A stretch of 38,291 nucleotides of DNA from Actinomycetota bacterium (GTDB taxonomy: Bacteria; Actinomycetota; Thermoleophilia; Gaiellales; Gaiellaceae), in NCBI GenBank assembly GCA_005883335.1, contig VAXM01000073.1, positions 1 to 38,291 of the forward strand, given 5' to 3'. How positions within the stretch are numbered: position 1 is the stretch's first letter; each line of letters opens with the position of its first letter. A program made the translations under genes and the position numbers. Below are positions 1 to 38,291 of this stretch, piece by piece. Under the pieces are notes generated by a model that was not told the DNA's origin, searched no databases, and was given only the letters and a program-made list of their open reading frames with translations.

Positions 1-91
1 CGAGCTCGGTTCTGCGCTCGCGGACTGGCTCGAGCGCCTTTCCGCCAGGCCGGCGATCGCGGCCGAGCGCGAAGTCGTCGCCGCGCTGTGA
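1..91 (+). CDS. C-terminal end of a probable glutathione S-transferase (partial)
   Basis: Only the last 29 codons are present; the gene begins outside the window. The frame that ends with TGA at 89-91 reads a helical tail with Trp-Leu-Glu-Arg-Leu followed by an Ala-Arg-Pro-Ala segment and a final EREVVAAL. A 'WLERLxARP' helix is typical of the C-terminal domain of cytosolic glutathione S-transferases, but the piece is too short for certainty. The TGA overlaps the GTG start of the next gene by 4 bases (GTGA), so the two are probably translationally coupled. Confidence 0.45.
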   Translation, partial: ELGSALADWLERLSARPAIAAEREVVAAL

Positions 92-747
92 AGGTCCTGT
101 TGCTGCACGCCTTCCCGTTCGACGAGCGCATGTGGGAGGGGTACGAAGGCGTCGCTCCGCGGCTCTACGGACGGGGCGAGAGCATCGACGGCTGGGCGCA
201 GCAGCTGGCGGCCGAGCACGACGGCCCGCTCGCAGTCGTCGGCGCGTCGATGGGCGGCTACTGCGCGCAGCGGCTGCTCGCGCACGCGGACGTGCGGGCA
301 CTCGTGCTCGTCGGCGCGAGGGCCGAGCCGGATCCTCCGGAGCGGCTCCCGGGGCGTGACGAGACGATCGCGCTCCTGTGGGAGGAGGGCGTCGAGGCCC
401 TCTGGGGGCGGCAGCGGCCGGCTCTGTTCCCGGAAGACGCCGACGAGGGCGCCGTGGCGAGGGCGCGCGAGATCGCGCTCGAACAGAGCGCCGAGGAGCT
501 CGCCACGGCGGTTGCGGCGATGCGCGACCGGCCGGACTCCACCGGGCTCGTGCGCGAGACCGAGGCGAAGGTGCTCGTCGCCCGCGGCGAGCACGACCCC
601 TTCCTGAGCGGGGACGAGGCCGAGGCGCTAGCGGCGTCAGCCCGCAACGGCCGCTCGCACACGTTCTCCGGCTCCGGGCACCTGCCTAGCTTCGAGCGGC
701 CCGAGGAGTTCAGGCTCGTCGTCGAGGAGTTCCTGGCCGGTGTCTGA
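88..747 (+). CDS. alpha/beta hydrolase
   Basis: A 219-residue alpha/beta-hydrolase-fold protein, probably cytoplasmic since no signal peptide is seen. The N-terminus MKVLLLHAFPFD carries the oxyanion-hole strand and HAFP motif. GASMGG near residues 52-57 is the nucleophile elbow, with Ser54. Asp170 (GEHDPF) and His198 (GSGHLP) complete a plausible triad. The lid region is short, with only a few helices, so this is a compact member of the family. The substrate cannot be inferred. The GTG start is supported by the 4-base overlap with the upstream stop and by the immediate start of the first beta strand. The next gene starts inside its last codons. Confidence 0.85.
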   Translation: MKVLLLHAFPFDERMWEGYEGVAPRLYGRGESIDGWAQQLAAEHDGPLAVVGASMGGYCAQRLLAHADVRALVLVGARAEPDPPERLPGRDETIALLWEEGVEALWGRQRPALFPEDADEGAVARAREIALEQSAEELATAVAAMRDRPDSTGLVRETEAKVLVARGEHDPFLSGDEAEALAASARNGRSHTFSGSGHLPSFERPEEFRLVVEEFLAGV

Positions 748-1528
748 GCTGCCGCCTCTGGTCGACGCCGCCTGGGTCCAGGAGCACCAGGGCGAGCCCG
801 ACCTCCTGCTCGGCGACGTGCGCGGCCCGAACGCCCACCAGCGCGGGCACCTGCCCGGCTCGATCCCGCTCGTGCTCGGCTCGCCGCCTCCCTTCGCCGA
901 GGCGGAGACCCTGCGCGAGTTCGCGGTCGAGGTGCAGCGGCGGCTGGGCCGCCACGGCGTCGACGGCAGCGAGCGGCTCGTCCTCTACGACCGAGGCGAC
1001 TGCGTCGGTGCCGCCGCTTCGGCCCAGGCGGCGCTGCTCGCGGGGCATCCGAGCGTCTCCGTCCTGGCAGAGGGGTTCGCCGGCTGGCCCGGGGAGGTCG
1101 AAGCGGGCGCGGTCGAGCTGCAGAAGACGAAGACGCGCCTGGAGCCGCGCCTCGAGGCGGTGCCGACCTGGCAGGAGCTCCGCGATCGCCTCGACGACCC
1201 GAACCTCACGATCCTCGACGTCCGCACTCCCGAGGAGTACTCGGGCAAGGCCGGGTCACCCTGCGATCCGCGCCAGGCCCACATCCCGGGCGCGCGGCTG
1301 CTCGAGTACGAGCGCCTGTTCGCGGGCGCCGGCCAGCCGCTGCCGCCGGAGCAGGTGCGCGAGCTGGCGGGGCTCCCGGAAGAAGCAGCGGTCGTCACGT
1401 ACTGCCACTCCGGCTCGCGCTCGGCCCTGGCCGCGCTCGCCCTCCGAGCCGCCGGCTACGACGCGCGCAACTACCCCGGCTCGTGGCACGAGTGGTCCCG
1501 CCACGACGAGCTGCCGGTAGAAAAGTGA
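740..1528 (+). CDS. two-domain rhodanese (thiosulfate/3-mercaptopyruvate sulfurtransferase)
   Basis: A 262-residue tandem rhodanese protein, a class that moves sulfane sulfur from thiosulfate or 3-mercaptopyruvate to an acceptor such as cyanide or thiols. The N-terminal rhodanese domain (about 5-120) has YDRGD where a catalytic Cys would sit, so it is structural, as usual. The C-terminal domain (about 140-262) carries the active-site loop CHSGSR with Cys222. The loop fits CxxGxR[ST], but His at the second position is less common than Arg. The GTG start at 740 overlaps the hydrolase stop by 8 bases, so the two genes are probably co-transcribed. The exact donor cannot be told from sequence. Confidence 0.88.
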   Translation: MSELPPLVDAAWVQEHQGEPDLLLGDVRGPNAHQRGHLPGSIPLVLGSPPPFAEAETLREFAVEVQRRLGRHGVDGSERLVLYDRGDCVGAAASAQAALLAGHPSVSVLAEGFAGWPGEVEAGAVELQKTKTRLEPRLEAVPTWQELRDRLDDPNLTILDVRTPEEYSGKAGSPCDPRQAHIPGARLLEYERLFAGAGQPLPPEQVRELAGLPEEAAVVTYCHSGSRSALAALALRAAGYDARNYPGSWHEWSRHDELPVEK

Positions 1529-1530
1529 GA

Positions 1531-1552
1531 GGCCCCGCGAAGGGGCGGGGCC
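1531..1552. terminator. hairpin between convergent genes (probable bidirectional terminator)
   Basis: GGCCCCGC at 1531-1538 pairs perfectly with GCGGGGCC at 1545-1552 around a 6-base loop. It lies in the 33-base gap between the rhodanese gene (+) and the secreted-protein gene (-), where a shared terminator is expected. No clear U-run follows on either strand, so intrinsic termination may be weak. Confidence 0.6.
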
Positions 1553-1561
1553 CCTCGGTTC

Positions 1562-2659
1562 CTAACGCCTTGGCTTGACGACGATCGTGTTCGCGCTGGT
1601 CAGGGGCGCGAGCGACGTCCCGTTGCACGGGATCGGCAGGCCCGAAGGCGACGGCCCTTCGCAGTTGTCGCCGGTCGAGGGCACGAGCAGGTAGTTCTCG
1701 AAGCGCATCTGGTAGAAGGTTTTCTTCTTCCCCTTCGGCCGCTTGCGCGCGATCGAGTACTTGCCGTTGCTCTTGACGCCCTTCGTGCTCGCGAACTTGC
1801 CGGTGCCGAAGAGCCCGTTGGGCGTGCCGAGGGTGTAGTTCGGCGCCGGCTGGGCCTTCGTCGACGAGTAGAGGTGCAGCTTGATGCCGCCCGGGTTCAG
1901 ACCGGCGATCGAGAGCGCACCCGAGAACGCGACCTGAGAAGCCTTGCTCTTGGCCCGCTTGAAGGTGAGCGAGCTCGGGAGGCCGACGTACGTGCGCCAC
2001 TCGACGGTCCCGGCCGGATTCGCCGTGGTCGTTCCGGGGACGAACGGCGTGAAGTCCGCCGCCCATTGGTAGCTGCCCTTGCTGGAGGCGTTGGTGAAGA
2101 GGCCCTTGACCGAGTAGTTGGCGACGATCAGCTGGGCTCCGGTCACGTTCGCCGGATCCGCCGGGCTCTGCAGGCAGATCTGCTGGACGACGTACGGCCC
2201 GACGACGTTGACGAAGGCCGGGATCCGGATGCTCTGGCCCTGGAGGGTCGTGTCGAGAATCCAGACGTGCTGATTCGTGGTCGAGCCCGTGCAGGCCTGC
2301 GATTGCGCCATGATCGCCGGATCGGCCGGATCGGCGACGACGACATTGCCCGCGAGAGGCACGATGATGTCGCCGACCTTGTGGGCCTGCACGTAGGCAA
2401 GCGCCTTGCCGATGACCGTGCCGGGCGTCTGCGACAGGTTGCTCGCGTAGCCGGCCGGCGAGAAGATCGTCATCTTCGCGGTCGGATCGTTGCTCGGGTC
2501 GATCGTGACGACGAATCCTGCGGTCGTCGCGGCGCCGACCTTGTAGCTCGACTGCTGAACGGTCAGGTCAGGCTGGTAGACGGCGAGCGCGGGCGCCGCG
2601 AACGCCAGGCCGAGGAGCCCGGCACACACGACCAGCAGCAAGCGCAATCGTTTCTTCAT
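1562..2659 (-). CDS. secreted protein of unknown function
   Basis: A 365-residue protein that I do not recognise. It starts with a clear Sec signal peptide: MKKRLRLL, a hydrophobic core, and a likely cleavage after APALA near residue 26. The mature part is rich in Gly, Ser, Thr, Val and Ala, looks beta-rich, and has a basic patch (KRPKGKKK) about 60 residues before the C-terminus. Three Cys residues are visible in the mature chain. The open frame extends upstream to 3517, but that part is antisense to the binding-protein gene. ATG at 2659 is chosen because it begins the signal peptide and is preceded by a good GAAGGGG ribosome site. It lies 80 bases downstream of the binding-protein stop on the same strand. 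Confidence 0.75.
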   Translation of the reverse strand: MKKRLRLLLVVCAGLLGLAFAAPALAVYQPDLTVQQSSYKVGAATTAGFVVTIDPSNDPTAKMTIFSPAGYASNLSQTPGTVIGKALAYVQAHKVGDIIVPLAGNVVVADPADPAIMAQSQACTGSTTNQHVWILDTTLQGQSIRIPAFVNVVGPYVVQQICLQSPADPANVTGAQLIVANYSVKGLFTNASSKGSYQWAADFTPFVPGTTTANPAGTVEWRTYVGLPSSLTFKRAKSKASQVAFSGALSIAGLNPGGIKLHLYSSTKAQPAPNYTLGTPNGLFGTGKFASTKGVKSNGKYSIARKRPKGKKKTFYQMRFENYLLVPSTGDNCEGPSPSGLPIPCNGTSLAPLTSANTIVVKPRR

Positions 2660-2739
2660 ATCCCCTTCTTTCGTAGGAACCCCCTGGGAAAAGCCCTCAC
2701 ACGGTGAGACGTAGATCGCACTGGGATAGTTAAGCCCTC

Positions 2740-3951
2740 CTATCGTGGGTTTACAAGCGGCCCGAAGAGGACCCAGAGGTCCTTTCGATACCGAAGCATC
2801 CGCGCCTTCGCGATCGGGAAGTAGTTCGTCGGGCTCGTGCGCACGTAGACCCCCGGGAGCAGGAACGGGTTGGAGCGCTCGTTCATGTGCGTGACCGCGC
2901 GCATGAAGCTCTGCCGGGTGAGATTGCGGCCGGCGTGGCGGAGCGCGTCGACCATCGAGTAGGCGACCGTCATCCCGTACCAGTTGTAGACATCCGAGGG
3001 CCGGGCGCCCTTGTCGTAGCGCTTGAGGATTTTCTTGTAGAGGGCGACCGCAGGATCGTGCTTCCACGCTGGCGAGGTCGGGTCCTTGACGAACGCGAAG
3101 CTGAGCGCGTTGTTCGTCTCCTTCCCCTTCGTGTTTGTGCGCGCGATGCTCATGATCGTCGGCTCGATCGAGACCGCGCTGACGAAGAAGCGCGGGTACC
3201 AGCCGAGCTTGTACGCGGCGACGAAGCCCTGGATCGCGTAGGTCGGGAGGGCGAAGAGCATGAACGTGTCCGCTTTCGAGGCGCGGAGCCTCGCGATCTG
3301 GGAGCGGATGTCCGTGTCGGTGACCTCGTACGACTGCTTGGCGACGATCCGCGAGGCGCGCTTGCCGAGGCCGCGCTGGAGGCCGTGCAAGAGGTCGTTG
3401 CCGTAGTCGCTGTTCTCGTAGAGGACGGCGATCTTGGCCTTGGGCCGGTGCGTGACGACGTAGCGGCCGTAGATCGCGCCCTCGCCCTCGAAGCTCGGCA
3501 GGTAGCCCATCGTCCACGGGAACTGCTTGTAGCCGCGGCCTACCTTGGCGGCGCCGGTGCCGGCGAAGACCTCGGGGACCTTGACGGCGTTCAGATAGCC
3601 GCGGATCGCAATCGTGTGCTCCGTGCCGATCGTGTTGAAGATCGCGAAGACCTTGTCCTGCTCGACGAGCTCGCGGGTCAGCTCCAGCGTCCGCGAGGGG
3701 TCGTAGCCGTCGTCGCGGTACAGGTACTTGAGCTTGCGTCCATGGACGCCGCCGCGGGCATTGACGTACTTGAAGTAGGCGTTCGCGGCTGGGCCGATGG
3801 CGCCGAAGGCCGAGGCCTGGCCGCTGAGCGGGACGGTGCCGCCGATCAGGACCTGGGTGCCGGTGACTCCTGGAGTTTCGGCCGGGCGGCTGCCTGCTGC
3901 CGGAACGAAGAGAACGAGCGCCGCCGCCGCGACGAGGACGAGCCGCGTCAC
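2740..3951 (-). CDS. branched-chain amino-acid-type ABC substrate-binding protein (LivJ-like, Peripla_BP_6)
   Basis: A 403-residue exported solute-binding protein. It has a signal peptide (MTRLVLVAAAALVLFVPAAG), then the family opening GVTGTQVLIGGTVPLSGQAS. Further marks are the AYFKYVNARGGVHGRKLKYLYRDDGYDPSRT segment (in two parts) and a second lobe with KIAVLYENSDYG. These are characteristic of Leu/Ile/Val-family periplasmic binding proteins, which pass ligand to a LivHMGF permease. No permease or ATPase gene is nearby, so it is an orphan receptor or serves a distant transporter. The ligand is unknown and could be an amide or another small molecule. The GTG start overlaps the upstream gene's TGA by 4 bases. 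Confidence 0.88.
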   Translation of the reverse strand: MTRLVLVAAAALVLFVPAAGSRPAETPGVTGTQVLIGGTVPLSGQASAFGAIGPAANAYFKYVNARGGVHGRKLKYLYRDDGYDPSRTLELTRELVEQDKVFAIFNTIGTEHTIAIRGYLNAVKVPEVFAGTGAAKVGRGYKQFPWTMGYLPSFEGEGAIYGRYVVTHRPKAKIAVLYENSDYGNDLLHGLQRGLGKRASRIVAKQSYEVTDTDIRSQIARLRASKADTFMLFALPTYAIQGFVAAYKLGWYPRFFVSAVSIEPTIMSIARTNTKGKETNNALSFAFVKDPTSPAWKHDPAVALYKKILKRYDKGARPSDVYNWYGMTVAYSMVDALRHAGRNLTRQSFMRAVTHMNERSNPFLLPGVYVRTSPTNYFPIAKARMLRYRKDLWVLFGPLVNPR

Positions 3952-5372
3952 CGGGAGATCGGCTTCCGCAGCACCGGCAGGACGAGCTGGGCCGGGCCGA
4001 GCGAGATCTTCGCCCCGGCCGGCATCGGCAGGTCGAGGTAGAGCAGGTTGTTCGGGTCCTGGGCGAGCGAGTTGGAGGCGAGGGTCAGCGTCAGCGTCGA
4101 GCCGCGCGGAATCAGCGTCGCGTCGTCAATCATCCGGATCGTCAGCGTGTGCGAGCCGCTCATCCCCGAGGTGTTGACCCCGCCCTCGCTGACGACGATC
4201 GTCTTGCCGCGCCGTGGTTTCGCGGTGAGCACCGCGACGAGGCGCGACCAGCCGCCCGAGAGCTTCGCCTTGACGCGGATGCGTGCGGAGCCGAAGGTCT
4301 CGACGCGCGTCCGCAAGCGCCCGCTCGTGCGCTCGCCTTTGCCACGGCCGGGGAACGAGTCCCGGCCGGGGAACGCGACCGTGACGTTCCGCGATGCGGG
4401 CAGCTTCGTGAAGTGATGCGCCTGTCCACCCCACGGGTCCGGCGAGATGTTGATCGGGTATCGGCCCGGTGGGATCGGGCTGTGGGCCAGCCAGCGGCTG
4501 AACCAGCTCTCGCCCTCGGCGACGACCCTTGCCACGTCGGGGCCGGGGAACGTCGAGGGGCCGTGCCCGAAATCGCCGATGTAGAGCTGCTTCGGGCCCT
4601 TCAGGAGCCGGTAGGCCGCCTTCGCCTGGGCCAGGTCGAAGACGAAGTCGCGCCGGCCCTGGAAGAGGTAGACGGGCGTCGTCACCCGGGACAGCTGGGA
4701 GAGGCTCGAGCGCTGCGCCGCCCATGCGCGGAGCACTGAGAGGTTTCGGCTCGCGAGCGCGTCCTGCTCGATCGCCTTCACCGAGGGGTCGAGCCTCGAC
4801 TCGGGCACGGAGCTCAGCAAGCCGTAGATCGCCCCGGACTTCGAGAGGTTCTGCGGTGCGAGCGCGCTGTAGAGGTTGCTCCACGTCTGGACGGTCGCGA
4901 CCGCAGTCCACGGGACGCCTTCGACCAGCGACCGCAGCACGGCGCCGCCGCCGAGCGAGATTCCCCAGGCGCCGATGGCGTGGGGATCGATCTCCGATCG
5001 GCTCGCGAGCCAGTCGTGGACGGCACGCGTGTCGGCGATCTCGCGCGGTCCGTCGACCGAGACGAGCCCGCCTGACTGGCCGTGGCCGCGCGCGTCGAAG
5101 GAAAGGACGGCGAACGTGTCGGCCCACCGCTGGGCGATGAAGTCGACGTCCTGCCGCGAGCCGCCCAGGCCGTGAAGCAGGACGATCGCAGGGAAGCCCT
5201 GCAGCGGCGGATCGCCGTTCGGCTCGTAGAGCGTGGCGCCGAGGTCGACGCCGTCGTCCATGTGCAGCACGAGGTCGTGCCGGGTGAAGGCGGACGCTCG
5301 CCCGGAGGCGACGAGCGCGATCACGCCCGCGACGAGAATCGCGACGACCCGGCGGCCCAAGGGTTCCATCAT
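3948..5372 (-). CDS. secreted alpha/beta hydrolase, S15/CocE-like with C-terminal jelly-roll domain
   Basis: A 474-residue exported hydrolase. A hydrophobic signal segment (about 8-28, ending GRASA) precedes a catalytic domain with the oxyanion motif LLHGLGGS (66-72) and SFDARGHGQS. The nucleophile elbow is GISLGG (Ser139), an acid occurs in GRRDFVFD, and the His is in GDFGHGP. From about residue 325 a beta-rich domain resembles the PepX_C/galactose-binding jelly roll of X-Pro dipeptidyl-peptidases and cocaine-esterase relatives. The substrate is not predictable. Two adjacent ATGs (5372, 5369) open the frame. A TTG at 5360 in the same frame sits 7 nt after a TATGAT box and may be the real leaderless start. 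It overlaps the binding-protein gene by 4 bases, which suggests an operon. Confidence 0.8.
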   Translation of the reverse strand: MMEPLGRRVVAILVAGVIALVASGRASAFTRHDLVLHMDDGVDLGATLYEPNGDPPLQGFPAIVLLHGLGGSRQDVDFIAQRWADTFAVLSFDARGHGQSGGLVSVDGPREIADTRAVHDWLASRSEIDPHAIGAWGISLGGGAVLRSLVEGVPWTAVATVQTWSNLYSALAPQNLSKSGAIYGLLSSVPESRLDPSVKAIEQDALASRNLSVLRAWAAQRSSLSQLSRVTTPVYLFQGRRDFVFDLAQAKAAYRLLKGPKQLYIGDFGHGPSTFPGPDVARVVAEGESWFSRWLAHSPIPPGRYPINISPDPWGGQAHHFTKLPASRNVTVAFPGRDSFPGRGKGERTSGRLRTRVETFGSARIRVKAKLSGGWSRLVAVLTAKPRRGKTIVVSEGGVNTSGMSGSHTLTIRMIDDATLIPRGSTLTLTLASNSLAQDPNNLLYLDLPMPAGAKISLGPAQLVLPVLRKPISR

Positions 5373-5377
5373 AGAAT
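5368..5377. promoter_or_regulatory. back-to-back -10 boxes between S15-like hydrolase and murI
   Basis: On the + strand TAGAAT (5372-5377) ends 6 nt before the murI GTG at 5384. On the - strand TATGAT (5373-5368) ends 7 nt before an in-frame TTG at 5360 in the hydrolase gene. The gap between the genes is only 11 bases, so both would give leaderless mRNAs. No convincing -35 is visible. Confidence 0.5.
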
Positions 5378-5383
5378 CGCCCC

Positions 5384-6202
5384 GTGGATTCGCGGCCGGT
5401 CGGGGTCTTCGACTCGGGCGTGGGCGGGCTGACCGTCCTGCACGAGTGTCTCGTGACGATGCCGCACGAGGATTTCGTCTACCTCGGCGACCACGCGCGG
5501 CTCCCGTACGGGCCGCGGCCGCTGGACGAGGTGCGCCGGTTCGCGCACGAGATCGGCGCGTTCCTCGAGGGCCAGGACGTGAAGGTCGTCGTCGTCGCCT
5601 GCAACTCGGCGACCTCGGCTGCCCTGCCGCAGCTCCAGGAGGAGCTCACCGTGCCGGTGGTCGGTGTGATCACGCCCGAGGCGCACGCGGCGGTGCAGGC
5701 GACTCGCAACCGGCGGATCGGCCTGCTGGCGACGCAGGCGACCGTCGAGGCGGGGCGCTACGCGACGCTCGTCCACGATCTCGACGCCGGGGTCGAGCTC
5801 TTCCCGGTCGCGTGCGCGCGCCTGGTCCCGCTGATCGAGAGCGACGACCCGTTCTCAGCACAGACGACCGAGGCCGTGCGCGAGTACGCAGGGCCGCTCA
5901 AGGAGGCGGCGGTCGACACCGTCATTCTCGGCTGCACGCACTATCCGCTGATCCGGCCGATCTTCCAGCGCGTCTTCGGCCGCGACGTGACCCTCGTCTT
6001 CTCGGCAGAGGAGACCGCCCGCGAGGTCGCCGAGACGCTCGCCCGCAAGGGGATCGAGAACGGCGAGGGGCGCGAGGGCAACTACCGGTTCCTGACGACC
6101 GGCGAGCCGTCCCTGTTCCGGGAGCTCGGCGAGCGTTTCCTGCAGCTGCCGCTCGGCGACATCGAGCAGGTGGCGGTCGCGGACCTCGAGTTGGTTCCAT
6201 GA
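5384..6202 (+). CDS. murI: glutamate racemase
   Basis: MurI interconverts L- and D-glutamate in the cytoplasm, giving the D-Glu of the peptidoglycan stem peptide. The 272-residue protein has normal length. Visible motifs are GVFDSGVGGLTV (Asp10, Ser11), YLGDHARLPYG, VVACNSATSAAL with catalytic Cys73, and ILGCTHYPLI with the second catalytic Cys184. The GTG start is the only suitable one before the first motif and lies 6 nt after TAGAAT, consistent with a leaderless transcript. Its stop overlaps the rph start (ATGA). The order murI-rph-rdgB is a familiar actinobacterial arrangement. Confidence 0.96.
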   Translation: MDSRPVGVFDSGVGGLTVLHECLVTMPHEDFVYLGDHARLPYGPRPLDEVRRFAHEIGAFLEGQDVKVVVVACNSATSAALPQLQEELTVPVVGVITPEAHAAVQATRNRRIGLLATQATVEAGRYATLVHDLDAGVELFPVACARLVPLIESDDPFSAQTTEAVREYAGPLKEAAVDTVILGCTHYPLIRPIFQRVFGRDVTLVFSAEETAREVAETLARKGIENGEGREGNYRFLTTGEPSLFRELGERFLQLPLGDIEQVAVADLELVP

Positions 6203-6909
6203 GGGCCGAGGGAAGGCGCCCCGACGAGCTGCGCGCGCTCGAGATCGTCCTCGACTACCTCGAGCAGCCGATGGGAGCGGCCCTCTATTCCCAGGGAAAG
6301 ACGCGGGTGCTCTGCACGGCGTCGCTCGACGAGGGGGTGCCGCGCTGGCTCCGCGACTCCGGCCGGGGCTGGCTGACCGCGGAGTACTCGATGCTGCCGG
6401 CCTCGACGGGCGAACGGAGCCAGCGCGAGGCGAGCGCGGGGAAGCAGAAGGGGCGCACCGTCGAGATCCAGCGGCTGATCGGACGGGCGCTGCGCGCGGT
6501 GGCCGACATGGAGGCGCTCGGCGAGCGGACGCTCTGGCTCGATTGCGACGTCCTCCAGGCCGACGGAGGCACGCGCTGCGCGGCGATCTCCGGGGCCTAC
6601 GTCGCGGCCGCGCGGGCGCTGGACCGCGCCGGGCTCGGCCGCGTCCTGACGGACTCTGTCGCGGCGGTCTCGCTCGGGATCGTCGGCGGCGAGCGGCTGC
6701 TCGACCTCGACTACGAGGAAGACTCGAGCGCCGAGGTCGACCTGAACGTGGTCATGACCGGTGCGGGCAGGCTCGTCGAGGTGCAGGCGACGGCCGAACG
6801 CGCGCCGTTCGACCGGCCCGAGCTCGAGGAGCTTCTCGACCTGGGAGCGGCCGGGATCGAGAAGATCGGCGAGGCCCAGGAGCAGGCCCTCGATGCTGCT
6901 CGCGTCTAG
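6199..6909 (+). CDS. rph: ribonuclease PH
   Basis: A phosphorolytic 3'-5' exoribonuclease that trims tRNA 3' ends using phosphate. The 236-residue length is normal for RNase PH. Diagnostic segments are the RRPDELRAL opening, CTASLDEGVPRWL, GWLTAEYSMLP, and the GRTVEIQRLIGRALRA stretch with the phosphate-binding Arg. WLDCDVLQADGGTRCAAI follows. The ATG at 6199 overlaps the murI stop by 4 bases. A longer in-frame extension upstream is antisense-like coding inside murI and is not credible. It continues directly into the mgtC-like gene, so murI-rph-mgtC-rdgB form one probable operon. Confidence 0.95.
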   Translation: MRAEGRRPDELRALEIVLDYLEQPMGAALYSQGKTRVLCTASLDEGVPRWLRDSGRGWLTAEYSMLPASTGERSQREASAGKQKGRTVEIQRLIGRALRAVADMEALGERTLWLDCDVLQADGGTRCAAISGAYVAAARALDRAGLGRVLTDSVAAVSLGIVGGERLLDLDYEEDSSAEVDLNVVMTGAGRLVEVQATAERAPFDRPELEELLDLGAAGIEKIGEAQEQALDAARV

Positions 6910-7594
6910 CGTCCCGTCGCTCTCGTGGGAGGAGGCGCTGCTGCGCCTCGCCCTCGCGGCCGCGCTCGGTGGGGCCGTCGGCCTCGAGCGTGAGTTCCGG
7001 GAGCGGGAGGCCGGCTTTCGGACGCACATGCTCGTCTCGCTGGGCTCGGCCCTCTTCACGATTGCCTCCGCCTACGGCTTCCGCGATTTCCTCCTCCACG
7101 GTGGCGGTCTCGTCCGCACCGATCCGACCCGGATCGCGGCGCAGATCGTGACCGGGATCGGCTTCCTCGGCGCGGGCGCGATCATCCGGCAGGGGCTCTC
7201 CATTCGCGGGCTGACGACCGCGGCCACGCTCTGGGTCGTCGCGGCGATCGGGCTGACGGCGGGGGCCGGGTACTACTCGGCTGCCGCGATCACGACGCTG
7301 CTGGTGATCGTCTCGCTCTGGCCGCTGCGCATCCTCACCCATCGCGTGATGTCCCGCTTCCGGCCCGAGACGGACCGGCTCATCGCGCAGCTCCCTGCCG
7401 GGGAGAGCCCGGCGCCGCTGATCCAGGAGCTCGAGAGCCAGGGCGCGCAGCTGCGCGCGCTCGAGATCGGGCACGAGGCCGATCGGAGGACGGTGCTGCT
7501 GGACGTGACGCTGCCGCCGCGTTCCGACGCCCCGGCGATCGTGGCGAAGCTCTCGGAGCTCGACAACGTGCTGGAGATCCGCTGGGCGGACTAA
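6893..7594 (+). CDS. MgtC/SapB family membrane protein
   Basis: A 233-residue protein of the MgtC/SapB family, inner-membrane proteins tied to low-magnesium adaptation and regulation of the ATP synthase or other membrane partners. The N-terminal part (about 10-135) has the family signature: GGAVGLEREFREREAGFRTH (G-x-E-R-E), LVSLGSALFT, and IVTGIGFLGAGAIIRQG followed by GLTTAATLWVVAAIGL. These cover four or five hydrophobic segments. The C-terminal 90 residues form a soluble alpha/beta domain with an ACT-like pattern. The ATG at 6893 lies 17 bases inside rph. The gene sits between rph and rdgB, which is unusual, and I see no reason for it from sequence. Confidence 0.88.
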   Translation: MLLASSVPSLSWEEALLRLALAAALGGAVGLEREFREREAGFRTHMLVSLGSALFTIASAYGFRDFLLHGGGLVRTDPTRIAAQIVTGIGFLGAGAIIRQGLSIRGLTTAATLWVVAAIGLTAGAGYYSAAAITTLLVIVSLWPLRILTHRVMSRFRPETDRLIAQLPAGESPAPLIQELESQGAQLRALEIGHEADRRTVLLDVTLPPRSDAPAIVAKLSELDNVLEIRWAD

Positions 7595-8151
7595 AGGTTC
7601 TGCTCGCGTCGCGGAACCGGAACAAGCTGCGGGAGCTCTCGGCGCTGCTTCCCGACTGGGAGCTGGAGCCGCTCGACGCCGAGGACTATCCGCCCGAGAC
7701 CGGGGAGACGTACTACGAAAACGCGCGCGCAAAGGCCCTCTTCGGCCCGGACGACGAGTGGGTCCTGGGCGAGGATTCCGGGCTCGAAGTGGAGGCGCTG
7801 GGCGGGCGGCCGGGAGTTCGCTCGGCTCGCTACGGCGCCGAGGGGACTGAGGCGAACGAACGGCTGCTCGGGGAGCTAGGCGGGGTCGAGGATCGCGCGG
7901 CGCGGTACGTCTGCGAGCTCGTCCTGATCGCCCCTGACCGCCGCGAGCTCCGTGGGACCGGTGTGCTCGAGGGGCAGATCGCGGACGAACCACGGGGGTC
8001 GGAGGGATTCGGCTACGACCCGATCTTCGTGCCCGAAGGCGAGCAGCAGACGGTCGCGGAGCTCGGAAACGAGTGGAAGTCGCGCAACTCACACCGGGCC
8101 CGCGCCGCCCGGGCGCTCTCAGGCCAGGCCCGCAGCCTCCTCGGGCACTGA
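7582..8151 (+). CDS. rdgB: XTP/dITP pyrophosphatase (RdgB/HAM1), non-canonical start
   Basis: RdgB hydrolyses ITP, dITP and XTP to monophosphates to keep deaminated purines out of nucleic acids. The frame contains the family hallmarks: LLASRNRNKLREL (the SxNxxK motif), PETGETYYENARAKA, LGEDSGLEVEALGGRPGVRSARY, and GSEGFGYDPIFVPEG. The only canonical start, GTG at 7789, would remove the substrate-binding N-terminus. No ATG, GTG or TTG precedes it in the open frame near the mgtC end. CTG at 7582 is given here because GGAGA lies 5 nt upstream and it keeps the whole first strand. CTG at 7600 is another choice. The 3' end overlaps the convergent YihY gene by 33 bases. Confidence 0.82.
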   Translation: MGGLKVLLASRNRNKLRELSALLPDWELEPLDAEDYPPETGETYYENARAKALFGPDDEWVLGEDSGLEVEALGGRPGVRSARYGAEGTEANERLLGELGGVEDRAARYVCELVLIAPDRRELRGTGVLEGQIADEPRGSEGFGYDPIFVPEGEQQTVAELGNEWKSRNSHRARAARALSGQARSLLGH

Positions 8152-8943
8152 GGGCCGGCGGCGGTGGGCGAGCCACCAGTTGACCTCGGCGCCGAAGACG
8201 ATCACGTTCGCCATCACGTACAGCCAGACGAGCAGCAGCGCCGGGCCGCCGAACGCTTTCAGCGCCACGACGTTGTTCGAGAAGCGCACGTACAGCGGCA
8301 GCACCTGAAAGCTCGCCTCGAGCACGACCGCCGCCACCACCGCCCCGGGCAGGACGTCCAGGAAGGTGTGCTCCACGTTCGTCAGCAGGTAGTAGACGGA
8401 CACGAGGAAGACGAGCACGCCGAGCAGCGAGACCGCGACCGAGAGGCCGTACGCCACGTACGAGTTGCCGGCCACCCCGCCGGCGTACCGCGTCAGCAGG
8501 TCGAACCCGAACGATCCGATGAGCAGCCCGACGAAGAGCGTCACGAGTGAGAGCAGCATCAGCCCGACGGCGAGCAGCTTCCCGCGCAGGAACGAGCGGT
8601 TCGGCTGCCCGTAGACGATGTTGAAGGCCGACTCCAGCACGCTAAAGAGCGAGAGCGACGTCCAGAGCAGCGCGGCGCCGCCGACGATCCCGAGCGCCGT
8701 CGCGTGCTTCTGGATCTCTCGCACGGTGTGCACGATGCTCGCGACCGAGCTGCCCGGGAACGCGCGCTTCAGCTCGGTGACCAGGTAGCTCGACTCGTCG
8801 GGCCGCCCGGCGAGCCCGAGCAGCGAGACGGTCAGGAACAGCAGCGGCACGAACGAGAGCAGCGCGAAGTACGCGGTCATGGCGGCGAGGTGGGGCCCTC
8901 GATCCCGGAAGAACTTCCCCAGCGGCTCGGGCAGGGCCGGCAT
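8119..8943 (-). CDS. YihY/virulence factor BrkB family membrane protein
   Basis: A 274-residue integral membrane protein of the YihY (formerly 'RNase BN') family. Its transport or structural role is not settled, and the RNase name is a historical misassignment. Six hydrophobic segments can be read, including AAMTAYFALLSFVPLLFLTV near the N-terminus. Family marks are the LWTSLSLFSVLESAFNIVY stretch and, near the C-terminus, GGPALLLVWLYVMANVIVFGAEVNW. ATG at 8943 is preferred over the upstream in-frame ATG at 8979 because a CATACT box ends 7 nt before it and the family usually begins just before this point. It is convergent with rdgB and divergent from the roadblock gene. Confidence 0.88.
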   Translation of the reverse strand: MPALPEPLGKFFRDRGPHLAAMTAYFALLSFVPLLFLTVSLLGLAGRPDESSYLVTELKRAFPGSSVASIVHTVREIQKHATALGIVGGAALLWTSLSLFSVLESAFNIVYGQPNRSFLRGKLLAVGLMLLSLVTLFVGLLIGSFGFDLLTRYAGGVAGNSYVAYGLSVAVSLLGVLVFLVSVYYLLTNVEHTFLDVLPGAVVAAVVLEASFQVLPLYVRFSNNVVALKAFGGPALLLVWLYVMANVIVFGAEVNWWLAHRRRPSVPEEAAGLA

Positions 8944-8950
8944 GGAATTG

Positions 8951-8970
8951 AGTATGGGCTGTGGTAGCGT
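8951..8970. promoter_or_regulatory. divergent -10 boxes for yihY-like gene and roadblock-like gene
   Basis: On the + strand TAGCGT (8965-8970) ends 7 nt before ATG 8978. On the - strand CATACT (8956-8951) ends 7 nt before ATG 8943. The intergenic space is 34 bases, too short for long leaders, so both mRNAs are probably leaderless. Confidence 0.5.
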
Positions 8971-8977
8971 CGGACCC

Positions 8978-9391
8978 ATGGCTCCGACGGCTCAGGCGCT
9001 CGCCGATCTGACCGAGATCTCGACCCAGGTCGAGGCGGCGGTCGTCTTCGACCGCGAGGGGACGGTCCTCGGCTCGACGGTCGACGACGAGCGGGCGGGT
9101 CGGCTTGCCGAGGCGGCGCTCGAGCTCGTTCGCGCGGCGGATGAAGCCGTAACCAGGGCGGATGCCATGGAGGATCTGGTGCAGCTCGACGTCGCGCTGG
9201 CAGACGGAAGCGTCTTCGTCGCGGCCGACGGCGACCGGCTGATCGCCGCGACGACCGCGCCGGAACCGACGGTCGGCCTCGTCTTCTACGACCTCAAGAG
9301 CTGCCTGCGCGGGCTCGCCCAGGAGCCGGAGGCGAAGCCCAAGCCGCGCCGCCGGACCGCGACGAAGAAGACGGGCGATGAGAAGCCGTAG
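8978..9391 (+). CDS. roadblock/LC7-like domain protein
   Basis: A 137-residue protein. Residues about 5-110 follow the roadblock/LC7 (profilin-like) pattern: an N-terminal helix, AAVVFDREGTVLGST as two strands, a long helix (ERAGRLAEAALELVRAADEA), then DVALADGSVFVAADGDRLIAATT. In bacteria such domains often dimerise and work with small GTPases or motility and polarity systems; here there is no GTPase partner nearby. The C-terminal 25 residues are a basic, Lys/Pro/Arg-rich tail (KPKPRRRTATKK) that could bind nucleic acid or membrane. Start ATG 8978 lies 7 nt after TAGCGT. It overlaps the next gene by 14 bases. Confidence 0.7.
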   Translation: MAPTAQALADLTEISTQVEAAVVFDREGTVLGSTVDDERAGRLAEAALELVRAADEAVTRADAMEDLVQLDVALADGSVFVAADGDRLIAATTAPEPTVGLVFYDLKSCLRGLAQEPEAKPKPRRRTATKKTGDEKP

Positions 9392-9587
9392 CTTCCTGAC
9401 CGGCTTCCTGCTCGCGATCGGCTCGGCTTCCGCCGCGCTGCTGTTCCGGCGGCGGGCCGCGCGCCGCCGCGAGCGCGCCGAGCTCTACCTGGCCGACGGC
9501 ACGCTCGTCTCGCTGGTCGACGGCCAGCCGGGCGCCGACCGGCTGCTCGAGCACGCGCGCGAGCTCTTGACAGCCGCCCGCGCTTGA
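9378..9587 (+). CDS. small single-pass membrane protein
   Basis: A 69-residue protein that I do not recognise. It begins MRSRSF, has one hydrophobic helix (about 7-22, LTGFLLAIGSASAALLF), then a strongly basic stop-transfer run RRRAARRRERA. A soluble C-terminal part, LYLADGTLVSLVDGQPGADRLL, ends in a helix. The topology is probably N-out or N-terminal anchor with a cytoplasmic tail. It overlaps the roadblock-like gene by 14 bases and ends one base before pyrE, so it is almost surely translated from the same mRNA. It may anchor the roadblock-like partner to the membrane; that is inference. Confidence 0.65.
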   Translation: MRSRSFLTGFLLAIGSASAALLFRRRAARRRERAELYLADGTLVSLVDGQPGADRLLEHARELLTAARA

Positions 9588-9588
9588 C

Positions 9589-10146
9589 GTGGATCGCGAC
9601 GAGCTCGCCCAAGCGCTAGGGGAATGCGCGTACCTGGAGGGCGACTTCGTCCTCCGCTCGGGCCGCCGCTCGCAGTACTACCTCGACAAGTACCTGTTCG
9701 AGACTCGGCCGGAGCTCCTCGGGCCGGTCGGCGAGGCGATCGCCGAGGCCGTGCACGAGGCCGAGCCGGACGCCGTGCGGCTCGCCGGCCCGGAGCTCGG
9801 CGCCGTTGCGCTCGCGGCTGCAGCGTCGCTCGCCTCGGGCCTACCGTTCGTGATCGTCCGCAAGGAAGCCAAGGACTACGGGACGAGCAAGCGGCTCGAG
9901 GGCGCCTTCGAGGAGGGCGATTTGACGTGCCTCGTCGAGGACGTGGTCACCTCCGCGGGCGCTGCGCTGGACGCGGTCGAGGCACTCCGTGAGGCCGGTC
10001 TCGAGGTGCGGAATGCCGTCTGCGTCGTCGACCGGGAGGAAGGCGGAGCGGATGCTCTCGCCCGCGCAGGTGTCCGTTTGCGGGGACTTTTCCGCGTCTC
10101 TGACCTCTCGGAAGGCGCAAAAAGTGCCGCAAAACCGCATGGTTGA
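9589..10146 (+). CDS. pyrE: orotate phosphoribosyltransferase
   Basis: PyrE joins orotate and PRPP to give OMP in the pyrimidine pathway. The 185-residue protein has the PRTase fold with GDFVLRSGRRSQYYLDKY at the N-terminus (orotate-binding region), GPELGAVALAAAAS, and VIVRKEAKDYGTSKRLEG (flexible loop with catalytic Lys). The PRPP loop is CLVEDVVTSAGAALDAVEAL. The GTG start follows the stop of the small membrane protein by one base. pyrF, the next pathway enzyme, lies just beyond the HU gene, so the two OMP steps are physically close but separated by hupB with its own promoter and terminator. Confidence 0.93.
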   Translation: MDRDELAQALGECAYLEGDFVLRSGRRSQYYLDKYLFETRPELLGPVGEAIAEAVHEAEPDAVRLAGPELGAVALAAAASLASGLPFVIVRKEAKDYGTSKRLEGAFEEGDLTCLVEDVVTSAGAALDAVEALREAGLEVRNAVCVVDREEGGADALARAGVRLRGLFRVSDLSEGAKSAAKPHG

Positions 10147-10171
10147 GCCGAAAGAGCACAACTGTTAGGGT
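10143..10171 (+). promoter_or_regulatory. sigma-70-type promoter of the HU gene
   Basis: TTGAGC at 10143-10148 and TAGGGT at 10166-10171 are spaced by 17 bases. The -35 overlaps the pyrE stop codon. The predicted start near 10178 gives a leader of about 38 bases that contains a strong GGGAGGAG ribosome site before GTG 10216. This is the clearest -35/-10 pair on the + strand of the window. Confidence 0.7.
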
Positions 10172-10215
10172 CTGCCGCTGGCGGAAGAACCCACAACGGG
10201 AGGAGAGGATCGGAC

Positions 10216-10533
10216 GTGACCAAGCAAGAGTTCGTTGATCAGGTGGCGTCGAAGACGAACATGTCGAGGCGGGAAGCAGCGGATGCAGTCGATGCGGTCC
10301 TGGACTCGATTCAGGAGACTCTCACGAGCGGTGGAGAGATCAACTTCACCGGCTTCGGGAAATTCTCGACGCAGCACCGCAAGGAGCGCCAGGGCGTCAA
10401 CCCGCGCAACCCGACCGAGAAGGTGACGATCCCCGCGGCGACGGTGCCGAAGTTCTCGGCCGGCAGCACGCTCAAGCAAGCCGTCAAGAGCGGCGGTGCC
10501 GGCAGCATGGGGGGCGGCGGCGGCGGCTTCTAG
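10216..10533 (+). CDS. hup: HU-family DNA-binding protein
   Basis: A nucleoid-associated histone-like protein of 105 residues. The HU/IHF core is complete: MTKQEFVDQVASKTNMSRREA, VLDSIQETLTSGGEINFTGFGKF (with the conserved GFG turn), the DNA-contacting arm STQHRKERQGVNPRNPTEKVTIPA, and PKFSAGSTLKQAV. After the core comes a Gly-rich tail (GGAGSMGGGGGGF), a short version of the extended C-termini common in actinobacterial HU proteins but without their Lys/Ala repeats. The GTG start is fixed by the GGGAGGAG site. It has its own promoter and a downstream hairpin, so it is probably monocistronic and highly expressed. Confidence 0.95.
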   Translation: MTKQEFVDQVASKTNMSRREAADAVDAVLDSIQETLTSGGEINFTGFGKFSTQHRKERQGVNPRNPTEKVTIPAATVPKFSAGSTLKQAVKSGGAGSMGGGGGGF

Positions 10534-10554
10534 GCTCGCGCGCATCCAGCTTTC

Positions 10555-10578
10555 AGAGGGCCGCGCAAGCGGCCCTCT
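10555..10578 (+). terminator. perfect 10-bp hairpin with GCAA tetraloop after the HU gene
   Basis: AGAGGGCCGC (10555-10564) and GCGGCCCTCT (10569-10578) form a perfect stem closed by a GNRA-type GCAA loop. It lies 21 bases after the HU stop. The bases that follow (TTGCGTGC) are not a long U-tract, so termination may be partial or the hairpin may also protect the HU mRNA 3' end. Confidence 0.7.
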
Positions 10579-10605
10579 TGCGTGCTCCGAAAGCGCGAGT
10601 AGCCT
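10578..10605 (+). promoter_or_regulatory. pyrF promoter, leaderless start
   Basis: TTGCGT (10578-10583), 16 bases, then TAGCCT (10600-10605), which ends 7 nt before GTG 10613. The -35 abuts the HU terminator hairpin. No ribosome site precedes the GTG, which fits a leaderless mRNA. Confidence 0.5.
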
Positions 10606-10612
10606 CTGACGT

Positions 10613-11530
10613 GTGAGCGCCGAGCCAGTCGTCGCGACGACCCTGTTCGGCGACCGGCTTGCCGACGCCGTCGAGCGCAAGCGCTCGCAGCTCCTTGTAG
10701 GGCTCGACCCGCGCCCGGACCTGCTTCCCGTCGAGCTCGTCGGCGACGTCCAGTACGACCGGGCCGCTGCGGCCGGCGGCTGCGCGCGCTTCTGCCGCGG
10801 GATCGTCGACGCGGTCGCGCCGCACGTCGTCGGCGTTAAGCCCCAGCTCGCGTTCTTCGAGGCGCTCGGGGCGGACGGGATCCGTGCCTTCGAGGAAGTC
10901 TGCGACTACGCGCGCGCGGCCGGCCTGCTCGTGCTCGCGGACGCGAAGCGCGGTGACATCGGTTCGACGGCACGGGCCTACGCCACGGCCTATCTCGAAC
11001 CGCGCGGCGACGAGCCGCCGCTGGCAGACGCGCTCACGGTCAACCTCTACCTCGGGCGCGACTCGCTCGAGCCGTTCCTCGCGGCCGCACGGCGGCACGG
11101 GGCGGGGCTCTTCTGCGTGCTCAAGACCTCGAACGAGGGCGGGGCGGACGTGCAGGACCTCGTCCTCTCCGACGGACGCCCCCTTTGGCAGCACCTGGCA
11201 CGCCTGGTGCACGAGCTCGGCGAGGAGATCGTCGGGCAGCGCGGCCTCTCGAGCGTCGGCGCGGTCGTCGGTGCGACGCATCCGCGCGCGGTCGGCGAGG
11301 CCAGGCGCCTGATGCCGCAGGCGGTCCTGCTCCTGCCGGGCGTCGGGGCCCAGGGCGGCTCCCCGGCCGATCTTGCGCGCGCGTTCACGAGCGGGCCCGC
11401 GAGCGCTCTCGTGAATGCGTCCCGAAGCGTGCTCTACGCCTTCCGCTCGAGCGGCGAGGACTGGCGCACGGCCGCCGCCGCGGAGGCCGCCCGCCTCCGG
11501 CGCGAGGTCTGGGCCGTCGCCGGCTGGTAG
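10613..11530 (+). CDS. pyrF: orotidine 5'-phosphate decarboxylase, type 2
   Basis: PyrF decarboxylates OMP to UMP, the last step of de novo UMP synthesis. At 305 residues it is the longer type-2 form found in actinobacteria and some others, not the 230-residue type. Motifs: LVGLDPRPDLLP at the first strand, VGVKPQLAFFEALG, and the catalytic ADAKRGDIGSTARAYA with the Lys/Asp/Lys-type network. Next come NLYLGRDSLEPF, the phosphate-binding VVGATHPR, and LLPGVGAQGG. The C-terminal NASRSVLYAF is also typical. GTG 10613 is chosen because of the -10 spacing and because it precedes the first conserved strand. Confidence 0.93.
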   Translation: MSAEPVVATTLFGDRLADAVERKRSQLLVGLDPRPDLLPVELVGDVQYDRAAAAGGCARFCRGIVDAVAPHVVGVKPQLAFFEALGADGIRAFEEVCDYARAAGLLVLADAKRGDIGSTARAYATAYLEPRGDEPPLADALTVNLYLGRDSLEPFLAAARRHGAGLFCVLKTSNEGGADVQDLVLSDGRPLWQHLARLVHELGEEIVGQRGLSSVGAVVGATHPRAVGEARRLMPQAVLLLPGVGAQGGSPADLARAFTSGPASALVNASRSVLYAFRSSGEDWRTAAAAEAARLRREVWAVAGW

Positions 11531-11534
11531 AACC

Positions 11535-11858
11535 TTGGCGCGAGAGCGATGGCGCGCGGAGTTCAAGCGGTATGCGGCGCCGGTCGCCTTCCTGGTCGCG
11601 GTCACGATCGCCGTGCTGCTCGTTCGCTCCGGGCTCGAAGGCAAATCGAGCTCGACGACGGCGATCACGACGACCGCCACCACGACGAACACCGTCCCGA
11701 CGCACCATCGGCGGCCGAAGTACTACCGGCTCCGCGCCGGCGAGACGATCAGCGACGTCGCGCTCCGCTTCGACACGACCGTCGAGGAGCTGCTGAAGCT
11801 GAACCCGAAGATCAAGCCGACCCAGCTCACGGTCGGCCAGCGGATCCGCGTCAGGTAA
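11535..11858 (+). CDS. membrane-anchored LysM-domain protein
   Basis: A 107-residue cell-envelope protein. A basic N-terminus (MARERWRAEFKRY) leads into one transmembrane helix (about 13-33, AAPVAFLVAVTIAVLLV). A Ser/Thr-rich linker (SSSTTAITTTATTTNTVPT) spans the periplasmic or wall space, and a C-terminal LysM domain (about 62-107) follows. The LysM domain reads YYRLRAGETISDVALRFDT, VEELLKLNP and LTVGQRIRV, the full pattern for binding N-acetylglucosamine polymers such as peptidoglycan. TTG 11535 follows the pyrF stop by 4 bases; other starts lie inside pyrF. It precedes a DD-carboxypeptidase relative, consistent with a wall function. Confidence 0.82.
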   Translation: MARERWRAEFKRYAAPVAFLVAVTIAVLLVRSGLEGKSSSTTAITTTATTTNTVPTHHRRPKYYRLRAGETISDVALRFDTTVEELLKLNPKIKPTQLTVGQRIRVR

Positions 11859-11866
11859 CCCCCGGG

Positions 11867-11872
11867 TAGACT
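11867..11872 (+). promoter_or_regulatory. possible -10 box for the DacA-like gene
   Basis: TAGACT at 11867-11872 lies 9 nt before GTG 11882, allowing a leaderless or near-leaderless transcript. No -35 is recognisable. Confidence 0.4.
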
Positions 11873-11881
11873 CGCCGACCG

Positions 11882-12934
11882 GTGAAGGGTCGGCTTCTTG
11901 TCGCCGCCGCGGCTCTCGTCCTCGTTGCACCAGTCCTCGCCGCTCGGCCCCAGGTGACCGGGCGTGCGTGGCTGGTCGAGAACGGAGCGACCGGCGAGGT
12001 GCTGCTCGTGCACAACGCGAGGCAGCGCGTGCCGATCGCCAGCATCACGAAGTTGATGACGGTCCTGCTCACGCTCGAGCACGTGCGGCTGAACGACGTC
12101 GTCACCGTCACGCGCGACGCCGCCTCCGTCGGCGAGTCATCGGCGAATCTGCGGCCCGGGGAGCGGCTCACGGTGCGCGAGCTGCTCGAGGCGGCGCTCA
12201 TCCAGAGCGCGAACGACGCGGCCGACGCGCTGGCCGACTACGTGGGGCACGGCAGCCAGGCCCGGTTCGTCGCGATGATGAACGCGCGCGCCCGTCGCCT
12301 CGGGCTGCGGAACACGCACTACGTGCGTCCCGACGGGCTGGACGCGGCAGGCCATTACTCGAGCGCGCGCGACGTCACGTTCCTCGCGCGCGTGCTGATG
12401 CACTACCCGGTCGTGCGGCAGATCGTGCGCCGCCGGACGGCCGCGATCACGGGCGCGTCGCTTCACACCTGGGGCTGGTCGGAGATCGCCGCGGCGCGGC
12501 GCGGCGGCGTCTCGATCTACGCGACCCTGATCGGCAGCCCCGACCGCGGCAGGCGGAACGCCGACCTGACGCGCCTGCTCGATTGGGGCTTCTCGCAGTA
12601 CGTCCGCGCTAGGCCGGTGGTCAAGGGGCGCGCTTACGCCGAGGCCCGGCTGGCGTACGGCCGCAGCCCGCTGAAGCTCATCGCCGCGGGCTCGCTGGCC
12701 GCCCCGTTCCGCGCCGGGCTTCCCGTCGTCCGGAGAGTCGTCTTTCCGGACGTGGTATCGCTGCCCGTGTCCAGGGGACAGTCCCTCGGAAAGGTCCGGA
12801 TCTACCAACGCGGAAGGCTCGTCGGCGCGGTTCCGCTCCTCGCCTCGCGCTCGGTCGGGCGCCCCGGGGTTGCCGGCCGCGCGGGCTGGTATGCGAGGCG
12901 TACCCTCCACCACATGGCCGGGTGGTTCTCGTGA
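11882..12934 (+). CDS. D-alanyl-D-alanine carboxypeptidase family protein lacking the KTG motif
   Basis: An S11-family penicillin-binding protein of 350 residues with a signal peptide (1-21). Family members remove the terminal D-Ala of peptidoglycan stem peptides outside the membrane. Two of the three active-site motifs are present: SITK (Ser54, Lys57) and SAN (109-111). The third, KTG, which normally sits between the HTW and the AGW-type strands, is absent. Residues 195-199 read HTWGW, joining the end of one conserved block directly to the next (GWSEIAAARR), as if about 22-25 codons were removed in frame. The C-terminal 110 residues form the usual beta domain. As read it should not be a working carboxypeptidase. 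It overlaps the next gene by 4 bases. Confidence 0.85.
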   Translation: MKGRLLVAAAALVLVAPVLAARPQVTGRAWLVENGATGEVLLVHNARQRVPIASITKLMTVLLTLEHVRLNDVVTVTRDAASVGESSANLRPGERLTVRELLEAALIQSANDAADALADYVGHGSQARFVAMMNARARRLGLRNTHYVRPDGLDAAGHYSSARDVTFLARVLMHYPVVRQIVRRRTAAITGASLHTWGWSEIAAARRGGVSIYATLIGSPDRGRRNADLTRLLDWGFSQYVRARPVVKGRAYAEARLAYGRSPLKLIAAGSLAAPFRAGLPVVRRVVFPDVVSLPVSRGQSLGKVRIYQRGRLVGAVPLLASRSVGRPGVAGRAGWYARRTLHHMAGWFS

Positions 12935-13896
12935 TCGTGACGGTCACCCTCAACGCGGCGGTCGACCGGACGCTCACCGTCCCGAACTTCCAGCGCGGCC
13001 AGCGCCACCGCGCGAGCGAGGGGCTGACCCTCGCCGGCGGGAAGGGCATCAACATCGCGCGAGCGCTGAAGACCCTCGGCGTACCGGTGATCGCGACCGG
13101 TCTCGCCGGCGGCGGCACCGGCATGCGCATCGTGGAGGAGCTGACCGCCGAGGCGATCCTCAACGACTTCGTGCGGATCGATGACGACTCGCGCACCTCG
13201 ACCGCGATCGTCGACCCGACGGGCGGCAGCTACACCGAGGTGAACGAGTGGGGCCCGCACGTGGGCCCGGAAGAGCTGGAGATCCTGCTCGACAAGCTCG
13301 CGTATCTCTCTCGCGCGCGCGACTACGTGATCTTCGCCGGCTCGCTCCCGCGTGGAGTTGACGCCGGCTTCTACGGCGAGGCGATCCGCGACCTCAACCG
13401 GCGCGGCGTGCACACCGTCCTCGACTGCGAGGGCGAGGCGCTGCGGCTCGGCACGCAGGCCGAGCCGTTCCTGGTCTCGCCGAACGACCGCGAGGCCGAA
13501 GGGCTCGTCGGCCAGGAGTTCCACGACGACGACGACTTCCTCACCGGGCTGGACGCGATCGCGGAGCTCGGCGCGCGGAACGTCCTGATCACCCAGGAGT
13601 CCGGCTGCTGGGCGCTGCTCCGCTCGGAGCGGGAGCCTCACCGCTACCGGGCGCTCGCGCCGCGGGTCGACCCCATCTCTGCGGTGGGGTCCGGGGATGT
13701 GCTGCTGGCCGGTTTCGTCGCCGCGCGCCTCGAGGAGCGCAACGACGAGGAGGCGCTCCGAGCCGCGGTGGCCGCCGGCGCCGCCTCGACGCTGGAGCTT
13801 GGCGCCGGGCGCCTCGAGCCGCGTGAAGCCGGACGCCTCGTCGCAACCGTCGAGGTGGCCGAGCTAGAGCCGGTGGGTGGTGACGGGGGGCGATAG
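12931..13896 (+). CDS. fruK: PfkB-family sugar kinase, probable 1-phosphofructokinase
   Basis: A 321-residue ribokinase/PfkB-fold kinase; the closest pattern is 1-phosphofructokinase (fructose-1-phosphate to fructose-1,6-bisphosphate with ATP), with 6-phosphofructokinase or tagatose-6-phosphate kinase as alternatives. Features: TVTLNAAVDRTL at the N-terminus, GGKGINIARALKTLG (first PfkB signature), and FAGSLPRGVD. The second signature is VGSGDVLLAGF, with Ser in place of the usual Ala in GAGD. The common longer start at 12922 is rejected in favour of GTG 12931, which overlaps the previous stop as GTGA and starts exactly at the first strand. No PTS or fructose regulator gene is adjacent, so the substrate stays uncertain. 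Confidence 0.8.
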   Translation: MIVTVTLNAAVDRTLTVPNFQRGQRHRASEGLTLAGGKGINIARALKTLGVPVIATGLAGGGTGMRIVEELTAEAILNDFVRIDDDSRTSTAIVDPTGGSYTEVNEWGPHVGPEELEILLDKLAYLSRARDYVIFAGSLPRGVDAGFYGEAIRDLNRRGVHTVLDCEGEALRLGTQAEPFLVSPNDREAEGLVGQEFHDDDDFLTGLDAIAELGARNVLITQESGCWALLRSEREPHRYRALAPRVDPISAVGSGDVLLAGFVAARLEERNDEEALRAAVAAGAASTLELGAGRLEPREAGRLVATVEVAELEPVGGDGGR

Positions 13897-13913
13897 CCGT
13901 CCAGGGGCGGTGC

Positions 13914-13919
13914 TACGAT
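13914..13919 (+). promoter_or_regulatory. possible -10 box for guaB3
   Basis: TACGAT (13914-13919) lies 10 nt before GTG 13930. There is no ribosome site ahead of the GTG. It would serve guaB3-guaA. Confidence 0.4.
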
Positions 13920-13929
13920 CGCCGTCCTC

Positions 13930-15087
13930 GTGGAGATCGAGATCGGTCGCGGTAAAAAGGCCCGCCAGGCCTACGGATTCGACGACATCGCGATCGTGCC
14001 CTCGCGGCGCACGCGCGACCCTCAGGACGTCGACATCGGCTGGAAGCTCGGCCCGCACCTGCTCGAGCTGCCGCTGCTCGCCTCGGCGATGGACGGAGTC
14101 GTCTCGCCGCAGATCGCGATCGAGCTCGGCCGGCTCGGCGGGCTCGGCGTCCTGAACCTCGAAGGGATTTTCACGCGCTTCCAGCACGCCGACCGCGAGC
14201 TCGAGAAGATCGCGAAGCTCCCGAAGGAGAAGGCGACGGCGGGTCTCCAGAAGATCTACGAGAAGCCCGTCGACCCGAAGCTGATCTCGGCGCGGATTGT
14301 GGAGATCAAGCAGGCGGGCGTGCTCGCGGCCGGGTCGCTGACGCCGCAGAAGGTGCGCGACCACTACGAGGCTGCCCTCGAGGCCGGGCTCGACATCCTC
14401 GTCATCCAGGGCACGGTCGTCTCGGCCGAGCACGTCTCCTCGAACGGCAAGGCGCTCAACCTGAAGGAGTTCATCGCCTCGCTGCCGATCCCGACGATCG
14501 TCGGCGGCTGCGCCTCCTACCAGACGGCTCTGCACCTGATGCGAACCGGCGCCGAGGGCGTCCTCGTCGGCGTTGGCCCAGGGCAGGCGTGCACGACGCG
14601 CGGGGTGCTCGGGGTCGGCGTCCCGCAGGCGACCGCGATCGCGGACGCGGCGGCGGCCCGGGTGCAGCACCTGCTCGAGACCGGCAAGTACGTGAACGTG
14701 ATCGCCGACGGCGGCATGCGCACCGGCGGCGACATCGCCAAGGCCGTGGCCTGCGGCGCTGATGCAGTCATGATCGGCTCGCCGCTCGCGCGCGCGAAGG
14801 AGGCGCCCGGCCGCGGCTTCCACTGGGGGATGGCTACCTTCCATCCGACCCTTCCGCGCGGGGCGCGCGTGGCCGTCGACCAGAGCGCGACGCTGGAGGA
14901 GATCGTGATCGGCCCCGCACGCGAGAACGATGGGACCTTGAACCTGATGGGAGCGCTGCGGACGTCGATGGCGACCTGCGGCTACGAGTCGATTCACGAC
15001 TTCCAGAAGGCGGAAGTGATGCTCGCGCCGGCGATCAAGACCGAGGGCAAGTCGCTGCAGCGGGCACAACGCGTGGGCATGGGCTAA
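13930..15087 (+). CDS. guaB3: GuaB3-family IMP dehydrogenase-related protein
   Basis: A 385-residue TIM-barrel protein of the IMPDH/GMP-reductase superfamily without CBS domains. The N-terminus ([28 protein letters not shown], in two parts) is the hallmark of the actinobacterial/cyanobacterial GuaB3 branch, not of true GuaB. The flavour of the active site is clear: [20 protein letters not shown] holds the catalytic Cys, followed by [16 protein letters not shown] for the phosphate site. From memory, GuaB3 from other bacteria has been reported to act as a GMP reductase (GMP to IMP) and not as IMPDH. Its place one base from guaA would then put opposing steps in one operon. A separate full-length guaB would be expected elsewhere. 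Confidence 0.9.
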
Positions 15088-16667
15088 TGGGCGAGGTCGT
15101 TCCGCTTCCGGTCGCCGAGACGGGGGCGGAGGAGCGGCCCGTCCTGGTTCTGGATCTCGGCGGGCAGTACGCGCAGCTGATCGCGCGGCGGGTGCGCGAG
15201 TGCCGCGTCTACTCGGAGCTGGTGCCGCACTCGATCACGGCGGCCGAGGCGCGGGCGCGCAACCCTCGGGCTCTGGTGCTGTCCGGTGGGCCCGCGTCGG
15301 TCTACGCAGAGGGCGCGCCGAAGGTCGACCCCGAGCTGTTCTCGCTGGGCGTGCCGTCGCTGGGAATCTGCTACGGGATGCAGCTGATGGCGCAGGAGCT
15401 CGGCGGCTCCGTCGACCGGACCGGCGTCTCCGAGTTCGGCAAGACCGAGGTCAGGGCGGACGCCGGTGAGAGCGCGCTCTTCAGCGGCCTGCCCGAGGAG
15501 CAGACCGGCTGGATGAGCCACCGCGACTCCGTCACCGCTCCGCCCGAGGGCGCGAGGGTGACCGCCGGCTCGCCCGCGGCGCCGATCGCGGCCTTCGAGG
15601 CTCCGGAGCGCGGGCTCTACGGCGTCCAGTTCCACCCCGAGGTCGTGCACACCCCGCACGGGCAGGAGTTGCTGAAGAACTTCCTCTACACCGTCGCCGG
15701 CGCGCCGCCCACCTGGACGGCCGCAGCGGTGATCGAGGAGCAGGTCGAGCGGATCCGCGCGCAGGTCGGCTCGCAGCGGGTGCTCTGCGCGCTCTCGGGC
15801 GGCGTCGACTCCGCGGTCGCCGCGCTGCTCGTGCACAAAGCGGTCGGCGAACAGCTCGTCTGTGTCTTCGTCGACCACGGCTTCCTGCGCAAGGACGAGG
15901 CGGCGCAGGTGGTCGAGACCTTCGAGGGGCACTTCCACGTGCCGCTCGTCCACGTCGACGCGCAGGCACGATTCCTCTCGCGGCTCGACGGCGTGGCCGA
16001 CCCGGAGGAGAAGCGCAAGGCGGTCGGCGAGGAGTTCATCCGCGTCTTCGAGGAGGAGTCCAACCGGCTCGGGAAGATCCGCTACCTCGTCCAGGGCACG
16101 CTCTACTCGGACGTGATCGAGTCGGGCGGCGACGCGGCGCTCGCGGCGACGATCAAGTCGCACCACAACGTGGGCGGCCTCCCGAAGGAGATGGAGATGG
16201 AGCTCGTCGAGCCGCTGCGCCTGCTCTTCAAAGACGAGGTGCGGCGCGTTGGGGAAGAGCTGGGCCTGCCGGAGCGGATGGTCTGGCGCCAGCCGTTCCC
16301 GGGGCCGGGGCTGGCGATCCGGATCATCGGCGAGGTGACGCGCGAGCGGCTCGAAATCCTGCGCGAGGCAGACTCGATCCTCCAGGAGGAGATCCGCCGC
16401 GCGGGGCTCTACCGCGAGCTGTGGCAGTCATTTGCAGTGCTGCCCGCCATCCGCTCGGTCGGCGTCCAGGGCGACGAGCGCACGTACGGCTATCCCGTCG
16501 TCGTGCGCGCGGTGACGAGCGACGACGCCATGACTGCCGACTGGGCGCGGCTGCCCTACGACCTGCTGGAGACGATCTCGTCGCGGATCGTCAACGAGGT
16601 CCCCGCGGTCAATCGGGTCGTGCTCGACATCACGTCGAAGCCTCCCTCGACGATCGAGTGGGAATAG
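15087..16667 (+). CDS. guaA: GMP synthase (glutamine-hydrolysing)
   Basis: GuaA converts XMP, ATP and glutamine to GMP. The 526-residue protein has all three parts. The class I glutamine amidotransferase (about 18-205) carries [19 protein letters not shown], the nucleophile loop GICYGMQ (Cys95), and QFHPEVVHT with the His/Glu pair. The ATP-pyrophosphatase domain has the P-loop [14 protein letters not shown]. The C-terminal dimerisation domain runs through [12 protein letters not shown] to the conserved KPPSTIEWE end. ATG 15087 shares one base with the guaB3 stop (TAATG). The 3' end overlaps the convergent phospholipase D-like gene by 38 bases. Confidence 0.97.
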
Positions 16668-17700
16668 CCGCCGGCGGGTAGCGGCCGCGCACCTCGTCGA
16701 CGTACGCGCCCAGGCGGTCCGCAAGCTGCGCATCGGCGATCTCCAGCACGTTCTCCGCGTTCTTCTCGCCCGAGTGCGAGAGGTTGAACGAGCCCACGAA
16801 AGCCACGTCGTCGGCGACCACCACCTTCGCGTGCATGAAGTCGTGCAGGCTGCCCGGCGCCCACGGAGTCGAGTTCTTGCCGGAGAACGAGCCGGCCAGC
16901 ACCCGCTGCAAGAGCGGGACCTTCCAGGTGACATTGCCGTCGGCGTGCCACTGGCGGAGCACCTCATCCACCTGCGTCCGGTCGACGCAGCCGGCGATGT
17001 CGGCCTTGCCGTCGGCGATCGCCTGCGCCAGAGTCGCCAGCACCGGCGCCGAGGTGATCACCGGCGAGCAGATCCGCACCTTCTGCGCGTGGCCGATCTT
17101 CTTCGCGATCCGGTGCGTTAGCGCGTCCGCGAAGCCGGGCGTGAACCAGGGCCGCACGCGAATCCCGTCCACCTCGACCGGCCGAGGCTCTGCGAAGCCG
17201 CTCCGCTCGACGTCGCCGTCGCGCCAGAGCTCCTCGAAGTCGATCGTGAAGGCCTCCGCGAGCTCAGGCGAGTCGACGGTAACGAGAACGTTCTCCTGCC
17301 GCGACCAGGAGTCGTCCGTCCAGTTCATCGAGCCCGTCCAGACCGACTCGCCGTCGCGCACGACGAACTTGTGGTGCATCAGGTCGGGAACGCCCGCGAT
17401 CGCCCGCGACGGCACGCCGAGTGCCGCGATCAGCGCGACGTCCGGCTCGGGCGGCGGCGGCACCGGGATCGGGTTCTCGTGGTCGACGTTGTAGAGGATC
17501 CGCACCGCGACCCCTCGCGCGGCCGCATCGCGTAGCGCGCCGGCCACGACCTCCCGCGTCTCGGGCCCGAGGTTGAAGTCGTACTGCGCGAGATCGAGGG
17601 AGCGCCGCGCCGCCCCGAGGAACTCGGCCACGAGGCGCGCGATCTCGAGCGGCTGCTGGCCGCCGTCCGTCAGAGTTCGGATTTCGATGGAGGAGCTCAT
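16630..17700 (-). CDS. phospholipase D-like protein with two HKD motifs
   Basis: A 356-residue member of the phospholipase D superfamily, which cleaves or forms phosphodiester bonds through a covalent His intermediate. Both HKD half-sites are complete: HHKFVVRD...GSMNWTDDS in the first half and HAKVVVAD...[17 protein letters not shown] in the second. No signal peptide is seen, so it may act on nucleic acid or a cytoplasmic phosphodiester, or be a cardiolipin synthase-type or nuclease-type enzyme. The overlap with a UDG-like gene is compatible with a repair role, but this is inference. ATG 17700 is chosen over 17739, since the extra 13 residues run into the UDG gene. Its start overlaps the opposite-strand UDG start by 14 bases. 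Confidence 0.85.
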
Positions 17701-18232
17701 CTCTCGGCTCGCCGACGCGACAATCGGCGACACATTCAACTTCTATCGGGACGGCTCCGGCGCCGAGAAGCGCCGCGCGAGGCTTGCCGCCTACCTCGAA
17801 TCCCGCCGCGAGGCCCAGCTGCTCCTCATCGGCGAGGCCGCGGGCTACCGGGGAGCGCGCGTATCCGGCATTCCGTTCACCTCGGAGCGGCAGTTGACCG
17901 GCGAGGGCCCCGCGGAGGCAAGCGCGACGATCGTCCATTGCGTCCTCGACGAGCTCGGGCTCGAGGAGAGCGTTCTGCTCTGGAACGTCGTCCCGACGCA
18001 TCCCGGAACGCCGACTTCGAATCGCCGCCCCAGAGCAGCCGAGATCGCGACAGGCCTGCCCTTTGCGCTGGAGCTCGCCCGCGGTAGGCGCGTGATCGCT
18101 GTAGGACGCATGGCGCAGTCCGTCCTCGACGCGCCGTACGTCCGCCACCCGAGCCACGGCGGCGCGGCAGAATTCCGGGCAGGACTGCTAGGATTCCGCT
18201 CCGGCGGACGGCGAGTTCGCCGCTTTTTATGA
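17687..18232 (+). CDS. uracil-DNA glycosylase superfamily protein
   Basis: A 181-residue protein of the UDG superfamily, which removes uracil or related damaged bases from DNA. The substrate pocket motif is [22 protein letters not shown], given here in parts: GEAAGYRG and SGIPFTSE, near residues 46-63. The middle motif is [11 protein letters not shown], and the C-terminal loop [10 protein letters not shown] holds the catalytic-loop His-Pro-Ser. This pattern is that of the small UDG-like proteins annotated simply as uracil-DNA glycosylase, not of family 1 Ung. ATG 17687 fits the family N-terminus ([17 protein letters not shown]). The gene's last codons encode the rplM leader hairpin, and its TGA overlaps the rplM ATG by 4 bases. 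Confidence 0.8.
18189..18194 (+). promoter_or_regulatory. candidate -10 box for rplM-rpsI inside the UDG-like gene
   Basis: TAGGAT at 18189-18194 would start transcription near 18201, giving a leader of about 28 bases that consists almost only of the hairpin and U5 run before rplM. No strong -35 is seen. Confidence 0.45.
18209..18228 (+). promoter_or_regulatory. hairpin plus U5 tract directly before rplM (possible attenuator or L13 leader)
   Basis: CGGCG (18209-18213) pairs with CGCCG (18218-18222) around AGTT, followed by C and TTTTT (18224-18228), and then the rplM ATG. The shape is that of a short intrinsic terminator placed where a ribosome site should be; no purine-rich Shine-Dalgarno is present. 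An alternative pairing of GCGG (18204-18207) with CCGC (18220-18223) is mutually exclusive. The bases also encode the UDG-like C-terminus. Confidence 0.45.
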
Positions 18233-18663
18233 AGACGTGGAACGCAAAACCGGGCGAGGTCGAGCGCCGCTGGTACCTCGTCGACGCCGAGGGCAAGACG
18301 CTCGGGCGTCTGGCTACGCAGATCGCCGACACGCTGCGCGGCAAGACCAAGCCCGAGTACACGCCGCACGTCGACACCGGCGACTTCGTCGTGGTCGTTA
18401 ACGCCGAGAAGATCGCGGTTACCGGCAAGAAGCTCGACGACAAGCTCTACTACCGCCACTCCGGCTATCCGGGCGGGCTCCGCAGCCGGCCGCTGCGCGA
18501 CGAGCTCGAGCGCCGGCCAACCGAGGTGCTGCGCAAGGCCGTGAAGGGAATGCTCCCGCGGAATCGGCTCTCGCGCGCCCAGATCAAGAAGCTGAAGATC
18601 TATGCCGGCCCCGAGCACCCGCACGAGGCGCAGGGGCCGAAGGAGCTGGAGCTGAAGACATGA
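18229..18663 (+). CDS. rplM: 50S ribosomal protein L13 (uL13)
   Basis: An essential early-assembling large-subunit protein. The 144-residue sequence has normal length and the family signature: [57 protein letters not shown] and [14 protein letters not shown]. The ATG at 18229 overlaps the UDG-like stop (ATGA), and the rpsI ATG overlaps its own stop in the same way. This gives the standard rplM-rpsI pair found in nearly all bacteria. Confidence 0.98.
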
Positions 18664-19055
18664 GCGAGCTCGCTCAGTACCGCGGCACGGGAAAGCGCAA
18701 GGCCTCGGTGGCACGCGTGATCCTCAAGCCCGGCGACGGCACGACCTGGTTCAACGGCCGGACGATCGAGAGCTACTTCCCACGCGCGACGCACCGTGAG
18801 CTCGCGCTCGCGCCGCTGAAGCTGGCAGGCGTCGAGGGCACCTTCGACGTGCGGGTCCGCGTGCACGGCGGCGGCCCGAGCGGGCAGGCGGGCGCGGTGC
18901 GCCACGGGATCGCGCGCGCGCTCGTCGAGGCCGATCCGGAGCTGCGCGTGCCGCTCAAGCGCGCCGGCTTCCTGACGCGCGACGCGCGGATCGTGGAGCG
19001 CAAGAAGGCCGGCCTGCACAAGGCGCGCAAGGCGCCGCAGTTCTCGAAGCGCTAA
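18660..19055 (+). CDS. rpsI: 30S ribosomal protein S9 (uS9)
   Basis: A small-subunit protein whose C-terminal tail reaches the P-site tRNA. The 131-residue sequence has [48 protein letters not shown], and the invariant end [14 protein letters not shown]. The start overlaps rplM by 4 bases. glmM begins 5 bases after its stop, so rplM-rpsI-glmM(-glmS) is a likely transcription unit, an order also seen in other actinobacteria. Confidence 0.98.
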
Positions 19056-19626
19056 CCCGCTTGCGCCGCTACTTCGGGACCGACGGGGTCCGCGGTGTCG
19101 TCGGCGAGGACCTGACTCCGGAGCTGGTGGAGCGGCTCGGCCGCGCCGCCACGCTGTGGTCGCAAGGAGGCCGCGTCTTCGTCGGGCGCGACACGCGCGG
19201 CTCGGGCCCTGAGCTCGAGGAGGCGTTCGCACGCGGTATCGTCGCGGCGGGCGGCAATGCCGTCCTCGCCGGCGTGCTGCCGACCCCTGCGGTGGCGCTG
19301 CTCGCTCTCGACCTCGGCGCGGTCATCTCCGCCTCGCACAACCCGCCCGAATACAACGGCGTCAAGTTCTTTGACCGGGAAGGCCGCAAGCTGACCGACG
19401 AGGCCGAGGAGGAGATCGAGGCGTTGCTCGACGCGCCGTTCGAGGGCGAGCCCGGCGAGATCGATCACGTCGGCGTCGCGACCGACAGCTACCTCGAGCA
19501 CATCGTCGAGCGGTTCGGCTCGGACCTCAGCGGCCTCGAGGTCGTCGTCGACTGCGCGAACGGCGCCTACACCGGGATCGCGCCGAAGGCCTTCGAGCAG
19601 CTCGGCGCCGAGGTGACGGCGATCGG

Positions 19627-19874
19627 CTCGGAGCCGGACGGGACGAACATCAACGTCGGCTACGGCGCCACCGACCTCGCGGCCTTGCAAGAAGCTGTTA
19701 CGAGCTCGGGAGCCGACCTGGGGATCGCGTTCGACGGTGACGGCGACCGGCTCGGAGCCGGACGGGACGAACATCAACGTCGGCTACGGCGCCACCGACC
19801 TCGCGGCCTTGCAAGAAGCTGTTACGAGCTCGGGAGCCGACCTGGGGATCGCGTTCGACGGTGACGGCGACCGG
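19627..19874. repeat. perfect tandem duplication, 2 x 124 bp, inside glmM
   Basis: Copies at 19627-19750 and 19751-19874 are identical base for base. The end of each unit, GGTGACGGCGACCGG (19736-19750), matches the sequence just before the first copy, GGTGACGGCGATCGG (19612-19626), at 14 of 15 positions. This near-identical 15-mer is a natural template for slippage or unequal recombination, or for a misassembly. Confidence 0.95.
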
Positions 19875-20420
19875 ATGCTCGCGGTCGACGCCCGCGGCGA
19901 GGTCGTGGACGGCGACCAGATCCTGGCGATCCTGATGCTCCATCTCGACGTCGAGCTCGTCGGGGTGACGGTCATGGCGAACCTCGGGCTCCACCGCCTT
20001 GCCGAGGAGCACGGGGTCCGGGTCGTCACGACGGACGTGGGCGACCGCTACGTGCTGGAGGCGCTGTACCGGGAGGGCGGCCTGCTCGGCGGGGAGCAGT
20101 CCGGCCACCTCATCTACCTGCGCGACCACGTGACCGGCGACGGCCTGGCGGCGGGGCTTCTGCTCTGCGGCGCGCTCGAGGGCCGGACGCTCGAGGAGGC
20201 TGCCGCGCAGATGGAGCGTTTTCCACAGGCGAAGGCGAACGTACGGGCTGCCGTGCGCGAGCTTCCCGAGAGCGTCACCCGAGAAGTCGAGCGGCTGAAT
20301 GCGGAACTCGAGGGGAGAGGCCGGGTTCTGGTGCGCCCGTCCGGAACGGAGCCCGTGATCCGCATCCTCGCGGAGGCCGAAACGGCTGCTGAAGCCGATG
20401 CTGCCTGTGGTACCATCCGC

Positions 20421-20439
20421 GCTCTCGTGACACGAGAGC
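20421..20439 (+). other. perfect hairpin at the glmM 3' end
   Basis: GCTCTCGT (20421-20428) pairs with ACGAGAGC (20432-20439) around GAC. It lies in the last codons of glmM, 75 bases before glmS. No U-tract follows, so it is not a standard terminator. It may affect glmM-glmS mRNA processing or be a by-product of the codons for Ala-Leu-Val-Thr-Arg-Glu-Leu. Confidence 0.4.
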
Positions 20440-20513
20440 TCGGCTGACTCGCCGCAACGGCGCGGCGGGGGGAGCAGCCGGGCATTTCGCGTTCTAAGGG
20501 GGAGGTTTCGTCG

Positions 20514-22340
20514 GTGTGCGGAATCATCGGCTACGTCGGCCACAGGCCATGTAAGGACCTCCTGCTGCAGGGGCTCGAGCGGCTGGAGTACCGCGGCTAC
20601 GACTCGGCCGGGATCGCGCTCCGGGAGGACGACGGCCTCGACTACGTGCGCGCGGTCGGGAACCTCCGCTTTCTGAAGGACGCGGCCGGCCAGAACGGCT
20701 CCGGCTCGACCACCGGGCTCGGGCACACGCGCTGGGCGACGCACGGAGCGGTCACCGAGCAGAACGCGCACCCGCTCACCGGTTGCGACGACGGCAAGCT
20801 CGCGATCGTGCTGAACGGGATCGTCGAGAACTACCGCGAGCTGAAGGGGGCACTCGAGGCCGATGCCCACACCTTCAGCTCCGAGACCGACGCCGAGGTT
20901 GTCGCCCACCTGATCGAGCGCCATTACCGGGGCAATCTGACCGAGGCCGTGCTCGCGGCGTACAGGGAGCTCGAAGGGCACTTCGCGTTCGTCGTCATCC
21001 ACGACGACCATCCGGACGAGCTCGTCGGCGCCCGCATCCAGTGCCCCCTCCTGGTCGGCGTGGGGGACGGCGAGATGTTCCTCGCCTCGGCCTCGGCTGC
21101 GTTCCTACGCGAGACGCGCCAGATCCAGCTGATCGAGGACGGCGAGATCGTGTCCATCACCCCCGAGGGCGCCGCTTTCACGAGTGTCGAGAGTGGGGCC
21201 GTCGAGCGCGAGGTGATCGACGTCGACTGGGACGACGAGGAGGCCGAGAAGTCGGGCTACGAGACCTTCATGCTGAAGGAGATCTACGAGCAGCCGGAGG
21301 GCGTCCGGGAGACGATCGGCGACCGCGTCCGGCACGGGAAGCTCATCCTCGAGAGCCTCGGCCTATCCGACCAGCAGATCGGCAACCTGCGGCGGATCGT
21401 GATCCTCGCGTGCGGCACCTCGTACCACGCGGGAGTGGTCGGTCGCTACGTGATCGAGGAGTGGGCGCGGATCCCGGTCGAGCCCGACATCGCGAGCGAG
21501 TGGCGCTACCGGAACCCGGTGCTCTCGAAGGACACGCTCGTGATCGGCATCTCCCAGTCGGGCGAGACCGCCGACCTGATCGCGGCGATGAAGCTCGCGC
21601 GGGAGAAGGGTGCGCGTACGGTGGCGATCACGAACCACATGGGCTCCCAGATCACGCGGGAGGTCGACTCGGTCGTCTACACGCGCACCGGGCTCGAGGT
21701 GGGCGTCGCGGCGTCGAAGACGTTCACGGCCCAGGTGGCTCTCTTGAGCCTGATCGCGCTGAAGCTCGCGCAGGTGAAACGGACGCTCCCCGACGACGAG
21801 GTCGAGTTCATCCTGGACGAGCTCTACGACCTTCCGAACCGGATGGCGGACTTCCTCGACGGCAACCATCCGATCGAGGAGATCGCACAGCGCTACTACG
21901 ACAAGCCGTTCTTCCTCTACCTCGGCCGGCACATCGGCCTGCCGGTCTGCCTCGAGGGCGCGCTCAAGCTGAAGGAGATCGCGTACGTGCCGACCGAGGC
22001 GTACTCGGCGGGCGAGATGAAGCACGGGCCGATCGCGCTGCTCGACCAGGACACCCCGGTCGTCTGCGTGGCCACCGATTCGCACGTCTACGACAAGGTC
22101 GTCTCCAACATCCAGGAGACGCGGGCCCGCGGCGCCCACGTGATCGCGATCGCGACGGACGGCAACGAGGACATCCAGCACCACGCGGACGACGTGATCT
22201 ACGTGCCCAAGACGCCCGCGTTCCTGCAGGCCGTGCTCGCGGTCTTGCCTCTGCAACTGCTGGCCTACCGGATCGCGCGCCTGCGGGGCCTGAACGTCGA
22301 CCAGCCGCGCAACCTGGCGAAGACCGTCACCGTCGAGTAA
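20514..22340 (+). CDS. glmS: glutamine-fructose-6-phosphate aminotransferase (isomerising)
   Basis: GlmS makes glucosamine-6-phosphate from fructose-6-phosphate and glutamine, the first step to UDP-GlcNAc and the substrate of the neighbouring GlmM. The 608-residue protein begins M-CGIIGYVGH, where Cys2 becomes the N-terminal nucleophile. This fixes the GTG start at 20514, backed by a GGGGGAGG ribosome site. The glutaminase domain has GLGHTRWATHG and LNGIVENYRELK. Two SIS sugar-isomerase domains follow, with GTSYHAGVVG, SQSGETADLI and the C-terminal NLAKTVTVE. The 66 bases before it are too short and lack the architecture of a glmS ribozyme. The end overlaps the convergent dehydrogenase gene by 14 bases. 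Confidence 0.97.
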   Translation: MCGIIGYVGHRPCKDLLLQGLERLEYRGYDSAGIALREDDGLDYVRAVGNLRFLKDAAGQNGSGSTTGLGHTRWATHGAVTEQNAHPLTGCDDGKLAIVLNGIVENYRELKGALEADAHTFSSETDAEVVAHLIERHYRGNLTEAVLAAYRELEGHFAFVVIHDDHPDELVGARIQCPLLVGVGDGEMFLASASAAFLRETRQIQLIEDGEIVSITPEGAAFTSVESGAVEREVIDVDWDDEEAEKSGYETFMLKEIYEQPEGVRETIGDRVRHGKLILESLGLSDQQIGNLRRIVILACGTSYHAGVVGRYVIEEWARIPVEPDIASEWRYRNPVLSKDTLVIGISQSGETADLIAAMKLAREKGARTVAITNHMGSQITREVDSVVYTRTGLEVGVAASKTFTAQVALLSLIALKLAQVKRTLPDDEVEFILDELYDLPNRMADFLDGNHPIEEIAQRYYDKPFFLYLGRHIGLPVCLEGALKLKEIAYVPTEAYSAGEMKHGPIALLDQDTPVVCVATDSHVYDKVVSNIQETRARGAHVIAIATDGNEDIQHHADDVIYVPKTPAFLQAVLAVLPLQLLAYRIARLRGLNVDQPRNLAKTVTVE

Positions 22341-23148
22341 TCCGCTCCAGCACGGCCGAGTAGTCCTGCTCGCCGTTGCCGTCTTCGGCGAGCCAGGAGC
22401 GGCCGGCCTCGGTGAGACGGAGGTCGAGGCCTAGCTCGGCGATCAGGTCTGCGTCCTTGCGCGCGAGCCTGAGCGGGAAGCGCGGCGGGTAGTCGTGCGA
22501 CTCCAGGGCGGGGCGGCGGCGCTCCGCCTGGGCGGCGAGGGCGGTGGTGCCGAGGACTTCGAACGCCTTCTCACGCGGGAGGCCGAGCGCATCTGCCAGC
22601 GCGAGCGCCTCGCCCAGTGCGCCGATGATGGTGATCAGCGTCGAGTTGGCGACGAGCTTGGCCGCCGCACCGGAGCCGCTCGGCCCCACGTAGATCGGCT
22701 TTCCCAGAGCTTCGAGGAGCTCGCGCCGGCGTTCGAAGACGTGCTCGTCGCCGCCGACGAAGATCGAGAGCGTGCCCGACTCGGCCTCGCTCAGGCTGCC
22801 GAGGACCGGCGCGTCGAGGACGTCCGCGCGCACGGCCGACCCGAGCCGCTCGATCGCCGCCGGGCCGACGGTCGACATTTCGATCACGGTGGTGTTCTCG
22901 TCCGCGCCGGCAGCGACGCCTTCCGGGCCCTCGGTCACGGCCTGCAGAGCGGGGGGGTCGGCGACCATCGTGATCACGACTTCGGCCCGCGATGCCGCCT
23001 CCGCCGGGCTCTCAGCGATCGGGACACCGAGCGGCTCGGCCTTTGCGGCCGTGCGATTCCAGACGGTCAGCTCGTGCCCTGCGTCGATCAGCCGCCGCGC
23101 GATGCGGCTGCCCATCCCGCCGAGCCCGACGACCGCGACCTTCGCCAC
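22327..23148 (-). CDS. beta-hydroxyacid (6PGDH/3-HIBADH-like) dehydrogenase
   Basis: A 273-residue NAD(P)-dependent oxidoreductase of the beta-hydroxyacid dehydrogenase family, which oxidises acids such as 3-hydroxyisobutyrate, tartronate semialdehyde or glyoxylate derivatives. The Rossmann start VAVVGLGGMGSRIARRLIDAGHEL has the GxGxxG motif. DAPVLGSLSEAESGTLSIFVGG carries the substrate loop, and GSGAAAKLVANSTL the catalytic Lys. GTG 23148 is preferred to ATG 23181, since it begins at the Rossmann strand and lies 6 nt after a GATGAT box. The exact substrate is not predictable. It diverges from the LysE-type exporter gene by 18 bases. Confidence 0.85.
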   Translation of the reverse strand: MAKVAVVGLGGMGSRIARRLIDAGHELTVWNRTAAKAEPLGVPIAESPAEAASRAEVVITMVADPPALQAVTEGPEGVAAGADENTTVIEMSTVGPAAIERLGSAVRADVLDAPVLGSLSEAESGTLSIFVGGDEHVFERRRELLEALGKPIYVGPSGSGAAAKLVANSTLITIIGALGEALALADALGLPREKAFEVLGTTALAAQAERRRPALESHDYPPRFPLRLARKDADLIAELGLDLRLTEAGRSWLAEDGNGEQDYSAVLERITRR

Positions 23149-23153
23149 GCTGC

Positions 23154-23160
23154 GATCATC
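23154..23160. promoter_or_regulatory. overlapping -10 boxes between divergent dehydrogenase and LysE-type genes
   Basis: On the + strand GATCAT (23154-23159) ends 7 nt before ATG 23167. On the - strand GATGAT (23160-23155) ends 6 nt before GTG 23148. Both boxes share the same bases and the starts are only 18 bases apart, so both transcripts would be leaderless. The boxes deviate from TANNNT at the first base. Confidence 0.4.
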
Positions 23161-23166
23161 CCGGAT

Positions 23167-23766
23167 ATGGGGCTCGGTCACCTGGCTGCCTTCCTGGGCG
23201 TCTCGCTCGTCGTGATCGTCACGCCCGGCCAGGACACGGCCCTGACGATCCGGAACACGCTCACGGCCGGGCGGCGCGGCGGGGTGCTCACCGCGCTCGG
23301 CGTAGTCAGCGGCCAGGTCACGTGGGCAATCGCCGCGAGCGCGGGGCTCTCGGCGGTGCTGCTCGCGTCAAAGCCGGTCTTCACCGCGCTCCGGATCGCA
23401 GGTGCGGCCTATCTCGTCTTCCTCGGCGCGGAGGCGCTGCTCGCGGCGGTGCGCGGTCGGGCCGTGACGGCGAACGAACGGCGACCGCGAGCGACCTATC
23501 GCCAGGGCCTGCTGAGCAACCTCGGCAACCCGAAGATGGTCGTCTTCTTCACCAGCCTCCTGCCGCAGTTCGCCTCATCGTTCGGCGGGATGCTCTCGCT
23601 CGGGCTCGTCTTCGCGGCGATCACGCTCGCGTGGCTGACGCTGTACGCCTTCGCGGTCGCGCGCGCGAGGGCGGTGCTCCTCCGCTCCCGGGTCCGCCGC
23701 GCGCTCGATGCGCTGGCGGGGCTCGTGCTCGTCTCCTTCGGCGTGCGCCTCGCCTCCGAGCGTTAG
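23167..23766 (+). CDS. LysE/RhtB family amino-acid exporter
   Basis: A 199-residue inner-membrane exporter of the LysE superfamily (RhtB branch), proteins that export amino acids or homoserine lactones. It has the typical opening GVSLVVIVTPGQDTALTIRNTLTAGRRGG, cited here in part (TPGQDTALTIRNTL), which contains the family PGP/PGQ motif. SGQVTWAIAASAGLSAVL and LLSNLGNPKMVVFFTSLLPQF follow; GNPK is diagnostic. Six hydrophobic segments can be counted. The substrate is not predictable. ATG 23167 is the natural start of the first helix; the longer open frame upstream is antisense to the dehydrogenase gene. Confidence 0.88.
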   Translation: MGLGHLAAFLGVSLVVIVTPGQDTALTIRNTLTAGRRGGVLTALGVVSGQVTWAIAASAGLSAVLLASKPVFTALRIAGAAYLVFLGAEALLAAVRGRAVTANERRPRATYRQGLLSNLGNPKMVVFFTSLLPQFASSFGGMLSLGLVFAAITLAWLTLYAFAVARARAVLLRSRVRRALDALAGLVLVSFGVRLASER

Positions 23767-23767
23767 C

Positions 23768-24880
23768 GTGCACGTGGTCGACCAGATCGGCCAGGGGCTC
23801 TGGAACGCCTTCCAGATGGCCTGGGAGGTCTGGTGGGCGCTCGTGCTCGGGTTCCTGCTCTCCGGAATCGTGCAGGCGTGGGTTCCGCGGACGCAGATGG
23901 CTCGAGCGCTCGGCGGGCGCGGACCGCGGTCGCTGGCGCTGGCGACCGGCCTCGGCGCGGCCTCGTCATCCTGCAGCTACGCGGCCGTCGCGATCGCGAA
24001 GTCGGCCTTCCAGAAGGGCGCGAGCTTCCCGGCGGCGATGGCGTTCCAGTTCGCCTCGACGAACCTCGTCTTCGAGATCGGGATTGTGATCTGGGTGTTC
24101 ATCGGCTGGCAGTTCACGGCCGCCGAGTTCGCGGGCGGGCTGATCCTGATCGTGCTCGTGTGGATCGCGATCGTGCTGCTCGTCCCCCGGCGCGAGGAGG
24201 AGCAGGCACGACGGCACGCGCTGGCCGCGGATACCGGCCATGCGCACCCGTCCGCCGGCGGCTCGCCGTGGCGTTCGCTCGCCGCTTGGCGCAACGTCGC
24301 GCTCAACTTCCGCCACGACTGGAAGATGCTCTGGAAGGAGATCGTCGGCGGCTTCCTGATCGCCGGCTTCGTCGCCCTGCTGCCGCTGCGGGTCTTCAAC
24401 GATCTCTTCCTGACGCACACCGGGGGCGCGGGACAGCTGCTGGAGAACGTCCTCGTCGGGCCCGTCGTCGCGGTGCTCTCGTTCGTCTGCTCGGTCGGAA
24501 ACGTGCCGCTGGCGGCGGTGCTCTGGGCGGGCGGCATCTCGTTCGGCGGCGTGATCGCGTTCATCTACGCCGACCTGATCATCGTCCCGCTGGTCGTGGT
24601 CTACGCGCGCTACTACGGCGTGCGGGTCGCCGCGCTGCTCGTGGCCGTCATGTTCGGCGCGATGGTCGCCGCGGCGCTCGCGGTGGACGGGATCTTCAGC
24701 TGGGCCGGGCTGATCCCGACGCACCGGCCCTCGGTCGACTCGATTGCGAGCCGCGGGATCTCGTGGAACTACACGACCGCGCTGAACATCGTCTTCAGCG
24801 TCGTCGCGGGGGTGCTCGCGTGGCTGAGCCGAAGGCCTAGGGGAGCAGCGGCGGAAGCGGCGGCACATCCGGCACACTGA
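23768..24880 (+). CDS. ArsP/DUF318-family permease
   Basis: A 370-residue polytopic membrane protein of the ArsP_1 (former DUF318, YraQ-like) family; some members export organoarsenicals, many are uncharacterised. About eight to ten hydrophobic helices are visible in two halves. Each half has a short polar signature: GLGAASSSCSYAAVAIAKSAF in the first and FVCSVGNVPLAAVLWAGG in the second. These correspond to the paired conserved Cys/Ser loops of the family. A soluble His/Ala/Pro-rich linker separates the halves. GTG 23768 follows the exporter stop by one base, so the two are probably one operon. The 3' end overlaps the convergent sigma factor gene by 44 bases. Confidence 0.82.
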   Translation: MHVVDQIGQGLWNAFQMAWEVWWALVLGFLLSGIVQAWVPRTQMARALGGRGPRSLALATGLGAASSSCSYAAVAIAKSAFQKGASFPAAMAFQFASTNLVFEIGIVIWVFIGWQFTAAEFAGGLILIVLVWIAIVLLVPRREEEQARRHALAADTGHAHPSAGGSPWRSLAAWRNVALNFRHDWKMLWKEIVGGFLIAGFVALLPLRVFNDLFLTHTGGAGQLLENVLVGPVVAVLSFVCSVGNVPLAAVLWAGGISFGGVIAFIYADLIIVPLVVVYARYYGVRVAALLVAVMFGAMVAAALAVDGIFSWAGLIPTHRPSVDSIASRGISWNYTTALNIVFSVVAGVLAWLSRRPRGAAAEAAAHPAH

Positions 24881-25877
24881 CCGGCGGCAGCGGCGGCGCC
24901 GGAGGAAGCTGAACCGGTAGCTGCGGCGGGGCGGGCAGCTGCACCGGCGGCACGGGCGGGGCCGGAGGAGCGGCAGCGGGCGCGGGCGGCGCCTGCGGCG
25001 CGCCGGCGGCGGCCGGCGAGCCGACCGGAGGTGTCCCCTTCGGACCGGTCCGAGGGACTGCCCCCCGTACATGGCTCTTACGGCCGGCCGTTCGCGCCTT
25101 CGTCGTCACGGGCGTCGCCCGCGTCACGGCGGGTGGGCGCGGGTCGGGCGTCCGCACGGCCGCGTCTCGCGCAGCTGCGGGCGGACGGGTCGCAGGCGAC
25201 GCCGACCGGAGCTCGTGCCGAGCTGCGGGTGTCGCGGCTGCGACTCCGGCGACGAGGGCCGCGGTTGCCGCGACTTTCGCTGCGCTGCCGCCGAGGATCG
25301 ACTTGCTCCATGCCCCGATCGACCCGACGTTGCCCCAGGTCCGGCCGCGCGAGCGGTCTAGCTTGCGAGCGAGCGAACGGCGCGCGCGGAAGAGCAGCGT
25401 CTCGACAGCGCCCTCGGTCAGGCCGAGCTGCTCCGCGATCTCGCGGTACGAGAGGCCCTGCCACTCGCGGAGGAGGATCGCCCGCTGCTGGTTCGGCGGC
25501 AGCTCGGCGAGCGCGTCGGCGAGACCCGCCAGCTCGTCGTGCGTCCCCTGCGGCGCGGCTACCAGCCCCGCCATGCCGTCCGGGTCCTGCACGAGCTCCC
25601 GCTGGTTGCGGCGCCAGGCCGAGCGCTGCCGCTCGCGGCAGACGTTCTCGGCGATCTTGAACAGCCAGGCCGCCTCCGACCGCGGCACGACGCCCTGGCG
25701 CAGCCCGCGGAAGGCGTTCATGAACGTGTGCTGGACGGCGTCCTCCGCCTCCTCGCGGCTCGCCAGCCGGCGGAGGCAGTAGCCGAGGATCCGCCCCGAG
25801 TACGCCTCGTAGAGCGCGCCCGCGTGCTCGGCCTCCTGCGGGGTCGCGGCGTCGCGGATGGAGGGAAGTGCGCTCAT
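24837..25877 (-). CDS. ECF-type sigma-70 factor with transmembrane segment and proline-rich tail
   Basis: A 346-residue protein. Residues about 18-90 are sigma region 2 (YEAYSGRILGYCLRRL, EAEDAVQHTFMNAF, WLFKIAENVCRERQRS). Residues 120-180 are region 4 (LPPNQQRAILLREWQGLSYREIAEQLGLTEGAVETLLFRARRSL). This is a complete ECF factor. Unlike ordinary ECF factors of about 190 residues, it goes on with one hydrophobic helix (about 205-225, AAKVAATAALVAGVAAA). A 120-residue Ala/Pro-rich tail follows, ending in runs such as LPPAPPLPPVSVPDVPPLPP. The tail would lie outside the membrane, making a self-tethered sigma factor with no separate anti-sigma gene nearby. A truncated receiver-domain gene lies 33 bases upstream on the same strand. 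Confidence 0.85.
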   Translation of the reverse strand: MSALPSIRDAATPQEAEHAGALYEAYSGRILGYCLRRLASREEAEDAVQHTFMNAFRGLRQGVVPRSEAAWLFKIAENVCRERQRSAWRRNQRELVQDPDGMAGLVAAPQGTHDELAGLADALAELPPNQQRAILLREWQGLSYREIAEQLGLTEGAVETLLFRARRSLARKLDRSRGRTWGNVGSIGAWSKSILGGSAAKVAATAALVAGVAAATPAARHELRSASPATRPPAAARDAAVRTPDPRPPAVTRATPVTTKARTAGRKSHVRGAVPRTGPKGTPPVGSPAAAGAPQAPPAPAAAPPAPPVPPVQLPAPPQLPVQLPPAPPLPPVSVPDVPPLPPLLP

Positions 25878-25910
25878 GACTGGGCGGTGCCTTGAAGCGC
25901 GTTCTCGCTC

Positions 25911-26294
25911 TCAGTGTGCGAGTCGCGCCCGAAATTGCAAGAGGTCGTGCGGGAGGCCCGCGAAAGCCTCCCGCACTTCGCGCTCGCCGCGTGTGACCTC
26001 CTTTCGACGTGGGTCACCCGACACCGCAAGCTCGACCACCGCTTCGACGACCTCCGGCGCCGAGCACCCCTTCGTCAGGTACGCCTCCGCGCCGGCGGCA
26101 CGGGCGCGCAGGGCGTCCTCGGGGAGCGGAGAGGCGGTCAAGATCGCCACTCGAGCGGGGAGAGAGCGACGGATCGCTTTGGTGGCCTCGATGCCGTCCA
26201 CCAGCGGCATGTCGAGGTCCATCAGCACGACGTCTGGCTCGAGCGAGATCGCAAGCTTGACCGCCTCCCTTCCGTCGCGCGCATGGCCGACCAT
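25911..26294 (-). pseudogene. response-regulator receiver domain, 5'-truncated
   Basis: A 127-residue frame that matches a CheY-like receiver from its second strand onward: VGHARDGREAVKLA, the phospho-acceptor strand VVLMDLDMPLVDGIEA, the Thr strand VAILTAS, and the Lys turn AYLTKGCSAPEVVEAV. The first strand and helix, with the Asp-Asp metal-binding pair, are missing. The frame continues upstream only as SAGSGFYLAP, which is unlike a receiver. There is also no LuxR-type HTH after it. It could be a decayed NarL-type regulator or an atypical short protein. It is followed on the same strand by the sigma factor gene. Confidence 0.7.
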
Positions 26295-26361
26295 GGGTGC
26301 GAGATAGAAGCCCGAACCGGCCGAACCTTGCGGGTCGTGGACTCGAATCCCTCATTCGGGG

Positions 26362-26367
26362 TACGGT
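26362..26367 (+). promoter_or_regulatory. possible -10 box for the zinc-ribbon gene
   Basis: TACGGT at 26362-26367 fits TANNNT. A transcript starting near 26374 would include the AGGAGG site at 26379-26384 that precedes GTG 26390. No -35 match is clear. The rest of the 95-base gap to the truncated receiver gene shows nothing else. Confidence 0.4.
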
Positions 26368-26389
26368 TCCGCTCGAGAGGAGGTTGCTG

Positions 26390-26707
26390 GTGCGCGTCTG
26401 CGCCGAGTGCGGTGGGGAGCTGGCGTCGTCGTTCCGCTTTTGCCCCTGGTGCGCGGCGCCGCAACGGCGCAAGCTGGTCGAGTTCTTCCGCGCCCACCCG
26501 CGTGACGAAGGCAAGGCGCTGCGCGTCTCGCGCTACCTGACCGAGGATCCGCACGTCCGCTTCAGCGTCTGGAACGCTGAGGGCGTGGCCGAGGGCGCGG
26601 TCTCGCTCGACGAGGAAGAGGCCGAGCGGCTGGCCGGCTTCCTGGCCGCGCCACGGCTTCCCCGCCCGCGGCCTTTCGAGAGGCTCCGAGCCCTGATTCC
26701 CCGCTAG
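26390..26707 (+). CDS. small zinc-ribbon protein
   Basis: A 105-residue protein that I cannot place in a named family. The N-terminus MRVCAECGGELASSFRFCPWC has two Cys-x-x-Cys knuckles 11 residues apart, a zinc ribbon as found in many regulatory or scaffold proteins. The rest is soluble: FFRAHPRDEGKALRVSRYLTEDPHVRFSVWNAEGVAEGAVSLDEEEAERLAGFL suggests a small alpha/beta domain (quoted only as the stretch around 40-90). The end is Pro/Arg-rich. GTG 26390 is supported by AGGAGG six bases upstream. Its TAG shares the four bases CTAG with the convergent mreB stop. Confidence 0.7.
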   Translation: MRVCAECGGELASSFRFCPWCAAPQRRKLVEFFRAHPRDEGKALRVSRYLTEDPHVRFSVWNAEGVAEGAVSLDEEEAERLAGFLAAPRLPRPRPFERLRALIPR

Positions 26708-27747
26708 CGCCGCGCCCGGCGCTGCGCTTTGGCGCTGCGCTCGAGGGTCTCGAGCTCGTCGAGGCTGCGGCCCGCGCCCTCGGCGACGCAGGTGAGCGGC
26801 GACTCGACGCGCTGCACCGGCAGCCCGACCTCGTGCCGGAGCCGGTCGTCGATCCCGCGCAGCAGGGCGCCGCCGCCCGCGAGCACGATTCCGCGCTCGC
26901 CCAGGTCGGCGGCAAGCTCCGGCGGCGTGCGCTCGAGGGTGTCCTTGACCGCGGTCACGACGCGCGCGACAGGCTGCTCCAGCGCGCGGCGGACCTCGTC
27001 CGCGCCGAGGCTGACGCGGCGCAGCAGGCCGGTGATCAGGTCGCGCCCGGCGACCTGGGTCTCCGTGGGGGCGCCTTCGACGTCCCATGCCGACCCAACC
27101 GCGATCTTTGCCGCCTCGGCGGTCTCCTGCCCGATCAGGAGCTTGTGGACGTTCTTGACGTAGTCGACGATCGCATCGTCCATCTCGTAACCGCCCACGC
27201 GGATCGACTCCCAGACGACCATCGCGCCGAGCGCAATCACGGCGACCTCGGTCGTGCCGCCGCCGATGTCGATCACCATGCTCGCGATCGCGTCGGCAAC
27301 GGGCAGGTTCGCTCCGATCGCCGCGGCCATCGGCTCCTCGATCAGGTAGACGGCGCGCGCGCCCGCCGATCGGGTTGCCTCGTCGACGGCGCGGCGCTCG
27401 ACGTCGGTGATCCCGCTCGGGACGCAGAGCACGACCCGGGCGAAGGCGAAGCGGCTGCCGCCGCCGGCCTTGGTGATGAAGTGCCGCAGCATCTGCTCGG
27501 TGATCTCGAAATCCGCGATCACCCCGTGCCGCAGCGGCCGCGTGGCGCGGATCGAGGCGGGCGTCCGTCCGATCATCCGCCGAGCCTCGGCGCCGACCGC
27601 GTGCACCTTGCCCGTCTCTTCCGAGAAGGCGACCACCGACGGCTCGAAGAGCACGATTCCCCGGCCGCGGATGAACACGAGCGTGTTCGCCGTGCCGAGG
27701 TCGACCGCCATGTCGCGGCCGCCGCCGAGAGACCCCCGCAGTCGCAT
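26704..27747 (-). CDS. mreB: MreB/Mbl-type cell-shape actin homologue
   Basis: A 347-residue bacterial actin that forms membrane-associated filaments guiding lateral wall synthesis. Actin-fold motifs are complete: phosphate 1 loop AVDLGTANTLVFIRGRGIVL, the connector ERRAVDEATRSAGA, RAVYLIEEPMAAAIG, phosphate 2 loop MVIDIGGGTTEVAVIALG, and the adenosine loop GIVLAGGGALLRGIDD. No mreC, mreD or rodA gene is adjacent, so it is an isolated copy, perhaps one of several mreB-like genes. ATG 27747 is chosen because a TAGGGT box ends 8 nt before it; the longer open frame to 27948 runs through the upstream terminator. Confidence 0.93.
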   Translation of the reverse strand: MRLRGSLGGGRDMAVDLGTANTLVFIRGRGIVLFEPSVVAFSEETGKVHAVGAEARRMIGRTPASIRATRPLRHGVIADFEITEQMLRHFITKAGGGSRFAFARVVLCVPSGITDVERRAVDEATRSAGARAVYLIEEPMAAAIGANLPVADAIASMVIDIGGGTTEVAVIALGAMVVWESIRVGGYEMDDAIVDYVKNVHKLLIGQETAEAAKIAVGSAWDVEGAPTETQVAGRDLITGLLRRVSLGADEVRRALEQPVARVVTAVKDTLERTPPELAADLGERGIVLAGGGALLRGIDDRLRHEVGLPVQRVESPLTCVAEGAGRSLDELETLERSAKAQRRARR

Positions 27748-27755
27748 CTGGGAGG

Positions 27756-27761
27756 ACCCTA
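27756..27761 (-). promoter_or_regulatory. -10 box of mreB, leaderless start
   Basis: On the minus strand TAGGGT (27761-27756) ends 8 nt before the mreB ATG at 27747. It lies just after the terminator of the upstream gene, so mreB has its own transcription start. Confidence 0.5.
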
Positions 27762-27774
27762 GCCAGACCGGGGC

Positions 27775-27806
27775 AAAGAGAGAGGCCGCACGGGGCGGCC
27801 TCTCTC
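27775..27806 (-). terminator. strong intrinsic terminator after the two-repeat secreted protein gene
   Basis: GAGAGAGGCCGC (27806-27795 on the minus strand) pairs perfectly with GCGGCCTCTCTC (27789-27778) around a 5-base loop and is followed by TTTG. The 12-bp stem with U-run is the best Rho-independent terminator in the window. It separates the secreted-protein gene from mreB. Confidence 0.85.
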
Positions 27807-27829
27807 CTCGGGGAGCGGGCAGAGGCTGT

Positions 27830-28570
27830 CTAGGGAGACGAGACGTTCGTGAACGGCTCGTGGTCGCCGACGTGGTTCGCCGGCACCGCCTCGACCTGGG
27901 CGAGCGAGTAGCGCTGCGGCGCGCGGATGCGCACCGAGATCCGGTCACCCACGACCAGCTGGCTCGGCGAGATGACGTGCGGGACGCCTCCCTGCCAGAG
28001 CACGAAGATCGTATGCGCGTCGTACGTGAAGGCCTGGTCGAGCCCCTGCCCGAGCAGCGCCTTCAGCGCGCGGTGGTTTCCGTCGGTCATGCTGAGCATG
28101 AAGTGGCCTGAGGCCGCAGGGGCCTCGAGTGTCCCGATGAAGAGCCACAGCGGCCGTCGTGGGTTGTGCCCGAAGGGCCCGCGGTCGGCAACGCGCCAAG
28201 ACGGGGTCGCCTCGATCTGCGCAAGTGAGTCGCTGCGGGGCGCACGGACGTTGATGGTGACGCGGTCGTCGGCAACCAGGTTCGACTCCTCGACGACCTG
28301 CGGCACGCCGTGCGTCCACCGGATGTACTGCGTGTTCGAATCAACCGCGAACTGCTGCGTGTGACCCTGGCCGAGCAGCTTCCGCAGCGCCGGTTTGTTC
28401 CCGCCCTTCACGTCCACGAAGAGCGACGAGGAGCTGCCGGCGTCGGCGAGCAGACGGCCGTTGAAACTGAAATTGATGGTGCCGCTGCCCCTTGCGGCCA
28501 GCGTGCTCGATGCTCCGACCGTGAGCACGGCCACCGCGACGAGGCCGAGGTACACGAGGTGCTTTCTCAT
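27830..28570 (-). CDS. secreted protein with two tandem homologous domains
   Basis: A 246-residue exported protein of unknown function. The signal peptide is MRKHLVYLGLVAVAVLTVGASSTLAA. The mature protein has two repeats of about 85 residues. Each carries ALR/K-LLGQG, an aromatic strand (QYIRWTHGVPQV / TIFVLWQGGVPHV), NL/QLV-DDR/GDR-I-VR-AP, and SLAQ-I/V-EA-P followed by VADRGPF / VGDHEPF. The pattern of short strands recalls small beta-barrel (OB-like or DUF5666-like) domains. It has its own promoter with a perfect TTGACA, an AAGGAG ribosome site and a strong terminator, so it is a stand-alone, probably well-expressed gene. Confidence 0.78.
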   Translation of the reverse strand: MRKHLVYLGLVAVAVLTVGASSTLAARGSGTINFSFNGRLLADAGSSSSLFVDVKGGNKPALRKLLGQGHTQQFAVDSNTQYIRWTHGVPQVVEESNLVADDRVTINVRAPRSDSLAQIEATPSWRVADRGPFGHNPRRPLWLFIGTLEAPAASGHFMLSMTDGNHRALKALLGQGLDQAFTYDAHTIFVLWQGGVPHVISPSQLVVGDRISVRIRAPQRYSLAQVEAVPANHVGDHEPFTNVSSP

Positions 28571-28591
28571 CTCTCCGACTCCTTGTCCGGG

Positions 28592-28621
28592 ATCGCACGA
28601 ATCCTCGGCCGTGCTTGTCAA
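28592..28621 (-). promoter_or_regulatory. sigma-70-type promoter of the two-repeat secreted protein gene
   Basis: On the minus strand a perfect TTGACA (28621-28616), 18 bases, then TGCGAT (28597-28592). Transcription would begin near 28585, giving a short leader that carries AAGGAG eight bases before ATG 28570. It is the only consensus -35 hexamer noticed in the window. Confidence 0.65.
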
Positions 28622-28685
28622 GCCGCGATGAGGCACCCGTTAGGCGCCTGTAAGCGTCCCGTAAGACTTGTGGGAGGATGGGAAT

Positions 28686-29582
28686 ATGGCCGAGGGCCGG
28701 ATCCCGTTCTCGATCGGCCAGACGTGGTATCGCTCGATTGAGCCGGAGCAGGACGAGGGTCGGGTGCCGCTGCTCTGCCTGCACGGCGGTCCGGGAGCGA
28801 ATTGGCTGCACATGAAGCCGTACGAGGCGCTCGCCGAGGAGCGGCAGGTCGTGTTCTACGACCAACTCGGAGCCGGCAACTCGGCCGTCATCGAGCCGCA
28901 CGATCCGTCGATGTGGACGCCCGAGCTCTACGTGGACGAGGTCGACGCGGTGCGCGACGCGCTCGGCCTCGACCGGGTTCACATCCTCGGCCACTCGTGG
29001 GGCGGAATGCTCGGCATGCAATACGCGGCCGGGCGGCCCGAGGGGCTCGTCTCGCTGATCGTCGAGTCCTCGCCCCCGAGCGTTCCGGCCTGGATGCCGG
29101 AGATCGCGCGGCTGCGCTCGGAGCTTCCGCCCGAGGTCGAGGCGACGCTCCGCGAGCACGAGGAGGCGGGAACGACCGACAGCCCGGAGTACGAGGAGAC
29201 CGTGATGGTCTTCTACAGGCGCCACCTTTGCCGGGTCGACCCGTGGCCCGACTGGCTGGTCGAGTGCTTCCAGCTGCTGGACGCGAACCCCGAGGTCTAC
29301 CACTCGATGAACGGGCCTAGCGAGTTCCACGTGATCGGGACGATCAAGGACTGGGACATCACCGGCCGCCTCGGTCAGATCGACGTGCCGACGCTCGTCT
29401 TCTCGGGCCGCTACGACGAGGTCACGCCCGCGACGACCGAAGCGGCGCATCGCGCCATCCCGGGCTCCGAATACGTAGTGATGGAGGAGAGCTCGCACAT
29501 GGCCCAGGCCGAGCAGCCGGAAGAGACGCTGGCGCTCGTGCGCGGCTTCCTCAGTCGGGTGGAGGGCGCCGCAGGCGCTTGA
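28686..29582 (+). CDS. proline iminopeptidase-family alpha/beta hydrolase
   Basis: A 298-residue cytoplasmic alpha/beta hydrolase of the proline iminopeptidase (S33) type, which cleaves N-terminal proline or acts on related amides. The diagnostic oxyanion motif LCLHGGPGANW is present. FYDQLGAGNS follows, then the nucleophile elbow GHSWGGMLGMQYA (Ser about 105), the acid in SGRYDEVTP, and the His in ESSHMAQ. The match to the family over its whole length is good. ATG 28686 is chosen over 28668; it follows both GGGAGG and a GAGGAT box. The 3' end overlaps the convergent arfB-like gene by 32 bases. Confidence 0.88.
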   Translation: MAEGRIPFSIGQTWYRSIEPEQDEGRVPLLCLHGGPGANWLHMKPYEALAEERQVVFYDQLGAGNSAVIEPHDPSMWTPELYVDEVDAVRDALGLDRVHILGHSWGGMLGMQYAAGRPEGLVSLIVESSPPSVPAWMPEIARLRSELPPEVEATLREHEEAGTTDSPEYEETVMVFYRRHLCRVDPWPDWLVECFQLLDANPEVYHSMNGPSEFHVIGTIKDWDITGRLGQIDVPTLVFSGRYDEVTPATTEAAHRAIPGSEYVVMEESSHMAQAEQPEETLALVRGFLSRVEGAAGA

Positions 29583-29961
29583 CGTCGCTGCGGCGGCGCT
29601 TCTGCTCGAGCCGTCGCTCGACCGCCGCTTTCGTCGGCCTCGTCGGCCGGCGCCGACGCGGGACCCGGAGCGCCTCGCGTAGAGCCTCGACGAGCCGCTC
29701 GGTCGCGAGCTCGCGGTTGCGCCACTGGCTCCGCTCGTCCTGGGCGATCGCGCGAATCACGGGACCGGCGCGCGCGACGACCCGGCGCTTCTGAGTTTGA
29801 GTGAGCGCGACGGAGGCTTCGACGTCGAAGGTTGCCTCCACGCGCGTGTCGCTCTTCTGCGCGTGCTGGCCGCCGGGCCCGCTGGACCGCGAGAAGCGCA
29901 GCTCGATCTCCGAGCGGGGTATGGAGACCGACCGCGTCACCCGAATAGACTCGCCCGCCAT
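29551..29961 (-). CDS. arfB: ArfB-like peptidyl-tRNA hydrolase / alternative ribosome-rescue factor
   Basis: A 136-residue protein of the class I release-factor family without a codon-recognition domain. ArfB enters stalled ribosomes and hydrolyses peptidyl-tRNA. The catalytic motif is SRSSGPGGQHAQKSDTRVEA, with GGQ near residue 29-31; the usual VNK after GGQ is replaced by AQK. The C-terminal tail is strongly basic (KRRRSDVKRLRR), as needed to occupy the empty mRNA channel. ATG 29961 follows AAGGAG on the minus strand; GTG 29940 is an alternative. It overlaps the start of the divergent HAD gene by two bases. Confidence 0.9.
   Translation of the reverse strand: MAGESIRVTRSVSIPRSEIELRFSRSSGPGGQHAQKSDTRVEATFDVEASVALTQTQKRRVVARAGPVIRAIAQDERSQWRNRELATERLVEALREALRVPRRRRPTRPTKAAVERRLEQKRRRSDVKRLRRPPPD
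29946..29951 (+). promoter_or_regulatory. -10 box of the HAD phosphatase gene
   Basis: TAGACT (29946-29951) ends 8 nt before ATG 29960. It lies inside the 5' end of the opposite-strand arfB gene. No ribosome site precedes the ATG, so a leaderless mRNA is likely. Confidence 0.5.
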
Positions 29962-30733
29962 GAGTGGGATTCTCCTTGACGTCGACGGCGTGCTCCACGT
30001 CTCGGGCCACCCGATCCTCGGCGGCGCGAAGTCAATCGCGCGCTTGCGAGAGGCCGGTCACCGCCTGCGCTTCGTCACCAACAACACGACGCACTCGCGG
30101 CGCGCGCTTGCCGACGAGATCCGCTCGTTCGGGGTCGGGCTCGACGACGAGGAGCTGCAGACGACGCCGATCGCCGCCGCGCACGCGCTGTCCGGGAAGC
30201 GGGTTCTCGCGCTGACGATGCCCGCGATCGTGGACGACCTGGAGGGGATCGAGCTCGTCGGGGAAGGCGCCGACGCAGTGCTGCTCGGCGGCGCCGACGA
30301 GGGCTTCGAGACGAACCGCGTCTTCAGCTACTTCAACCTCGCGCGCGCGTTCGCCGAGCTCCAGGACGGGGCGGAGCTCTACTGCCTGCACAAGAACCGC
30401 TGGTGGCAGACCTCGCGGGGCGCGCTGCTCGACGCGGGCGCGTTCGTGGCCGGGCTCGAGTACGCCTCCGAGACCGAGGCGACGGTGCTCGGGAAGCCGA
30501 GCCCGGCGTACTTCGCGGCGGCTCTGGAAGCGCTCGACTACGACCCGGAGCAGACCTGGATGGTCGGAGACGACGTCGACGCCGACATCGTGGGCGCGGC
30601 GGCATTCGGGCTCCGGACGGTCCTCGTCCGCACGGGCAAATTCCGCGAGGAGGCGCTGGAGGAGGCGACCGTCAAGCCGGACGGGGTGATCGACTCGATC
30701 GCGGCGCTGCCCGACTGGCTCGAGGATCGGTAG
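29960..30733 (+). CDS. HAD-superfamily IIA phosphatase (NagD/LHPP-like)
   Basis: A 257-residue HAD hydrolase with a type IIA (C2) cap. Motif I is ILLDVDGVLH (Asp7, Asp9), motif II FVTNNTT, motif III in VLGKPSPAYF, and motif IV MVGDDVDADIVGAAAFG. This branch includes NagD-type nucleotide or sugar phosphatases and the LHPP-like phospholysine/phosphohistidine pyrophosphatase; the subset cannot be resolved. The ATG start lies 8 nt after TAGACT. The stop TAG shares one base with the acpS GTG, so HAD-acpS-nnr form a tight operon. Confidence 0.88.
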   Translation: MSGILLDVDGVLHVSGHPILGGAKSIARLREAGHRLRFVTNNTTHSRRALADEIRSFGVGLDDEELQTTPIAAAHALSGKRVLALTMPAIVDDLEGIELVGEGADAVLLGGADEGFETNRVFSYFNLARAFAELQDGAELYCLHKNRWWQTSRGALLDAGAFVAGLEYASETEATVLGKPSPAYFAAALEALDYDPEQTWMVGDDVDADIVGAAAFGLRTVLVRTGKFREEALEEATVKPDGVIDSIAALPDWLEDR

Positions 30734-31092
30734 TGCGCATCGGCATCGACCTGATCGAGATCCCGCGGATCGCCCGCGCGCTCGAGCGCTACCCGGGCTT
30801 CCGCGAGCGCTGCTTCACCGAGGCCGAGCGCGAGTACTGCGAGGGCCGCGCCAACCCGCCCCAGCACTACGCGGCCCGCTTCGCCGGCAAAGAGGCCGTC
30901 GGGAAGGCTCTCGGCTCAGGAGTTCGCTTCACGTGGCGGGAGATCGAGATCGCCGGCCGGCCGAAGCCGGGGGTGACGCTCTCGGGCCGGACGCTGGCGT
31001 GGGCGGAGCGCGTGGGGGCGGGGGCGATCGACCTCTCGATGACGCACTCGCGCGAGCTCGCTACTGCCGTGTGCGTCGTCTCGGATGCTTGA
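30733..31092 (+). CDS. acpS: holo-(acyl-carrier-protein) synthase
   Basis: AcpS transfers 4'-phosphopantetheine from coenzyme A to the serine of acyl carrier protein. The 119-residue protein has the family motifs GIDLIEIPRIARAL (metal-binding Asp), RCFTEAEREYC, and ARFAGKEAVGKALG (KEA motif with catalytic Glu/Lys). VTLSGRT and a C-terminal SMTHSRELATAV strand follow. GTG 30733 overlaps the upstream stop by one base. It is followed with an 8-base overlap by the NAD(P)HX repair gene, a pairing common in many bacteria. Confidence 0.94.
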   Translation: MRIGIDLIEIPRIARALERYPGFRERCFTEAEREYCEGRANPPQHYAARFAGKEAVGKALGSGVRFTWREIEIAGRPKPGVTLSGRTLAWAERVGAGAIDLSMTHSRELATAVCVVSDA

Positions 31093-32440
31093 GCCGCTCT
31101 ACACCGCGGACGAGATGCGCGCGGCCGAGGCGGGCCACGACGTCGAGCAACTGATGGCCCGTGCCGGCCGCGCGGTTGCCGAAGAGGCGATGCGCCGATT
31201 CCCGCAGGCGCGGCGGTTCGTCGCGGTCTGCGGCAGCGGTGCGAACGGCGGCGACGGGCGGATCGCCGTGGACGTCCTGCGCTCCGCCGGGCGGGACGCG
31301 GTCGTCGCCGACGACTTGGCGGGGGCCGATGTGATCGTGGACGCGCTTTTCGGGACCGGCTTCCACGGCGAGCCGCGCGAGGACGCGGCGCGGAAGATCG
31401 AGGCGATCAACGCTGCGGGCGCGCCGGTCGTCGCGGTCGACCTGCCGTCCGGGGTCAACGCGTCTACGGGCGAGGTTGCCGGCGCCTGCGTCGATGCGAC
31501 GCTCTCGGTGACGATGCACGGCCGGAAGGTCGGCCTCGAGGTCGCTCCGGGCCGCTTCCACGCCGGCGAGGTCGTCGTCGCCGACATCGGGCTCGAGCGG
31601 CGCGAGACGGAGCTCCGGCTCGTGACCACAGCGATCCTCGAGCAGGTCCCGCGCAAGCGGCCCGACCAGAACAAGTACTCGGCCGGCACGGTGCTGGTCG
31701 TCGGCGGCTCGCGCGGCTTGACCGGGGCACCGTCGCTCGCCGCCGAGGCGGCCTTCCGCGCGGACGCGGGCTACGTGGCGGTCGCCGTGCCCGACTCGAC
31801 GCTGCCGGTCTTCGAGCAGCGGCTGCTCGAGGCGGTGAAGCTCCCGTGCCCGGAGGACGAGGGCAAGATCTCGCCGCGGGCGATCGAGCCGATCGTCGAG
31901 TTCGCGGGGAAGGCAGGCGCCGTCGCGCTCGGCCCGGGGCTCGGGCGCGGGCCGGGGCCGAAGGAGGTCGTTGCCCGGCTGCTGGCCGAGCTCGAGACGC
32001 CGGTGGTCGTGGACGCCGATGCGCTCTTCGAGCTCGAGCCGTTCGAGCGCTCGGCACCGACGGTCCTGACACCGCACGAGGGCGAGCTCGCGCGCCTGCT
32101 CGGCGAGGAGTCGAGCTGGGTCGCGGCGCACCGGGTCGAAGCCGCGAGGCGGGGAGCGGAGAAGTTCGGCTGCGTCTGCCTGCTGAAGGGCGCCGACACG
32201 CTGATCGCAGAGCCCGCCTCGGGCATCTGGGTCTGCGCCCTCGGCACCCCCGCGCTTGCGACCGCCGGCAGCGGCGACGTCCTCACCGGCGTCGTGTCCG
32301 CGTTCCTCGCGAAAGGGCTCGGCGCCGGACTCGCGGCGGCCGCTGCCGCGGCTGCGTGCCAGCTCGCGTCGAGAGAGATCCCGCAGCGCGGTGCCGTGGC
32401 AAGCGACGTCATTCACGCGCTTCCAGCTGCGTTGAACTAG
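31085..32440 (+). CDS. nnr: bifunctional NAD(P)HX epimerase / ADP-dependent NAD(P)HX dehydratase
   Basis: A metabolite-repair enzyme that reverts hydrated NADH and NADPH. The N-terminal YjeF_N domain (about 1-185) epimerises R- and S-NADHX and shows CGSGANGGDGRIAVDVL and VDLPSGVNASTGEVAG. The C-terminal carbohydrate-kinase-like domain (about 195-451) dehydrates S-NADHX with ADP and shows GTVLVVGGSRGLTGAPSLAAEAA, LTPHEGELARLLG, LLKGADTLIAEP, and ATAGSGDVLTGVVSAFLAKGL. At 451 residues it is slightly shorter than usual because the first domain is compact. The ATG overlaps acpS by 8 bases. Confidence 0.94.
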   Translation: MLEPLYTADEMRAAEAGHDVEQLMARAGRAVAEEAMRRFPQARRFVAVCGSGANGGDGRIAVDVLRSAGRDAVVADDLAGADVIVDALFGTGFHGEPREDAARKIEAINAAGAPVVAVDLPSGVNASTGEVAGACVDATLSVTMHGRKVGLEVAPGRFHAGEVVVADIGLERRETELRLVTTAILEQVPRKRPDQNKYSAGTVLVVGGSRGLTGAPSLAAEAAFRADAGYVAVAVPDSTLPVFEQRLLEAVKLPCPEDEGKISPRAIEPIVEFAGKAGAVALGPGLGRGPGPKEVVARLLAELETPVVVDADALFELEPFERSAPTVLTPHEGELARLLGEESSWVAAHRVEAARRGAEKFGCVCLLKGADTLIAEPASGIWVCALGTPALATAGSGDVLTGVVSAFLAKGLGAGLAAAAAAAACQLASREIPQRGAVASDVIHALPAALN

Positions 32441-32443
32441 GTC

Positions 32444-32490
32444 GGTTCAGTCTGGTCGAACCAGCTGGTTCAGTGCCGCCGAACCAGCTG
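32444..32490. promoter_or_regulatory. operator array: two 23-bp-spaced copies of GGTTCAGT-N6-GAACCAGCTG
   Basis: GGTTCAGT occurs at 32444-32451 and 32467-32474; GAACCAGCTG at 32458-32467 and 32481-32490. The half-sites GGTTC and GAACC alternate in orientation. Between the two units they create a perfect 14-bp palindrome, GAACCAGCTGGTTC (32458-32471). The period is 23 bp, about two helical turns, so dimers would bind on one face. The array covers the -35 region of the promoter whose -10 is TAGCGT at 32492-32497. Confidence 0.75.
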
Positions 32491-32491
32491 C

Positions 32492-32497
32492 TAGCGT
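32492..32497 (+). promoter_or_regulatory. -10 box of the AAA ATPase gene, leaderless start
   Basis: TAGCGT (32492-32497) ends 6 nt before GTG 32504. With a 17-base spacer the -35 would be TTCAGT (32469-32474), which lies inside the palindromic operator. Confidence 0.55.
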
Positions 32498-32503
32498 CTG
32501 GGC

Positions 32504-33637
32504 GTGGCCGACGTCAACCCATTCGTCTACTCGCGACCGCTTGCACCCGAGGACGTGCTCGACCGCGAGCCGGAGATCAGGCAGCTGCTCTCGCTCGCCG
32601 CCGGCGGCCACTACGTGCGTCTCTACGCGCCGCGGCGGTTCGGCAAGACGAGCCTCCTCGGCAAGGCGTTCGCCGAGGCCGAGCGCGGCGGCGAGCTCGT
32701 TCCGGTGCTGGTCGACCTCTACGGCGTGCTCAGCTACGCGGACGTGACGATCCGGATCGAGCGCGCGTATGCGCAGCTGAAAGGGACGATCCGCAAGACG
32801 ATCGAGGCGATCCTCCGCACGACAGGGCTCGGGCTGTCGCTCGGCGCGCCGGGGATCTCCGTCAAGCTCCAGCTCGAGCCGCGCACCGACCCTCTGCCGG
32901 CCCTGCACGCGCTGCTCGACCTCCCGCAGCGCGTCGCCGAGCGCAGCGGCACCCGCGTCTTCGTCGCCCTGGACGAGTTCCAGGACATCGCCAAGGTGCA
33001 GGACTTCGACAAGCTCCTGCGCAGCCACATCCAGCACCAGGGCGAGTCGGCGTCGTACATCTTCTGCGGCTCGGAACCGGGGATGATGCGCGAGCTGTTC
33101 GACGTCAAGGGCCGGCCGCTCTACGGCCAGGCTGAGCCGTTGCGGCTCGGGCGGCTGCCAGACGGCGAGGTCGCGGCCTACATCGCGGAGCGGTTCGCCC
33201 GCACCAAGCGCAGCGCCGACCTCGTCCTCGACGCGCTGCTGGCGACCGCGCGCGGTCATCCTCAGCGGGCGATGCTGCTCGCCCACCGTCTCTGGGACGA
33301 AGTCGGTCCCGGCAAGGCCGCCGACGAAGACGACTGGCAGAACGCGCTCGCCCGGACACGTAACCAGGTCGCGGCGGAATTCGACGCGCTCTGGCGCGGT
33401 CTGGAGGCGAACGAGCAGCGGGCCCTGCGCGCGATCGCGCTCTTCCCCGAGGCGCCCTACGGCGCGCGGGCGCTGGGCGCGGTCGACCTGAAGAAATCCG
33501 GGGCGCACTACGCGGTGCGCTCTCTGCTCGCGAAGGGCGAGCTCGAGGAGGAGAGCGGCCGCACCGTCTTCGTCGATCCGCTCTTCGAGCTCTGGCTGAA
33601 CGACGTCCAGCGAGGACGGGAAGATGCACCGCTCTGA
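32504..33637 (+). CDS. AAA-type ATPase of the archaeal ATPase_2 family
   Basis: A 377-residue P-loop ATPase. Walker A is APRRFGKTS (42-50, Lys48), Walker B VFVALDEFQD (about 152-161), and the sensor strand is YIFCGSEPG (185-193). A C-terminal winged-helix-like segment (about 310-370) has ALRAIALFPEAPYGARAL and a beta wing ending FVDPLFELWL. This is the ATPase_2/STAND-like layout common in archaea and scattered in bacteria, with cellular roles mostly unknown. GTG 32504 lies 6 nt after TAGCGT and an operator array, suggesting tight control. It is inserted between nnr and alr, genes that are usually close together. It overlaps alr by 14 bases, so alr expression depends on it. Confidence 0.83.
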   Translation: MADVNPFVYSRPLAPEDVLDREPEIRQLLSLAAGGHYVRLYAPRRFGKTSLLGKAFAEAERGGELVPVLVDLYGVLSYADVTIRIERAYAQLKGTIRKTIEAILRTTGLGLSLGAPGISVKLQLEPRTDPLPALHALLDLPQRVAERSGTRVFVALDEFQDIAKVQDFDKLLRSHIQHQGESASYIFCGSEPGMMRELFDVKGRPLYGQAEPLRLGRLPDGEVAAYIAERFARTKRSADLVLDALLATARGHPQRAMLLAHRLWDEVGPGKAADEDDWQNALARTRNQVAAEFDALWRGLEANEQRALRAIALFPEAPYGARALGAVDLKKSGAHYAVRSLLAKGELEEESGRTVFVDPLFELWLNDVQRGREDAPL

Positions 33638-34646
33638 GGTGACGGTCGACCTCGGCGCGGTGCGGCGCAACGCGCGCACGTTGCTGCGCGCGCTCGAGGG
33701 CTCGCAGCTCTGGGCGGTCGTGAAGGCGAACGCCTACGGGCACGGCGCAGTCGACGTCGCGGGTGCGGTCGTGGACGAGGGGGCGGGGGCGCTCTGCGTC
33801 GCGACGGTCACGGAAGGCCTCGAGCTGCGCGCGGAGTTCTCGCTGATCCGGATCCTGGTCATGGGGCCGACCGCGTCGAGCCGCGAGATCGCCGAGGCGC
33901 GGGAGGCGAAGCTCGAGCTCGCGGTCTGGGACGAGGAGATTCCCGAGGGCGTGCGGGTGCACCTGAAGCTCGACACGGGGATGGGCCGCTGGGGCCTCGC
34001 GGAGCTGCAGAAGCCCGGGGCGGAGGTGGTCGGCCTGATGACGCACCTCGCGACCGCCGAGAGCGACCCAGACTACGCGGCGAAGCAGATCGAGCTCTTC
34101 CGCACCGTGACCGAGCAGTACTCCGACCTGATGCGCCACGCGGCGAACAGCGCGGCCGCGTTGCGGCTGCCGTCGTCCCGCTTCGACGCGGCGCGCTGCG
34201 GGATCGCGCTCTACGGGCTCTCGCCCTTTGGTGAGGACCCGGCCGCGGACGGGCTCGAGCCTGCGCTCTCCTGGCGTAGCTATCTCGCGCAGGTCAAGCA
34301 GCTGCAGCCGGGAGAGAGCACGGGCTATGGGCGCCGCTTCGTCGCCGAGGAGCCGACCTGGATCGGGATCGTTCCGGTCGGCTACGCGGACGGTTTCCGC
34401 CGCGACCTGACCGGAACGGAGGTGCGGGTGAGCGGCGAGCCGCGGGGTGTGGTGGGGACGATCTCGATGGACGCGTTCGCGGTCGAGCTGGAGCGTGAGG
34501 AGCCGGTCGGCGCGCCGGTCACGATCCTCGGGCAGGGCGTCCTCGCCGAGGAGCACGCGCGTGTCGCGGGGACGATCAACTACGAGCTCGTCTGCGGCAT
34601 CCGCGCGGACCCGAGGCGGGCGCGGAGGGTCGTCGTCGATGCTTGA
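33624..34646 (+). CDS. alr: alanine racemase
   Basis: A PLP enzyme interconverting L- and D-alanine for peptidoglycan. The 340-residue protein is a little shorter than the usual 360-390. The PLP-binding loop VVKANAYGHGA holds the Schiff-base Lys (Lys34 or 35). HLKLDTGMGRWGL, HAANSAA and ARCGIALYGLSPFG follow. The second catalytic residue, Tyr, is in STGYGRRFV. The end has VGYADGFRRDL, GTISMDAFAVEL and the GTINYELVCGI motif. The ATG lies inside the 3' end of the ATPase gene. The nearby murI would supply the other D-amino acid. Confidence 0.95.
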   Translation: MHRSEVTVDLGAVRRNARTLLRALEGSQLWAVVKANAYGHGAVDVAGAVVDEGAGALCVATVTEGLELRAEFSLIRILVMGPTASSREIAEAREAKLELAVWDEEIPEGVRVHLKLDTGMGRWGLAELQKPGAEVVGLMTHLATAESDPDYAAKQIELFRTVTEQYSDLMRHAANSAAALRLPSSRFDAARCGIALYGLSPFGEDPAADGLEPALSWRSYLAQVKQLQPGESTGYGRRFVAEEPTWIGIVPVGYADGFRRDLTGTEVRVSGEPRGVVGTISMDAFAVELEREEPVGAPVTILGQGVLAEEHARVAGTINYELVCGIRADPRRARRVVVDA

Positions 34647-35670
34647 GACCGCGCGCGACGTGCTTGCGGGCGAGGAGGCGTGGGTCGTCGGGGGAGCGGT
34701 CCGCGACGAGCTGCTGGGGCGGGAACTGCTCGACCTCGACATCGCGGTGCGCGACCCGAAGCGCGCGGCCCGCGCCTACGCGAAGCGCTCTGGAGGCGCA
34801 CCCTTCCCGCTCTCGGAGCGGCACGGCGCGTGGCGGGTTGCGCTGGACGCCGGCCGCACCGTTGACTTCACCCCGCTTCCGGGTTCCGTCGAGGACGACC
34901 TGGCGACGCGTGACTTCACGATCAACGCGATCGCGCGCCCGCTGGCCGGCGGGGAGCCGGTTGATCCGTTCGGCGGGGTCGATGATCTCAAGGAGCGGCG
35001 GCTTCGGGCCGTGCGCGGGTCGGTCTTCGAGGACGACCCCCTCCGGCTGCTGCGGGCGGTGCGCCTCGAAGACGAGCTCGACGTCCGCCTCGACGAAGCG
35101 ACGGAGGCACTCGTCCGCGAGCACGCCGCTCTCGTGACGCGGCCGGCGGGCGAACGGATCCTGGCGGAGCTGCGGCGCCTCTCGCCGGGCGGCTACCGGC
35201 GGCTCGACGAGCTCGGCCTGCTCGAGCCGCTGGGCGGGACGATCACCGACCGGCTCGACCGCGTCGACTCGCCCGAGTTCCGGCTCGTCGCGGCGTTCGG
35301 CGACGGGCTGGGGCGCTTCCCGATCTCGAACGAGCTCGGGCGGTACGCGTCCGCGCTGCTCCAAGCCGAGCGGCCCGAGGCGGACCCGCGCTCGATCCAC
35401 CGCTTCCGGCGCGCGACCGAGCCGTGGGCCCTCGACGCGCTCGCGTTCCTCGGCGCTCCGGAGCTGAGTGACGCGGTCGAGGAGGCGCGCCGCAACCAGC
35501 CGGCCGAGCCGCTCCTGCGCGGCGACGAGCTCGGTCTTCCCGCCGGTCCGGAGATCGGCAGGCTGCTCGCCGAGATCGCGGAGGAGCAGGCGGCGGGTAC
35601 GATCGCCACGAAGGAGGAGGCGCTCGAGTATGCAAGACGCAACGCGCGAGCGGTTCGCGAGGACGGCTGA
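34639..35670 (+). CDS. CCA-adding enzyme / poly(A) polymerase family nucleotidyltransferase
   Basis: A 343-residue class II nucleotidyltransferase of the tRNA CCA-adding / poly(A) polymerase family. The head domain carries the G-G-x-V-R motif VVGGAVRDELLGR, the catalytic DLDIAV pair, RDFTINAIA, and the DPLRLLRAVR neck motif. The C-terminal half is a degenerate helical body, richer in Arg/Glu and shorter than in full CCA enzymes (about 400-480 residues). It may therefore be a partial-function enzyme (A-adding or CC-adding) or a poly(A) polymerase. The ATG overlaps alr by 8 bases. Confidence 0.85.
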   Translation: MLETARDVLAGEEAWVVGGAVRDELLGRELLDLDIAVRDPKRAARAYAKRSGGAPFPLSERHGAWRVALDAGRTVDFTPLPGSVEDDLATRDFTINAIARPLAGGEPVDPFGGVDDLKERRLRAVRGSVFEDDPLRLLRAVRLEDELDVRLDEATEALVREHAALVTRPAGERILAELRRLSPGGYRRLDELGLLEPLGGTITDRLDRVDSPEFRLVAAFGDGLGRFPISNELGRYASALLQAERPEADPRSIHRFRRATEPWALDALAFLGAPELSDAVEEARRNQPAEPLLRGDELGLPAGPEIGRLLAEIAEEQAAGTIATKEEALEYARRNARAVREDG

Positions 35671-36331
35671 GCGGGTCGCCGAGCTGCAGGACGCGCGGGC
35701 GGCCTCGCTCGAGCAGGACGTTCTGCGGTTCGTCGCGCCGTCCGGGGACGAGCGCGCGCTCGACTCCGGCACCGGCTCCGGAGCCCTCGCCTTCGCGCTG
35801 GCGCCGCACGTGCGCGAAGTGGTCGGGGTCGACATCGTCCCGGAGCTGCTCGAGCAGGCGCGCAAGCGGGCCGAGCAGCTTCCGAACGTCACGTTCGTCG
35901 AGGGCGACTCGACGAAGCTTCCCTTCGAGTACGGGTCCTTCGACCTCGCGGGGACGTTGCGGACACTCCACCACATCGCCCGCCCCGAGCTGGCGATGGC
36001 CGAGCTCGTCCGCGTGACGCGGCCCCGAGGGCGCGTGCTGGTGATCGACCAGATCGCGCCGGTTGACCCACTCGCGGCCGCCGAGCTGAACCGCTTCGAG
36101 CGCGCGCGCGACCCGTCGCACTCCCGTGCGCTCGCGGACGTCGACCTGCGCGGGCTCTTCGAGTCAAACGGCCTCGTCCTGATCCGGGCCGAGTACGAGC
36201 GCGAGCCGCGCGAGCTCGACGCCTATCTCGACCTCGCCGGCTGCGAAGGCGAAGCCCGTGAGCGCGCGGAGACCCTCGCCCCGCCCGGCTACACCGCCGA
36301 GCTCGGCTGGTACCTGCTCGAGAAGCGCTAG
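35630..36331 (+). CDS. SAM-dependent class I methyltransferase (UbiE/Methyltransf_11 type)
   Basis: A 233-residue Rossmann methyltransferase. Motif I is ALDSGTGSGALAFALAP (about 43-59), with the acidic end of strand 2 in VVGVDIVPELLEQA. Motif II lies around FDLAGTLRTLHHIARPELAMAE, and post-motif VTRPRGRVLVIDQIAP closes the core. The pattern fits small-molecule methylases of the UbiE/Methyltransf_11 group; the substrate is unknown. ATG 35630 lies 41 bases inside the preceding gene, with AAGGAGGAGG upstream and a TACGAT box at 35598, so it may also have an internal promoter. Its TAG shares CTAG with the convergent membrane-protein stop. Confidence 0.85.
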   Translation: MQDATRERFARTAERVAELQDARAASLEQDVLRFVAPSGDERALDSGTGSGALAFALAPHVREVVGVDIVPELLEQARKRAEQLPNVTFVEGDSTKLPFEYGSFDLAGTLRTLHHIARPELAMAELVRVTRPRGRVLVIDQIAPVDPLAAAELNRFERARDPSHSRALADVDLRGLFESNGLVLIRAEYEREPRELDAYLDLAGCEGEARERAETLAPPGYTAELGWYLLEKR

Positions 36332-36753
36332 GCCAACCGGCCGAGGACCCAGCCGAAGAGAGCGTGGCGCCAGGTCGCCTGGGCGAAGGCTCGCGCGTTG
36401 GTGAAGAGCGCAGGGATGCCGGGCTCGCCGCGGGCCGGGTGGTGGCGGTCGATGAAGTAGCAGAGCGGATACAGGGTCAGGTGCTCACCGACCGCGGCGG
36501 CCACCGCGAGCTTGCGGTGATCGACCCGCGCCCTGCGCCGGAGCTCGTGGAAGGCCAGCCCGAAGATCGCGCCGTTCACCGCGTGGATCGCGAACCCCGC
36601 GGCGCGCCAACCGGGGCCGCGCGTGACCGTCTTGCCGAGCAGCGCGATGTCCGAGTAGTCACAGCGGAAGAGCCGCTGGTCGAGCGGCTCCTGCAGGCCC
36701 CAGACCGTCGCGGCGATCACGCCCGCAACTGCGGCCTGCGCGCGCTCAGTCAC
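36328..36753 (-). CDS. small membrane protein of unknown function
   Basis: A 141-residue protein that I do not recognise. Three to four hydrophobic segments can be read: VAGVIAATVWGLQ, GFAIHAVNGAIFGLAFHEL, KLAVAAAVGEHLTLYPLCYFI, and a weak one at the C-terminus ending ALFGWVLGRLA. Several His residues (AIHAV, AFHEL, GEHLTLY, DRHHPA, WRHA) lie in or near the helices. The GTG start is 7 bases before the stop codon of the selenoprotein-like gene (8-base overlap), so the two are translationally linked and may work together. Confidence 0.65.
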   Translation of the reverse strand: MTERAQAAVAGVIAATVWGLQEPLDQRLFRCDYSDIALLGKTVTRGPGWRAAGFAIHAVNGAIFGLAFHELRRRARVDHRKLAVAAAVGEHLTLYPLCYFIDRHHPARGEPGIPALFTNARAFAQATWRHALFGWVLGRLA

Positions 36754-36964
36754 GCAACGCCGAGAGAACCTCGCCGTCGTCCGGGAAGCGGCCGGTCTCC
36801 CGTTTCGAGTAGACGAGCCGCCCGTCCGCGAGAACGTCGAACTGGCCCTTGCCGCCCGGAATCGCCTCGGCGTCGAAGCCTTCTCCGCTCAGCTCGGCCG
36901 CGAGACTCGCGGCCCGCGTGTCGTAGCCGCTTCAGGTCGGGCAGTAGTGGATCTCGACGTGCAC
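36746..36964 (-). CDS. SelW/Rdx-family selenoprotein candidate with in-frame UGA (CxxU)
   Basis: Reading from GTG 36964 and passing one TGA (36934-36932) gives a 72-residue protein with a complete Rdx (SelW/SelT/SelH) pattern. HVEIHYCPT-U-SGYDTRAASLAAEL is followed by EAIPGGKGQFDVLADGRLV and YSKRETGRFPDDGEVLSALRD. The TGA is at the place of the second Cys of the CxxC redox motif (Cys8, residue 11), the site that is Sec in SelW-type selenoproteins. The frame is otherwise open to TGA 36748-36746, and the conserved G-x-F-V-G block and 'RFP' end are present. A perfect hairpin begins 17 bases after the UGA. TAGGAT lies 8 nt before the GTG. A point mutation or error of TGC/TGT to TGA is the alternative. 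Confidence 0.72.
36896..36914 (-). promoter_or_regulatory. candidate bacterial SECIS hairpin
   Basis: On the minus strand GGCCGCGA (36914-36907) pairs perfectly with TCGCGGCC (36903-36896), leaving GUC as minimal loop or AGUCU as a 5-base loop. The loop begins about 24 bases after the UGA. From memory, bacterial SECIS elements place an apical loop roughly 16-37 bases downstream of UGA, with a G in its first two positions; the E. coli fdhF loop is AGGUCU. The fit is good, but the codons for Ala-Ala-Ser-Leu-Ala-Ala could also produce it. Confidence 0.55.
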
Positions 36965-36972
36965 GCGGTTCG

Positions 36973-36978
36973 ATCCTA
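36973..36978 (-). promoter_or_regulatory. -10 box of the selenoprotein candidate
   Basis: On the minus strand TAGGAT (36978-36973) ends 8 nt before GTG 36964. Its TAG is also the stop codon of the upstream marR gene, so the match may be partly coincidental. Confidence 0.4.
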
Positions 36979-37392
36979 GCCCGCGGTGACGCGGCCGCGG
37001 AGGCTCTCGAAGGCGTCCAGGAGGGCCTGCCGCTCGGTTTCGTTGCTCGTGAACGTCGACGCCAGCCGCCGCTCGCCCTCGGCCGAGAGCCGGAGGTAGG
37101 CGATCCGCCCGTCGACCGACGAGCGCTCCCGCTCGACGAGCCCGATCTCCTCCGCGCGGCGGACGAGCTCGGTGACGGTGCTCTGAGCGAGCTGCAGGCG
37201 GTCGGCCAGCTCCGTCACCGTCGACTGCTCCGAGTGGTCGGCCGCGCCCTTGATCATCAGCAGCAGCAGGTAACGCTGCGGCGTCAGCCCTGCCGCGCGC
37301 GCGTTGCGCTCCGTGATCCGCAGGAACCGGCGCAGGGCGGCCCGGAACTCGGCTACGCGCGCGACTTCCTCGGCTGAGAACGGCTCGCTGAT
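36976..37392 (-). CDS. MarR-family transcriptional regulator, possible AUC start
   Basis: A winged-helix repressor/activator. The reading frame covers the full MarR layout: an N-terminal dimerisation helix (EEVARVAEFRAALRRFLRIT), GLTPQRYLLLLMIKGA, and the HTH TVTELADRLQLAQSTVTELVRRAEEIGL. The wing VERERSSVDGRIAYLRLSAEG and the C-terminal helix follow. The only canonical start, ATG 37257, would drop the first 45 residues needed for the dimer. Between the in-frame TAG at 37404 and that ATG no ATG, GTG or TTG exists. ATC at 37392 lies 6 nt after TAGACT and would give a normal 138-residue MarR. It follows the SDR gene on the same strand and precedes the selenoprotein candidate. Confidence 0.78.
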   Translation of the reverse strand: MSEPFSAEEVARVAEFRAALRRFLRITERNARAAGLTPQRYLLLLMIKGAADHSEQSTVTELADRLQLAQSTVTELVRRAEEIGLVERERSSVDGRIAYLRLSAEGERRLASTFTSNETERQALLDAFESLRGRVTAG

Positions 37393-37398
37393 GGCGAG

Positions 37399-37404
37399 AG
37401 TCTA
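37399..37404 (-). promoter_or_regulatory. possible -10 box of marR
   Basis: On the minus strand TAGACT (37404-37399) ends 6 nt before ATC 37392. The TAG is also the stop codon of the SDR gene. Confidence 0.4.
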
Positions 37405-38163
37405 TTCGCCTGCCGGCCGGATTCCCCGTTTTCCGGCGCGGGCGACGAGGCCCGGCGCGAAGACCTGGGCCAGCGTTGCGATGCGGTAGTAGCGCGGCAC
37501 GAATATCTCGGCGCGGTCGCGCTCCACTGCCGCGACGATTCGGTTCGCCACCAGCTCCGGCTCGACGACGACGGCTCGCAGGAGGCTGCCGGAGAAGCGC
37601 GAGCGTTGCGGGAAGCCGGGCGTCTCGACGAAGCCGGGCAGCACGGTGTGGACGTGGATCCCTCGTTCCCGGAGCTCGCTGCGGGCCGCGCGCGAGAATG
37701 CGAGCTGGGCGTGCTTCGAGGCGCTGTACGGCCCCGCCGCGCCACTCGAGATCGTCCCGGCGACGGACACCACGTTCACGACGTGCGACGGAGCAGCCGC
37801 CTCGAGCGCGGGCAGGAACGCGCGCAGGCACCAGACGCCGCCGAGGTAGTTCGTCCGCGTCACGGTCTCGATCAGCTCTGCGTCGGCGCGCAGGAAGCCG
37901 CCTCGGCCCGGGATGCCGGCGCCGTTCACGAGCAGCCCGATCTCCGGATGGCGCTCGCGGATCGCGGCGGCAATGCGTTCGACCTCCGAGCGGTCGCCGA
38001 CGTCGCAGCGCTCCCACTCCGCGCCGAGCTCCCCAGCCACCGCGCGCAGACGCTCCTCGCCGCGCGCGACCAGGACGCAGCTCCAGCCTCGCTCCGTCAG
38101 CTTCCGGGCGACCGCGGCGCCGATGCCGCTCGAGCCGCCGGTGACGACCGCTATCTTCGGCAC
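37402..38163 (-). CDS. short-chain dehydrogenase/reductase
   Basis: A 253-residue classical SDR. The cofactor motif is VVTGGSSGIGAAVARKL, with VLVARGEERL after strand 2, where the Arg suggests NADP(H). NGAGIPGRGG is the NNAG-type motif, VVNVVSVAG contains the catalytic Ser strand, and the catalytic PYSASKHA follows. The C-terminal region has VLPGFVETPG and a hydrophobic stretch (IATLAQVFAPGLVARAG) seen in SDRs of lipid or membrane-associated metabolism. The substrate is unknown. The GTG start overlaps the end of the upstream partial gene by 13 bases, and the MarR gene follows within 10 bases, so MarR may regulate this enzyme. Confidence 0.9.
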   Translation of the reverse strand: MPKIAVVTGGSSGIGAAVARKLTERGWSCVLVARGEERLRAVAGELGAEWERCDVGDRSEVERIAAAIRERHPEIGLLVNGAGIPGRGGFLRADAELIETVTRTNYLGGVWCLRAFLPALEAAAPSHVVNVVSVAGTISSGAAGPYSASKHAQLAFSRAARSELRERGIHVHTVLPGFVETPGFPQRSRFSGSLLRAVVVEPELVANRIVAAVERDRAEIFVPRYYRIATLAQVFAPGLVARAGKRGIRPAGE

Positions 38164-38291
38164 ACGCGAACGACCCGCCGTGCCTGTGCCCGCCGGCCCC
38201 GCCGGTCTGTGAGGACGACGCGCAGCACGTGCCGTCCCCGCGAGGCCTTCTTCGGCCTCCAGGTCGCGCCGTAGACTCCGAGCGGGCTGCC
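38151..38291 (-). CDS. C-terminal end of an unidentified, probably exported protein (partial)
   Basis: The last 46 residues of a gene that begins beyond the window, ending at TAG 38153-38151. The piece GVYGATWRPKKASRGRHVLRVV followed by a basic, Arg-rich end (VVRVCRR) looks like the final strands of an Ig-like or bacterial big-type domain. Such domains, with a G-x-H-x-L-x-V-x-A/V pattern, close many secreted actinobacterial proteins. The identity is not known. It overlaps the SDR start by 13 bases. Confidence 0.5.
   Translation of the reverse strand, partial: GSPLGVYGATWRPKKASRGRHVLRVVLTDRRGRRAQARRVVRVCRR

Follow-up and report, generated by a model that had tools for sequence, protein, structure and literature searches.

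An AAA+ ATPase resembling Orc1 and SSO1545 very probably binds a private operator array at its own promoter, where it would probably act as an autorepressor. The gene (32504 to 33637, + strand; 377 amino acids, GTG start) lies in the window, the whole 38,291-nucleotide stretch of DNA analyzed here. Evidence for this reading was obtained by computation and comprises array conservation, a period that differs by subfamily, array sequences that covary with the recognition helix, a single genomic target, and an empty insertion site in relatives.

Operator-like array and promoter

The array was read directly at 32444 to 32485 and is composed of pentameric half-sites that alternate as GGTTC (32444 to 32448), GAACC (32458 to 32462), GGTTC (32467 to 32471), and GAACC (32481 to 32485). 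A 19-bp unit, GGTTC-N9-GAACC, is therefore present twice at an exact 23-bp period. Unit 1 (GGTTCAGTCTGGTCGAACC; 32444 to 32462, + strand) contains half-sites 1 and 2, which are invariant in two congeners, and unit 2 (GGTTCAGTGCCGCCGAACC; 32467 to 32485, + strand), containing half-sites 3 and 4, lies 23 bp downstream. As a direct repeat, the array has a length of 23 nt, a period of 23, and 83% identity between copies. The two exact matches to GGTTC-N9-GAACC in the window both fall in the array, and 0.93 matches would be expected with one mismatch allowed. The two unit copies and four alternating half-sites described in an earlier note on this DNA were thus recovered.

For comparison within the genus, the window was aligned with two congeneric genomes (L024 and L025), in which the ATPase gene is found at the same place. 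Across the three genomes, 31 of the 42 array columns were invariant, including all 20 half-site columns (hypergeometric P of about 2e-4). The 23-bp period was unchanged in both congeners, while the spacers drifted. The AGT behind each GGTTC and the C ahead of each GAACC were also kept, and the conserved unit by this comparison is GGTTCAGT-N5-CGAACC, occurring twice. The earlier note had also emphasized a perfect 14-bp palindrome in the middle of the array. In the window, this palindrome, GAACC-AGCT-GGTTC (GAACCAGCTGGTTC; 32458 to 32471), formed by half-sites 2 and 3, is indeed perfect, but its center reads AGCT, GATT, or AATC across the three genomes, and the trailing AGCTG likewise varies between congeners. 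Thus, the conserved unit consists of the half-sites and their spacing, not of the whole palindrome.

A -10-like TAGCGT lies at 32492 to 32497 (+ strand), and a weak -35-like hexamer, TTCAGT (32469 to 32474, + strand; a reading of the sequence alone), overlaps half-site 3 at a distance of 17 nt from the -10. The operator-like array thus covers the ATPase promoter next to the -10, as the earlier note had proposed. Because the GTG start codon at 32504 is 6 nt downstream of the -10, transcription beginning about 7 nt past the -10 would yield a leaderless mRNA. Most homologues carry TANNNT 6 to 12 nt upstream of the start codon, and Shine-Dalgarno-like motifs were detected in 2 of 92 homologues versus 9% in control stretches. 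The ATPase gene is probably leaderless; the position of TANNNT and the scarcity of Shine-Dalgarno-like motifs are consistent with leaderless transcription and with an array that overlies the promoter rather than forming part of an mRNA leader.

Arrays across the ATPase family

The DNA ahead of each start was read for 92 homologues drawn from whole genomes within the order and class, with start codons picked by script. The GGTTC sequence was not present outside the genus, and nearly every promoter had an array of its own. For example, L023 carries TGTACC-N8-GGTACA twice at 24 bp, L082 and L083 carry alternating GCTCT/AGAGC at 12 and 11 bp, and L048 carries TTGCGAGTCGCAA repeats at 15 bp. With a composition-weighted repeat statistic, which was used since the unweighted inverted-repeat statistic was confounded by GC-rich flanks, repeats were found within 100 bp upstream in 49% of loci versus 13% of same-locus flank controls at a P of ≤0.05 (n = 92; Mann-Whitney, 6e-16).

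The repeats were concentrated at a few spacings. Five-mer direct repeats were observed 178 times at 23 bp (20 expected), 99 times at 15 bp (23 expected), and 45 times at 46 bp (13 expected), most other offsets were at or under expectation, and inverted repeat pairs peaked at 9 to 14 bp. The nominal Poisson P values of these offsets are too strong, as overlapping 5-mers and related loci were counted, and the locus counts are the safer measure. By that measure, the 23-bp repeat occurred in 35 of 49 loci of the window's subfamily, a 15-bp repeat in 26 of 33 loci of a second subfamily, and a 24-bp repeat in 6 of 8 loci of a third. About one-quarter of loci were without a clear array by the crude scores used. 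The motif that the earlier note expected in orthologous promoters was therefore kept in its geometry across the subfamily, but in its sequence within the genus only.

An independent set, found later, consisted of 20 promoters of homologues from other classes of the phylum. With 53 offsets tested, the top offset was 15, 22, 23, or 24 bp in 11 of these. The cleanest array seen lies upstream of the ATPase homologue in L188, from a genome of another class of the phylum. It consists of three 22-bp repeats that are close to perfect and contain TGTGCTTTCAAAAGCAC. Homologues were also found on five large plasmids, and that of a Vibrio plasmid has 14-bp repeats. At another locus, L094 (G387:C95), two tandem homologues each have a GGTAC-type array to themselves, apparently because the gene was recently duplicated together with its operator.

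The whole-genome motif scan proposed in the earlier note did not reveal a regulon. Exact matches to the three-half-site core were found only at the ATPase gene, both in the window's 2.3-Mb, 185-contig draft genome and in the two congeners, and the GCTCT array in two other genomes likewise matched at the ATPase gene only. In none of the five genomes tested was the full array present elsewhere, and other occurrences of GGTTC-N9-GAACC in the genome were at the control level.

The winged helix as candidate reader of the array

The AlphaFold model of the ATPase (pLDDT, 94.8) ends in a winged helix (residues 302 to 356; 33407 to 33571, + strand), which bears out the winged-helix-like segment noticed earlier. 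Residues 331 to 344 (33494 to 33535, + strand) form its third helix, the modeled recognition helix, followed by a two-strand wing. Foldseek matched the model to 2qen (PAB2304; E value, 2e-14) and 2fna (SSO1545; E value, 1e-12) over about 380 columns in the same order, AAA+ and then winged helix. These two archaeal AAA+ ATPases of the ATPase_2 family ranked first, then Orc1/Cdc6, with NLR resistosomes lower in the list. The match to SSO1545 and PAB2304 spans the whole length (TM score, 0.70 to 0.75) at 18% identity. With Pfam ATPase_2 (PF01637), the window protein scored 31.0 bits, just under the cutoff of 33.2, and 52 of 92 homologues matched at an E value of ≤0.001; the fold clearly supports membership in this family, for which the score is borderline. 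A profile search of PDB sequences with the window protein returned 2qen, 2fna, and RecA constructs. Orc1/Cdc6 was not among the matches of that search, and Orc1/Cdc6 membership is not claimed. No defense-system model matched the window protein at an E value of ≤0.001, with weak matches in some homologues, and no relatives were found in the viral contigs searched.

Promoter sharing between homologues was 2.8, the shuffle level, at <30% winged-helix identity and 5.4 at >80%. In eleven same-genome paralogue pairs, mean promoter sharing was 2.81, and half-sites were not common to paralogues. This is the reverse of what would be predicted for a regulator common to the cell. Whole-domain Mantel tests did not separate the winged helix from the AAA domain; thus, a per-column test was used instead, in which overall identity was regressed out and relatedness was controlled approximately. 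Among 342 columns, residues 336 and 331 ranked highest for covariation with the promoter (residues 332 and 335 also covaried with the array), and the best 8-residue stretch of the whole protein was 331 to 338, the start of the recognition helix. This result was stable over five parameter settings and was obtained in clades 4 and 2 separately, that is, in the 23-bp and 15-bp subfamilies each. When flank DNA replaced the promoter, the helix stretch ranked 102nd, 94th, and 34th. The covariation was small, with a top partial r of 0.17 to 0.19 (0.33 in clade 2). Since residues 331 to 344 are the third helix of the modeled winged helix, the signal falls on the surface expected to contact DNA.

Sequence comparison thus strongly supports an ATPase that regulates its own gene by way of its winged helix. 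That the ATPase may be an autoregulator, as suggested in the earlier note, now appears very probable from the period of each subfamily and the recognition-helix covariation. We infer physical binding in which the array acts as the private operator of the directly downstream ATPase, whose C-terminal winged helix would read the half-sites, one protomer per half-site. A multiprotomer assembly on the four alternating half-sites would cover the DNA that precedes the -35 as well as that separating it from the -10. The outcome would most simply be autorepression, with the AAA+ domain gating it through its nucleotide state; judged from the position of the array, repression is the likely direction. Cooperative binding by a dimer is plausible. 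In such a scheme, the period, here 23 bp, would be set by subfamily architecture, half-sites and recognition helix would drift in sequence together, and gene and array would behave as one transferable cassette.

One locus stands apart from its group. In L073, the half-sites read AGGTGCC/GGTAGCC, not GTAGTC as in the group to which it belongs together with L069 and L011, and its recognition helix has S for D (TKSM versus TKDM). L073 is a possible specificity switch.

Alternative readings, known systems, and genomic setting

It is improbable that the ATPase is controlled by an unlinked regulator, such as an ArsR-family protein, bound at the central palindrome. Such a reading is prompted by a look-alike site, ATAGTGAACC-N4-GGTTCA, whose GAACC-N4-GGTTC pair occurs in all three genomes of the genus (G000:C163:23485-23504, or L230:1486-1505; also G001:C175 and G002:C53), where it overlaps both the GTG start codon and the -10 of an ArsR-like gene; an AHSA1/SRPBCC-like gene comes next. 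However, this site is without the outer half-sites and the 23-bp period. It rivals the ATPase for the central palindrome only. It was found in 18 of 399 class genomes, including genomes without a detected ATPase homologue and others whose arrays are spelled differently, which marks it as an independent operator. An ArsR-type protein also cannot explain why the period follows the subfamily or why the array covaries with the helix of the ATPase. We consider it equally improbable that the ATPase acts as an initiator with a specific site or as a partition-type protein, with the array as an Orc/ORB- or iteron-like replication or segregation site and autoregulation as a by-product. The fold in common with archaeal Orc1/Cdc6 and the homologues on large plasmids agree with such a role, and haloarchaeal initiators are encoded next to linked, specific origin boxes of their own (PMC3936714). 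Here, however, a single chromosomal gene lies in an operon with no adjoining replication genes, and its array is closely linked in position to the leaderless start and its -10.

An RNA element, either a terminator of the upstream gene nnr or a hairpin leader, is less probable still. An inverted repeat could form a perfect 10-bp stem (32462 to 32471 with 32481 to 32490) around a loop of 9 nt, but it lacks a T-run and precedes the -10 of a leaderless gene, the AGCT bases that lengthen the stem vary among congeners, and a hairpin would not be expected to show direct 23-bp periodicity. A LexA-type box, GAAC-N4-GTTC, was rejected on spacing, which is GAAC-N6-GTTC here.

Autoregulation by the ATPase resembles known systems in part. 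ArsR, TetR, and similar autoregulated dimeric repressors have inverted half-sites over their own promoters, as here, but no AAA+ domain and usually one palindrome, whereas the window array is multiunit with a fixed period. In the ATPase, too, operator-like sites lie over the gene's own promoter, and the specificity of the DNA-binding domain follows the operator, as judged indirectly from statistical covariation. As an analogy, the noninitiator Orc1-2 of Sulfolobales, an ATP-dependent transcription regulator that binds a motif in its own promoter (PMC9738581), offers a precedent for an AAA+ winged-helix protein at its own promoter. Orc1/Cdc6 proteins, including Orc1-2, have the AAA+ plus winged-helix fold in common with the window ATPase, a relatedness of structure, not of sequence. 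A regulon and a single asymmetric hexamer motif characterize Orc1-2, in contrast to the periodic multi-half-site array, subfamily-fixed spacing, and lack of a regulon here. IniR, a mycobacterial STAND ATPase activator, is a DNA-binding regulator whose N-terminal AAA+ domain is predicted to be most similar to SSO1545 (PMC5760070); it differs in its length (818 amino acids), its MalT-like sensor and SdiA-like DNA-binding domains, and its activation of iniBAC. For SSO1545 and PAB2304 themselves, no operator or DNA target was found in the open-access literature searched, nor was any description of such arrays; a prior report in subscription papers is possible.

The findings point to an uncharacterized family of self-regulating ATPases. 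A wider picture, offered tentatively, is one of widespread solitary switch ATPases, structurally between Orc1 and NLR-type STAND ATPases, whose own promoter is the sole conserved DNA target. Each might form a gene-plus-operator cassette with a private array, subfamily spacing (23, 24, or 15 bp), and a codrifting recognition helix; its role might be that of a nucleotide-gated sensor that regulates itself, or else that of a selfish or initiator-like unit. ATPase genes of this class are common, most have no known function, and a built-in array with a matched recognition helix would provide a testable DNA target for each. About a hundred natural protein-operator pairs might yield a recognition code and would also help to show how the nucleotide state of an AAA+ domain governs DNA binding in a fold common to Orc1 and NLR immune ATPases.

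The ATPase gene is flanked on the left by nnr (NAD(P)H-hydrate dehydratase; 31085 to 32440, + strand), and its stop is overlapped by alr (alanine racemase; 33624 to 34646, + strand). In relatives without the ATPase, the end of nnr directly abuts the start of alr, and in the genus the ATPase and a 63-bp upstream region are placed between them; thus, gene plus array form an inserted cassette. Given this position, control of the ATPase promoter probably also affects alr. The same contig carries a D-alanyl-D-alanine carboxypeptidase (Peptidase_S11) gene at 11882 to 12934 and a glmS-like gene at 20514 to 22340, placing several cell wall functions near each other.
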